From the NCBI RefSeq assembly GCF_026151205.1, contig NC_087084.1, positions 9,699,453 through 9,763,452 on the forward strand: a stretch of 64,000 nucleotides of DNA, given 5' to 3'. Position 1 is the first letter of the stretch. Each line of letters starts with the position of its first letter. Shown here one piece after another: positions 1 through 64,000 of this stretch. A program made the translations under genes and the position numbers. The DNA is from Bolinopsis microptera. Its lineage: Eukaryota; Ctenophora; Tentaculata; Lobata; Bolinopsidae. The notes below the pieces were generated by a model. That model saw only the letters and a program-made list of their open reading frames with translations, ran no database searches and was not told where the DNA came from.

Positions 1-430
1 AATATGTCACTATTATGTCACTTATATGTCACTATTATGTCACTAATATGTCACTAATATGTCACTAATATGTCACTATTATGTCACTAATATGTCACTA
101 ATATGTCACTAATATGTCACTAATATGTCACTAATATGTCACTATATGTCACTATTATGTCACTTATATGTCACTAATATGTCACTATTATGTCACTAAT
201 ATGTCACTAATATGTCACTATTATGTCACTATTATGTCACTATTATGTCACTAATATGTCACTAATATGTCACTATATGTCACTAATATTTCACTAATAT
301 GTCACTATTATGTCACTATTATGTCACTATTATGTCACTTATATGTCACTAATATGTCACTATTATGTCACTTATATGTCACTATTATGTCACTAATATG
401 TCACTATTATGTCACTTATATGTCACTAAT
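1..430. repeat. 11-bp satellite cut by window edge
   Basis: Head-to-tail copies of an 11-bp unit (TATGTCACTAA and the variant TATGTCACTAT), nearly uninterrupted, running off the left edge of the window. The open frames across it are only a translation of the repeat. No gene is seen. Confidence 0.95.
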
Positions 431-489
431 CACATCTCCAACCAGTTTCATTACTCCCTGAATTGAGGAAGCTTTTAAGAAAAGAAGTA

Positions 490-556
490 CTCTTCGTTTT
501 TAATTTTCGTAGAGTTCGGCACATTTTAAAAGTTCGTTGTATGCGTTTTCCCCAGC
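490..556 (-). repeat. Left arm of inverted repeat flanking the LINE
   Basis: This stretch read on the minus strand (GGGGAAAACGC, then a segment with GTGCCGAACTCTAC) matches 1983-2040 read on the plus strand. The two arms bracket the LINE copy at 691-1985 and their GGGGAAA ends face inward. This is either an inverted pair of a short repeat or the ends of an element the LINE entered. Confidence 0.6.
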
Positions 557-688
557 TATGAAGTAATCTGAAAATCACATATGGTATCGCTAAGGCTTTG
601 ACAGTATAGATAGTTAACAATTTTCACTAACACTATTATCCTTTAAAATTTTTATTTTGAATAAAACTATATGTATAAAACATATAAG

Positions 689-690
<2 letters not shown>

Positions 691-728
<38 letters not shown>

Positions 729-1985
729 TTTTTTTTATAAATATGCAACCTACTAAAACCAATGGGGCCCTCCCCGGGGTCATTACTCTCGCATTTGCGT
801 GAGTCGTCCCAAAGGTGTGAAAGTAGGTCAAGATTTGTTCACACCAAGCCCTAGCATTGCTATTTGCTGACCATCTGCCTTCACTGAAGGTATGTTTTTA
901 GAGAGTGGAGGCCGACCGTCAGCTTGGGATGCAGGGCCAAGTGGTCAACAACGTCAAGGCCCCCTTCCGCATGGGCCATGTTGGTTTTGGCAGATACTGT
1001 GGTAATAAGATATGAAGTGAATGAGTGAAATGAAGTGATTGAAAAGGGTGTAAAAGAGGAAGAGCTTGTAAGGTAGTTTAAGAATGGAAGGAAGCAGGGC
1101 ATGTACTACAAAAAACAGTTAGTAGTACTGTAAGATAGTAACAATAACCATTGATAATAAAATAACAAAGACAGCAATATAAATGGGGTGGACAATTTGC
1201 CCTAATCGGCCAAGATCGACACAATAGAACTTTTGTGGCCTATTTTGTCTCCAGTAAGTGAAAGTTTAAGAAGTTTGATATATCCCTGCCAGATCGGCAT
1301 GTCCCCTGCCTGAAATCTTTTGCTAATGTACCATTTGGCAACAATATTAAAATAATTTATAATTTGTGAAGTGTGATTACAAACTATAAAATTAATTTTA
1401 TTGGGGTCTTTGTAATTTGTATCGATTTTCCTTTTTATAAAGTCTTCAAGTATTGTGATGAAGCTATTTGTGTGGATACAATGGAGATAGATATGAGGAA
1501 TTGTTTCTAAGTATGTGTTACACAGGCTACACATGGGAGTATCTGTAACAATTTTCATTTTCTGTCTCATGTATCTACACGTCGTGATCCTCATTAAAAG
1601 CTTATACTGAAATTGAATCAACTTAAAATTTTTAGATACTAAGAAAAATAGGTTGCTAAGAACGACCGCCCAATCTATTGGTTGATTATTTAGGTCAATA
1701 ACCCATTGACGTAATGGGGACAGCTCGTTTGGGCAGATAGAGTCGTACATTTTATCCCGAATTTTACTTCCCTTCACCTGTCCAGTTACAGAATGTAAAA
1801 ATTTAAGTTTTATATTTGAGTCAACAAACTCAATATTCCTTGAGTTAATAGTGGGGCAGTTATATTATATATTTTCTATAAGGGTTTTTAAAGACATGAT
1901 ATCTCGGTCACACTTCACAGTAATATGTATCAGCATGGGCCGCTTTACACTTTGCTGTTTAAATATTAATATCACCACTACATAG
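691..1985 (-). mobile_element. Non-LTR retrotransposon (LINE), 5'-truncated 3' end
   Basis: Minus-strand insertion. A T-rich run at 691-736 is the poly(A) tail. It is followed by a 3' untranslated region (about 740-1201) that recurs at 10990-11493 in the opposite orientation, then by the end of a reverse-transcriptase ORF. Coding similarity stops near 1985, so this is a truncated, dead copy. Seen: shared 3' end with the second copy and the poly(A) tract. Inferred: retrotransposition by target-primed reverse transcription. Confidence 0.85.
1202..1975 (-). pseudogene. LINE reverse transcriptase C-terminal region (zf-RVT)
   Basis: The open part (1202-1777) ends in the C-terminal portion of a non-LTR retrotransposon ORF2. 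It holds a zinc-binding-like motif CSLCNTYLETIPHIYLHC (CX2C...HX4C), typical of the zf-RVT region after the polymerase domain. The frame continues upstream to about 1975, with peptides such as KRPMLIHITVKCDRDIM, interrupted by one TAA at 1865-1867. No AP-endonuclease or catalytic YXDD region is present. The same peptide is encoded at 10663-10991 on the plus strand. It is a fragment with no expected function. Confidence 0.8.
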
Positions 1986-2040
1986 GGGAAACGCACTTAA
2001 CGAACTTTCAAAAGGTGCCGAACTCTACAAACTTTTAAAA
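1983..2040 (+). repeat. Right arm of inverted repeat flanking the LINE
   Basis: Begins GGGGAAACGCACTTAACGAA and matches the reverse complement of 490-556 with mismatches. See the left arm. Confidence 0.6.
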
Positions 2041-2084
2041 GCAGTTAACCGAACTTTTAGCCGATAAAGTAAAAATAACCTATT

Positions 2085-2310
2085 GTATTGAACGGACATC
2101 AATTTGAAACTTGAGGCCCATAGCGTTCATATTAATGTCCGTTCAAATAAAAAGTTTAAAAGTCCGATAAGGTAATGTTATAGCAATAATACGAAATTGT
2201 GCGGTTGTTTCTTCCCTATTTGCGGTTAGAAAGCTCATATTTATGTCCGTTTAGAGAGCTCATATTAATGTCCATTCACGCAATGTCCGGTCAAATAACT
2301 TCCGATAAGC
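2085..2310. repeat. Dispersed repeat with TAATGTCCGTTCAAATAA motif
   Basis: The motif TAATGTCCGTTCAAATAA followed by CCGATAAG occurs near 2130-2175 and again, diverged, at 2283-2310. A reverse-complement copy lies at 8215-8265 (CGGACGTTATTTGACCGAAC). This is an unclassified interspersed repeat. The rest of 2310-2590 shows nothing I can name. Confidence 0.5.
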
Positions 2311-2596
2311 TATCTATATTTTACTGTGCCACGCTCAGCCTGTCATTACGCCGAATCTTTATAAAACGGAATGTTTGTTTATGAACATTATAGCCTGGAG
2401 TCCCCAAGTAAGGTATCTATAATAGAATGTTCAACTGTAGGAGTACAACACAATATTCAACTGTAAGTTATTTCTCCTGGTTTGCCCAGGACCTGGATTG
2501 CGGAAAGGGTTTATCTCTTGGTACTGGCGCCTCTCTTGTTAATTTTTCCATTATATTATACAATATATTTTAAATTTTTTTTTGAGATTTACTCAC

Positions 2597-2730
2597 GCAG
2601 TTCTGTCCACCGGTTATCAGCCAGGCATTAGTTGATTTAGCAGCACTGAGTAAACCCTGTTGAAATGAGCCGCAGATATCGTGAGACACGTTGAAACTCT
2701 TAGCTCCTCCTGTTACTGATATCAATAAAT
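2597..2730 (-). CDS. TRPM-like channel, exon with LISVTGGA motif
   Basis: Fourth of four consecutive exons of a TRPM (transient receptor potential melastatin) cation channel, in the cytosolic N-terminal homology region (LSDAT_euk-type domain). The acceptor is CTCTCCCCAG and the donor is GTGAGT. The exon is 134 nt, enters needing 2 nt to finish a codon and leaves in phase 0. It encodes LLISVTGGAKSFNV and AAKSTNAWLITGG, the hallmark TRPM signature. The usual continuation after ITGG (a GVM...GEA-like segment) is not found between here and the window edge. The next exon must lie beyond position 1 or has been displaced by the LINE and satellite. Family is confident; subtype is not. Confidence 0.85.
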
Positions 2731-3588
2731 CTGGGGAGAGGATAGTTATTACTCAGGATGGTTATTTAGTTATGTTTATTACTCAGGATGATTTTTCAGT
2801 TTGAGTTATGTTAATTATTAAACCTGAGATGAGTAAGAAATCAATTTATATAGCTAATCAGTTCGCTATGTAGACACACTCCTCGGGGAGAGGTTTTTAC
2901 CCCATGGGGGCTGATTCAGAATAAGCGTCCGAAAATACGCAGAATGAGTCTACTTTCTACCCTGGGCCGTTTCACACGATTTGTTAAAATTTGGGCGAGC
3001 GATTTAATTGGAGCGTCTGAAATGAGCAAGAAATGAGAACTAAAATACACTTATTTATTGCTATTTAGAGTTAAGACACAATAAATGAGCAATACAGCAA
3101 TTTATAGCTAATTGGTGCGCTATTTAGACACACTCAATATGTAACCTGATACACGCTGAATCACATTATCACTCACATGCATGGTTACGTGGTATTGGTA
3201 AAAATCATCACTTTTTGTGATTATGGCATCGACAAAAATAATGTTTTCTCAAAATAAACCAATCATTTTAACTATAGACTTATAGATTGAGTGTGTTCTA
3301 GTGTGTAGTGTGTAGTGTATCTACTTATCTAGATTGAACGTGTATTTGGTTAGGTGGAGGTTCCTTAGATTTTCTCGGAAAGTCGTGTTAAAATTAATGT
3401 CGTGGTGTCAGTAAAATGGCAACAGATAAAGTAAGATTACAGATTGTGCGTGGTGTGGAGGTTAGTTAGAACAGTTCTAGTAGAAGTTCCTCTGTGGTAC
3501 CTCTGAAAACTGAAAGTTATAATGTAACACTGTATTCTAACTCTCTACTCTATACTTCTATATAAGTATATAACACTCTTACACTAAC

Positions 3589-3705
3589 CAGGTTCGTTAA
3601 GCTTCCAAAACTCTGTGAACAATCGTTCCAGTTTCTTTATAGTCTCCGTACGACCGTTATCAACTGCTATCCTCATGTACTGTGGCTGAGTGGTTGTGTC
3701 CACAC
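3589..3705 (-). CDS. TRPM-like channel, third visible exon
   Basis: 117 nt between acceptor AATTTGTTAG and donor GTTAGTG. Phase in is 2 nt and phase out is 1 nt, matching the neighbours on both sides. It encodes a segment with QYMRIAVDNG and KLERLFTEFWKLNEP. In TRPM proteins a segment of this kind (YVR..., ending W-x-L-x-x-P) directly precedes the LISVTGGA motif, as it does here after splicing. Confidence 0.8.
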
Positions 3706-3987
3706 CTAACAAATTATAACATTTATATATTTGGAAATTGTTCCATCCACTTTTTTGTAAAAAAGTAAAAGTGGAAGGTTATAAATGATTGTTGGTGCAG
3801 AAAAAGATGGATTTTGGAGGTAAATTGTTAATGATAAGTGAAATGCCATTTGAGCAATTTAAATCTTGCAATAGGAGCTTCGCACACTATCAAGTCATAA
3901 AAACACGATCCAAAGAATGTTGAGTTAATAAGTTAATAAAAAAAGAGTGTGCTCTTGTATTATTAACTTATTGTTAACAGTGCTAAC

Positions 3988-4118
3988 CTGAGAAGTTAAT
4001 CTTGCCAAAAGCACAGTTCTCAACAAGAGTGGTACAGCTGGGCTGGTCCCATTTAGCGTCTGGGGTCATCTCCACCGTCCTCGGGAGATGGTTAGACCTT
4101 TTGTTCCCGCACTTGCAT
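3988..4118 (-). CDS. TRPM-like channel, second visible exon
   Basis: 131 nt between acceptor ATATCCTAG and donor GTTAGC; one nucleotide completes the previous codon and one is left over. It encodes CKCGNKRSNH, a W in DAKWDQPS, and ENCAFGKINFSG. These match the TRPM N-terminal C-x-CG...H...W...A-F-G-x-I-x-F-G pattern. The join to the 3589-3705 exon gives an unbroken frame. Nothing else recognisable lies in the 280-bp intron. Confidence 0.85.
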
Positions 4119-4364
4119 CTAGGATATATTCTCATTATTGTTTGGTTAAAGGTAGACTTTCTTTTACTGAATTAGTTTTTCGTAGTTTGCAGAAATACTG
4201 CTGTTTTCTGACAAAAGTGCCTAAATACCACTCAAAAATCCTAGGACTATAAGCACATTTTTGAGAAAACGGCAGTATTGATCTTCTTAATATGTTTAAT
4301 ATAAAAACGACATTAAAAGGGCTGTTAGATAATATATGTACTTAGAAAAGACCAATAAACTTAC

Positions 4365-4453
4365 ATGGGGTCATCTTTGTGGTCTTTTTTCTTCACAAAC
4401 TTACAGCATTCCCTCACATTAATCTGTCGCCTAACCCAATCTTCGAACGTTTT
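4365..4453 (-). CDS. TRPM-like channel, first recognised exon
   Basis: 89 nt between a good acceptor (TTTTTTGCAG) and a consensus donor (GTAAGT). It enters in phase 0 and leaves with 2 nt. It encodes KTFEDWVRRQ and VRECCKFVKKKD, equivalent to the W-I-x-x-x-F-x-x-R-E-C stretch at the start of the TRPM homology region. A pogo/Tigger element begins 70 bp upstream in the intron. Exons further 5' are uncertain; see 7015-7083 and 8528-8926. Confidence 0.8.
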
Positions 4454-4523
4454 CTGCAAAAAAGTAGCGTTAACAATTTGTTACTGTTAATAATAAGGCA
4501 TTGTTAATCATGTAATAATGATA

Positions 4524-5786
4524 CCTTAGTTCCCAAAAATTTGTGTGCCATTATATTGAGCACAATTTATTTGAGCCCGAAAAATTTGGGCAGAAAATTT
4601 GAACTCATTTGGGCGACCGAAAATTTGGGCACAAATTCTTCGAAAAATGAACGATTTTCCACTAAAATTTCAGTTACATATTTGTTCATTATTATTCCTT
4701 ATTATTCCAGTCATTTTGCTTTCAATTTTAAGCATGTAGGTGGTAGTCTGAGTTGTTTCGCATTATGAAATTTACGATCTGCCCAGTAACTACTAAAAAA
4801 TACAGTGATGATGGCACAGTACAAAATGATAGATATATACAATAGTGATATTTAGTCTCTCAATCAGATAGTTTAGTCTACTTACACTCAGCATATCTTA
4901 TCATACCCCTTTCACGTACAATTATCATTATGACGCCTCACCAGATGGTCGAAAGGTTTGACCAGTGTCCAGTTCTTTGAAAAAACCCTTCTTCCCCACA
5001 TAGAATCAGTTAGAGCCTCCATCAACAACCCTGAGCAGAAAGCGCTATTGATATCAGATGTGTTTCGGGCCCAACACACACAGACACTAAAAGATCTGAT
5101 GACAGCCAACAACTGCATCCTACAGAAAGTTCCAGCTAATATGACCCATCATCTACAGCCCCTGGACATATCTATCAATGGACTGGCTAAGAAATTCATG
5201 CGCAATAAGTACGAAGATTGGTACGCGAAAAACATAGTGTGTCAGCTCAATGGAGGAGTTTCATCAGACAATGTGAAAATTGATACCCGCTTGACAGTGA
5301 TCCGTGAAGTACACGCTCGTTGGATCAACGAACTTTTTGTCTATTTAAAAGGGAGGCCAGATGACATAAGGAAAGGCTTTGAGAAGTCGGGTTTAACTGA
5401 TGCTTGTAGATCAGACTTTACGGTGGATGATAATCCATTTGCAGATCTTGTTTAAATCTCTAGCTATCCGTACCTCTAGCCATTTGTTTTATTATAGTAG
5501 CTGTAAGCTATTCCAGTTATTTCTATTCATTTAAAATATAAGCCTTTTTACTTGGTCAAGCCATGAATGACAGATTAGAAAACTAAAATTTCAAATATTA
5601 TTTCACTTGGATATGAAGAAAAAGCCATCTTTCTATAGATTTCAGGGCCACAGGCCAAATGCCAAAAGTTTGGTTAGCAAAAAACTTATCAGACGGAAAA
5701 GATTTATGCAATTAATTTGGTCTGCAAAAAATTTGGGCGAGAGGCCCGCTCAAATTTTTTGTCGCCCAAATTTTTGGGAATTAAGG
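4524..5786 (+). mobile_element. pogo/Tigger-type DNA transposon, internally deleted
   Basis: Terminal inverted repeats CCTTAGTTCCCAAAAATTTG (left) and its near reverse complement ending at 5786 (right, AATTTTTGGGAATTAAGG), flanked by TA on both sides as expected for this superfamily. Several internal AAATTTGGGC motifs repeat near both ends. It carries only the C-terminal part of a DDE transposase (4958-5455). It lies in an intron of the TRPM-like gene. Confidence 0.75.
4958..5455 (+). pseudogene. DDE transposase C-terminal fragment (pogo/Tigger family)
   Basis: 165-residue open frame without a convincing ATG. Recognised from LLISDVFRAQHT (second catalytic Asp region) and VPANMTHHLQPLDISINGLA (T-x-x-x-QPLD, third acidic residue), followed by a K/R-rich helix. 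Full pogo/Tigger transposases also have an N-terminal HTH pair and the first catalytic Asp, both missing here, so this copy cannot be autonomous. It lies inside matching terminal repeats. Low divergence from the family motifs suggests a fairly recent insertion. Confidence 0.85.
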
Positions 5787-5819
5787 TACCAAGGAAATGA
5801 GATGTCGCTTCTTAATTAG

Positions 5820-6267
5820 GTTTTGAGATTTTATCAGCCTCATTGCTTATAATTTCGATTTATTTATTAGCAGATCGCATTTAATTTCTGGGTGCAAAAA
5901 GCCGCATCGAATTTTCTGACCAGCACTATATTTACTCGCACACGACCAAAGTGTTAAAGATTCACGTTATCAATTAGTGCGCTCCAGTGAATCGGCGAAT
6001 GGTTCCCACGAAATTGGAATTGAATTTAGACAGAATATGAAAAACAAAAGAAACTGCATTTCAGTAGTACGGGTTTCCGTGGGATGAAAGATTCGGCGTA
6101 AAAAAACGTGTTGTACAGGGGGACCGTGTAATGGAGGAGGTAGCCTGTTTTCCTGGCTATAAGCCGGCTGTAAGAAGGCTATTAGCTAGAGGGTTGTTAC
6201 CGTAACAGCCGGCTATAAGCCGGTCAATATCCGGTCGGTATTGTACATATTTTCCTTTGTGTGAGCC
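5820..6267. other. Intergenic or intronic stretch, no gene seen
   Basis: AT-rich sequence. The only structure is a local inverted motif around 6160-6235 (AGCCGGCT and TAAGCCGG recur several times). Confidence 0.5.
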
Positions 6268-6615
6268 TAACATACCAGGCTTGTCCGCTGCCGCTGGACG
6301 CCGCGGCCCCGGTCAATTTGACCTCGCCGCACGCCGCCGGTACCACCCCCGGCGTACGACGGCGTGAATTATGTAACATCGAATTTTTCCGTATGATCAT
6401 CTGAAAGTTTCACTCAAAATTCAATTTCAGATTTACAAATAAGATAAATAAATAAATCAAATTAAAATCAAATTTTTGCACAGATCAATTTTACTCAATT
6501 GTCGGAAAAAAAGCACGATAATAGACCAAATTTTTGTCTTTTAGGGTCGATCTCACGCCGGCATACGCCGCCGCCGCCGACTGGTTAAGCCACGGCGGAC
6601 AAGCCTGTAACATAT
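6268..6615. mobile_element. hAT-like MITE with 8-bp target duplication
   Basis: Ends CAGGCTTGTCCGC (6276) and GCGGACAAGCCTG (to 6607) form a 13-bp inverted repeat. They are flanked by TAACATAC and TAACATAT, a near-perfect 8-bp duplication as made by hAT transposases. The ends are strikingly GC- and CpG-rich (CGCCGCCG runs) around an AT-rich middle. There is no coding capacity. Confidence 0.65.
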
Positions 6616-7014
6616 ACGTGGGAATTATTATGCATTTTAGAGATAATAGCTAGACAAAATTAGAAACAAATTACTAAATTAGGAGATCTTAAAGCTGAGA
6701 TAGCATCATAAACATAATAGTAGTATGTATCGGAATATTGACATAGTGCCTCGCCGGGCTAAAGTAGTGGATGACCTTGCTGTACGGCAAGTTAAACAAG
6801 GATCTGAAACTACTAGGTTCCGTACAGACTCAACTCTGCACCCGTGTCAATATGTTCATTATATGCAAGCCTCTTGATTTATAGTCTCTATCAATATATG
6901 ATTTTCTTTTCAGTCAACCCATACTGCTAAGGCTTAAAACACAAAGAATTCACCAAAGGTGAACAAATATCTTTCAGGTGCATAGAAATAATAAGTTATA
7001 ACTTTATATAGTAC

Positions 7015-7083
7015 CTTTTCGAAATACGAAAGATCGGGTTTTGTTGCACCAAGGCCTCTCATTATAGAAGCTTCTCGGAAACC
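7015..7083 (-). CDS. Candidate exon upstream of TRPM-like exons
   Basis: Open segment ending at a plausible donor (GAAAAG then GTACTA). It encodes REASIMRGLGATKPDLSYFEK and leaves in phase 0, which fits the phase-0 entry of the TRPM-like exon at 4365-4453. The acceptor is unclear: the sequence just upstream is a 14-bp tandem repeat. It could be an N-terminal exon of the channel or chance. Confidence 0.35.
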
Positions 7084-7094
7084 TCCACGTGATA

Positions 7095-7182
7095 TAGGCA
7101 TCGCTCCCACGTGATCTAGGCAACGTGATCCAGGCAACGTGATCTAGGCAACGGTATCTAGGCAACGATATCTAGGCATCGC
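7095..7182. repeat. 14-bp tandem repeat next to exon candidate
   Basis: About five imperfect copies of CACGTGATCTAGGCAA-like units (GATCTAGGCAAC core) sit directly on the 5' side of the exon candidate at 7015-7083 as read on the minus strand. No gene is seen in 7183-7800. Confidence 0.6.
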
Positions 7183-7804
7183 GCAAGCCGAAACTATGGC
7201 TTAATAGTAACCCAAAAAGCAAATATACATATTGGTGAATGCCTAGCCTGCATATATGTTATTTATGTAGCCCTCTCTGATAACTGATATGCGTGACAAT
7301 ACTAGGTCCAATAACGGGTAATGTACAAATATACTGTAAAGTACGAGGCACTGTGAGATACCTGGCACAGTAAAATGCTTCATGTTAAAATCCCTGTCGA
7401 CCTTAAATTTATTAATGGATAAAATGTATGGCACGTGTTTTTACTATGTGTCAGGAATGAAGACGTTGACAAAAAGTAATTCAGCTTAAACTATGTAAAT
7501 AAGCTACAAAGATGATATTATGTAAATATGTTACAAAAATGAACAATGTACTGATAGTGATAATGACTAGTAAAGTATTCACACCTTTTGTACAAATTCC
7601 ACAAAGTTAAATACCGAAACCTGTAAACTCTTTTAGTTAACGTCACTGATCATGAGTTGGTACAGGCAATTACCGACCACGTACAGTCACTTTGTCACGT
7701 TGCACAATTAACTAATGGACAATGTGGAATTTAATCAAGAGATAACCAGGAAGATTTATTAACTATTTTATTATTTCGTTTTATTATTGTACTGTTGACT
7801 TTTT

Positions 7805-7910
7805 GGTTCTCTTGCGATAGTGTAAACGCGATAGCTAGCGCCATCCAGCGTTAATTAGCCTAAGCGTTGGATGGCGCTAGCTATCGCGTTTACACTATCG
7901 CAAAAGAACC
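7805..7910. repeat. Near-perfect 106-bp hairpin
   Basis: Arms 7805-7850 and 7864-7910 (start GGTTCTCTTGCGATAGTG) pair almost perfectly around a 13-nt loop (TTAATTAGCCTAA). Arms include CGCGATAGCTAGCGCCATCC. This is probably a tiny foldback MITE; no flanking duplication is obvious. Confidence 0.8.
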
Positions 7911-8002
7911 GACTCTTATATTTCGCCGGACAACACTAACGCTTAGACCACGCAGTAAAACGAATAAGTACATCTACATTGATTATATACTTTTTCCGTT
8001 TT

Positions 8003-8527
8003 TATTGCTATTTACACGTGACACGTGTAAATAGAGCATTTGCACGTGCAAACGTGTTTATTAGTAATAACTCGACGCATGAAAGTCAACATATTAATTT
8101 CATCTTTTGATGCGACCGATTTGTATTCCAACCTTCTTCCATCTGTGAATAGCAATTAGGTCGTATTAAGATACGGATCACAAAGGCATTCATTAAATGT
8201 ATTTAATTTTACTGTCTTATCGGACGTTATTTGACCGAACATTAAAATGAACGCTAGGGCCTCTAGCCGCCTAGCTTCCAATTAATGTTCATTCGAATGA
8301 TGTTTGATATGGTTTGTATTTTCTGAATGCGAAGTTGGGAATTTGCCAACTGATTTACCTGCTCATTATCAACTTCTTCCTTTGTTATTGCTATTTGCAG
8401 GTGCAATTAGAGCATTAGCACGTGCAAATATAGGATTTACCTGCTCATCATATCAACAACTTTCTCCTTTGTTATTGCTATTAGCCCGTGCAATTAGAGC
8501 ATTTGCACGTGCAAATGTAGGATTTAC
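8003..8527 (-). repeat. 82-87-bp repeat containing a splice donor
   Basis: Three units begin at 8352, 8434 and 8521 on the plus strand (GATTTACCTGCTCAT). Read on the minus strand, each carries GATGAGCAG followed by GTAAATC, i.e. the last bases of the exon at 8528 plus the start of its intron. A partial fourth unit without the donor lies at 8003-8052 (GCATTTGCACGTGCAAA). Confidence 0.8.
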
Positions 8528-8926
8528 CTGCTCATCAACAAATTCCTCCTTATCTTTCTTCCGTCCTAACGTTATCTTCCCAATCATCAGATCGAATCTA
8601 GTCTTGTTCCTGTACTTGTTATTACCAGCACTTGATGCTGCTGACTCACTAAGCCGGGTTTCCTTCATCTTAATATTAGCTGCATCCTTGAAGCTAACTC
8701 TAGGTCCTCTCTTAGTGGAGGAGGTAGCGATGATCATATCTGCTACTGATTTAAGAGGTCCCTCTACAGCAGGGGAGGTAGCGGTGATCATATCTGCTAC
8801 TGATTTTGGAGGTTCCATTGATTCTATACCATTACTTGGGTTCTCCATTGGATCCGCTGGTACAAACCCCCGAGTCTTTGTGATGGGCAGATAAGACGAT
8901 AACAAACCCGCTTCACGCTTGTCCAA
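8528..8926 (-). CDS. Candidate exon, low-complexity Ser/Ala/Lys protein segment
   Basis: Open frame of about 130 residues ending at a donor GATGAGCAG then GTAAATC, exit phase 0 (last residues KKDKEEFVDEQ). The 5' edge is uncertain; the best acceptors lie near 8880-8860 (TTTGTACCAG) or upstream of 8900. It has an internal duplication: KSVADMI occurs twice about 20 residues apart. Composition (S, A, E, K rich, no hydrophobic core) suggests a disordered region. It is on the same strand as and upstream of the TRPM-like exons, so it could be part of the same gene, but nothing proves this. I recognise no family. Confidence 0.5.
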
Positions 8927-10139
8927 CAGCAGTTAAACAATACTCAATACTGATTTTAACTTTTTTTATACACGTGTATAATTTATACATGTGTATTTCG
9001 CAGTGTACATAAAAAAGAGCTGTTCTCTAAAATGCAGCTATTAAAAAAGCGTCAAGTAGCTGAGATACAAAAGAGAACAGTTTGACTCAGTAGAATGGGG
9101 AGCCCTTGCACTATTCACTTGTACTCTCTCAAACATCTACACGGCATAATCGATAGGGCTATAAGGTAGCGGCGACATTTGAGCTATTTATGAGCAGACA
9201 TACTGGGGGGATTATCGAGAGACTTGATTGTGTTGTTAATATGAGGTAATTGGTTATTATATTATGGTTAATATTATTCAATAGATTCATTAGTCGCTTC
9301 TATAAATAGTGTGGATCACAGTAAGATACTAAGTGATAAACACTCGATCTTACCAGAAATTTACTTTTAAAAGTGGGTAAAAAACCCACGAACCAACACA
9401 CGTGCAGGGAATATATTAAATATGCCTTTTGTTTGTTGAATATCTATTTAGACACCTTTGTTTAATGATTATCTTTTATTCATCTTTTGTTGTATCTTCT
9501 TGGTATAAACGACTTATTATGTTATCAAGCAACTGTATCTAGTATTCAGGTCAGACACAATTCTCACGACGGCACGTACTGGCTCAAGGACTTTGCTTAA
9601 TCTGAGAACAACGCTAGGAAATATTGCGGGTTCCGATCACAAGATCGGTGGTAGCAATTATCCTTTCTCTGAAAAACCCTATCAATGATAGTAGCATGTA
9701 CAATGTACATAGGACTAAGCCGAAACCCAAGCGGTATAACGTAAATTGACTAACTGGAAATGAAGAAGTTAGATAAAATATTGTTGTTGGGATCCGCAAA
9801 CCAACAAGACCCAAATCGCAGTGATGACAAAGATCAGATATTTGGTCTTTCAGAACAGCATGAGTAGAACTTTAGACTATGAAATTAAATCACAACTTTA
9901 GTGTGGACAGATCTGTGTCCAGCAGTCATGAGATCCAGACAGTGATACTTGACCGACAAGTGTGGAGGGGATACATAGCTGCTCGGACTTTGGAGCCGAC
10001 CTAAGTCAGTAAGTTACAGATACAGGATTAAAAAAGGCGAAGGTTGTTAGAGACTGGTCTGTGAACAGTGAATCACTTCACAGGAAAGGAACACTGAAAC
10101 TGTTTGTTGGTGTCTCTAGCCCACTTGCCACTCTGGTAA
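8927..10139. other. No gene recognised
   Basis: AT-rich sequence with only short open frames and no convincing splice pairs. Confidence 0.4.
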
Positions 10140-10316
10140 TGTAGAAGGTGCGTGTGAAGCAGATGAGATCCCTAATGAGCTCTTGAAGTATGCTGGAACC
10201 AAGTTTAGTGCAGCATTCTCAGATATTGCAAATCCGTGTTTTACGGCCAAAACATGTATCAGTGACATTGGGAAACATATTTTGTATCTCTTAACAGGAA
10301 GATCTTATCTGTGCTA
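10140..10316 (+). pseudogene. LINE reverse transcriptase N-terminal fragment
   Basis: One frame reads ADEIPNELLKYAG, then FSDIANPCF and ISDIGKHILYLL. This resembles the start of non-LTR reverse-transcriptase domains (GPDxIPxELLKxxG ... W). It is interrupted by a stop near 10316 and frameshifts. It may be another decayed LINE, or part of the copy at 10663 with the middle deleted. Confidence 0.45.
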
Positions 10317-10662
10317 ATGCCAAACCGTATCCAAGATTAGGGATTAGGGTATGCGACGAGATTATTTCTCGATAAGATAATTGGGTAAAAATCTTTATCG
10401 GTTGATCTCGATAATTTGGCACTGATAACCGTTAAAATTAAACCAAAATTCCTCCGACTTAAACATAGAAATTTAAGATTTAATCCTTGATACATTTACT
10501 ATTTCTCATGATCAATATAACAGTAGTTATAGTGTAATAACTTTTGCATATTACTAATATAACGTATAAGGCATAAGCCATACCTAAATTATTTTTAATA
10601 CAGAGTAGAGCTCACTATATTATGGAGACCGAGTTATGACTTATGTCAAGTCTTAGTAGTCT

Positions 10663-11493
10663 TGTGTAGCCTGTGTAACACATACTTAGAAACAATCCCT
10701 CATATCTATCTCCATTGTATCCACACAAATAGCTTCATCACAATACTTGAAGACTTTATAAAAGGAAAATCGATAGAAATTACAAAGACCCCAATAAAAT
10801 TAATTTTATAGTTTGTAATCACACTTCACAAATTATAATTATTTTAATATTGTTGCCAAATGGTACATTAGCAAAAGATTTCAGGCAGGGGACATGCCGA
10901 TCTGGCAGGGATATATCAAACTTCTTAAACTTTCACTTACTGGTGACAAAATAGGCCACAAAAGTTCTATTGTGTCGATCTTGGCTGATTAGGGCAAATT
11001 GTCCACCCCATTTTATATTGCTGTCTTTGTTATTTATTATCAATGGTTATTGTTACTATCCTACAGTACTACTAACTGTTTTTTTGTAGTACATGCCCTG
11101 CTTCCTTCCATTCCTAAACTACCTTACAAGCTCTTCCTCTTTTACACCCTTTTCAATCACTTCATTTCACTCATTCACTTCATATCTTATTACCACAGTA
11201 TCTGCCAAACCAACATGGCCCATGTGGAAGGGGCCTTGACGTTGTTGACCACTTGGTCCTGCTGACGGTCGGCCTCCACTCTCTAAAACATACCTTCAGT
11301 GAAAGCAGATGGTCAGCAAATAGCGATGCTAGGGCTTGTGTGAACAAATCTTGACCTACTTTCACACCTTAGGGACGACTCTCGCAAATGCGAGAGTAAT
11401 GACCCCGGGGAGGGCCCCATTGGTTTTAGTAGGTTGCATTTTATAAAAAATTAAAAAAAAAAAAAAAAAAAATAAAATAAAATAAAAAAAAAA
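10663..11493 (+). mobile_element. Second LINE 3' end, with poly(A) tail
   Basis: Coding 10663-10991 repeats the 1202-1777 peptide (CNTYLETIPHIYLHC to the final SILAD) with a frameshift near 10770. It then has the same 3' untranslated region and an A-rich tail at 11447-11493. It is in the opposite orientation to the copy at 691-1985. 5'-truncated and dead. Confidence 0.85.
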
Positions 11494-11615
11494 GTAGTAA
11501 TTAGTATTGTTATGATTATTAATTATCAAGTCTTGTAATCTAATTCCAAACAAAAACATTATCAGGAGAAATAAACAGCATTCCCCTGAAATTACAAGAT
11601 ACCCAAAACAAAAGT

Positions 11616-11867
11616 ATGTGGATGATGATGCTGATTTTGTGGATGATGATGCTGATTTTGTGGCTGATGATGCTGATTTTGTGGATGATGGTGCTGATTT
11701 TGTGGATGATGATGCTGATTTTGTGGCTGATGATGCTGATTTTGTGGCTGATGATGCTGATTTTGTGGATGATGATGCTGATTTTGTGGATGATGATGCT
11801 GATTTTGTGGATGATGATGCTGATTTTGTTGCTGATGATGCTGATTTTGTGGCTGATGATGCTGGAG
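11616..11867. repeat. 21-bp coding-compatible tandem array, 12 copies
   Basis: Unit GATGATGATGCTGATTTTGTG with a few substitutions (GTGGATGAT/GTGGCTGAT). Because 21 is a multiple of 3, several frames stay open on both strands. Confidence 0.9.
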
Positions 11868-12010
11868 TAACCGGACAAGTGACATGTCTCATGTCTGTTT
11901 TTAATAAACAAGTCGAGGATAAGTTTTTTTGTTATGAGGTATCAGACGTAGCTACTCAAACACATGCTAATGGTTTTAAAGGTAGTGTAAAAATTGCTAT
12001 TAAAGTATAA
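11618..12010 (+). CDS. Possible ORF with acidic heptad repeats
   Basis: 130-residue open frame: twelve heptads of the type DDDADFV/ADDADFV, then a non-repetitive tail of about 48 residues (contains VTGQVTCLMSVFNKQVED and DVATQTHANGF) and a stop. The tail is not repeat-derived, which is the only argument for a real gene. Against it: no splice signals or promoter recognised, the array alone keeps frames open, and it starts 120 bp after a LINE tail. Function unknown. Confidence 0.25.
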   Translation: MDDDADFVDDDADFVADDADFVDDGADFVDDDADFVADDADFVADDADFVDDDADFVDDDADFVDDDADFVADDADFVADDAGVTGQVTCLMSVFNKQVEDKFFCYEVSDVATQTHANGFKGSVKIAIKV

Positions 12011-13889
12011 CTTCTGATTTCTTAATTTGTTTTCAAATTTTGTAAAATTGTGTCAAAAGTTACAAGGATAGGGGTGCTCTCATTGTCCATATAGAACCGA
12101 CAGGGGTCACTTTAAGATACCAATAGAATGCACATTATGGTGGGCATCTTCTTTTATACGACCATTATTATGATTATAAAAGGCTATAAAAAGCTATAGA
12201 TCGTCAACCATCAGAAGATCAGAGTATCTGGAGAGCGACAGTAAAGAAACAAATATTGATTTTTACGGCAGAATCTAACAATATCAATGGTAAATAAATC
12301 GATGGAGGCTTGAGGAGGTTTCAAGTGCCGGAGGCCACTGCTTATCGTTGGATTTGAGAGCGACTTGTGCTTGAAACCAGCTCAGTCATCCACTACGTCA
12401 ATATGCAAATTTAAAAATTCAAAAATATAAAAGTAAGAAAAATATAAAAACAAGAACTTATACAGCTTTACACTTCTTACTGTGTGAAGTATGTACCTTT
12501 AAGAATGGTTGTACCCTACGTTCTTTAAGCCGGGTACCGTACGTACTTTAAGCCGGGTACCCTACGTACTTATCACTACATCAACACCTTGGCAGCCTGA
12601 CACTAAGCCAATTACAGCTCGCTTATAGTTACAGCTCGCTTCGGTTGGAAAATATGGCTCCTTTTACAAGCAAGATCCACTAGGTCTACTAACTGTGAGG
12701 TGCCTCAGCTACATGGATTGAGGTCCCCACTTTTTATATATTGATATTTTTATAACCTCAGACTTTATACTTATTCTAGTTATTTACCTCTCCATCCCCA
12801 TGAGTCCATCTGTCCGTCACTGGCTTCAAAAAGGCAAGAGAAGCCCGTATCATTGCATGCAAAAATACTCAGCTATTGCCTGGCAACGGTTACCATGCAA
12901 ACGAAAGTTTGTAACTTAAACAGAAGAAAAAAGAGAAAAGAAGCAAGGAGTGTCAACCAATAACCAATATGAGAATATGAAGCAAAGTGAACCAAACTGA
13001 AGATAGATTGGTCAAACACGTACAAAACAATGAACATATATAAAAAGTGATTTCAGCTATTGTAACAGCTATTGTTAACCCATTAAGGACCTATGGATAC
13101 CATGATTTGATTAATGATGAGTTAATTTGTTTCAATTAATGATGAGTTATACCTCTTCATCAACAATGTTTTGTCGCCGATGTCTCACTGGCTTCGGACT
13201 TTGGGTGAGGGCCTTGAGCATCTCATAGAGGAGTAATTAGCAGGAATTAGCAGGAATTAGCAGGAATTAGCAGCACGAAGAGATCGAACAAAAACTTTTG
13301 AGCTTTCAGTTCTGATCGACGCCGGGCAAACTTTCCGTATGTATAGATATAAATAATAAAAATAAACGTGAGATCAAAAATAACCCTTTAAAGCAGGTTG
13401 GGTGGGAGTTTCAGTCAATTAGTAACCGAACAATGTCTTATCAATCAAATGAGTCGTCTCAAAACTACTCACAGATATCAGGCTTTAACTATTGTTAATA
13501 GATTAAAAACTTACTCGTTCTCCCATTATTGAATGACAAAGGAAGCTTTCATCTGCTGATGGCTCTATTAGATTATATGAGCATAAGACAAAACTTGCAT
13601 TATTTTTACGAGACACACAGGCGCCGTTATAGACCACAAATTTAACTTCAGTATTATAGCATTATCCGAGGGGTCATTAGACCACAAATCATATTATCCG
13701 AGGCGCCAGTAACGTAATAGGAAGCTATATTCTTCAATCAACGTGTCTAGATCTACTTGTAATTGGTCGTCATTTAGTGCTGTGCACTTCTTTAAAGTGG
13801 CCTTCTTCTTATGTCTTATGACTGACTATACTGACCACCTTGAGCTTAATGCCCCGTGGACAGAAGACTAATAATAATCCTATACTATA
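12011..13889. other. No gene recognised; short local repeats
   Basis: Contains a short direct repeat at 12515-12572 (TTTAAGCCGGGTACC, twice) and GGAATTAGCA in tandem at 13235-13272. No exon is supported. Confidence 0.4.
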
Positions 13890-13975
13890 AAGGAGTAAAA
13901 GAGGACAAACTTGGAGACTCAGGAATGAGGCATTCCTGACTAAACAATCACATTGATAATTTGCTAATTACAATA
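13890..13975. repeat. Direct repeat shared with 17668-17750
   Basis: AAAAGAGGACAAACTTGG, then CTCAGGAATGAGGCATTC, matches 17672-17750 in the same orientation with small differences. Together with the duplicated exons at 14821 and 17131 this indicates an old local duplication whose order is now rearranged. Confidence 0.65.
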
Positions 13976-14079
13976 TGACTATCCTAAATAATCTTATAGA
14001 GAAACTAACTTTAGTGTTACACAATTAAGATACATCAAAAAAAAATCATTAAATCAGTATAATATGGTGGGTAACACGA

Positions 14080-14296
14080 CCTCTGTCCGACAGCGACATC
14101 TGTCCGACAGCACTATTTTTTTGTGTTTGAAATGATATCTCAAATTTGGCACATAGAAATACACCCAAACTTGCACAAATTATTTGTCTTAATCTTACTA
14201 TCTAGAAAGAAAATTGTACGGTAGGATCCGACATGAACTTGTCCGGATAACCTATTTTCTGAGTCGGACAGATGTCGCTGTCGGACAGATGTCGCC
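14080..14296. mobile_element. Short MITE with 35-bp inverted ends
   Basis: Left end CTGTCCGACAGCGACATCTG (14082 on) and right end CAGATGTCGCTGTCGGACAG (about 14268-14290) are reverse complements; each end contains the TGTCCGACAG motif twice. No coding capacity; superfamily not assigned. Confidence 0.7.
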
Positions 14297-14820
14297 CAAT
14301 CAATATGGTGCTATTTCTTTTATCTGCACTACAGTGCATTTCCAAAGCTTCAACCCTTCAAGAACGAGGCCTACGAAACATCAACCGTGAACCGAGTTAC
14401 CCAAACTCGTATGGAGACTCAAGAGAGGCGATATAAAATATACCATTGACTGGCAATAGGCAAATATTTTAAAAAATGCCAATCAAACAAGCCTGGTGCG
14501 AGAACGTGCAACTTGTGCCTGACAGAAAAGCTCAACAGCAGGACCGAGCTAATCTCAAAATGCAGGCACTCAAGGAAATTCCTAATAATGCACTGCTGTT
14601 AACTTTATGAATGAGCAAACTGTCTTAAGAGAATATTTTTAGATCTAATCTAAGTTCCTGACGATTGCTTTAGTTTAATTTCTATAGTATGAAACTTGAA
14701 GTAGAACTTGCCATTTGAACTTTGTTTCATTTTTTCTAAAATCAGTTTATAAATATAACCTTTAGAATGGGATGGCCCCAAAACATGCCATCACATACCC
14801 AATTACCATTAATATCTAAC

Positions 14821-14995
14821 CTTGTCTATAAATTTAAAGAGAGCAGAAAACAGATGTATCTGATGATCGGCATCAGCAGGAGTCACCCTCTTCTCATAAT
14901 GGTCGGTGATCTCGGAGCTAGCCTCCCCTCCATTAGCAAGTACTGGGGCCTTCCCTCCAAGTGCACCGTGTAACATCAGATTAAAGGAAACGGTG
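14821..14995 (-). CDS. Duplicated exon, copy 1 (possibly decaying)
   Basis: 175 nt between acceptor ATAAATCCTTAG and donor-like GTTAGAT. It encodes NLMLHGALGG ... DHQIHLFSALFKFIDK. Copy 2 at 17131-17324 has the same ends and the same HLFSA/NLFSA...FKFI-K finish. Copy 1 differs by a 1-nt change in entry phase and has a weaker donor (GTTAGAT against GTAAGAT), so it may be the degenerate copy, though its frame is open. I do not recognise the family. Confidence 0.45.
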
Positions 14996-15623
14996 CTAAG
15001 GATTTATCATAAATGGTCGTTTAGTTCAGCAAATTCAGTTTTTGTGGTAAATCAGTTGGTCTTATAGTAGTATGTTAGACGTTACGTAATGCTCCGTCTC
15101 GAATCAGTGCGAGCATTCATAATAAGTTCATCATAATTTTGATGAGGGAGTGGGAATTTTTTAATGGGAGAACGGGACTTCTTATTGTCTTTTATTTTAG
15201 AGAGCCACCCATTGTAACTGGTAGTACTAGAATAATTGTAATAGTGAACAAAGGATCTCTTATCCTTCGTGCAAATGAGTTTACGTCACCTTCACCTACA
15301 ACAAGAGGACGTTACCAGCATCACAGACAAAGGATAGGAAAAAGAAGATACTCTCTGCCACACTCTGACTCATAGAGCCTGGCAAACTCTAATCACAGGT
15401 TAGTCTGGCAGTGGCTCACACTCTGTTGATATCTCTTTAATCTTTTAATGAGAATTGATTTGAAGCCTCTCAACTTTTCTAGTTGAATGTGTCCCACAAC
15501 CAAGCACATTGCCTAGAAGTCCTTCATTGGACATAAGTGGCGTGTAGCTCTATAAACCAAAACCAAAAAAAATTGTAACAGTGAGGATGATTTTAGGAAC
15601 TTCTACAAAATATTCAGAACAAC

Positions 15624-16981
15624 TTAAGGGGGCATACCCCAAAACAGTGGTTTGTGCCGTCCAGACCAAATGACCTCATAGGCAGTTCAGTGACCTTCTA
15701 GCGCACCGTTTCCACACCAAAAAAAATTATTTTGAGAATTCCCATTTTTGTAATCGAGCATTTCCTGGTTAAGAGTGAAATTTTCGGAAAAAATTATTTT
15801 GTGGTTGAGACGCTATAAGTTAATCATTTCTTGCGGTATCGGGTTAAAATTTTGCTCGCCGTTTATTCACATCTATGTCAAGGTGTGTGTAAAATCTTGA
15901 TATCGTATCTAAAAAGGCTGGTGTGTTATGAATTTTTAAAGTCAAAAAGCTAAAATTGTCCTTTTCAGGCTTATTTTAACAAAAAGTCAGTCAGGGAAGA
16001 TCGGATTATTTGATGCTTGACATCAAATTGTTCTCTGAATTCTGGCGCAGTTTTTGATGCCCTCAAAAATGTTTTTACTCATTCACCTTCTGATCTATTG
16101 GACCTCAAAGCCAAACAACAAATTTAGGCACATTTTTCGTTTTTAATATTTACTGATTTTTCTAAAATGTTGATAGGAATGTGCTAGTGACTTTTTGAAG
16201 GGTGCGAAATAACCGCAACTAGCACATTTATATATGAGTTATGAACAACAAAACACCCTAAAATGCTTCCCTTTGAAGTTATGGGAGAAAATGTGATTTT
16301 TTGGCTTTGCAGATAAAAAATCACATTTTCTCCCATAACTTCAAAGGGAAGCATTTTAGGGTGTTTTGTTGTTCATAACTCATATATAAATGTGCTAGTT
16401 GCGGTTATTTTGCACCCTTCAAAAAGTCACTAGCACATTCCTATCAAAATTTTAGAAAAATCAGTAAATATTAAAAACGAAAAATGTGCCTTAATTTGTT
16501 GTTTGGCTTTGAGGTCCAATAGATCAGAAGGTGAATGAGTAAAAACATTTTTGAGGGCATCAAAAACTGCGCCAGAATTCAGAGAACAATTTGATGTCAA
16601 GCATCAAATAATCCGATCTTCCCTGACTGACTTTTTGTTAAAATAAGCCTGAAAAGGACAATTTTAGCTTTTTGACTTTAAAAATTCATAACACACCAGC
16701 CTTTTTAGATACGATATCAAGATTTTACACACACCTTGACATAGATGTGAATAAACGGCGAGCAAAATTTTAACCCGATACCGCAAGAAATGATTAACTT
16801 ATAGCGTCTCAACCACAAAATAATTTTTTCCGAAAATTTCACTCTTAACCAGGAAATGCTCGATTACAAAAATGGATATTCTCAAAATAATTTTTTTTGG
16901 TGTGGAAACGGTGCGCTAGAAGGTCACTGAACTGCCTATGAGGTCATTTGGTCTGGACAGATTTGGGGTATGCCCCCTTAA
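15624..16981. mobile_element. 1.36-kb foldback element with TTAA target duplication
   Basis: Left arm 15628-16302 and right arm 16315-16977 are nearly perfect reverse complements around a 12-nt loop (GGCTTTGCAGAT). Outer ends GGGGGCATACCCC and GGGGTATGCCCCC are flanked by TTAA on both sides, the target-site duplication typical of piggyBac-type transposases. The left arm has about 15 extra bases near 15647. There is no ORF; it must be mobilised in trans if mobile. Confidence 0.9.
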
Positions 16982-17130
16982 TGTGCTTCACGTGAATGCC
17001 GACACGAATTAACGCTTAAACCGAAGAACTCCGGTAACGGCCGCTATAACCTGGTTATATAACGTTATGTTTTGTGACCAATGGTTACTGATTATAATAA
17101 CTAAAAAACTAATAACCATTTATATCTTAC

Positions 17131-17324
17131 CTTGGATATAAATTTAAAGGGAGCAGAAAATAGGTTCATCTGATGATCAGTAGGAGTCTCATGAGGGTGT
17201 CTGATCTCGGAGCTGGACTCCCCTGCTTCAGCAGGGGTTGATACATCACCTCCAGTAGCAGGTATTGGTGCATCATCTCCCTCAGTTAGTGCCCCATGTA
17301 ACATCAGATACAAGGAAAACGGTT
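17131..17324 (-). CDS. Duplicated exon, copy 2 (intact splice sites)
   Basis: 194 nt between acceptor TAAATCCTTAG and a consensus donor GTAAGAT; enters with 2 nt and leaves in phase 0. It encodes SLYLMLHGALTEGDDAPIPA ... DHQMNLFSAPFKFISK. Ser/Glu/Pro-rich middle with no recognised domain. Same strand as the TRPM-like and 8528 exons. Paralogous to 14821-14995. The two copies are separated by the 15624 foldback element. Confidence 0.55.
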
Positions 17325-17667
17325 CTAAGGATTTATCATGAACGGTCGTTTACAGTAAATTCAGTTGTTCACCGTGTCACGGGCAATGAGAATGAGTGCG
17401 AAATATGCTTTTATAATGAGGAAGTAGGATAAATGGCTTGTACTACCGTTCCAAGGATTACAAATAAAAAGTTTTAAACTACAATCGTAGTACCCAAAAC
17501 AATATAATACTCATGTAGAGTAAATAAATATTATATGGAATGCATAATTCCAGCGAATACTGTTCAGTTTTCGTATTTACAGTGGTAGAAAAAGTGACAG
17601 ACGCTTAGACGCTATTTCGTTATGAAGCAACCGAATAGCAGTCGATAAGTTATAATGATAAGTTAGA

Positions 17668-17750
17668 TGCTTAAAAGAGGACCAACTTGGGACTCAGGAA
17701 TGAGGCATTCTTGTCGCATGACTAGACTATCAGATTGATAATTACATAAC
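17668..17750. repeat. Direct repeat shared with 13890-13975
   Basis: See the copy at 13890. The rest of 17751-18744 is AT-rich with no gene recognised. Confidence 0.6.
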
Positions 17751-18744
17751 ATATTATACGCTTTGATAAGCTTTGATAAGCTTTGATATGGCAGAGTAAA
17801 CGGATCTTATTCAAATGGTGAGCCTGATGGGATAAACTTTCAAAAGTCAAGACCTATTTTCCGGTTCATTAGAAAGGGAGCCTGAAGCTTTTGGTAGGTT
17901 TCAACTTATATACGATATAGAGACAAGTGAGAATTGTCTGAGTGGAGGTGAAATAGATATGATAACAACTTACTTTAATTAATCACTAATTAGTTTAATT
18001 AGTTCAATTAGTGCAATAAATTTACGAACTCTGTTCATTAACTAGTATTTACAGTTTTTTCTTGCTCTGTCAAACACGAGTAAAATTGTACATTTTGTGG
18101 AAATTTAGCCAGGTTTATTCTTTTATTGTAAACGTAGCCGATAAAAACTTATATTACCGAAAAGCTGCCCATATAGCTCTATCACTAACTAAGATAAAGC
18201 ACTAATCCTTTACATTTTATAAAAATTTAGATCAATATCACATCAGAGCTGTCAACAATGCAATCTTTTATACGAAATAGTCTATTCTGTCTATCAAGAA
18301 TCTACTGCACAGTGGTATATACTCAATTGCCTGGCAGAGCTGTTGTGTTACACGATTTCTAAGGAAATTTAGATCCGTTTTATTCATTAAAAAAATAGAC
18401 AAATTCATATAAGGCCCAGACATGTCAGGCTTTGTCAGGTTTTGTAGGTTTTCTTCTGGGCTCCAGTTTTAAACCTTAACACAGTATTAGTACTAACACA
18501 GTATTCGTCAGCATAGGTTCCAGCCTATAATAACTGACATTAAAACTTTATTTAACAATAGCTCTGTGTGAAGTGTGAACCACTAATTTTATTTTGGGCT
18601 CCACCGCCTCCAGGTTTAACACAGTATTCTTCAGGTGCATTGGTTCCTGCTTACAATAGGTCTGTGAAATACTAATGATTGAACCGTTATTTAGTTCAAA
18701 TAACGGAGTAGTTCGCTGTTTATTAGTCTCATGATTGAAATACT

Positions 18745-19019
18745 GATATCTGGATATTATCCGGTTGGAAGAGACAAGGACAAGTGAAACAAGGAAGTTA
18801 GGAGTAAGGGCAAATTTTCGGCGTCAACGCCATCTTCAGGCTCAAATTATTTGTTATATAGTAGTGTTGAAAGTATTAAAAATTGTAATACTTTCAACAC
18901 TACTATATAACAAATAATTTGAGCCTGAAGATGGCGTTGACGCCGAAAATTTGCCCTTACTCCTAACTTCCTTGTTTCACTTGTCCTTGTCTCTTCCAAC
19001 CGGATAATATCCAGATATC
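18745..19019. repeat. 275-bp palindrome A with shared core
   Basis: Arms 18745-18877 and 18887-19019 are 133-nt reverse complements with no mismatch that I can see, around a 9-nt spacer (AAAAATTGT). The innermost 37 nt of each arm (CTCAAATTATTTG ... AGTGTTGAAAGTATT) are identical to the core of the palindrome at 58873-59183, while the outer about 96 nt are unrelated to it. Confidence 0.95.
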
Positions 19020-19428
19020 GTTATTTAGTTCCATAAGCGGGATGAGCCACACCTATCGAGAATAACACATGCATCTTATATATTTACCTACATCTTATAC
19101 TTTTATAAGCAACCAGACATAAACTAGTCGGCTTCGAAAACTAAAATAACACAAAAACGGTGTGCAAGAGCAGCATTGAGACGAAGGACCACACCCGACC
19201 TGATACCCGCTTTCCAAAAGAATTGTGCATCTTATCGGTGGTTTCTGACCAAAACCTATAACTTAGACGATAACCATGATTAACGATGATAACCGAGATC
19301 ATATCAAATTAAAGAAAGGTTTTAATCATGGAGGAGGTGGTTTCCACCCAAAACCCTATCATTTAAATATTTCTAACACCACAAAAACCGAGATATTAGA
19401 TTAGATAAATAGTCAGGGACGAAACGGA

Positions 19429-22400
19429 ATCTCGTTAGCTTTTCGTGTTAAAAGCGATTTCTCAACGGTTATCACCTCTCTAGATTATTCTCAAAACATT
19501 TGGACTTCATTGCATTTTTGAAATAAATGCAATGAGGGCGTTTTCGGCCACACCCCTTTTCAGGGTTTCGCGGTCACTCGAATTTTTGTATTTCAGCCCA
19601 GGAAGGTTTTAAAGACTATTCCGATACACCAAAATGTGCCTAATAGCCACATTTATATACAACTTATGAAGCAACATATACCTTAAAATGCTTTGTTTCG
19701 GAATTATGGCCGAAAAACGGTTTTTGGCTTGACGCAGTTCATAATTTCCGTGATTTTTTGCATTTCCGCCTAGGAAGGTCGTAGAGACTATTTTGATATA
19801 CTAAAATGTACATAATGGCCACATTTATATACAACCTATGAAGCAACATATACCCTAAAAGGCTTACTTTCGGAAATGTGGCTGAAAAACGAATTTTTGC
19901 CGAGCGAACAATGACAGTATTCACAAATGGGCTATTGGACTGTTAACTAAAAAGGTCTTAAAGAAGACTCATGAGGAACATAGCATTTGTCACAAGATGT
20001 AAGATGACTCACCTTGTGTCCAGAAACACTCACAAAAATTGTAGAATAATCTACTAGTACTTTATTGGGCATCTCTCTTAATGGGCCAGGACAGCAGCAT
20101 ATTTGTGTCTTACGAAAGGGCAATTTTTCAAAATTACGGTTTCTTTAGTAAAGGTCACAGTAAAGGTCAAAGGGTCAGTTGCTAACAGCAAATTGTTTGC
20201 AATTGCCGACTCATGCACATCATATACTCAAAAACGTTCACTTTAGGAGTGATTAGTAAATAAGTTTAACTATACTGCATGATTTGTGAAAACTCCAACA
20301 ATTTTTCATTGGCACCAATTTAGCCAAAATGTAATGACCAAAATTCAACTTTTAATTTATTCATTTCATAAAACCATATTGTTGCTTGACCGCTGACCAG
20401 TACCCCACTTTATAATTATAATTGACTTCACTGCCTCGACCAATATTGGTCTGTAATCGCTAGATTGAGATCTGTTGGCTGCAGTTTAATTTGGCTCATT
20501 TACCATTTAAATAGTAATACCGCAGTGGTTTGGTTCGCATAGATTTTCCCATCGTATGATAATGTGTGTCATTCCCTCGTTTTTTAATCAAGTGGTTACT
20601 AGCTAGCTCTTTTGTTATTACAGCTGCCTCGAGATCTTTTCTAGGGCACTAATGCATTAGTACTAGAACACTAGAACTGTAATTCTAGAACTTCAGATTA
20701 AGATTACTTGACTGAATGGCAGGGTTCGAGATTCGACTCTAAAACTCTCAGTTTAGGAGTGATTAGTAGATGCATGATGTGCGAAAACTCCAACTAGACA
20801 AGGATCATGCTTAATCAAAGTGTTCCTTGACTTGAACTTAAGTCTCGTAAGTCCAAACTGGAGTTTGAGCCACTGAATCGAATACAACCTGATATTAATT
20901 TTAGGATTTCGGGAAATCCATTCAGATTTTTATTCTTTGGTTTTTCAATTGTGCTACGAATCCGAGTTTGAGTTGATAACACCGAATTTCCTGTTTGACT
21001 CTCAAAGAGAGGAACCAAGGCGTAGGTTCCTCTTTTTGGCTCTGAGACCCAACTTTAACATCAGACTTCGGAGATCATTGCGTCGGAGATCATGTAAGTG
21101 TAACATCAGTACCGGAGATCAGACTTTTTTGCTTGATATTGGACCTATGAATCTAATGATATATTCGAAACAGTACGGGATTTAACCAAGGTTAATTTAG
21201 ATAAGATATACCAGCTTTCGGGGTTACAAGACCCCACGAAAGGCAGGCAGAGCATCCTAAATCCTCATGCTATCCTCACGTTGACCATCTAGGTCCATAC
21301 CCCAGCCCCTCATTAAAAAACAGCTACTAGGCCCGATATCCGTCCCTTGTCCCGTAGTACTAGTGCCCCGTAAGTAAGAGATCGTTCAGATTTTGGTCAT
21401 TTAGACCCCCTCCCCGCTCTAAAATCCACTTTACCCAAAGCTGGAAAAATTTCACATGTGAAACCTAAAAAGCTAAATCAGCATCTCGAGACCTTCTATT
21501 ATATAAACCCCGTGATCCTACTATAATCTTATAACTTATAAGGCATTGCATGCCGAAATTAAGATCCACCTCAACTGGTGATATGAACCTGGTATGTTAC
21601 CTGAATGCCCTCAGTCAAATCTCGAACCCTGCTAATGCTATTCTGCCAAGTAACCTTAATATGAGGTTCTAGAATTACAGTTCTAATGTTCTTAGTTAGT
21701 GCCCATGCCCCAGATAAGATCTCGAGGCAGCTGTAATAACAGAAGAACTAGCCAGTCACCACTAGATTTAAAAACGAGGGAATGACACGCATTATCATAC
21801 AGCTGTCAAGCAACAATCTGGCCCGGATCCAGTGCCGATTTATTTTAGGTGCGGTATTCTTGGTACATATATCATGGTTTCATGGCATGAATATAAATAA
21901 AAAGTTTGAAGTTGAATTTTGGTCAACACATTTTATTTAAATTGGTGCCAAGGAAAAATTGTTGGGGTTGTCACAAATCATAAAATCATGTAGTAGTTAT
22001 TTACTAATAACTCCTAAAGTGAGCGTTTTTGAGTATATGATGTACATGAGTCGGCAATTGCGAACAATTTGTTGTTAGCAACCGATCCTTTGACCTTAAG
22101 AAACCGTAATTTTGAAAAATTGCCCTTTCGTAAGACACAAATATGCTGCTGTCCTGGCCCATTAAAGCATTAAGAGAGATGGCCAATAAAGTAGATCATT
22201 CTCCAATTTTTGTAGGTGTTTCTGGACACAAAGTGAGTCATCTTACATCTTGTGACAAATGCTATGTTCCTCATGAATCTTCTTTAAGACCTTTTTAGTT
22301 AACAGTCCAATAGCCCATTTGTGAATAATGTCATTGTTCGCTCGGCAAAAATCCGTTTTTCAGCCACATTTCCGAAAGTAAGCCTTTTAGGGTATATGTT

Positions 22401-22816
22401 GCTTCATAAGTTGTATATAAATGTGGCCATTATGTACATTTTAGTGTATCAGAATAGTCTCTGCGACCTTTCTAGGCGAAAATGCCAAAAATCATGGAAA
22501 TTATGAACTGCGTCAAGCCAAAAACCGTTTTTCGGCCATATTTCCGAAACGAAGCATTTTAAGGTATATGTTGCTTCATAAGTTGTATATAAATGTGTCT
22601 ATTAGGCACATTTTGGTGTATCGGAATAGTCTTTAAAACCTTCCTGGGCTGAAATACAAAAATTCGAGTGACCGCGAAACCCTGAAAAGGGGTGTGGCCG
22701 AAAACGCCCTCATTGCATTTATTTCAAAAATGCAATGAAGTCCAAATGTTTTGAGAATAATCTAGAGAGGTGATAACCGTTGAGAAATCGCTTTTAACAC
22801 GAAAAGCTAACGAGAT
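19429..22816. mobile_element. 3.4-kb long-inverted-repeat element
   Basis: Left arm 19429-about 20735 matches the reverse complement of right arm about 21610-22816, diverged by substitutions and indels; outermost bases ATCTCGTTAGCTTTTCGTG. Inside each arm a block of about 125 bp occurs twice in tandem (ACATTTATATACAACTTATG, GAAGCAACATATACC). The spacer 20736-21609 has only short frames. It could be a foldback transposon or an old inverted duplication; no target duplication was found. Confidence 0.75.
20736..21609. other. Spacer between inverted arms, no gene recognised
   Basis: Unique sequence with short open frames only (the longest about 80 codons). It contains TTTAGGAGTGATTAGTA, which also occurs inside the left arm at about 20244, so part of the arm is repeated here. 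Confidence 0.4.
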
Positions 22817-23400
22817 AGCCTTTTAGAACGGTTGGGATCCGACTAAAAGGTTTTACCAAACAAAATGAAGCGGATGTTTATCTAAGATTAGAAGTACGGA
22901 CTCGTACAGGGGAAAAAGTAGGTACTTGTACGCAACTTTGAAAAGTCCGACTCATACGACATACGATTCAGATAGATTTTTTTTGTTTTTGAATTATTAT
23001 CATCGGGGCTGTTCTAAAATGTAATTGTTTGCCGATGTTAGAGAAAATATACCGCTCGCGAACAAATTAAACACAAAATTCTTAGGTCAGGCAATCATTA
23101 AAAAGTAAAACATAAATTAATCAGTAGGTGAACATATAGAATCAGACAAAAATTCTAAAAAATTACTTGACAATCGAGAGACAATTACTCTTCCATCGAT
23201 TTCTAGAAGGAGAACTTTCCAGCAGAATTGTAAAGTACGTACGATACGAGTAAATTGAATAGTCCGACTCATTCGTAATTCTCATCTTAGATGTTTATTA
23301 AACTTCCCTACAAGTAGAGTTATGCGTGTTTGTCTTTCTAAATTATTCAACAATTTCAATACTGAGGAAAAAATGAGACAACCGTGAACAGAAAAAATCA
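22817..23400. other. Downstream region of the 23401 exon, no other gene
   Basis: AT-rich. A minus-strand AATAAA occurs near 23290, about 110 bp after the stop codon of the exon candidate at 23401, and could be its polyadenylation signal. Confidence 0.4.
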
Positions 23401-23670
23401 TCAAACTATATGATCTGTCTGGACTCTGGAGGGTATGCTACATGAGCTGTGAGCAAAGTTACAGATCTCACTCTCAAACCACGATGTGACATCTTCGGAT
23501 AAACCATTTGTGTTGTCTAATGTTCCATGATTACCTAGTGAAGCCCCCACCCAGTTTATTTTGTGCCACAAGCCACTGTACCACCTGGCAACTCTAGATG
23601 TGAGCTGGTAGTCAAGGTGGAGCCAGATGGGCATCAAGTTGGAATCGCACAATGCAGAATAGTAGTCTTT
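23401..23670 (-). CDS. Candidate terminal exon, unrecognised protein
   Basis: Possible acceptor CCGTAG at 23671-23676, then 89 codons in phase 0 and a TGA at 23401-23403. It encodes KDYYSALCDSNLMPIWL, ARWYSGLWHKINWVG and SWFESEICNFAHSSC. The Trp/Tyr-rich, non-repetitive composition looks like a folded domain and unlike the surrounding noise. The exon at 25667-25812 exits in phase 0, so it joins in frame. I do not recognise the family. Confidence 0.5.
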   Translation of the reverse strand, partial: KDYYSALCDSNLMPIWLHLDYQLTSRVARWYSGLWHKINWVGASLGNHGTLDNTNGLSEDVTSWFESEICNFAHSSCSIPSRVQTDHIV

Positions 23671-24150
23671 CTACGGAATTCGAAGTATCTTGTACGATCA
23701 CATTGATATTGCATTTCATGATTTAATATTTGTTTTGGATGTAATATAAGCAGTAAATATGTTGATATTCCTTTCATATGAACAAAGGACTTTTAAATAA
23801 GTATATAAATTGTATGATTATTCAATGAATTCAACAAATTTCAGTATTGATAATGTTGCAGCGTCCGATTATCTTACGCAAATACTATCTGTAAAGATGT
23901 AATATTAAAGGTAACAATTATTACACTTTAACAGGTTGCATTTACAACTGAGATATTATTATTACGATTATTCAAAGCTGAGCTGAGATAGGCTTTTGAG
24001 AGTCGACATCTCAACATTTCAGCTGACATATATCCAACAACTTTTAACGAGGAATACAGTAATTTTTCCCCAAATTTCGTTATATTATTGCAGACTTCTG
24101 GTTAAACTTTCGTAGGGGAAGTTTAACAGGGTTCCTGTTAAGTGCAAAAT
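23671..24150. other. Intronic or intergenic, no gene seen
   Basis: AT-rich. Near 24120-24160 it includes GTGCAAAATAGCCGCAACTA, related to the module found in the foldback elements at 15.6 and 36.4 kb. Confidence 0.4.
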
Positions 24151-24590
24151 AGCCGCAACTAACAGTAACATGTTTATGTGTAGCATATGAAGCAATATAT
24201 GACCCAAAACACCCAAAACATGTTTATGTGTAGCATATGAAGCAATATATGACCCAAAACATGTTTAAGTGTAGCATATGAAGCAATATATGACCCAAAA
24301 CACCCAAAACATGTTTATGTGTAGCATATGAAGCAATATATGACCCAAAACACCCAAAACATGTTTATGTGTAGCATATGAAGCAATATATGACCTAAAA
24401 CACCCAAAACATGTTTATGTGTAGCATATGAAGCAATATATGACCTAAAACACCCAAAACATGTTTATGTGTAGCATTAAGCATATGAAGCAATATATGA
24501 CCCAAAACACCCAAAACATGTTTATGTATAGCATATGAAGCAATAATAACAATATATGACCCAAAACACCCTCTTACCGTCAGCAAACAA
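24150..24590. repeat. About 50-bp tandem array
   Basis: Roughly eight units of ACATGTTTATGTGTAGCATA followed by TGAAGCAATATATGACCC and AAAACACCC, some truncated. The unit resembles the GAAGCAACATATACC module inside the arms at 19.6 and 22.4 kb, so the array probably grew from such a module. Confidence 0.9.
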
Positions 24591-25265
24591 CTGGGTTAGC
24601 AATTTTAGAGAAAATATTTTCATTGGGAACCAGCTTTGTTTACTGGGTAAAAACAAAGTTCTAGTAGACTTACGGTCTTGTGGCGAAGAATTTTCGAGCT
24701 CATCAAAATATTCAAAATCTTAAGGTGGGTCACAAATTTGTCACAAATTGGTCACAAATTGGTCACAAATTGGGTTAGAACGATCACAAAGACCCCAAAT
24801 AAGCTCAAAATGTTCGTAATGGCCACATTTATATTCAACAAACGAAGCAACATGTTCACTTTTAGAGTTGTAGTCGATATGATAAAGGCAAAAGTGCAAT
24901 TTAATATTTATGCACTTTTTGTGGTCAGGTTGATTGATGGCAATGCCTGACCACTGTTTTTTGGGACGATGGTGTCCTAAATACACTTCTTTGGAACTGA
25001 TTGCAGTTGCAGAAATTTTATCCCATGTAAGTCACCATCAACACAGACGTGTCGACGCTTTTGGATTTTGTAAATACATTTTACCGGAATTATGTACAAC
25101 TTGAGTTAAAACACTATTTCGTGACATACTAATTTTTAAACTAATTTTATTTATTGAGTATAACTATACTGTGAAACTGATTACAGTTGCAGACATGGGA
25201 CACTGAAAGTCATCAAAATCAACACAGAAGTGACGACAATTGAAGACCGGACACCTTCACAGGCA

Positions 25266-25445
25266 TGCACCCAGTGCACCACCCAGTGCACCACCCAGTG
25301 CACCACCCAGTGCACCACCCAGTGCACCACCCAGTGCACCACCAAGTGCACCACCCAGTGCACCACCCAGTGCACCACCCAGTGCACCACCCAGTGCACC
25401 ACCCAGTGCACCACCCAGTGCACCACCCAGTGCACCACCCAGACG
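25266..25445. repeat. 12-bp tandem array, 15 copies
   Basis: CAGTGCACCACC repeated with one variant (CAAGTGCACC). All frames are open because the unit is divisible by 3. Flanks at 24990-25055 and 25172-25235 also resemble each other (CTGATTGCAGTTGCAGA / CTGATTACAGTTGCAGA). Confidence 0.95.
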
Positions 25446-25666
25446 GGAGCCAGCAAATAAATGAGAACCAATCCTACTTGGGAGTATAAACCCGGTTACG
25501 GACTAAAACCGTCCGGGAATTACCATTACCAGTAATAAACATAAATTATTTTTCTGCGGAATATCAATAATGTACTTAAGGTTAAACAATGTGACACTAT
25601 TACTTTACATGCTAAGTGAAGAGGGGGTTACTCGTGGAGAAGAACCTCAGGTTGGAATTCACAAAC

Positions 25667-25812
25667 CTGCAAAGCATAATCGAGGATTGCGTTTTCTATG
25701 AGTAGTTGATTGCTGAACTGCTCCGTCATCAGCAGATCTTTCACAAACAACAGAGAAGTATAATTCCGCAAACAACGATAAACGAAAACAAAAAGCTCAT
25801 AAATAAGTGCCG
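25667..25812 (-). CDS. Candidate exon, unrecognised protein
   Basis: 146 nt between acceptor TTACTGTGCAG and donor GTTTGTG; enters with 2 nt and exits in phase 0. It encodes ALIYELFVFVYRCLRNYTSL, FVKDLLMTEQFSNQL and ENAILDYALQ. The amphipathic pattern suggests helices. The in-frame join to 23401-23670 (ALQ then KDYYSAL) is plausible. Unspliced, the frame would reach a stop near 25635. No family recognised. Confidence 0.5.
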
Positions 25813-27288
25813 CTGCACAGTAAGTCAAAACCCGCGTTGACGCAAAACTCAACCTGGACTAAAGTTAGAAACGTCGAAACCTGTAATTCAACCCAAGCGT
25901 GGAAACTAATCTGCACGGCGCACAGTTGATAGGATACAGTTGTTATAGGATACACACCAATTTTTATAAACTTGGTCCCCGCACTACCGCAGTTAAAACA
26001 TGTATCCCAAAGAGAAAAGCTATTTACAAGTTGTCAACAGTGCTGCCTGGTCTCGACAAATGGTCCTTAACTCTGCGTATTATACTCCGCTGTACTCCAA
26101 GTTTTACTTAGAGTTAGTAGACTTAGTGGTCTCTTAGTAGTCTCTGTATTACTCCGCAAAACTCTCTGTATTACTCCGCTGAACTCTCAGTAGTCTCACC
26201 TAGTGTGCTCTCAGCAGAAAAGCAGCAGTGATATTGGTTAACGTTAAGTAATGATAGTCTGCGGCGGAGGTGTACTAATTAGTAAACAATTCTGGGGAAT
26301 CTGAGAATTGGAGAGAGAGAATTGGAGAGGTTGTCAACAGGAAGTAATAGTGAAAGTTGAACATAATATTGTATGACGTTTAATAATATTGTATGATATT
26401 TTGTTAATCACCAGTATAAACCTATAAACTCCTCGCCTGTAGTTAAGTTTATTAATTTAATATAATATTACAATTTATTTAATTTAATGTAATTTAGGAT
26501 ATTTAAACTTCCGACTGGTTAAATAATCCTTTATATGTGATCACTACTACTGCTTAGTGGTTAGTATCAGTCATGTTTCTTGGGTGGTCTAATAAGTACT
26601 TTCAATAAGTGACAAGGTTGTCATCAACCAATACGGAATATATTACCTTATTACTAGTAAAGTGTTGCTTTTTTTACTACCTTATTACTGTAAATATTTA
26701 ATTTTTTTTCTGGATAAAAGAAACAGAAGTAGGAGGAAATCTGGCAATATTATACTGTACGTGATCGAAAATGAAGAAAAAAAACCTTAGTGTTGAACAG
26801 TATAAAGCGATCCTGGAATTTGAGGTGTTAAACGATAGTAAATACGTAAATAGCGTGCCTTAAATTGTAGTAATATTATGAAGATATAACTATAAGGTTC
26901 CTGATAGATAATATTACTACAAGCCATTCACGGATGTTTCCGAAGGCAAGGAATAATCAAGGAAATTATTCGTTATTATTCAGAATTCATGCGTAAATAC
27001 CAGTTAAACGGTTCACAAAACCTCAGTCTTGGTGGGGAACTGAAATTTGCATTATCATTAAATAGATTTGGCGGGGAACTGAATAATTTGCGTCATCATT
27101 AAAAGGATTTGGTGGGGAACTGAAATTTGCATTATCATTGAATGGATTTATTCTCAAAATTCCCTCTTCAGAATAAATTCAATTCAAATATTCCTTCTTC
27201 GATTCTCAAGAGAATGCTACTTATTCAAGGTAAGAATTCTAAATAATTCGCAACTACTAAACACACAAATACAGAAGTAAGTAGTTAC
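25813..27288. other. Mostly no gene; possible transposase N-terminal remnant
   Basis: At 26771-26862 the plus strand reads KKKNLSVEQYKAILEFE, like the HTH start of pogo/Tigger transposases, ending at a stop soon after. Near 27012-27150 a 30-35-bp unit (GGTGGGGAACTGAAATTTGC) repeats three times. Nothing else is supported. Confidence 0.35.
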
Positions 27289-27656
27289 CTTGTTCATTAT
27301 CGCAGCGAAGGCACTCTCCAAGTTAATAAGAGTTGGAATAGTGGAACCAATCACCGTGGAAACAGCCTCCCGGTTAGGAACAGCAACTGGGTTAGAGAGG
27401 GCCAAGGAGTCCACCCTGGGAGACTCCACATCAGTTAAATCAGCTAAAATATCACTCCTCAGCGTATCTTGCTGTTCCAAACGGTTAGAACTAGAACTGG
27501 ACTGGGGAAGCTCCAGAATCCCTGGTTCCACCGTCTCACTTCCCGCCAAGAAACTTGGCTGTTTCTCTTTCTGTTTCTCTTTCTCTTTCTTGTCGTGTGA
27601 AGATTTGCTGAACCGGCTGCACGGAGAGGAGGGCGTCTTCATCGGAGCGACAACTA
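27289..27656 (-). CDS. Candidate exon, disordered Ser/Pro/Lys-rich segment
   Basis: 368 nt between acceptor ACTAACCTAG and donor GTAACTA; enters with 2 nt and exits in phase 0. It encodes MKTPSSPCSRFSKSSHDKKE, a K/E/Q run, PQSSSSSNRLEQQ, and ends INLESAFAAIMNK. Probably a flexible linker with phosphorylation-type SP sites. The plus-strand frame over the same bases is less protein-like and has no splice pair. Same strand as the exons at 25667 and 23401 but the phase does not join directly, so an exon is missing between them. Confidence 0.5.
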
Positions 27657-28035
27657 CTAGGTTAGTTAACATTATGATGTAATAATGCTTATAAAAACAA
27701 TTAGTTTAATAAGCATTATGTCAAGTAAACGTGCACTTGTACGGGGTACTAACACAACTGCAAAACACTTTAAGCTACATAACAAGCTGCAAGGTTCCCA
27801 ATCTTTAGTCTTGCAGCTATAGTAATCTGGTTAATTTTATGGTGTCGTTTTATAAAGATGAGATATTATGTAAGTACACCTAGTTACGAGGGCTCCAACG
27901 TAACTAGGTGTACTTACCTGGGGCTTGAGGTGTCCGGTTTCCAAATACAATGATACTAATCACTGATCCGTGTATAAAGTGTTGTAGTAAACTAAGTAAA
28001 GTGGCAGGTGGTTTTGAAAATAACAATGGAAGTTA

Positions 28036-28215
28036 AGTTATACAAGTTAAGTTATACAAGTTAAGTTATATAAGTTAAGTTATATAAGTTAAGTTATATA
28101 AGTTAAGTTATATAAGTTAAGTTATATAAGTTAAGTTATATAAGTTAAGTTATATAAGTTAAGTTATATAAGTTAAGTTATATAAGTTAAGTTATATAAG
28201 TTAAGTTATATAAGC
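28036..28215. repeat. 14-bp tandem array
   Basis: GTTATATAAGTTAA repeated about 13 times; the first units read GTTATACAAGTTAA. Followed at 28255-28350 by a TTTTTAAG-rich stretch. Confidence 0.9.
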
Positions 28216-28564
28216 TTAACCCTCGCTGCAATAAAATGATTCAATTGTGAAGTTTTTAAGTTTTTACGTTTTCAAGTTTTTAAGTTTTTAAGGTTTTAAG
28301 TTTTTACGTATTTAAGTTGTTAAGTTTTTATGTTTTTAAGTTTTTAAGAAAGCGACATGAACATTGACATAAACATGATTTGTAACGGAACGTGGTTATT
28401 TTAGATCAGGATAGCAATAAAATAGCAATAAAACTTACTTTCGTATAATAGTACAATCCATGGGAAAATAGATTTTTTAAGTTTTTGAAAGTTTATTATT
28501 ATATTTGTAATACTAATATAAGTTGAGGAATATAAGCTGAACCCTCTTTGAAATAACTTTTAAT

Positions 28565-29590
28565 CTATACTGGAAGGGCTTCATTTAAAACTTTGAGTTA
28601 GTCAACCTGACAAGTATGACTCAGCTTCTTTTAAATTAAAAAAAGGGAAAACAGCAGTGCTTTAAACTTTGGTAAAATTAATATCTTTAAAATTCGTAGT
28701 TTGTTTGAAAAGTTAATAAATTCGCGATTAAAAAATTCGGTGTATAGTAAGTCGACATTAACGATAGTTTTTATCTGAGAGCTAAGCCTAATTTTGTGGC
28801 TTTCATTAATTTCCTTTATCTGCCTCAAACAACAATACATTTGTGGCCTTGTAAATATAACCGCGATAATATCATGTATCACGCAAATGAAACCTTGTTA
28901 ACAAAATTTAAATCAAATACTTTCAACACTACTATATACAGTTTGTTATTATAACAAACAATTTGTGAATATGAGAAAGAAATATGACGTAGAAATGTCA
29001 ATACGAGATTTATCTATTTACCTTTATCAGAAGTTCTGAAAGAATCATCGAATGAGACTCAATAAAACAACACGACTTAAACCATATCTTAAACTAAATA
29101 ACTTAAAAATTCGGTGAAATCTTAAATATATTCGTAGTGGCCGAAAAATTCGTAAAAAACGTATCAAACAACACCGAACACGGGAAAAAGAGCAGATAAA
29201 TTAAAATTCCTCCATATATTCTTTGGGTACAATGACTTGTTGGCATTTGAAGATATCTAGTCATATCTCCCTTGAGTACAATACCAGACGTCGTCAAGGC
29301 GGCCAAAACATAGTTTGATGTTTTCTAAGTGCAGTTTTGAATTTGCACGTGTACGTAATTAAGATTTTACAATTATCCGAACACCATTGTTATTTTTCAC
29401 ATTTCTAAAGTCGGAGTCACGGCGTGACATCCTCAAATGCCAGCAACTCATTGTACCTAAAGAGCTAAAGTAGATACGGAGGAATTTTAATATATCTGAA
29501 AAGCTTTGTTTTCCTGTTTTGAAAAATGTTTAAAGAGTTGAGTCATACTTTTCTAACTCAAAGTTTTAAATTGAACATAGCCACGTAAAT
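28565..29590. mobile_element. Diverged inverted-repeat element
   Basis: 28565-28622 (TTTAAAACTTTGAGTTAG, AAGTATGACTCA) matches the reverse complement of 29533-29580. A second inverted pair lies at 29203-29262 / 29425-29492 (TTAAAATTCCTCC, TGGCATTTGA). Likely a decayed MITE or nested elements; the short frames inside are not supported as genes. Confidence 0.45.
28916..28975 (-). repeat. Single copy of the palindrome core
   Basis: AATACTTTCAACACTACTAT then a slightly expanded version of the rest of the core shared by the palindromes at 18745 and 58873. Here there is only one arm, no palindrome. Confidence 0.75.
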
Positions 29591-29599
29591 TATAGGTTA

Positions 29600-30461
29600 T
29601 TGCACTGAAGGTTAAGCTCCTATTACTCAACTTACATTGTTGTTTTCAAAACCACTTTACAGCACTTTACATGGTACCTTTAGTCTTTACTTGAAGTATA
29701 ATTCACGTCCATATTCTACTAACTAACTAAAATTACAATTCACGCTATGAATTGGTTACAGGCCAACTCTTTGAAACTCTCGACGGAACTAAACTGCTTT
29801 TTCACGTAACTAGAGCAGTTGCAATGCTTGGTGATACTATATAACTAGTATAAGAGCGTCTGTAAATCATTAAAAAGTATATAAAATATAGCAAAAGACT
29901 TAACAACCATGGCATTTACAAGTGAGCTTGCAGTTTTACAAGTGAGCTTATAGTGCATGTAACCTGCCAGCCGGCCAGCGGAGGTACCTAACTACTTGTT
30001 CCAAACTGCATACCATTTCCATGGCACACGATCTAACAACTTTATGAACTTTTGAATATCATTCAAAAACGATATACCCTTATATGGAAGCTAACTGTTA
30101 GTCTACAAATTGAATCTTAGTGGGAGACATTCCTACAACGCGGAGTTTATAGACATAAAAAGCATGGTGGGGAGTTTAAATATACTTCTAATACCACGTT
30201 ATCATATTACTGATATCTAATACAACCACTCTCCTCGTTATTACTCAAGAATACATAGGATCCGAGCCGTAAAACCGATGAAATTCTATTTTGAACAGCT
30301 AAACTGAGGTTTAATATTGGCAAAATGTTACTGAAATTACCAAAATTGGTAGATAAGTAGCATAGGTTTTAACTCAGTCGCACATCTTGGAGTCGCTATA
30401 TTAATTATTCTATGAATTGACCAATGCCTTGTATCTTAGTACTCATTTTTATTCATTATTA
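29600..30461. other. No gene recognised
   Basis: AT-rich sequence without supported exons; a short direct repeat ACAAGTGAGCTT at 29919 and 29939. Confidence 0.4.
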
Positions 30462-30790
30462 CAGTAAAACCCCGATTTACCGCGGAGTTTGGGGAAGGAA
30501 AAACTCAAAAGCCGCAGTAAATTGGGGTCCGCTGGAAATCGGGATTTACATATATATTTTGGGCCTCCATTCGGGGGAAGGAACTGGCTGCTTAACTGTA
30601 GTTGGTTTGGAGAATCCTGGTTTTCATTCACTTTTTTCTTCTTTCTTTTTTACATTAAGAGACAAACATCTGTAAGTATTTTACAGTGCCGTACCACTTT
30701 TAATCACTTGTTTTTTAGCACTCTAGTGTGATTTTAGCACTTTTATACGCTATAAAAATAGTAAATTATCGCTGTTTTTGAGGTGTTCTG
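30462..30790. mobile_element. pogo-like MITE
   Basis: Starts TA then CAGTAAAACCCCGATTTACC, the typical pogo/Tigger terminal sequence. The far end GAGGTGTTCTG then TA at 30780-30792 matches weakly. Element-internal CGATTTAC/AAATCGGG motifs support this. No ORF. Confidence 0.5.
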
Positions 30791-30923
30791 TAGGTAGAGT
30801 TGTTCTTCAGAAACAACGGCCGTCTACAGTGCAAATTAATGATTTTGTGATTTTTGAGGAGTCAATTTACGTTTTTACAAATTAAAAACAACATAATACA
30901 AAGATAAAACTAGTTCTACTCAC

Positions 30924-31039
30924 ATCGCGTCTCTCATGTACTCTAGCTAATTTACTAGACCGGAACCTCCAGAAACTAGTCCACTGGACGCTGGAGTGAG
31001 CTAACTCCCGGTACACTCTATCATCTGATTCTGACTCTT
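30924..31039 (-). CDS. Candidate exon with duplicated acceptor
   Basis: 116 nt ending at a perfect donor (GCGAT then GTGAGT). Acceptor CTACCTACCCAG; enters with 2 nt, exits in phase 0. It encodes EESESDDRVYRELAHSSVQW and RSSKLARVHERRD, an acidic then basic, cytosolic-looking segment. The acceptor motif ACCTACCCAGAAG is present twice, 18 nt apart, so an in-frame 6-residue extension is possible. Family unknown; same strand as 27289, 25667 and 23401. Confidence 0.5.
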
Positions 31040-31399
31040 CTGGGTAGGTAGCTGCTTCTGGGTAGGTGGATCCAAGGGAGAAGGTACATGCTCTCTTCTG
31101 GTGCATGCTGCGAGGCAGAGGGGTCTGGTGTGACTATACTGTGGTGTGACTAATGTGGTGTGACTAGTGCTAGAGACAGACAGGAAGATCAACAATATCC
31201 AGAACGGAACAGCATGGTAGGATGATTCTGCTATAAAACCAAAAAGCTGCACACCTACAATAATCGACTGGAAACCACTGCTAAGAAACAACAAGAAACC
31301 ACCTATAAGAATCAACAAGAAACGTCTATCTCTCCCTTGACAGCGGTTACAGAGCTGTAATAACAATTACCCGTTATAATGAAGATTGTGAGACAAGGT

Positions 31400-32497
31400 G
31401 CACACACTTTGTAATATAATTACTAATTAACTAATTAACTGATAACTGGGTATTGTGACAACTCCGCAAGCAGCCCGGTATTATCACAACATAAACCTCC
31501 GCAAGCAGCTCTGGTATATTAAGTATAAGTAGTTAAGAGGTGGGTTAACCACAGGTTCTAGCCACGAGGTAAAGGGAGGGGTAGGGTGGAATAGTGGCAA
31601 TTCAGGGGAAATAGTGGCAATTCAATCAGGGGATTTGATTGGCATGTCAACAGGGGGAACAGATAGGAAATTAAGGGGGGTAGTGGAGAGGGAATGAACT
31701 GGAAGAAGGGGAATCCTGGTTGCTATGGTGATGATCCTGGCGCCTTTTAGATCTTGTAGTTGTGAGTGTCAAATATTGAGGTATTATTTGATAATAGCTG
31801 TCGATTATTACCATTCAGTGACTATAGAACTAGTCTACATTATGACAATGTTATCCTCCGCAAGCAATGTTGTCTCCCTTGAAACTCTTTAAAGTTTTTA
31901 TGATAGACTTTGAAGGGTGCCCGTTCAGCCATATACCCACAACGTATCTGATCGACTGCCAAACAGTTATCTTAAAACTTTACTGTAAACATTTTCTGAT
32001 TGACTCTTCTGTATCCAACTTCAAGTTTATGTGTTATAAAGTAGTGTTGAAAGTATTAAAAACTAGGCACTGAGAATGATGTGAAACAGTGTGCCTGTCA
32101 TCTGATTCTAGGTAAGTATAATTAGTGAAATATTATGCAGAGAAACCTTATTAAAAAATAATGAGAGCCGTTAATTTTAATTTAGAACTGACAGAGACTT
32201 GCCAGAATCGTCGCAAATTCTGCAGAACAGCCACAAATTGGAAAATGAGCACTTCCTAGTTCCTCCGCAAGCAACCACTTCCTCACTTCTTCCACTTCCT
32301 CACTTCTTCTCTCGATGTTTTACGGCTAATAATCTTGATAAAATACTGTGATTGGAGAGTTGGATTACGGGGATTTAGCTTGACCTGAACCTAATTAATA
32401 ATTCATCTCAATACTCCTCTCGCCTCTGATAGTGATACATACGGTTATTTCTACCATAGTATAGTAGTAGGACAGTTACAGGTACTACCTAGGTACA
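31400..32497. other. No gene recognised; recurring CTCCGCAAGCA motif
   Basis: CTCCGCAAGC(A) occurs at about 31463, 31497, 31857 and 32262. AATAGTGGCAATTCA repeats at 31591-31624. No exon supported. Confidence 0.45.
32034..32063 (+). repeat. Single copy of the palindrome core
   Basis: TTATAAAGTAGTGTTGAAAG then TATTAAAAAC, matching the core of the palindromes at 18745 and 58873 including the trailing TAAAAA. It faces the copy at 28916, so the two look like inverted ends of a 3.1-kb interval. Confidence 0.7.
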
Positions 32498-32620
32498 GAG
32501 TGTAATATCCGGATCGGAACATTGTTTTAATTTATTAGTTGCATTATTGTGATGATTCTGATGCAAAATGTCTAGATTCCTTTTATTGCGACAAGGAAAA
32601 GGCTATCAGGATGAGGAAAT
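32498..32620 (+). repeat. Interspersed repeat family (copy 1 of 3)
   Basis: GTAATATCCGGATCGG ... TTTATTGCGACAAGGAAAAG. Related copies are 58828-58945 (plus) and about 62322-62440 (minus). The conserved landmarks are ATCCGG, TTATTTATTAG, TGTAATGT-TTCTGGG and TTGCGACAA. Confidence 0.65.
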
Positions 32621-33104
32621 GTTCGACGTTTTTAACACCACATCATCGTATTCAGGTAAAAAATGTACTTTCATCCCACAAGCGTGTGGTATGTGCCTAC
32701 ATTTCCGAGGAATTGCTGAGTAGAAATTGCTGAGTAGCTCGGATTCACTATCTGGAATGCATAACAGCTCTTCTTCGTAAGTTACTATACAGATTACAGT
32801 ATACGGGATACGGATACCTCTTCCGCTGAGTTCAGCTGTGGGCTCTCTGGTTCTCAAGAATGTATTATGTGAACTAGTCCCGTATCTTGACTGTGACACA
32901 CATACATCGTACTTGTGTGTGGTTCTGATTATACTCAGTAGAGCTGTCGAGGGTAAATCTCTCAAGCAAGAACCGTCCAAAGTAGGCCGATAATAGTGCC
33001 CTATATAATCAATGCTGTCGATGTATTTTATGCTTGATTTTGCAGCTACATTGATTTTCAACCTTGGGCAACAGAAGATCTAGACATCATATTCAATGAC
33101 AGAA

Positions 33105-33187
33105 TACAGTTGGGGTTTCCATTAGCAACAGTCACTATCAGCAACAGGGGGTTACTATTAGCAACAGTTACAATTAGCAACAGTATC
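33105..33187 (+). repeat. ATTAGCAACAG repeats upstream of receptor gene
   Basis: About four spaced copies of (A)TTAGCAACAG with variants (TATCAGCAACAG) 170-250 bp before the receptor start codon. Could be a promoter-proximal repeat; a TATTAAA at about 33247 is the only TATA-like element nearby. Confidence 0.45.
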
Positions 33188-33354
33188 ATGCATAATTGCG
33201 TACACACAGTGTTAACTGTAAAGTATTGAACTTGTGACCATGCCTATTAAACCCCACTTTGAGTAGAATACCCAGTGGAGCATGAATTCTTATCATATGC
33301 TCACCAACCAGTTAGTAGTTAATGCCATGTTGCAGAAGCACTTCGCTTGATAGT

Positions 33355-36068
33355 ATGAGGGTTTTGCTTTGGTTTTTATATCTGCTTCTGACAATAAAAC
33401 CGGCTGAATTGTCAGATACCAACTGTAATGACGTTTGCACGTTTCTGCACGAAGAACCCGAATGGGGTAGCATTACTGACTTTGAAGGCGCTGCTTTCAC
33501 CCACGAATTGATTTCTAACACAGTGGCTGGTATAATATCTGCAGAATTCATAACTTATTACAATATAATAGATGACTGCACTAGAAACAAGTTACAATTC
33601 ATAAGTAGTCAAGAGGGAAATTATGACCTACCGCTCGCATTTTGGTTCGAACCAACAAAATCAGTCAGTGTGTCCGGATTTCTTTCTGGAGTAAAAAAAA
33701 ATAGTGGATACTTTGCATTCCCTCATGAAATGGGAGATTATTTCCAGTTATCGGACAGGAACCCGAACTTCTATTCGATGCTCATGGGAAACACTAATAA
33801 TGCAACATCTATGCAATCCCTTGAGATCAATTACAAATCCAACGAAACCTGGGAAAAGTACCAAAACAATAACGTCAAACTCCGTGACACAGTCAGGATA
33901 ACAAGTGAAGGGAAATGTGTGGTCTTCAAGTACATCTCTGTGTGTCCTGATGCAACTCCTAGACTCTGTGACGAACCTTCCTCGGTTGTAGAAGCACAGT
34001 TAGGTGAATCCTACAATCTCTATTGCTCTGCTTCGGGTGCTCCATTCCTTGCTGCGAGCTGGATTCATGATGGAGAACTCGTGACGAACTCAAGAGAGAC
34101 CCATGTTGTTGATAAAGCCACACACAGAATCATTTCACAGATAGATATACATGATTTCTCACATGATGACCTAGGAGAATGGACTTGCACTATTCATAAC
34201 AAGAATCTCGGGAACAGTGTGACAAAGACCATCAAATATTCCTACTCAAGCAAAACAACTGTAACCCAAGCTCCATCGCAGGACTATTACATACCAAAGA
34301 ATGATCAACTAACATCATTTGAGTGGACTGTGGAAGGCTGGCCTCTAGATCAAGTTACTTTAGATTGTCATGGAGTTGAAGAAAATGATATCACTAAAGG
34401 TAGCTCAGAGTATCAAGATAACGAACCTCCTATTATTAAGCTTACTTTGACACTACAGGATAAAGATCAGGTATTGTGCAAAGTCACTGACGGGGATAAG
34501 GTTCTAGATACAAAGAACATCACCAAGGTAGGGTTCGGCTGTGTGGCTGGTGAGAAGGGTGTTGATAAAGGCTGTGAGGTATGTCCTCAAGGAGAAACAA
34601 GCCAGGCTGGAAGTATAGAGTGCTTCTCGGTTGAGATTCAGTGTGAAGAAGGAACTTATGGCGTAGAGGATGAATGTGAGGTATGTCCAAAGGGAACAAT
34701 CAGTCCGGAAAATGCTGCGAAAGTTCAGGAATGCATTTTAACAACAAGTAGCTGTGAAGACGGGTCCTATGGAAGTGAAAATGACTGTAAAGTTTGTCCA
34801 AAGGGTGAGATAAGCTCTGCAAGTTCTGTGAAAATACAGGAGTGTGTTAGAGTTGAGAGTAGCTGTAGAAAAGGAGAGTTTGGTTATAACAACATTTGCA
34901 CTGAGTGCCCAATAGGGAAGATAAGTGAAAAGCACTCTGTTAAAATCCAAGAATGTGAAACTGCCACAAGCACATGCGAAGAAGGTGAATATGGCACTGA
35001 CATTTGTCACACTTGCCCCCACGGTAGCGATAGTCCCAAATCTACTGTCAAGATACAGGACTGCGAGTTTAAAGAAAGTTCCTGCGGTGAAGGATACTTT
35101 GGAGTTAAAGATGACTGCTCACTCTGTGCAAGCGGAGAGTTCAGTCACAAAGATGCTGTCAAAGCCAAAGACTGTTTTCCTAAACCAGGATCAAATGAAG
35201 TAGATAACTCAACGAATATTCTCCCTCTCATCGTCGGACTAGGAGGTGGGGTAGCAGTACTTCTCATAGCAGTGTTGATTGTTCTAGTAATACTACTGGT
35301 GCGACAAAAGGGCAATTCATCATCACAACAACAAGACCTACCATTAACCACAAATATAGTAGAGAAGAAGAAGAGTTTCAGGGCAAAGAAGCAGGAAGTG
35401 ATAGTAGCCACCACAGTAAATCCCCTTTATGAAATACACAATCTGGCCGATAATGAGAACACCCAGGATGCCTCGGTGAGCCAGCCTCAAAAGACTGCAG
35501 GTAATGTCCCGCAAGAAGGAGATGTCCATGTTGAGGATGATGTTGCTGAGGAGAGTGTTTACGAACAAATGCTACAAAGCTATCCCAAAAACGATGCAGA
35601 AACCTCTGAGGACACCTACACAACCCTGGACAGACCAAAGAAGAAACTAGGGCGATCTTTTTCAAGCAAGGGTGATGCTGTTGTGGAGATTCAGTCCGCT
35701 TATGAGACACTGAGTGAACATGTCGGAGAGGTGTCGGAGATAAAGGAGTTAAAGGAGATAAAGGAGATAAAGGAGGCAGTCGGGAAAGACAAAGGCAAAC
35801 TAGAAAAAAACAGCGAGACAAAAGGAAAAGGTCTGGTGATTGACACTCAGAAAGACATCAAAGATATCATCATCAAGAACCAAGGTGATATTGTTGGTAG
35901 AAAAGTCGATGTTGAGAGCGACGATGAGGGAGACTATGATATTCTCGAAGACCCTCCTCGGCTTATAAAACCACGTGATGATCCTGGTTGCCATGGCGAG
36001 GTTCCTGGTTACCATGGTGAGACTGCGCAGTCCACAACCTCGCCTATCTACAGCCAAGTAGATAAACG
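33355..36068 (+). CDS. Ig/cysteine-rich-repeat transmembrane receptor, exon 1
   Basis: A large exon of 904 codons plus 2 nt. I prefer the ATG at 33355 (A at -3) because it opens directly on a signal peptide, MRVLLWFLYLLLTIKPAELS; an in-frame ATG at 33322 adds 11 residues. Then: an unassigned N-terminal domain with Cys pairs (residues 25-195); an Ig domain (about 203-297: C224, W236, LGEWTC with C278); a second Ig-like domain (C338, C375); six about 37-residue cysteine repeats (396-607; C-x8-C-x2-CP-x-G pattern, like ephrin-receptor-like/GCC2-GCC3 repeats); a transmembrane helix (622-649) followed by RQKG; and a long tail. Tail tyrosines include NPLYEI (Y692), VYEQM (736), TYTTL (755), SAYETL (783, fits an ITIM), DYDIL (861) and IYSQV (899). 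The in-frame TAA at 36070 sits inside a donor (AAACG then GTAAGA), so translation probably continues into 41656. Confidence 0.88.
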
Positions 36069-36228
36069 GTAAGAAGTAAAACACAAAGTCCGACAATTCT
36101 TAATGGTTCGTTTTTCCTTAGAAAGTCCATATTAGAAATATGATTCTGCCTGGCTAATCTTTCAAACTCGTCACTCGTCAGTCTGTTATTATGGTTACGA
36201 GAATCCGTTTATTCAACAAGTTGAAATT
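36069..36228 (+). other. Start of receptor intron 1
   Basis: Begins GTAAGAAG. Only about 160 bp before and 110 bp after the inserted 5.3-kb element are ordinary intron, so the ancestral intron was probably under 300 bp. If the intron is retained, the TAA at 36070 ends the protein after VDKR. Confidence 0.5.
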
Positions 36229-36469
36229 TAAAGGACCAGTTAACTGAAAACAAAGTTATCCTCATATTTTGACAGATTGTGACAAATAGCAAACTAAGCA
36301 ACGAGTCGAAATTCCTAAATCTCTAACTGCTCTCTAACGCGTGTAAATAGCGTTTGTATTATTATGGCGATGACGTCATAAAGTCCCTTGCGCGCGCAGA
36401 GGAGCTCGTTAGACTGTATTTTACAGGTAGAAAATGGACATAATACAATGTTTTTCCCCGAATAACTCG

Positions 36470-36960
36470 AAAAGTAAGTAATTTAGGGTACATGTTGCTT
36501 CATAACATGGCCATTCTGCACAACTTGCACACATTCAAAAACCTTTAGGGCCTTCATAGCCCAATTTACCAGATACCTATAGTTTTGCATGATTTCTGGA
36601 AACGAAAATCAGTTTTTCGCAAATAACTGAAAAAGTAAGCACTTTAAGGCATATTTTTGTTCGTAAGTCATATATCAATATGCTAATTGCGGTTCTTTTG
36701 CACCCTTTCTAAAGACTCTATCACGATCCTATCGAAAATGGGCTCAGCACCACGCCCAAAATGGTTTTTGGCGAATTTCTCGAAAATTAAGGATTTTAGG
36801 CCATGTGTTGCTCAATAACTCCTATATAAACATGCATATGCGGCTTCGTTTAGGCCTATTTTGAAATCTCTACGACCTTCAGAAGCAAGGGGTCGGTTAC
36901 GTTATTGGGTCAATATGGGCGTGGCCCTCCTGGGTTTTATCCACGGCCAAAAAAATGTCT
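36470..36960 (+). repeat. About 120-bp module, three to four diverged copies
   Basis: Units such as AAGTAAGCACTTTAAGGCAT then TCATATATCAATATGCTAAT then TGCGGTTCTTTTGCACCC recur about every 125-170 bp. The same module forms part of the arms of the 15624 foldback (TATATAAATGTGCTAGTTGC) and, more diverged, of the 19429 element and the 24150 array. Confidence 0.7.
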
Positions 36961-37095
36961 TGTCTCCAAACGAAAATCGTTTATTCATACCTTCGGGAAG
37001 GTCTGTGCAAAGTTTCGTGAGTATTTGAACATTTGCAGGTTCATATCCATAAATGTCCATAAATGACTGGACTACACAACTTTAGAGTTAACTTT

Positions 37096-40000
37096 GGGGG
37101 GGGGGGGGGGGGGTCCAACCCGATCATTCCGATCATTCCGATCCCGATTTTGGCCTCATCAACCCTCATATCGGAAAAATCGGGAAAATTTAAATCTTCC
37201 CTCTGAGGTTTCTAGGCGATATAGGTAGCTATTTCTGTACTTAAATATGACAAGAAATCGATTGGTGGTGGTCCCAGAACTCCAAAATGGTATCTTGTTC
37301 CAAACAAGAATCGTTTCGTCCGAAAAACAACACAATGTCGAATCAACTCTTGTTAAACAGAAACATCCACCCCGGTCCACAATTGAAAGAGGTACGGTTG
37401 GTAATAACAATCGTAACAAATAGCGAACGCTTTAGTAACTTTTGATTTAAATTGTCTCTACAATTTGTCTCCACAATTTGTAACAGGCTATCTGCAGAAA
37501 TGGGTAGCACGGTTAATGACTGGTCCTTTCTCAAACTTCCAATCCTCAGTTAGATACAAAGAATAGTCTACACAATTTTCAATAACATTAAAAGGGATGA
37601 AAATCACTTTATTTATCAAAATCTTTATTTATCATGTAACAACTTTTCCATAGTACTGGAGAGTAAAACTCTATTAAACAAAAAAATTCTCGAGCACATT
37701 TTGAGTCAGTAACAGTAACATGTCAATATGTTACAGACTCAAATGCGTTTAAAAACATTTTAGTAACAATAAATTGTGTAAACTGATGAGGAGGAGGAGG
37801 ACAGAGGAGAAGGAGGACTGAGGAGGACAGAGGAGGAAGACTGAGGAGGACCAGGACGAGCACTAGGAGGATGAGGACGAGGACTAAGGACGAGGACTAG
37901 GAGGATGAGGACGAGGACTAAGGACGATGAGGACGAGGACTAAGGACGAGGAGGAGGACGACTGAGGAGGAGGACTGATTAGGAGGAGAAGGAAGAGAAG
38001 AAGGAGGAGGATGAGGAAGAGAACTGAGGAGGAGGAGGAGAAGGAGGAAGACTGAGGAGAAAGAGGAGGACCGAGATGGACTGAGGAGGAGGAGGACTGA
38101 AGAGGAGAGGGAGGACTGAGGAAGAGGAGCAGGATTGGTGGAGGAAGACGAGAAGGAGGAGAAGGAGGAGGACGAGAGCGAGGACGAGGAGGAAGACTGA
38201 GGAGGAGGACTGTTAAAAAGGAGAAGGACGAGGACTGAGGAGGAGGACTGAGGATGAGGAGAAGGAGGACTGGGGGAGGACTAAGGACGAGGAGGACTGA
38301 GGAGGAGGACTGAGGAGGAGGACTGAGGATGAGAAGGAGGACTGAGGATGAGGAGGAGGAGAAGGAGGACTGGGGAGGACTGAGGAAGAGGAGGACTTAG
38401 GGAGGACTGAGGAGGAGGAGGACTGAGGAGGATGATGAGGAGGAGGACTGAGGATGAGGAGGAGGAGAAGGAGGACTGGGGAAGGACTGATGAGGAGGAG
38501 GACTGGGGGAGGACTGAGGAGCAGGAGGATGACTTAGGAGTAGGAGGAGAAGGAGGAGAAGGAGGAAAAGGATGAGAGGGAGGAAGAGGACTGAGGAGGA
38601 GGAGGAGGAGGACTTAGGAGTAGGAGGAGAAGAAGGAGAAGGAGGACTGGCGAGGAGGAAGACTGACGAGGAGGAGAAGGACTGCGGAGGAGGAGGACTG
38701 AGGAGAAGGACTGCGGAGGAGGACTGACGAGTAGGAGGAAGAAGAGGACTGAGGAGGAACAAGATGAGGACTGAAGAGGATGAGGAGGATGAGAAGGAGG
38801 ACTGGGGGAGGACTGAGGAAGAGGAGGACTTGGGGAGGAGGATGAGGAGGAGGAGACTGATGAGGACGAGGAGGACTGAGGAGGAAGACTGAAGAGGATG
38901 AGGACAAGGACTAAGGACGAGGACTAGGAGGATGAGGACAAGGGCTAATGAAGAGGAGGAGGACGACTGAGGAGGAGGACTGATTAGGAGGAGAAGGAAG
39001 AGGAGAAGGAGGAGGAGGATGAGGAGGAGGACTGAGGAGGAGGAGGATAAGGAGGAGAACGAGGAGGAGGATGAGGAGGACTGAAGAGGAGGAGGATAAG
39101 AAGGGGAATGAGGAGGAGGAGGAGGATGACTCAGGAGGACTCAGGAGGTGGAGGAGGACGAGGAGGAGGACTCAGGAGGAAGACTGAAGAGGAGGAGGAG
39201 GATGATGAGGATGAGGACTGAGGAGGAATACTGAAGAGGACGAGGACTAAGGACGAGGAGGAGGAGGAGGAGGACTGAGGAGGAGGAATGATTAGGAGGA
39301 GAAGAAAAAGGAGAAGGAGGAGGAGGAGGAGGAGGAGAAGGAGGAGGATGAGGACTGGGGGAGGACTGAGGATGAGGATAAGGAGGACGAGGACTAAGGA
39401 CGAGGACGAGGACGAGGACGATTATGAGGAGGACAGAGGATGAGGACTGATGAGGAGGAGAAGGAGGATGAGGATGAGGACTCAGGAGGAGGACTCAGGA
39501 GGTGGACTCAGGAGGTGGAGGAGGATGAGAAGGACTCAGGAGGAGGAGGACGACTATGAGGAGGACTGAGGAGGACTGATGGGGAGGAGAAGGAGGATCA
39601 GGAGGAGAAATGAGGATGAGGAGGAGGAGAAGGAGAAGGAGAAGGAGGAGGACTGGGAGTAGGAATGAGGAGGAGAAGGGGATTGAGGAGGAAGGTGAGG
39701 AGGACTGAGGAGAAGGGCGAGGACGAGGAGTCAGGAAGAGGACTGAAGAGGACTGAGGAGGAGAAGGACTCAGGAGGAGGAAGACTTAGGAGGAGGAGGA
39801 GGAGGACATCTAAATGTTTTGTCTGTTTTTGTCCGTTTTTGTCCGCCCTACTTTTTGTCCGTTTTGAAAATACAGGGAACCGAACGGACACAAAACATGA
39901 TCCCCCAGCCAAGCATGTGTTACGATACAAATGTACTTGACTATACATTTAAGGTGCAGTGTACTAGTGATATTATGGTATGTTTAAAGACCGGACCACA

Positions 40001-40397
40001 AAATATAACCCGGTACCTAGTGTTGTACTAATACATAATAACAACTAACAGGGATAAAATTAATGAGCAGAAACAATCGATCTCACGTCAAGAGGCCAAA
40101 GCACTCGGGTCTGGGAGTACATGACAACTCCAACTAGTAGTGAGCATACTAGCCCCTGCAGTGGAAAAACACATAAAACATACTATTGGAATGTCCAATT
40201 AGTTCGTTTTCTCATAACAATATAGCATATGTAGGGGTTCTGGTTGAATTATATCACTTCTGAGAGGTTTTAGAGATCGATTCTCTAAAATTTCTCAATT
40301 TTCCGATTTTTCCGATTTTTCCGATTCCGATTTTGGCCTCATCAACCCTCATATCGGACATCGGGTTGGACCCCCCCCCCCCCCCCCCCCCCCCCCC
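37096..40397. mobile_element. Nested element with G-run/C-run ends
   Basis: Starts with 18 G then TCCAACCCGAT and ends ATCGGGTTGGA then about 25 C: inverted ends, flanked by AACTTT on both sides (37090-37095 and 40398-40403, a 6-bp duplication). Just inside each end the same 31-bp segment (CCGATTTTGGCCTCATCAAC...) lies in direct, not inverted, orientation, as if each end is a remnant of a shorter complete element. The interior is the GGA tract. Confidence 0.65.
37786..39812 (+). repeat. 2-kb polypurine GGA minisatellite
   Basis: Almost pure A/G on the plus strand, built from GAGGAGGACTGAGGA-like units with irregular length; the only pyrimidines are mostly the CT of GACTGAGG. The Ser/Pro/Leu-rich frames on the minus strand and the Arg/Glu frames on the plus strand are artefacts of this composition. 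Confidence 0.95.
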
Positions 40398-41655
40398 AAC
40401 TTTAGAGAAACTCATATGTCATTTATCTCAAATTAAGCTGTTAGTGTCCATGATCAACCTGTTGCGACAATGTTTTACGTGAAATGTAAAAATCAGGAGT
40501 AATATAAAAAGTGTATTTTTAGATTAAAGTGCTAGCTCATAGTTTTAGAATTGTATAGATTAACGTTGGTCGTTTAGCCATCTAACAATCGATCGTGCCG
40601 TAATATATGGCCAGAGAATAATAGGGTCTTGGAAATTCTATAGTTGTTCAGTGGGTCGATTGACTGAACACGTTTGCACTTGGTATTTAAACTTACCAGT
40701 AGTTTATTTATGTTATGGACCGATGATAATGCAATTAGGATAACAACTAGGTAAGCCGTAAGTCTAATTCAAAACACACCGTACACTGCAATCAGTATTA
40801 CTATTTGGTAGACCGGGTATTTTGGCGGGAATTCTGTTCCCACGGCACTGTTCTGATAGAAGCTACTTCTACTAATGGTCCCAGAGGAACGGCCGTAAAA
40901 TAGCCAGACTTCTTGTCTCCTGTACTGGCTGACACAAGCGAGTTAAAGTTAGAAATTTCGCTATGCTATAAATATAATTGCTCTCGGAATTGAACAAACT
41001 CTTACTTATCTAGATCCTTTCTAAATTCGTTAGAGTTTCATGGACTGGGGAAAAATAATCGGTACAGTCTCCCTTGTGTAATTAAGCAATGAAAACAATC
41101 CACAATTATCACATATGACATAAGTTGTAATAGCAGAAACTTTCTAACCGTACATTCACCCGCCACTGTTCAAGAACCTATATCACTGTTTAAAATCATG
41201 ACGTGAGCACTGTACATCCAATCAGCTATTCCTTTAGTTAGGATGATAGCCAAAACTATAAGGATTTTGGAGAACTAGGGTAATAGTCATAATTCTAAAA
41301 TTTGAGTGAGTTACACGTGTTTTATTGATGATGATAAACATTTGCAATGTATTACGCCATGCAAGCGCGCACTGAGGGACTTTATGACGTCACGAGGCCA
41401 CAGCTTATTATTGCAATAAAACGCGTTACACGTACGCTAGAGAGTTGGTTCTTTCGGCGATACGATTCTTTACCAGTTTGTCACAGCTGATTTAAATCTT
41501 AGCCAAATTGGAGACTACAAAATTTTCAGTTATCTGGTCCTTTAAATAGATTCACAAATTAAAATAGCTCGTCTCCTTTGCATGGGTCGTCCTATTATTC
41601 TTATGTTGCATAAATATAACTTAATTCAGGAATACTAATCTCTCAAACACTTCAG

Positions 41656-41730
41656 TCAGTTACGAGAGCCCCTGTCTAACGTATCACATCTCCCTGAGAT
41701 ATTTCCTCCCGTCATACCATCTTATAACAG
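41656..41730 (+). CDS. Receptor exon 2 (cytoplasmic tail)
   Basis: 75 nt between acceptor AAACACTTCAG and donor AACAG then GTAAAT. It enters with 1 nt (CG from exon 1 plus T gives Arg) and leaves with 2 nt (AG), matching both neighbours. It encodes QLREPLSNVSHLPEIFPPVI followed by PSYN. The frame agreement with exon 1 (ends CG) and exon 3 (starts T) is the main evidence. Confidence 0.65.
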
Positions 41731-41830
41731 GTAAATGTGCAGTTTTAGAACATTCTATATGTATACATTCTAGATGTATACATTCTACATGTACATTCTA
41801 CATTCTACATGTAGAATGTAGAATGTAGAT

Positions 41831-41902
41831 TAGGTTGGTTCAAAAATCACAAACTTTCTCCGAAAATCAGAGAAACTTTGTGTTTTTTTAAACCAACCTA
41901 AA
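41831..41902. mobile_element. 72-bp mariner-type MITE
   Basis: TTAGGTTGGTTCAAAAA ... TTTTTTTAAACCAACCTAAA: a complete hairpin with the TTAGGTTGG end typical of mariner elements, in receptor intron 2. Preceded by a palindromic run of TACATTCTA/TAGAATGTA units (41750-41829). Confidence 0.75.
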
Positions 41903-41947
41903 TAGTAGGCCATGGGCCGGATTAGATGCCATGGATTACCGTAAATA

Positions 41948-43241
41948 CAGGGTGGCCCATAAGTGACTACCCACACGCAACCTCTTAATAACTCACGTAA
42001 TTCGTCTCCAAATTGCACCAAAATTTCAGAGATTATAGATATGGGTCAAACTTAGATTTCCTGAAAGTTTCGTAAGCCACGCCCAATTACAGTGGGCGTG
42101 GCGTGACACTCCCTCTTTTTCACTATTGTCTTCATAAAATGAGAACGCTTTAAGCTAAGAACTCAAAATTTTTTGCACACATTTGGCTTGATAATTGAAA
42201 ACTTTTCCAAGAGTTTCAAGTTCATTGGTTAAAATATGGCTGAGTTATGACCATTTTAAAATCCATCGGATATGTGATCCGAGCACTCAGTCAGTGATAT
42301 TTGCACTCAATTAGTGATCTCGTCACCCAATCTGATCAAGAGTAAGGCGTTAGCGTGTATTAATGAGGTTCATTAGGCTTTGATTGGATACCGATGATGA
42401 CTTTGCTAGAAAGGGAAACACAAATTTTTAGGATAAAAACCAGATCGTGACTTTTCAGGAAAAGCCGTTCTCTCCACCACTTCATCCGGTCTAGTAGAGC
42501 CCCAGTGAATTGCATTCTGGGAGTTGACATATCCGTTTATATGGCCTTGTCGCTGTATCAGATTTCGTCCTCAAAGTAGGGATCCACATTCTGCTTGGAC
42601 AGGAATGTGTTGGCGAAATCTATCCTCGATTGGAAATCACGGTCCAAAAGTTTGTGTTTCTTTGTGATTCGGTAGGCCCGGTTCGATGATTCAATGGATG
42701 GTTCATTCCTTTTTATTGATTGTAAGGAACCTGTGACTAGCAGGGCTAACAAGCCCTGAAATGGTGACACCACTATAAATTCGTGTGATAGCGTTTTAGG
42801 TGCAGTCAGCTGTATAGGCCGGCCCATAAGCAGGCTGCAACCAATCAAGCGGTGCATGTGAGCCAAACAGGCCATTAACCAAGTGACGAGATCACTGACT
42901 GAGTGCTCGGATCACGTATCCGATGAGTTTTGAAATGGTCATAACTTAGCCATATTTTAACCAATGAACTTGAAACTTTGGGAAAGGTTTTCAATTATCA
43001 AGCCAAATGTGTGCAAAAAATTTTGAGTTCTTAGCTTAAAGCGTTCTCATTTTATGAAGACAATAGTGAAAAAGAGGGAGTGTCACGCCACGCCCACTGT
43101 AATTGGGTGTGGCTTACGAAACTTTCAGAAAATCTAAGTTTGACCCATATCTATAATCTCTGAAATTTTGGTGCAATTTGGAGACGAATTACGTGAGTTA
43201 TTAAGAGGTTGCGTGTGGGTAGTCACTTATGGGCCACCCTG
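41948..43241. mobile_element. Tc1/mariner-type element, internally deleted
   Basis: Inverted repeats of about 350 bp (41948-about 42300 and about 42895-43241) starting CAGGGTGGCCCATAAGTGAC, flanked by TA on each side. The arms are about 95 percent alike by eye. The interior keeps only a piece of transposase (42558-42875). It sits in receptor intron 2. Confidence 0.85.
42558..42875 (-). pseudogene. mariner-type transposase fragment
   Basis: 105-residue frame. AYRITKKHKLLDRDFQSRID then FANTFLSKQNVDPYFEDEI resembles the segment just before the first catalytic Asp of mariner-like transposases (R-x-x-F-C-x-W-x-L ... N-P-x-F). The frame stops right after it, so all three catalytic acids are missing. 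It lies within matching terminal repeats, which supports the assignment. Confidence 0.55.
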
Positions 43242-43334
43242 TAACATATTCTTGACGGCATTATGCTATGGGTAATCATTCTCAGTTTGCTGCAAACAAA
43301 ATGACTTGCTAAATTAACGCAAGGATATTTCCAG

Positions 43335-43491
43335 TGATTCTGACGATGAGCACGAATATGCTAGCATGGAAATAGCAACACTCTCCAGAATGCGGATCCG
43401 GAATCTTAACGATAAGGCGACCAGCAGCAGACACCAGAGCGAACAGGATGACACGGAGTATGCTACCATCTTGACAAACTTTAAAACGTAG
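43335..43491 (+). CDS. Receptor exon 3 with ITSM-like motif, terminal
   Basis: 157 nt: acceptor GATATTTCCAG, one nucleotide completing the split codon (AG plus T, Ser), 51 codons and TAG. It encodes DSDDEHEYASMEIATL, then DKATSSRHQSEQ and DDTEYATILTNFKT. TEYATI fits the T-x-Y-x-x-V/I switch motif (ITSM) known to recruit SH2 proteins in immune receptors; EYASM is a second tyrosine site. An AATAAA lies 35 nt after the stop. With exons 1 and 2 the protein is about 981 residues. A minus-strand frame here is less convincing. Confidence 0.7.
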
Positions 43492-43525
43492 AGAACATCT
43501 CTCAGGCTTAAAAAAATTATGAACA

Positions 43526-43531
43526 AATAAA
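43526..43531 (+). promoter_or_regulatory. Polyadenylation signal of receptor gene
   Basis: AATAAA, 35 nt after the TAG of exon 3. Confidence 0.55.
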
Positions 43532-43534
43532 AAT

Positions 43535-44483
43535 GCAGGGTTGAAAATGAGTTATAATGGAGAGAAGCTAAAACGGCTTTCAGTTGTTCTTGGTGTGATT
43601 TTTCCTTGATTTATGGATATTAGTTATGAAGTATTTCTATGCAAATTGAAGTTTTTCCAAATGCTTCCTCATAAACACGATCTTCTTCAAATGGAAATGC
43701 ACATTTTATTGCGTGAGTGATTATTTTGATGGTTTTTAAATGACTTTATCGGTGTCTTTGTTTTGATAGGCAATTTGTTTTTTGACACGTTTTCAGTTTT
43801 AAATTTTACATTGCAGCTGATCGAGCATAATTTTTCATTGGTACGCTATGAGTATGGAGCTTGTTTTATTCATCGATTTTCTCGTTTCTGTGTTGGCTTT
43901 TGTATTATAATGAAGTCAATTTCTGTGTTACAATTATATTACTTTGTCTGTTACAATTGAGCTAACATTTTTTAATATTAAATATTAAGTCGTTCATCCA
44001 GAAACATAAACGTCGTTTTGTTGACGTCTAAAATGCTTTCCGTATGTGAAATTGACAAAACGGTATGTGTGTATATATGTATTTAGTCATTTGATTTATC
44101 GATTTGAAATTGTGTTTTCTAATTTTTGATTGTCAGTTTGTTTTTAAAATTTTACTCTTTTTGAACGAAATTCTGAATGCGTATAATATATTGACTCCAA
44201 AACTGCGACAACATTTTTTATGGATACTAAGTCTGGAAACTAAAAAACCATCCACTCTTCCAGTTTTTAAGTTCTCATTAAGAGAGATGCACACTTCTTA
44301 AAATTATGTATTAAAACCTAAAATAATCTAAAAATAAACACAGAAGGTCCGAACGTTGTCATATAATCAATACTATGAGGAACAATTCACAGTTTGGGGG
44401 AGGGGGGGGGGGAACGAACAAACTCTCTAATAAGACTGAACGTGCCATAGATTGGAAACAGGCTGAAACATTTATGGCATCTT
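43535..44483. other. AT-rich, no gene recognised
   Basis: T-rich on the plus strand with only short frames, plus a G-run at 44396-44412. Probably the intergenic gap between the convergent receptor (plus) and the microexon gene (minus). Confidence 0.5.
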
Positions 44484-44534
44484 TCAAGAACATTGAAGCT
44501 TGAACACACGTGACTGTCGACCAGTGCTTGGCAA
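44484..44534 (-). CDS. Possible terminal exon of microexon gene
   Basis: Acceptor ATCGTTATTCAG, then 16 codons (LPSTGRQSRVFKLQCS) and TGA in phase 0, which fits the phase-0 exit of the preceding exon candidate. Short and therefore weak. Confidence 0.3.
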   Translation of the reverse strand: MPSTGRQSRVFKLQCS

Positions 44535-44670
44535 CTGAATAACGATGGATAACTATTAAACTATTAAGACGTTGTAAGAGTCCGATACCAAGAATCACGT
44601 GTTATCTCAGACCACAACCATCTTATCTAGTTATACTTGACAGTTAGGACAGCAAATACTGTGCCAGTAC

Positions 44671-44703
44671 CTCCAACCACCAAGACATGTTCATAATAAT
44701 AAA
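44671..44703 (-). CDS. 33-nt exon candidate of microexon gene
   Basis: Acceptor AACTTCTCAG and donor GTACTGG bound 11 codons in phase 0 (FIIMNMSWWLE). Good splice sites and fitting phase, but the composition is unlike the neighbouring exons. Confidence 0.35.
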
Positions 44704-45626
44704 CTGAGAAGTTCAATTAATCGCCTGCGTAACCGCGGCAACCTGTCAAAATTTGTAAACGGAGCGTGATTTCTCGATCATATCAACTTGTTGCCATGGT
44801 TCAACACATAGCACCAGTAAGCTTATCGCGACTGTAAAATGTTTTAATCAACAAAAAGATGTTTATTGTAATATTTCATTGGATCGAGCACTAAGAGGGC
44901 ACATAAGCTAATGAAACAGTAGGAACATAACAGTATTAATATAAATACTGAACAGGATAATATTAATATAATGCTACACGAGAATAATGTAACAGCTAGT
45001 ACAAGTGTAATCCTTAAAGAAAACGGCTACAATTTGTGTAATCTTTAAAGAACTTTGAGAACTTTGAGTGCCACTTAGCAGACGGTCTTTTGTGAATCAT
45101 CCCTTTATGGGAGGGTTTAGCATTTATACTCCCTCTCAAAAGCTTGCGGAGTAACTATTTGACAGTTTTCTGTTGTTAACACTTTTATAACGTCACAGTG
45201 CTTAAGAGGGATCGTATAAAAGCAAAACAGGCAAATTAACAAGTTGAACAAATTCCCGCTTTTTCATTATAAGAGTGGCAGTTGTATAATGTATATGAAT
45301 GGGAATTAAATAATTCTTTACGTTGTAATTTGTCTTTGTGATTTATCTTCCATAGTTTGATTATTTTGTGACAGAAGCCGTCAATATAAAGCCCCCGCCG
45401 CCACAATTTGATATAGCAAACAATATTAAAATACTTTAACCATAGTAACAGAAACTTAAAAGACAAGATCAATCCTAGGCGACCTACGTTTAGTGTTTTG
45501 AAATACATTTAGCAGTTTAATGTTTTGTGATAATTGCCGCGCGTTAATCATTTCAAGCATAAACAAGAAACTAATCGATGATCATCTGTCATATGATGAT
45601 TTTAAAAAAATAATATGAACCTGTAC

Positions 45627-45647
45627 CTCTGAGAGCTTTTCACGGAA
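45627..45647 (-). CDS. 21-nt microexon (FREKLSE)
   Basis: Acceptor TTAAAACTTTAG, seven codons FREKLSE, donor GTACAGG; phase 0 at both ends. The charged heptad-like peptide continues the coiled-coil character of the exons at 46102 and 46483. Confidence 0.5.
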
Positions 45648-45823
45648 CTAAAGTTTTAATATTTTCAACAAGTAATTTTATTTTTGATTAAGCTGCAGTG
45701 ACAATATAAATTTCGTCGTATAATTTCGCAATTTTTGAACGGACCAGTAATTGCTAATGCGGAAATAAATAACTTTTAGCAAACTAATAAATAACTTTAA
45801 GCAAACTAATCACTTACAATAAA

Positions 45824-46101
45824 TAACGTTAACCTGCACGTTAACCTGCACGTAATAACGTTAACCTGCACGTTAACCTGCGCGTAATAACGTTAACATG
45901 CACGTAATAACGTTAAACCTGCACGTAATATAACGTTAACCTGCAAAGTGCACGTAATAACGTTAACCTGCACGTAAACCTGCACGTAATAACGTTAACC
46001 TGCACGTAATAACGTTAACCTGCACGTAATAACGTTAACCTGCACGTAATAACGTTAACCTGCACGTTAACCTGCACGTAATAACGTTAACCTGCACGTA
46101 C
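45824..46101 (-). repeat. 20-bp array starting at a splice donor
   Basis: About 15 copies of GTTAACCTGCACGTAATAAC (plus strand), some shortened. Read on the minus strand, the array begins exactly with the donor of the exon at 46102 (GAG then GTACGTGCAGGTTAAC), so the first bases of the intron have been amplified. Confidence 0.9.
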
Positions 46102-46179
46102 CTCAGTGATGACTGAACTCTTCCTCAGTTTATTCAGTCCTAGTTCCACTTTCTCGCTCAGTATATTACTGCCACTATT
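46102..46179 (-). CDS. 78-nt exon of microexon gene
   Basis: Acceptor TTAATTTCAG, 26 codons in phase 0 (NSGSNILSEKVELGLNK, then LRKSSVITE), donor GAG then GTACGT. Leu/Lys/Glu spacing suggests coiled coil. The adjacent intron start is a tandem array (45824-46101). Confidence 0.7.
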
Positions 46180-46334
46180 CTGAAATTAATCATGTTGTTT
46201 GCTATTGTTCTCGGTTCAAATGAGGTATAAGCTACGTAAAACTACTGCAGAAATGTAATACTTCCTTACGTAAAATAAGTAAGTATTGCTCGCGGTTGAA
46301 TACTGTGAATAGCAATAGAATTATCTAAATAAAG

Positions 46335-46465
46335 ATTAGAGATATTATTGTACTACTATTCACTACAAGAGTACAAGTAGTAATGTTTGAACTACGTTGC
46401 AGAGATTAGAAATATTATTGTACTACTATTCACTACAAGTATAGTAATGTTTACGTTGCAGAGAC
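46335..46465. repeat. 65-bp direct repeat, two copies
   Basis: ATATTATTGTACTACTATTC then ACTACAAG ... TACGTTGCAGAGA occurs twice in tandem. Confidence 0.85.
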
Positions 46466-46482
46466 TAATTTCAAAAGCTCAC

Positions 46483-46509
46483 CTGCATCTCACCGAGCTT
46501 TCGGAACAA
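46483..46509 (-). CDS. 27-nt microexon (LFRKLGEMQ)
   Basis: Strong acceptor TTATTATTTTCAG, nine codons LFRKLGEMQ, donor GTGAGC; phase 0 at both ends, so it could be included or skipped without changing the frame. It leads into the exon at 46102. Confidence 0.65.
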
Positions 46510-48831
46510 CTGAAAATAATAACAACTTAAAACGAGTTTAGATACCGTATACTCATATAACGATAACAAATTAAGGTATTAAATAACCGGCTAGTTCAAG
46601 TTGAGGTCTATAAGTATGATTTTATCCGGAGGTCTGAACAAGTAGTAAAGTTTTCTTTAGATCAATAGATACATTTTCCTTTACAAAAAGATGTTTCATG
46701 ACAGCCCTGGATTTTTACAAGTGAAGTTAGCTGAACAAACTCTTAACCCGGGGGAACAAAGATTCATTCTAAAAATAAATGGGAAATTCAATAAAATATA
46801 CTTGTTTTTCTGTCCTATTCGTCTTATATTGGCACAAGATAGGTCTTTGCCACTTTTCAGTTGAATAGTCCACGTACATAAGTACGTAGAAGTACGTAGA
46901 AGTAGAAGTCAACGTATAAAGTCAACGTATAACATATAGGTACAATGGTAGTAACGCTCGGAGGTATGCAAACATTTGGAGGAAGGCAATGCAGATTGCA
47001 GGACAGTCGACAAAATTAGCATAATTAATTAATTATATGTCGCTGATTCACATAATTATTTGTCACTTATTGACGGTTTGGTGTCGTTTAAACTTTTAAA
47101 GGAGTATATACAGGCATTTCAGTCAAGAGACAACTACAAAATTGGTAAGCTAATAACCAAGTTTGTAGCCAACCTACAATTAGCTTCAGAATTCTGTCTC
47201 TTTCGTATAATTCTGTATCTACACAATGGTAAGGTGAACCGTATATTTTATATATATTATACATATGTTAAACTTAATATGATAACAATAAGTGAACTTA
47301 CCGTATACACAAAGGTAAACATTTAAAATGGTATAGGGGGAATCATTCAGGTCGAGTATGCAGCAGCATGCAGTTATTAGTAATATAAATCATATGGTAA
47401 TATTATAATATATTATATATGAGTATTGCTGAAAGCACAGTGTAAGGCCTACACGGACCGCCCCTAACTAGCCAATCCCTGTTTACATGCCGTGTAGCAG
47501 GGGACTAGAAAGAGCTAAACTAGTAAGCGGGGCATAACCAATATGCCAATATGCCAATATTATATATGTTAATATAATAACAATTAGTAATTTACGTGAG
47601 TTAACTCACCGTGCTTATTGGTCCAGTAATGTAAAAGGAATCGTTCCTATTCGTGGCTAGGTAAGATTTAGATTGTACGTGGTTAATAAAGCACTGTGTA
47701 ATAACTTAGTCACTATATTATTATACATATTATTTATTATATGTTATAACTATTGTACGTATAATAACAATCATGTATAATAACGATCATGTATAATAAC
47801 TTTTATATATAATGACTATTGACTATTACAAATGTGAGTGTTTCCAACGCTGCAAAGTGCTCAACTAATATTTATTATAAGAGCTATTATAATTTTGAAC
47901 AATTAACAAATACATTTGCTTGGTTCAAAATTATAATAACTATTATAATATAATGACATAAGTAAACTACGAAACAAAAGAGTACCTAAAAGAGATTCAG
48001 CAAAGTTCTGGTATATTTACGCTTTATTTGATTCCCTTCGCACTGGACGCGAGGCATTAAGGGTCAGACATTCACGAGCACCCCGCACCTGCCCGATAAT
48101 AATTTAATTAACTAAATAAGATAATTACAATCGATCAGGACCATGATACTAAGATCTACAAACTCTTATGTTCGACGTAAATAATAAACGTATTGTTCCC
48201 ATGAGAGATCAAAATAACAACTTGATATTAAAGTTATTAACGAAAATAAGTTATACCTATCATAAATCCCAATATTATACCTTAAAAGCTTAAACTTTAC
48301 AGATAAATTAATGTAATATATTATAAAATGGTTAGCGTGAAGATGTTTAGTATAAAAAACCGAGAAATTAAACGTCATAATTATCATCAGAAAAATACTA
48401 ATTATAATTTAAAAAATACTAAATATGAATTACACTATTTCACAACATTACTGGGTACTGCAACCCAAACAAAGTATTCTAATCAACGATAAAAATGATA
48501 TTACAAGCACATTAACCCAAGCTTAACTAACTAACTGTGTAACAGAGTCTGGGTGACTAATCTCAAATTAGTGATAGTCTCTGTCTAAATCTAACAAGTC
48601 GGCCATTTACCAAGCTGAGATTTGGTACAGCTTCGGCTGGTGATACACACTCTCTGGCTCGTAGGACTAACCCCCCCCCCCTACAGCTAGTATAGTGCCT
48701 CGGCACAGAGTGGCTTAGGGTTATTGAAAAGGAGATAAGCACCTCAGGCCATCCCAACTTGCGGGAGAGACCTGCCCTTGTATCTTGTTGTATCTAACTC
48801 TAACTCATCATGTTCATGCTATCTCTTCCAG
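46510..48831. other. Large intron, no supported exon
   Basis: AT-rich; short plus-strand frame at 47060-47326 and a possible donor at 47596 on the minus strand, neither convincing. Confidence 0.4.
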
Positions 48832-48897
48832 ATACACCACCCACCAGGGGATACACTCCTCGGAGCTCAAACTCGCTGCTTTGCTGGAGGAATGACA
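48832..48897 (+). CDS. Isolated plus-strand exon candidate
   Basis: Excellent acceptor (TGCTATCTCTTCCAG) and donor (GACA then GTGAGA) bound 66 nt reading TPPTRGYTPRSSNSLLCWRN in one frame (enters with 2 nt, exits with 1). No partner exon found nearby on this strand; it would lie inside an intron of the minus-strand gene. Confidence 0.3.
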
Positions 48898-48972
48898 GTG
48901 AGATCTCCTCTCTGTGGGGTGGTCACACAATGTGATGGCCCTGTTGTTAAAGCATAGGTGACATAGGTAGGT

Positions 48973-49255
48973 AACTCAAACTCAAACTCAAACTCAAACT
49001 CAAACTCAAACTCAAACTCAAACTCAAACTAAAACTCAAACTCAAACTCAAACTCTTACTCTAACTCTAACTCCAGCTCTGGTCCTCTTCACAAAACCTC
49101 TGGTAAGGCTGCCATTCTATTGGATTCACTCATTCACTAACTTATCAAGGTTTGAGGGCCTTTTATTAGGGTTTAAGGGCCTTATTAACAAGGTTTAAGG
49201 GCCTTGTTACCAAGGTTTAATTAAGGGCCTTGTTATCAAGGTTTAAGGGCTTTGC
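48973..49255. repeat. AACTCA array and GGCCTT repeat
   Basis: 48973-49056: hexamer AACTCA about 14 times (not a telomere repeat). 49140-49255: about five units of AAGGTTTAAGGGCCTTGTTA, each partly palindromic. Confidence 0.9.
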
Positions 49256-51119
49256 ATAAACTTTAATCAGTAAATTAAACTATGGCAAACTTATTCGTTC
49301 TACTTGCAAAACAAGAATGAGTGTGAATATAAATAAGTTTGGAAACAAGTAAAATGACTGCAAGCGTATTTTGCAGGAAACTTCGAGAAAAATAAAGAAT
49401 ATCTAATAATAGATCCTATAGGGTCTAAAAGGATAAAATCCAATATGAGAAGGTAAATGAACCAATGCATCGTGGATTTAGAGCTACTGCTTGACATGTC
49501 ACTCACAGTACATTACGATTAACGATTAACCATCTGTAACGTTTTTAGTGGCAGAGACCGGTAATTACTCAGCTGAACTACTTGCCAAGTTGTATTAGGA
49601 CCGGTATTTTCTTCAACGATCTGTCATTTCTGTGAACCGATGATGTAATAAGAGCCACTTTTCCAGTTTTACTTTCCAGATCAGGCCGAAGATAGGTGGT
49701 TGAGCCATTAGCAGAAAAACAGAGGTTGAGGTTATTGAATCGTAAAAACAGCTTCCATAGGTTTGGAAAGGATTGAAATTGTAGGGTCAGTGAATAATTA
49801 GTCTTAAATTCTTAAAAATTGTTCGGGCATTTAAACTTTTATCTTAGATTACATAATATTTCGTAGACTAAAATATTTTAAAGATACCTTAGTATTACTG
49901 TAAATTAATTGAAACGTCCTCGCCTACTAGTTTGCCTGGGAAACAGGCTGGGACTGTCATCGAACTGAGGGCGAAACGGCTGTTTCGTGGAGTGAAAATA
50001 CTGAAACATGCCGTGAAATGGTACAAAAACTAACGTTTTTGTTTTCTGTTTCGACCCAGCCGTCTAAAAGCTCGTTGACAGTCTCAGCTTATTTTTGTAC
50101 CACGTGAAAGTTGTATCCTGGGAATTGGATTTGAACATGGTCGGGACAGATTATCCCGGTATGGACCGGTTTGGTTTCTGAGAAACCGTTTCTCAGCAGT
50201 TTGAACCGAGAAAATCAAATCGCTACGGTGGTATGCATCGTTGGAGCACTAATATTGGAATTTGGACAAACTGACACACAAGCACACAAAGACACAGACT
50301 CGCAGACACACAGACACACAGACTCGCAGACTCACAGACCGACACACAGTGTCATTATGTAGTATGAATGTTGAGGAATATTTTGCTGCATTATCGTACG
50401 CAGTGGGAAGGGGTAAAGCAATAAGGCTGGTCGTAGACAAGGTCTCGTACAGTGAATATATCCCCTAGGTTCAGTTAAGTTCGAGTTTGTAAAGATAAAT
50501 AATATGCAGAATTCTGGCGGCTAGAATATGACAGTTTCTGAAAATATCATTGTACTTATAGTCGTTGCAGTATATAATATTATAAACTATATTATAAACT
50601 ATATTTTTATAAACTATATTTTACTTTCTATTGGAGAAATACTTAGTTTTCAATAATTTTATAAATTGCATGCAATTATTGAAAACTACGTTATACTTAT
50701 AACCTGAATTTTGAATATTTCCACCACAATATTATGTTGACACTTTTATCCACTCAGCTAAAGTGACCTCATCAACAAGAAATATCGCACCAGTGTCCAA
50801 TAGGTACCTAAAACCGACATATCGTACCTTAACAACTAAAGCCAAATCCAAGATTAGTGTGTACCTAAAACCAACATCATACAGCTACTACAAAATCCTA
50901 CTTTTAGTACAAATATCTTATTTATAATTCGAAAGATTATGTTTGTTTGTCGTTTGTCGTCTGTAAGCTAGAGCGTCGATTACATTTTAATCGGCTGTAT
51001 CTTCGGTTGTGACGGATATTTTTGGATGCGATAAAAACTTAGCTTCCTCCCTGTGACCACGGGTTTTCTTATTTCTAGTATTAACTAATGTATAAAATAA
51101 TGAATTGAAGAAGACAAAC
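49256..51119. other. No supported gene
   Basis: A CACAGACACACAGACTCG microsatellite lies at 50270-50350; the plus-strand frame after it (MNVEEYFAALSYAVGRGKA, 50365-50468) is short and has no partners. Confidence 0.4.
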
Positions 51120-51167
51120 CTCTTTATTTTTCTGGAAAACAGGATCTTGATCTTCCTTCTCTTCCTT
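51120..51167 (-). CDS. 48-nt exon of microexon gene
   Basis: Acceptor TTAATTCCAG, 16 codons in phase 0 (KEEKEDQDPVFQKNKE), donor GAG then GTTTGT. The acidic/basic composition matches the upstream exons of this gene and the phases agree. Confidence 0.65.
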
Positions 51168-51399
51168 CTGGAATTAAGTTACTCGGTTAGAATTAAGTAA
51201 CTTAGTTAGAATTAAGTTAGATAATCCCCTTCAGTACATTAACTAAAAGACAACTCATCACATGACACATAACAATAAAACCAAAATTACTGAAATTTCA
51301 GTTCGAATGTTCTCGTAATTGATATCAAACAATTGGGTTTCACCAGTGGCGTAACGAAGGGCCTCGCTGACCTCGCTGTGCTGGGCGGGGGTAATCGTC

Positions 51400-52130
51400 G
51401 TTTGAATGGGTACACGACACACGTACTTATACACGACACACGTACTTAAGTTCGACACGCACTCTAGTTCGACACGTACTGTTCGACACGTACTGTTAGT
51501 AGTAAAACCTAAGGTTTTACTACTAACCTTCGACAAGAAAATTTCGACTGTCGAACTAGAGTACATTCTCACACTTATTCTGCTGTATCCGTACTCAAGT
51601 TCGACACGTACTCTAGTTCGACCCGTACTGTAGTTCGACAAACCCTAATGTTCGACTCTGTCGAACTAAAGTGCGCTACCTGGACTCATGGTCGACACGG
51701 ACTAAACTTCGACAAGAAAACTTCGACTGTCGAACTAGTGTACATTCTTACATTTTTTCTGCTGTATCCAATGAGGTCTAAAATGTACCGAAGTCCGAAC
51801 TCTATAATCCATATCTATGAACATGTTATTCAATGAAATAAATTATTGACTTCAGACTCAATTGTTATCGTTGTGACCCTTTAACAGAATTATAGACTAA
51901 GCGGAAAGATAAAAAACTATCGTGGTAACCCGTACTCCGTTTTGTATATCTAGATTGTAGTTGTAGAGTACGCTATATGAATATCTACCAAATACCACAC
52001 TTTATATTATCACAAACGACTAGTAACCGAGTACCGGTCTAGAGATTTGGCTGCTGAACCGGAAACAGTCGGATATCAATCTATTTTGGACTCTAGTTCG
52101 ACACGTACCGAAGTTCGACAAGGGTGATAT
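51400..52130. repeat. Cluster of GTTCGACA motifs
   Basis: AGTTCGACACGTACT and shorter GTTCGACA/TGTCGAAC motifs recur more than a dozen times, in both orientations. A block of about 60 bp (CGACAAGAAAATTTCGACTG / CGACAAGAAAACTTCGACTG, then TCGAACTAG-GTACATTCT) occurs twice (51531 and 51710). AAACCTAAGGTTTTACTACT forms a small hairpin at 51500. Confidence 0.75.
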
Positions 52131-52724
52131 CTGGCGAACTTAAATTAATTTTGAACATATTGCAACGTTACGCCCCTAGACTTTGAACAACAATCGCACG
52201 GAGGTTCCAGCGAAAATCAAAATCAAAAATATTCCAAAACCTACGATCTAATAATGTTCCCCTAGGTTGTCCTTTATACTACTTCAACTACTTCTACTAC
52301 TTAATGGGAAAACTGTTGTCCACTGGTCCAGGTAAATGCGTATTATAGTTAAGCAGTGAGCTAGACTACTACTACTTCTTCCAGGGCTACTACTACTAGC
52401 ACAGCTAGAGTTCCAATGCATGGAATTTTATAACATCAAACAACTAAAATCATTCATAAAATCATCAAACGCCAGATATCCCTGCTCCTTATTTATACGG
52501 TGACTAAAATTTAGTAACGATATAATTACAGTACGGTATCGTAAAGATGATCGAAATTCTGAAAATGTATAATAAACCCTTTTACTCTTTAGCATCTTAC
52601 TACCCTTTAAATCGTAAACGAAGAACTGCAATTTGGCCACCATATGAAGATCTAGAGAGGTTATATAAACTGCTTAACCTACAATTTGGAATGTTACGGA
52701 CATCCATGTAGGTATATGCGGGCT

Positions 52725-52790
52725 AGTTGTGACTAGTTGTGACTAGTTGTGACTAGTTGTGACTATTTGTGACCATTTATGACCAGTTGT
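52725..52790. repeat. 11-bp array
   Basis: TTGTGACTAGT repeated about six times, decaying toward the right end. The rest of 52131-53200 shows no supported gene. Confidence 0.85.
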
Positions 52791-53208
52791 GAGTGATTGA
52801 TTATAGCTTCCCCGTAAAATTAAAACGGTGGAAATGATTATCTTTAAGATCTGTGAAAGTGAGGATGCAAGGTTTGATATCTTATTACCATAATTTATTT
52901 TCTCCTAAAAAGGACACGGTGTTTATCAGCGCTCTTTACCCGTTAAATAGGAAATGTCAGAATTAACTGCAGGTTTTTACTAAGCTTTCAGTACATTTAA
53001 AGTAATAATTTTGGTATTAATTCCGAGCACGTGCTAAAGTACTCGATATCAAGTTTGTTTGATGTGTTTTTAAACGCGGATTCCGAATCTCCCCACATTA
53101 CATAGGGTTAAAATATTTTCCCCCAGTTATTAGCTTAAAAAACTGTTTTTATCACGCGACATGGCCATATAAGGAAGTAGGTCAAATACTGCAGAATATC
53201 GCGGAATA

Positions 53209-53753
53209 CCGTGATAACTTAATAATAACGTACCTCAGAGGCACCATTATACCGTGATAACTTAATAATAACGTACCTCAGAGGCACCAATATACCGTGA
53301 TAACTTAATAATAACGTACCTCAGAGGCACCATTATACCGTGATAACTTAATAATAACGTACCTCAGAGGCACCATTATACCGTGATAACTTAATAATAA
53401 CGTACCTCAGAGGCACCAATATACCGTGATAACTTAATAATAACGTACCTCAGAGGTACCAGTATACCGTGATAACTTAATAATAACGTACCTCAGAGGC
53501 ACCATTATACCGTGATAACTTAATAATAACGTACCTCAGAGGCACCAATATACCGTGATAACTTAATAATAACGTACCTCAGAGGCACCATTATACCGTG
53601 ATAACTTAATAATAACGTACCTCAGAGGCACCAATATACCGTGATAACTTAATAATAACGTACCTCAGAGGCACCATTATACCGTGATAACTTAATAATA
53701 ACGTACCTCAGAGGCACCAGTATACCGTGATAACTTAATAATAACGTACCTCG
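53209..53753 (-). repeat. 43-bp array of 13 units, each with a splice donor
   Basis: Units begin every 43 bp at 53209, 53252 ... 53725 (CCGTGATAACTTAATAATAA, then CGTACCTCAGAGGCACC). Only three or four positions vary (CATTATA/CAATATA/CAGTATA). Read on the minus strand, each unit contains GGTGCCTCTGAG then GTACGTTATTATTAAG, a copy of the last bases of the exon at 53750 plus the start of its intron. Confidence 0.97.
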
Positions 53754-53825
53754 GAAGCCCCAATATCAATCTCAACCACGTTCTTGTTTTCGATGACCAC
53801 GCCGGACTCTTTTTCTCCTCCATTA
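53750..53825 (-). CDS. 76-nt exon of microexon gene, donor amplified
   Basis: Acceptor AATTTCTTTTTCAG, one nucleotide completing AG-T (Ser), then 25 codons: NGGEKESGVVIENKNV, then VEIDIGASE, donor GAG then GTACGT. Exits in phase 0. The alternation of charged and beta-branched residues looks like ordinary protein. Its donor region is the seed of the 13-unit array; use of any downstream donor copy would add a stop because the intron start reads GAG GTA CGT TAT TAT TAA. Confidence 0.75.
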
Positions 53826-54292
53826 CTGAAAAAGAAATTGTCAGTTATAGTTATCGTTCATCGTATACTTAGATGCAGTGAAACTATCGGACTGCGATTA
53901 ATGGGACTTTCCACCCATGGCAACATTATTGGTGCGTGTCAGTTATCTTATAAAGTCGTGTGTGTCAAAACACTACTAATGTTTCACCGAAGAAGAATTT
54001 ATGAGAATGTAAAGTAAGATCCAAAATTCGACTGAAAAAGATAAGAATTTTAACACCAATATAAAGAGAGAATAATAGCATTTCCAGTTTTTCAGACTTA
54101 AGCTTACTCACTAATTTACCGTCAATGATGAATGTCAAGAAAGAAAATAGACTGGTCATAAAACAGTTTAGATATTAGGACGCAAAGGTTACATGTTTAG
54201 ATATGACTTTCATCAAATTAACCAATAGAAATGCCGTAGACACTCAAAAAGATTCAACTCTCAACTAAGATTTAATGATCCAGTCTTCGTAC

Positions 54293-54322
54293 CTGTCCAG
54301 GGATTCTACGCTACCATCAATA
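54293..54322 (-). CDS. 30-nt microexon
   Basis: Acceptor AATCCTGCAG, 30 nt, donor GTACGA. Phase 2 on both sides: it reads S-IDGSVESLD-S when joined to its neighbours and could be skipped in frame. Confidence 0.6.
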
Positions 54323-54574
54323 CTGCAGGATTAGTGAATAAACCACAACGTTTTTTAAACTATAATTACGTAGAAAACCCAATCACGTTAATGATTAATG
54401 CCAATATCAAGTGTTAAATATGGCGCCATCCTTATTTCTGTTATTGCGCGCGCTATTATATGGGAGTATTGGACCCTAGCTTAAGCTCTAGACAGTACAT
54501 AACACGTTACTTAATTAGTGATTTATGATCCAACTTTAAACCACAATCAGTAAGATCACGATAACAAACTGTAC

Positions 54575-54691
54575 CTAGTTGACTCAGGTTTAGGTTCGTC
54601 TCCCTTCTTTTTCTTAGGGTCCTCACTCTCGTCAACCTTGTCCGGGTTGGCCATAACGTAGACTTTGTTATTCGGCGTCACGCCTTCCGCC
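54575..54691 (-). CDS. 117-nt exon of microexon gene
   Basis: Acceptor ACTACCCCTCAG, one nucleotide closing an Arg codon, 38 codons (AEGVTPNNKVYVMANPDKVD, then ESEDPKKKKGDEPKPEST), then AG and donor GTACAG. Probably a cytosolic, lysine/acid-rich linker. Short copies of its acceptor and first bases lie upstream at 54830-54930. Confidence 0.7.
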
Positions 54692-54932
54692 CTGAGGGGT
54701 AGTGTGTGTAATGGTGTGTTCCGCTTGAGGCGTGGGGTCAGCCCGAATATATCGACTAATATCAACTGATATCGACCGGTCGATATTAGTCCCCTCAAGT
54801 CGCCCATGGGTCTGACCCCATGCCTTGTGTGAGCCTTCTGCCCTGAGGGTTAGTTTGTTTTAGTTTGAGTGCGAATTCATGTTTCACCTTGAGGATTAGT
54901 GTGTGAGCCTTCCGCCCTGAGGGCTGGTTTGT
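54681..54932 (-). repeat. Copies of an acceptor junction
   Basis: CCTTCCGCCCTGAGGG (plus strand) occurs at 54683, 54834 (CCTTCTGCCC) and 54909; on the minus strand each reads CCCTCAG then GGCGGAAGG, the acceptor of the exon at 54575-54691 plus the first exon bases. A weaker relic is CCCTGAGCTCTGAGGG at 54992. Confidence 0.7.
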
Positions 54933-55347
54933 GCAATTGTGTGTAATTGTGTGCCCTAGCTTGTGAGCTAGTTTGCATAATTTATAATCGCCCTGAGCTC
55001 TGAGGGTTACATTATGTGCAAGGGTCTGGAATTATATATTTTTGTGACTGTTTTTGTAATCTATAAATCAATCTATTATCTTTCTGTTACCATGTTTTGA
55101 ATTACCCGATCACAATATGCTAACAAAGTAATATTTTAACTGGAACCCAATACAGAACCCAATAGATACTACAATCAATTACGTACACATCCATTGCCGT
55201 TATGTGTAACAAATATTATGATAACAAACACCGCTCAGGTACTGAATACCATCCGATTACAAAGTGAGAATGATGAACATTTTACAATGTATAGTATACA
55301 CACAATGTACAGAATACATACAATGTACAATATACACACGTGTTTAC

Positions 55348-55403
55348 CTTGGAAAACTGTTAGTCAGCAAGAAAAGGGAATTATGTCCAGGTAGTCCACT
55401 CAT
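55348..55403 (-). CDS. First coding exon of microexon gene
   Basis: ATG at 55403 (context GGAGCCATGAG, G at -3), 18 codons (MSGLPGHNSLFLLTNSFP) and AG, then donor GTAAAC. Phase 2 matches the next exon (AG plus G, Arg). Not a clear signal peptide. Together with 54575, 54293, 53750 and 51120 the frame runs unbroken, the main support for this gene. Product not recognised. Confidence 0.55.
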
Positions 55404-55869
55404 GGCTCCAAAGTGAGATCGGCTTTACAAGATATTGCAGACGCAGATATGTGTAATATATGTCGCATAACTACATATATATAGATATTTGTTTGTGCTT
55501 CGAAAAACCAAGGGGTTACAGCTAAAAACCAGGATTATCTGCCAGGACAGGCAAGCCCCGGCTGGGGGCTATAGGGGGCAGCTTCCGTAAGATTCTTGAG
55601 AAAATGAAGGCTTTTTTAGTGTGCTGTGTAAACCGTTCTAATGTCATATGGCCCCAGATTAACGAGAACCAGTATGACTGACCAGTTTTATCAAGACTAT
55701 GAATTGTATGAAACTGTGAAAATAACATCTATTCAGATAAATATTGCAGGCCATTTCTTGGACATTGCACAACAGAAACATGGCCTTAACCACGATAAAG
55801 AAAACATCTGTAAACCAATAACACGACCAAGCGTTTATATCAACTCCCTCAATCAAAGAAGTCTTAGCC
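55404..55869. other. Probable 5' region of microexon gene
   Basis: No coding exon supported. Would hold the 5' untranslated region and transcription start of the minus-strand gene. Confidence 0.35.
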
Positions 55870-55879
55870 ATGGCCCATG

Positions 55880-56006
55880 CACGTGAGTACCTCGTCACGT
55901 GGGCACATGATCACGTGATACTAGTCACGTGACCACAGTATCTACCTGTTTGGTGACGTCATCAAGTGCAGCTGAGCGGGTGTGCAGTGAGAAACTATTG
56001 CGCAAT
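55880..56006. promoter_or_regulatory. Cluster of E-boxes, a CRE and a C/EBP-type site
   Basis: Four palindromic CACGTG E-boxes at 55880, 55896, 55912 and 55926 (14-16-bp spacing), a full CRE TGACGTCA at 55954-55961 and the palindrome ATTGCGCAAT (C/EBP-type) at 55997-56006. It lies about 480-600 bp upstream of the ATG at 55403. The sites are palindromic, so they could serve either strand. Confidence 0.6.
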
Positions 56007-56194
56007 TGCAGGGCAACCTTACTAGGACAAAACAAACAGCTTATGGAGATTAGGGTGAGATTTTATATGTGAGAGAGCTGGGAGAGACCTCTACTCTTTA
56101 CTCTCTAATGTAAGAGAGAGCTAGAGTGTGAACTATAACAGTGGACAGTGGGTACCACCACTGCAAGACATGGTTTAGATCAAGCAACAAGTAC

Positions 56195-56290
56195 CATAAT
56201 GTCTAGTATAGTTACTAGTAACTCTAGTTACTAGTAACTACCTATAGTTACTAGTAGCTCTATTGGTAGCTGTAACAGTAGCTCTAGTTT
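56195..56290. repeat. TAGTTACTAGTAAC palindromic repeats
   Basis: AGTTACTAGTAACT and variants recur about five times. The rest of 56300-57420 shows no supported gene. Confidence 0.75.
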
Positions 56291-57419
56291 CTGAGTTACA
56301 ATTAGCTGGATCAGATAGACCTCTAGTGTAAGAAGAGAAAAAGGAGGTGGAGAGCTTGTATTAAGGCCCCAACACACTGTGACCAAGGACAAAAGAAAAT
56401 CGTGATTATTTAGGCCAAAAATAGTATAGTTAGATTAGGAAGCGACAGGCTCGTCAGGCAAAACAATAGCATTTATATTAATAATCGTTAGTGTGCACTG
56501 AGTAGTATTAAGATCTAAACAGACTCTTCTTCATGATGAATACGATTGAAACATTGTCAAGTTAGAAAGCGGTAAGAGGTACATGGCTGTAAATATGAAT
56601 TTGAAGCTAAATTGGATTAAAAAGATCGAAATTCTGTTTTAAAAATCCTGGCTAATATCCCGGCCAGAACGATAATCCCGGCCGGGACAAAAACGCCAAA
56701 TCCCGGCCGGTATCCCGGACGAGCTCTGAGTATACTTTGACTGAGCGATTTCATACTTTTGCACCGTTTTAACTACCAAAATGTAATGAGTTTTTAGAAT
56801 ATAATAGTATAGGCGGGTTTATACTTTTGCATTTCAACGGTGATAGTGAAGTCCCGGCCGTAGGCCTTGGTTACACTAGTATAACATAATCTCGAATATA
56901 TTATTGCTATAAAACAGCATACTGGTAACTGGAAGTTATATTGGTCAAATATGTGTTGAGTATGTACAATTTGTATAGCAACTTAGACAAATAAACACCA
57001 GCGATTCAAGCTGTAACTTACTCGTTGTTACACGAATTATGAATTTGGGGTACACTGCCAGTGTACTACACTGGTTCATAGGATTAGAGTAATGACAATT
57101 GCTAGTTGGTTTGTGTGCAGATAGTAGGTCTGTGCGGCTTCTAGTGATAATAGAAAATTATTATAATTATTACGTAAGAATTATTATAAAAGTTATGTTT
57201 ATATAGAAACAAGGAGAGTAACTTACATATTGAGGCACTTTCCTTATAAGCTTATACCTATCGAGAATGACTCGGACCGAAAATTTTCTAAATCGAAATT
57301 ATTTTCAAAGTTTTTCTGGAAACTACTTTTGTTCATGTTTCATGCTACCCTGATCATTATGAGCCGAAAATAATTTTTCGGTCCGTACCTACATTCGGAT
57401 TTAAAGGAGGATGCGCAAA

Positions 57420-57552
57420 TTTGGTCCTCAGAGAACTGGAATAATCGCGATCTGTCGCGAGGAACTGAGAAAATCTCGATTTGACGGTCAAAAATCGCGA
57501 TTTGTCGCGGAGAATAGGAAAAATCGCGATTCTGCACGTGCCGCGATTTCCT
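57420..57552. repeat. AATCGCGATTTGTCGCG repeats
   Basis: AATCGCGAT with flanking TGTCGCGGA/AGGAAC recurs about five times in 130 bp. Self-complementary units in an otherwise CpG-poor region. Confidence 0.75.
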
Positions 57553-58197
57553 TTTGACCTTGACTTACGTCATCATGAGTCTTGTCACTAGTGTGCCTCT
57601 TAACACACTGTGCCTTTATTTTCTCAAGAATCTTATGATATTGTTATTATTTTAATATATATTTTTTCCCGATCCATGACTCAAAGTGCCGAAGGCACAA
57701 AAGAGTCAAGGACAAGGGTTAGCGAACGAGGTTTTTTTTTGTATATGGTAGCTTGCGACCGTGCGAGCGTGCGTGAATACGTGCCCGCCCACGTTCCTAC
57801 CTGCGCAAAGTTATTTTGCGTGATAATCTGAATTATATAATTGTTGGCGCGCGGCGCTGAACCAACCAAGTACATTATTAATTTCATCATGTACGTATCC
57901 CACTAGGCACTAATTGATAGCATATTATCATTATTTTGAGTTAGAAGTACTTTCTTGCACAGATCCGTGTCAGGTTGCATAACCAATAAAAATATGGTTA
58001 CATAGAAATATACATGATTTTCAAATTCAATATTGAATTATATTAACTGGGCGGCAGTCGGCATGTCACTTCGCCATATTGGCATGTTTATAAAAACAGT
58101 AAAGACTGGGCCGTCCCCAGGTTGTATGGAATATGATAAATACGCCATCACGGATCGGGAAATTGAGCGGCCATCCACAAAAGAAAAGCGGCCGCAT
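57553..58197. other. No gene recognised
   Basis: Only short frames; the 58033-58400 frames derive from the adjacent 9-bp array. Confidence 0.4.
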
Positions 58198-58376
58198 TTC
58201 TTGTTGTATTCCTTGTATTCCTTGTATTCCTTGTATTCCTTGTATTCCTTGTATTCCTTGTTTTCCTTGTATTCCTTGTATTCCTTGTATTCCTTGTATT
58301 CCTTGTATTCCTTGTATTCCTTGTATTCCTTGTATTCCTTGTTTTCCTTGTTTTCCTTGTATTCCTTGTATTCCTG
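58198..58376. repeat. 9-bp array (TATTCCTTG)
   Basis: About 19 units of TATTCCTTG with TTTTCCTTG variants; six open frames result because 9 is divisible by 3. A GA microsatellite follows at 58510-58575. Confidence 0.95.
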
Positions 58377-58827
58377 TGCCATACGTCACGACTTTTACAG
58401 TTATAGCTAGGCAGTAGGCACAACTTAGTGAAAGACGTGCAGCATGACCATTGTCGCGACCTCTAAACACACTACGTGTTCACTCTGGTGGTGACTTGTG
58501 GTGTAAGAGATCTAGAGAGAGAGAGAGAGAGAGAGGGGGAGTGTAATGTAAGAGATCTAGAGAGAGAGAGGGGGAGTGTAAGGGATGATAAGGAGCCGTG
58601 TAATGTGCTTAACCAGAGTGGGGGGATATTGTTAAGGTTATGCAAATCAGCTCTCTCACACCGCTACTACTACTACTACTACAGGTCTCTCACTAATACT
58701 TAGCTACTACTAACACAGGTCGTTGCATAATTCTTGTCTTGATCATATGCCTGGGTATAGTTATACTTTTAACTACTCTGGTAATAAGCGCATGTATTTG
58801 TGTTAAAGAATCAAATAAAGATTAAAG

Positions 58828-58945
58828 GTAAAATCCGGATTGGAGTATTATTTATGAGTCGCATTGTTGTAATGTATTCTGGGTAAAATTATCTTTATCC
58901 CGGTTGTTGCGACAAGTAAAAATGCTCTTATTAGGGAAAGGAGAT
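58828..58945 (+). repeat. Interspersed repeat family (copy 2)
   Basis: AAAATCCGGATTGGAGTATT ... TTGTTGCGACAAG, related to 32498-32620. Its right part forms the left arm of the palindrome at 58873. Confidence 0.6.
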
Positions 58946-59183
58946 TACTCGACGTTTCAATGTAACTACATCGTATTCATGATCTCAAATTATTTGTTAT
59001 ATAGTAGTGTTGAAAGTATTAAAAACAAAATACTTCATACTTTCAACACTACTATATAACAAATAATTTGAGATCATGAATACGATGTAGTTACATTGAA
59101 ACGTCGAGTAATCTCCTTTCCCTAATAAGAGCATTTTTACTTGTCGCAACAACCGGGATAAAGATAATTTTACCCAGAATACA
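58873..59183. repeat. 311-bp palindrome B with shared core
   Basis: Arms 58873-59019 and 59037-59183 (147 nt each) are reverse complements with no mismatch that I can see, around a 17-nt spacer. The innermost 37 nt (CTCAAATTATTTG ... GTGTTGAAAGTATT) are those of palindrome A; the outer about 110 nt derive from the 58828 repeat family, not from palindrome A. Confidence 0.95.
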
Positions 59184-60237
59184 AAGATTAAAGGGCATCT
59201 CAATAACTAATTTGATTGAAGGAAATCAAAGATGTTATGGAAACTTCGAAGAACGTATGGAATATGGATTGGTGACCGATTCGCAAAGGATAAGGAGATC
59301 GGAGGATTGGAAATTCTGGTGATTCATTCATCAGTTTCCAAGCAACTATCAAACATAATCTGTTAACAAAAGTTGTGCAATCATAAAAAGCAGCCGTAAA
59401 GATGGTTTTATCGAATATTTAAAGAAACGCGCGCAGATCTGGAAGAAAGCCACGAGTTATAACTTTATGAGCCCTGTGTTACCACGGTTATAAAGTTATA
59501 AGGACAGAGGGCCTTGAAAAGTTCAAACCTAACTGACTTTGTACTTCACAGTTCACAATTGTGAATACTCCTTTAGCAATTGCTTGATAGGAAAGATGCA
59601 CAAGAATTGAGAAAAATATTATGAAAATAACAAATTTTTCTCATCAAGCATGAATGACAGGACAATACATTCCATTATAAGAAGGAGAAAATGAAGAAAA
59701 TTCCTTATTTTATTAAAAATACGATATTTTATTTTAAATTCCACTCGGATACTATTGGCTAGCTATGTAGAGGTTCTACTCAAAGGATGCCAGCAATATT
59801 TAAAATATGGCGTTATAATTGAAAAACCCCATGCCACCAGAATTTTATAATAAATTGTATTCTCCCGACTAATCATGCTTTTGTACAACCAAAATCAAAT
59901 TATAAAGAAATTTTTCCAGCCATGGGAAGTGGGAACTGGGCGTTGTCTTGATCAGAAATGTTTCCAGCACTGGGAATTGGGCGTTGTCATGATCAGAATA
60001 AAAAATAACTCTTGTAAAATAAACATCTTTGATTTATTTGGGATTTAAGAGACTCAATAATAATACACGACTCAATTTAAGATCAATACGCGTAAAATGA
60101 CACAGACTATCATTACAAGGATCAGTGTCGGGTAATCGGGAGTGTGAGCTGGATCTTTAGCCCAGTAGTTATTATATTAGAATGAGTAGCCTGTAACCCT
60201 GCTATTGTGTGAAGGTATCACGGATAGCTCTTATCAA
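59184..60237. other. No gene recognised; one short tandem duplication
   Basis: GGGCGTTGTCTTGATCAGAA and GGGCGTTGTCATGATCAGAA are part of a 50-bp duplication at 59920-60000. No exon supported. Confidence 0.45.
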
Positions 60238-61134
60238 ACACACATCTCTCTAATACATGCGTCTCTCTAATACACATCCCAAACACACATCTCTCTAATA
60301 CACATCCCAAACACACATTTCTCTAACACACATCCCAAACACACATCTCTCTAATACACCTCCCAAACACACATTTCTCTAACACACATCCCAAACACAC
60401 ATCTCTCTAATACACCTCCCAAACACACATTTCTCTAACACACATCCCAAACACACATCTCTCTAATACACCTCCCAAACACACATCTCTCTAATACACA
60501 TCCCAAACACACATCTCTCTAATACACATCCCAAACACACATCTCTCTAATACACCTCCCAAACACACATCTCTCTAATATACATCCCAAACACACATCT
60601 CTCTAATACACATCCCAAATACACATCTCTCTAATACACATCCCAAACACACATCTCTCTAATACACCTCCCAAACACACATTCCTTTAATACACATCCC
60701 AAATACACATCTCTCTAATACACATCCCAAATACACATCTCTCTAATACACATCCCAAATACACATCTCTCTAATACACATCCCAAACACACATCTCTCT
60801 AATACACCTCCCAAACACACATCTCTCTAATACACATCCCAAACACACATCTCTCTAATACACCTCCCAAACACACATTCCTTTAATACACCTCCCAAAC
60901 ACACATTCCTTTAATACACATCCCAAATACACATCTCTCTAATACACCTCCCAAACACACATCTCTCTAATACACATCCCAAACACACATCTCTCTAATA
61001 CACCTCCCAAACACACATTCCTTTAATACACCTCCCAAACACACATTCCTTTAATACACATCCCAAATACACATCTCTCTAATACACATCCCAAACACAC
61101 ATCTCTCTAATACACATCCCAAACACACATCTCT
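60238..61134. repeat. 28-bp array, about 32 units
   Basis: ACATCTCTCTAATACACATC then CCAAACAC, with recurring variants (CACCTCCC, ATTCCTTTAATACAC) that themselves repeat in blocks, showing higher-order duplication. Confidence 0.95.
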
Positions 61135-61946
61135 AAACATTGACTGAATAGAGCCGCCTATATTTCCATTGTAAGCGAGGTAAATGAGAAAGTGGTCAGG
61201 TAGTACAGGTAAGTTTGAGAGCTATTTAATTTAGCCTCCTCTTCATAAGTTGGTCTATTCTCTTGGTGTATTGGCTGATAAATAAACCAGGACATAAACA
61301 GACAGACAGTCAGACTGAGATGGAGGTGACTGGTGAGTGGTGAGCCTTGTAATTGCAGAGTTTAGTATTATATCTCGTCATTTCTATAAAAGCCTCTAAG
61401 ATACATCGTGACTTCATCTAATTCCTCTTTTACTATCTATTGAGGACGACACTTTACCTACAGGAAATGAGAGATAAGGTATTGGGGATAAGAGGATTAC
61501 CTCACCCTTATAAAAGTGTAGTATTCTTACAGTAAACCAGCTCCTGCTTTGTTAGAAATCCGTATAAGGATCATTCGGCCCCCTCTAAAAGTAGGGCTTC
61601 TAGAATCTAGACGAGGATTATGATTCATGATCGTGTGTTGCTTGTGAGCTGTGTTTTCTTCAGTAGGCTAACTACTCCTCACACCAGAGGGTGATAAGGC
61701 TAAAAGGAGAAACTCAAGCGAGTTCACCAAGGTTGGTCAAGTGGGCGGTTTAGAAGTTAGAAGAGTTATACTGACATTAAAACAACTGTTAAATTACTAA
61801 ACTAACTTTACAGAGATAAGACAAGATGAGGGGTAAACCAACCGACTTAAAAACAAACAAAACGAACTAACGGGCAGACAAACTGACAGAAAAATGGACT
61901 GTCCTACAAACTTACAAGAGTAGACATCAATACCATCACCCCGTGT
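61135..61946. other. No firm gene
   Basis: At 61320 the plus strand has ATGGAGGTGACTG followed by GTGAGT, a conceivable first exon, but no partner was found. Confidence 0.3.
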
Positions 61947-62026
61947 GTTAGTTTATACTTACAGGAGTGTACCCTACTACTGTAATACTTACAGGAGTGT
62001 GTTAGTTTTTACTTACAGGAGTGTAC
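61944..62026 (-). repeat. Three repeated splice-donor-like junctions
   Basis: Plus-strand ACTTACAGGAGTGT occurs at about 61959, 61987 and 62012; on the minus strand each reads ACACTCCT then GTAAGT, a consensus donor. Spacers differ but GGGTACACTCCT and AACTAACACACTCCT alternate. An exon ending here is possible but its acceptor is unclear. Confidence 0.7.
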
Positions 62027-62321
62027 CCTAGCTCCGCGTCCTCCGTGTAGAGTTAGGATGCTTACATGTCAGTAAAGGTTGCATTTCCACTGCATAAACT
62101 CATTGCTCCTCATACAACCTACAGAATAAAATGATAAGAGGAGAATAGAGATGAGGCTATCTAACAGAAGGTTACAAGAACATACAACCTACAAAATATA
62201 GAGAAATTAGGAATTAATTTAGTGATTTAGTGATCAACAGAAGGCATTAAGATATTTTTCTGGGGGAAATTGTATGGTGTTCCTGTCAATACATCAGTTC
62301 CATTGAACAATTCAATTGAAC

Positions 62322-62440
62322 AATTCCTTATCCTGATAAAATCCTTTTCTTTGTCGCAATAAACGGGAACACTACAAATTTTGCCCCAGAAACATTACAA
62401 TATTCGGCTAATAAATAATTTCCCGCCCCGGATATTACAC
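62322..62440 (-). repeat. Interspersed repeat family (copy 3)
   Basis: Reverse-complement relative of 32498 and 58828: TTTGTCGCAATAAACGGGAA and ATTTCCCGCCCCGGATATTAC are the landmarks. Confidence 0.6.
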
Positions 62441-62887
62441 GGTAAGATAACAGCAACTAAAACACGTGTGATAACACAATAATATAGTAATGATACACAG
62501 AGTTAAAATAAGCCATTAGCCAAGTCAGACAAGACGTCCTAGCACTGTGTACTGTCTTAACACAAGCTTCTACTGAAACAATCTGTAGATGAGGATATGT
62601 CTACTTTTAAAGCAATCTCACAGCTGAGCTGCTGATCGTGCTGGTAAAAGTTATCAAACAACTAATGTTGGTGGAGTAATTATGTGCATAATGGATAATA
62701 TGTAATGAGGGGTGCTGTGGAACGAAACAAGTAAATAAAATGTAATAACAAATGATAATATGACTAATATTACTAATAGTATTAGTAGTAAGACTAATAT
62801 AACTAATGTAACAGTTAGACGTGACCTATAAATTATGATTTCCGCATGTTAACACACACCCATTAGTGACAGAGGTTACTAATAAAC

Positions 62888-62996
62888 AAATAGTAAAATT
62901 GGATTGAAGTATTATTTATTAATTAATATGTCTCTATAACTCTATAACAATTAGTAAAATTGGATCGAAGTATTATTTATTAATTAATCTATATAA
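62888..62996. repeat. About 50-bp direct repeat, two copies
   Basis: AGTAAAATTGGATTGAAGTA and AGTAAAATTGGATCGAAGTA each followed by TTATTTATTAATTAAT. Confidence 0.85.
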
Positions 62997-64000
62997 CTGA
63001 TTACTGCGGGACTGCGGTGCATTACATGATTAATTGGGGAGTTCACCTGCACTTAACGCCTTAAAAATGTTATTTACAATAATCATAGAAAAATATAAAA
63101 TCGTACGAAAAACACGGTGTGGCTTCACATTTTATTGTTAGATTTTAAACTGCTAATCTGAAGAACTTCAAGTCAATAATTTGATTAATTAAATTTGCCG
63201 TGGTGGATCTAAGAGTTTACTGATGTTCGAGTCAAACTAGCGCCAAATGCACACCTTCTTTTTTGAACGCGGAATTTTCTTTGTTTTCACAAATTCCGTG
63301 TGGTATTCACAATGAATTCTCAATAATTAAATTAATGAATTCGTCTCACAATCATTATTATTCTATCATGGGTAGAACGATTTTTTAAATTAGCCCAAAC
63401 CGTACAAACACAACTAAAAGTAAGATACATCGGAGATGTTTATTCTTTTATTTAATTCGGAACATGAAATTGAGCTTTTAAACTGATTAATAATACGTTG
63501 TCCAAAAATTGATTACGTAATTATATGTGAACGACCCCTTATTCTCATTCAAATTAATATTAACACTCTTAGCAAATGTTTTAATGATTAAGTTGAATGT
63601 TTACTGAAAACAATTAAGTTATAATTCTCATTCAACTGCATGGTTAGAAAATGTTTTAATGATTAACGTGATCATGATGCAGACATCGAAAAACGTTTGT
63701 TACGATTATAATTAAAACTGCCGTAAAAAACCGAAATTTGAAGAAACAATCAACATTATTGACATAACTTGAATAGTAGATTAAGTAACTAACTGGAACT
63801 GAATGATCTTACAGTACCAGCTAGGGTAATTAACCAAGTGTGACCCCCTGTATTCGCCTCATGAGACAGCTCCACACGTGTAAACTGTATAATCTATATT
63901 AAGCTCCTCGTTTAAAGTGGCAGCCCTTATCAAGAAACATAAGATACCAAGGTTCCTCGTCACAAGTACTACAAACTACACAGCTGGATTATATTATTAT
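62997..64000. other. AT-rich, no gene recognised
   Basis: No supported exon, repeat or RNA gene up to the window end. Confidence 0.45.

Follow-up and report, generated by a model that had tools for sequence, protein, structure and literature searches.

The locus considered here raises the question of how an exon comes to be followed by a row of copies of its own splice donor, and of which donor such a gene can be expected to use. In the window (the whole stretch of 64,000 nucleotides that was analysed), a predicted exon on the minus strand ends in a strong donor that is repeated, with part of the exon before it and part of the intron behind it, throughout the start of the following intron.

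The array and its repeat unit

An earlier note on this DNA had described a tandem 43-bp array with donor copies directly behind an exon, and this observation is confirmed both by Tandem Repeats Finder and by the positions of the hexamer GTACGT. The features of the array are as follows.

53206-53766, minus strand: 43-bp tandem array of 13.0 copies (Tandem Repeats Finder: period 43, 96% matches)
53744-53752, minus strand: authentic donor GAG/GTACGT, with its GT at 53749-53748
53228-53709, minus strand: 12 further donors GAG/GTACGT, with GT starts at 53706, 53663, 53620, 53577, 53534, 53491, 53448, 53405, 53362, 53319, 53276 and 53233

On the minus strand, GTACGT recurs at an exact spacing of 43 bp from 53749 to 53233, 13 times in all, and each time GAG stands directly before it, so that the splice signal is kept in 13/13 cases. 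These steps give a total of 13 donors, the exon's own (the first) and 12 copies, rather than the 14 that had been counted before. The unit consists of the last 17 nt of the exon and the first 26 nt of the intron and thus spans the exon-intron boundary; its exon share was set by an alignment by eye, reaching ATATTGG, and 14 of these 17 nt are common to the unit and the real exon. The description of each of the 13 units as an exon end plus an intron start holds for 12, but the 13th is the intron part alone (28 nt), after which unique intron follows. In the same way, the exon end has indeed been copied 12 times (GGTGCCTCTGAG in 11 copies and GGTACCTCTGAG, which begins GGTACC, in one), but the copies differ from the exon itself, GGGGCTTCCGAG, at 3/12 sites. 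Intron nucleotides 1-28 are the same in 13/13 units, and the 12 full units vary by one G-to-A and at one site, TATA[A/T/C]TGG, with no other change. The cluster is therefore homogeneous while the boundary copy stands apart, its exon end being three silent sites off the 12 copies.

The array is confined to a single genomic locus. The 28-mer GTACGTTATTATTAAGTTATCACGGTAT, searched with up to 3 mismatches through the 264.65-Mb genome, was found at 13 places, which are the 13 units, and its backward control at none, so that chance is excluded; a genome search with the 617-bp region returned this locus alone. The earlier note had held that an occurrence of the array elsewhere, unlinked to exons, would speak against its reading, and the genome-wide search with the 28-mer brought up no such occurrence.

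The predicted exon at the array

That the array begins at an exon end with a strong donor is supported for the predicted exon (E3) by its codon score, by an exon scan and by the fit of phases with its neighbour. The predicted and candidate exons around the array, together with a second minisatellite, are as follows.

54575-54654, minus strand: candidate exon E1 from an ATG, its start putative, MANPDKVDESEDPKKKKGDEPKPEST followed by AG, donor AG/GTACAG, codon p 0.012
54293-54322, minus strand: small exon E2 before E3, IDGSVESLD, donor CAG/GTACGA, phase fitting E3, p 0.007, also in the exon scan
53750-53825, minus strand: exon E3, ending in phase 0, ...NGGEKESGVVIENKNVVEIDIGASE, exon scan 17.0, codon score p 0.007
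46483-46509, minus strand: candidate next exon E4, LFRKLGEMQ, phase 0 to 0, codon p 0.08, also in the exon scan
46102-46179, minus strand: weak candidate exon E5, NSGSNILSEKVELGLNKLRKSSVITE, donor GAG/GTACGT, p 0.25, absent from the exon-scan picks
45822-46100 (to 46102), minus strand: second minisatellite, which begins within the E5 donor and has units without an exon-end copy

The exon scan covered the minus strand of the whole window, with codon weights from 5056 codons of kinase matches in the same genome, and is a crude control in that the splice-site weights were the analyst's own choice. Among the 10 candidates that it listed, E3 came second (17.0, the top candidate having 17.2). The score of the six-exon chain is 22 bits, which 0.02% of 5000 null chains reach, their mean being -20; its members E4 to E6 are weak (codon p of E6, 0.17). 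If E4 is the next exon, the intron that carries the array is 7.24 kb long.

With scores of 9.6 on the forward and 9.1 on the reverse strand, the codons of E3 leave the strand undecided. The 104-residue chain has no significant match in Pfam (best 0.43) or PDB, and a genome search gave no paralog or second copy of it; the gene having no relative in Pfam or PDB, the case for the predicted exon is built on its codon statistics and splice signals, on phase, and on the fact that its differences from the copies are synonymous. All three exon/copy differences are synonymous in the predicted frame (GASE in both), and in either other frame the same three would change three residues each; among 5940 possible triple changes at the exon end, 62 (1.0%) would be silent. 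Because the differences are silent in the predicted frame only, coding selection seems to have preserved the array-bearing exon end ever since its divergence from the copies. Reading past the exon into the intron gives GAG GTA CGT TAT TAT TAA, which translates as VRYY-stop and bears out the in-frame TAA that had been foreseen for any donor past the first.

It could be argued that no exon is present and that an intergenic minisatellite carries a donor motif by accident, a reading that accommodates the lone 104-residue chain and the similar score of the reverse-strand codons. The codon score, the exon scan, the phase fit and the silent-only differences all oppose it and leave it barely probable, and the placement of the array at the boundary of a predicted real gene is supported by coding statistics, the exon scan and the same silent-only differences.

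The window may hold another array of this kind, if the candidate exon concerned is real.

8352-8551, minus strand: array of 87 bp x 2.4 that spans the donor AG/GTAAAT of candidate exon 8799-8528 (minus)

Several further features lie in the window. A 917-residue open frame at 33319-36072 (plus) has an immunoglobulin domain (I-set 9.5e-10), repeated cysteine-rich segments and a tail rich in tyrosine motifs; a GAG-rich low-complexity repeat of 2 kb occupies 37782-39806; a minisatellite of 28 bp x 31 lies at 60262-61134; and one protein fragment, which by eye resembles the last part of a LINE reverse transcriptase, occurs twice, at 1202-1864 (minus) and 10599-10992 (plus).

Arrays at donors elsewhere in the genome

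Arrays with the same anatomy are present at other exons of this genome, and because arrays across exon boundaries recur in it, the suggestion that the array is a byproduct of repeat growth is supported. The following loci are used in the comparisons below.

L080, C10:4505700-4506950, on to about C10:4507556: homeodomain exon (Pfam 9e-8), ...PYLTPTQRADLAKSLNLAQIQVQ, ending LAQIQVQ, with 35-bp units that copy the exon end
L044: sushi exon (Pfam 7e-11) with an array of 91 bp x 3.8, and a second exon with 79 bp x 1.9
L027, array at 5185-6350: 34 donors in a 34-bp unit, exon weakly sushi-like (0.024, below the cut-off)
L025: exon ...NCHVAYLMIALFTQ, then 36 donors GTACTT at 32-bp steps, no Pfam match
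L036: array of 65 bp x 2.0 at an exon donor
L075: WD40-like exon (WD40 0.0056, below the cut-off), 29-bp unit
L079: exon score rank 2/69, no Pfam match

The homeodomain match of L080 ends at profile position 45 of 57, and the remainder of a homeodomain, with its WFQNRR, must sit in the next exon, so that the donor at this array is very likely real. The homeobox gene is perhaps the best one in which donor choice could be followed. The sushi locus L044 carries an array at a donor that is free of one in a paralogous exon (L043), which indicates that this L044 array is young and that growth there was recent. The array of L025 closes with one GTAATT, which may be the original intron start. In L027 the frame is open through the first units, with no stop there, unlike in the window array. 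Copies 1, 4 and 7 of L027 have GTGGGT in place of GTGAGT, which keeps the exon frame open through the first units, and splicing from donor 3 or donor 6 would lengthen the protein in frame by 34 or 68 residues; the GTGGGT change is found in five of copies 1 to 8, for which chance is a possible explanation. Unit lengths at the other arrays (34, 32, 91, 79, 65, 37, 87, 35 and 29) follow no pattern.

Not every array with a donor motif begins at a recognisable exon. Of 13 other arrays fetched by the donor motif, three (L080, L075 and L079) start at a site in the top 5% of the GT sites of their own flanks and the other 10 do not; a Pfam-matching exon stands at the start in two, one of which (WD40) is below the cut-off. 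Among the AGGTRNGT matches listed, six arrays were seen: L025 and L027 begin where an exon ends, L029 abuts an acceptor, and the other three do neither. The acceptor case, at C1:2507000-2511000, is an array of 46-50 bp beside a copine-like exon (Pfam 1e-4, below the cut-off). L028 and L026 had been considered as further cases; they show no clear exon-end copy and were left out of the count. An array at C8:7268823-7269127 has the unit ...TTACCTTATTTCAG/GTAAGT..., in which an acceptor-like and a donor-like signal stand back to back, as in recursive splice sites.

The frequency with which arrays meet donors was assessed in 54 predicted exons not selected for arrays, from 17/22 sushi, 14/16 fn3 and 20/20 kinase loci on both strands, with overlapping or duplicate loci excluded. 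The donor lay inside an array in 3/54 and the acceptor in 1/54, all of them among the 22 exons of sushi loci (donors 3/22, 14%), where arrays make up 14.7% of non-exon DNA. In fn3 loci, 0/15 exons had an array at the donor (arrays covering 10.4% of non-exon DNA), and in kinase loci 0/17 (2.2%). Another sushi sample (18/22 loci, plus strand only) gave 14 exons, with two donors and two acceptors within arrays. In repeat-rich (sushi) genes, arrays thus do not seem to avoid donors, at these small numbers. A separate scan of 240,449 bases for arrays of exon ends or exon starts gave 12 rows for donors and 13 for acceptors, from which no rate was taken, the set being partly chosen for arrays and several rows being one place in overlapping loci; its limit of two mismatches left the window's own array outside it.

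Whole-genome motif counts are mixed, and an enrichment is unproven. Three AGGTRNGT at short spacing gave 8641 matches against 1110 for the backward pattern; the permuted motif AGTGRNGT gave 6752 and, backward, 6235. Since the permuted motif is also abundant and a few long arrays rule the counts, a genome-wide enrichment of donor arrays is not claimed. Counts of CAGGTAAGT (446 against 0 in the control) and of the acceptor motif TTTYCAG (1581 against 371) exceeded their controls, and that of GAGGTACGT (26 against 80 in the control) goes against the repeat-at-donor reading.

Origin of the array and choice among its donors

A comparable situation has been described in amphioxus, where so-called mirages are minisatellite-like tandem duplications of exon-intron boundaries, found in Adh3, the globin genes BflGb6 and BflGb9, troponin C and PGBD5; according to the excerpts of these papers, splicing is regular though many repeats carry AG/GT, and array length varies (PMC3087553; PMC3902484). 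The window array shares with them, as excerpted, units that lie across the boundary, AG/GT-type signals in the copies, and a likeness within the cluster from which the boundary copy stands apart. Mirages are reported in these excerpts to hit either boundary in genes that are apparently intact, and the arrays described here, at predicted exons, resemble them in this. Copy numbers differ, with 13 donors in the window and 34-36 at L027 and L025, as opposed to 6 and 3 units in the two BflGb6 haplotypes that the excerpts give. The window array is a long, clean example of this already known kind.

It is accordingly very likely that the array is a mirage-type minisatellite which grew from an exon-intron boundary and is tolerated, the first donor being the one normally used. 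At the outset, a 43-bp segment across the donor, with 17 nt from the exon and 26 nt from the intron, would have been duplicated in tandem, and slippage at microhomology is the probable mechanism. The microhomology at the unit joint is about 2 bp (17 plus 28 shared intron nucleotides minus 43); a script for exact matches, which halts at the first exon difference, returns -12 for this array, and exact matching gives 8 bp at L027, 0 at L025 and 10 at L044. Further copies may have arisen by slippage or unequal exchange, and the same processes would keep the copies alike, while the real exon end would have remained under coding selection, with drift confined to synonymous sites. Splicing presumably takes the first donor, because no other gives an open message, and the normal mRNA would most likely come from it; the 12 later donors would be cryptic, and their use would append Val-Arg-Tyr-Tyr-stop. 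With the first donor normally used, the array would be tolerated. It is probably tolerated repeat growth, and not a new device.

Cases are known in which later donors of such a repeat are put to use. The minisatellite of human IFI6, which Turri is said to have treated in 1995, reportedly has a unit of 12 nt. In this gene (6-16, G1P3) a minisatellite carries multiple splice donors, and the excerpt of the account states that downstream repeats act as donors and encode isoforms (PMC4526556). The window array is like it, as there described, in being a minisatellite at a donor with each repeat a potential donor, and unlike it in that the unit of 43 nt is 1 mod 3 and a stop lies five codons into the intron. 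In-frame isoforms from later donors, of the IFI6 type, are for these two reasons not expected at the window array.

The stop suggests another use, in which a set share of transcripts would take a later donor, end in VRYY-stop and decay, with copy number tuning protein dose. Such a dosage rheostat had been proposed earlier, as had a decoy array for U1 snRNP, and neither found support here. The rheostat is very unlikely, even though the stop falls within the first extra stretch, the 9-mer GAG/GTACGT is unchanged at each of the 12 additional donors and, where equal donors compete, the intron-proximal one is often favoured. A young homogeneous array would show unchanged donors in any case, and in L027 variation at the donors is about equal to that in the remainder of the unit (5/297 against 16/825 cells in 33 full units, counted by hand). 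The lack of a pattern in unit lengths at the other arrays, and the open frame of the first L027 units, by which the stop is not a general trait, also speak against it.

It has further been considered that the choice is gated by a hairpin, GUGCCU-CUG-AGGUAC, which would fold over the donor of each copy and which the exon's three silent changes would weaken, leaving the first donor open. Predicted folding of the 24-mer gives -6.8 kcal/mol for the copy and -2.1 for the exon. With 30-nt flanks the predicted opening cost is 3.15 at the first donor and 4.56-5.63 at the copies, and when 64 synonymous forms are ranked by openness in exon context, the exon's codons come 3rd and the copies' form 64th; local accessibility at the first donor exceeds the copy median 25-fold with a folding window of 120 and 27-fold with one of 200. 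However, with 50-nt flanks in exon context the ranks are 12 (exon form) and 46 (copies' form) of 64, and in unit context they are 30 and 53 (30-nt flanks) or 9 and 46 (50-nt flanks). With 50- and 80-nt flanks some copies open equally or more easily than the first donor, and with a folding window of 70 the first donor reaches 2.9 times the copy median, yet the last copy is more open. Moreover, 50/500 shuffled units fold equally well, and the idea was framed after the sequence had been seen. Ratios of first-donor to median accessibility elsewhere were 3.6, 1.0 and 1.1 at L027, 0.2, 0.4 and 0.1 at L025, and 1.0, 1.0 and 59.5 at L044 (3 donors); these being unlike those of the window array, hairpin gating was dropped as a general rule. 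Gating of the window array itself appears unlikely, and the hairpin is a possible local help there.

The earlier note had also seen in the array an intermediate in intron gain, which would follow the Rogers model if the AG/GT at each unit joint served as acceptor and donor. Examples of intron gain by tandem duplication given in the excerpts are ATP2A1, fission yeast SPOG_01682 and potato RdRp (PMC4974935; PMC3629103). Tandem repeats containing AG/GT are common to these examples and to the window array, in which every unit joint reads GAG/GT, and the same excerpts report introns in fission yeast that consist of tandem 24-nt repeats (PMC3629103; PMC4974935). In human segmental duplications, internal tandem repeats located at exon-intron boundaries are described in excerpt as forming novel introns (PMC2812944); they resemble the window array in that minisatellite expansion is able to change exon-intron boundaries, and are unlike it in belonging to primate-specific paralogs whose novel introns have transcript support. 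In the Rogers-type gain of the excerpts a new intron appears inside exonic sequence, whereas the window array lies behind an existing donor and lengthens an existing intron, with nothing that points to a new one; the stretch before the AG in the unit is, by eye, pyrimidine-poor. The fit is loose, and intron gain in progress is highly improbable.

The boldest reading would combine several of these elements: minisatellites would routinely capture live donors in this genome, a heritable and fast-changing copy number would set the amount of correct mRNA, and the silent changes would have been selected for keeping the first donor open while the copies are hidden in hairpins. This is a long shot.

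How the spliceosome settles on one of many identical donors is a question still being worked on, and this genome offers natural exons behind which their own donor is repeated, the copies numbering about 2 to 36. Such exons, in a homeobox gene, in sushi genes and in others, allow the effects of donor position and copy number to be tested with no need of artificial constructs. The arrays also provide material for the view that introns change by tandem duplication. As mirage-type minisatellites, they would extend a phenomenon that the excerpts cited above describe in lancelets to an apparently different animal phylum.
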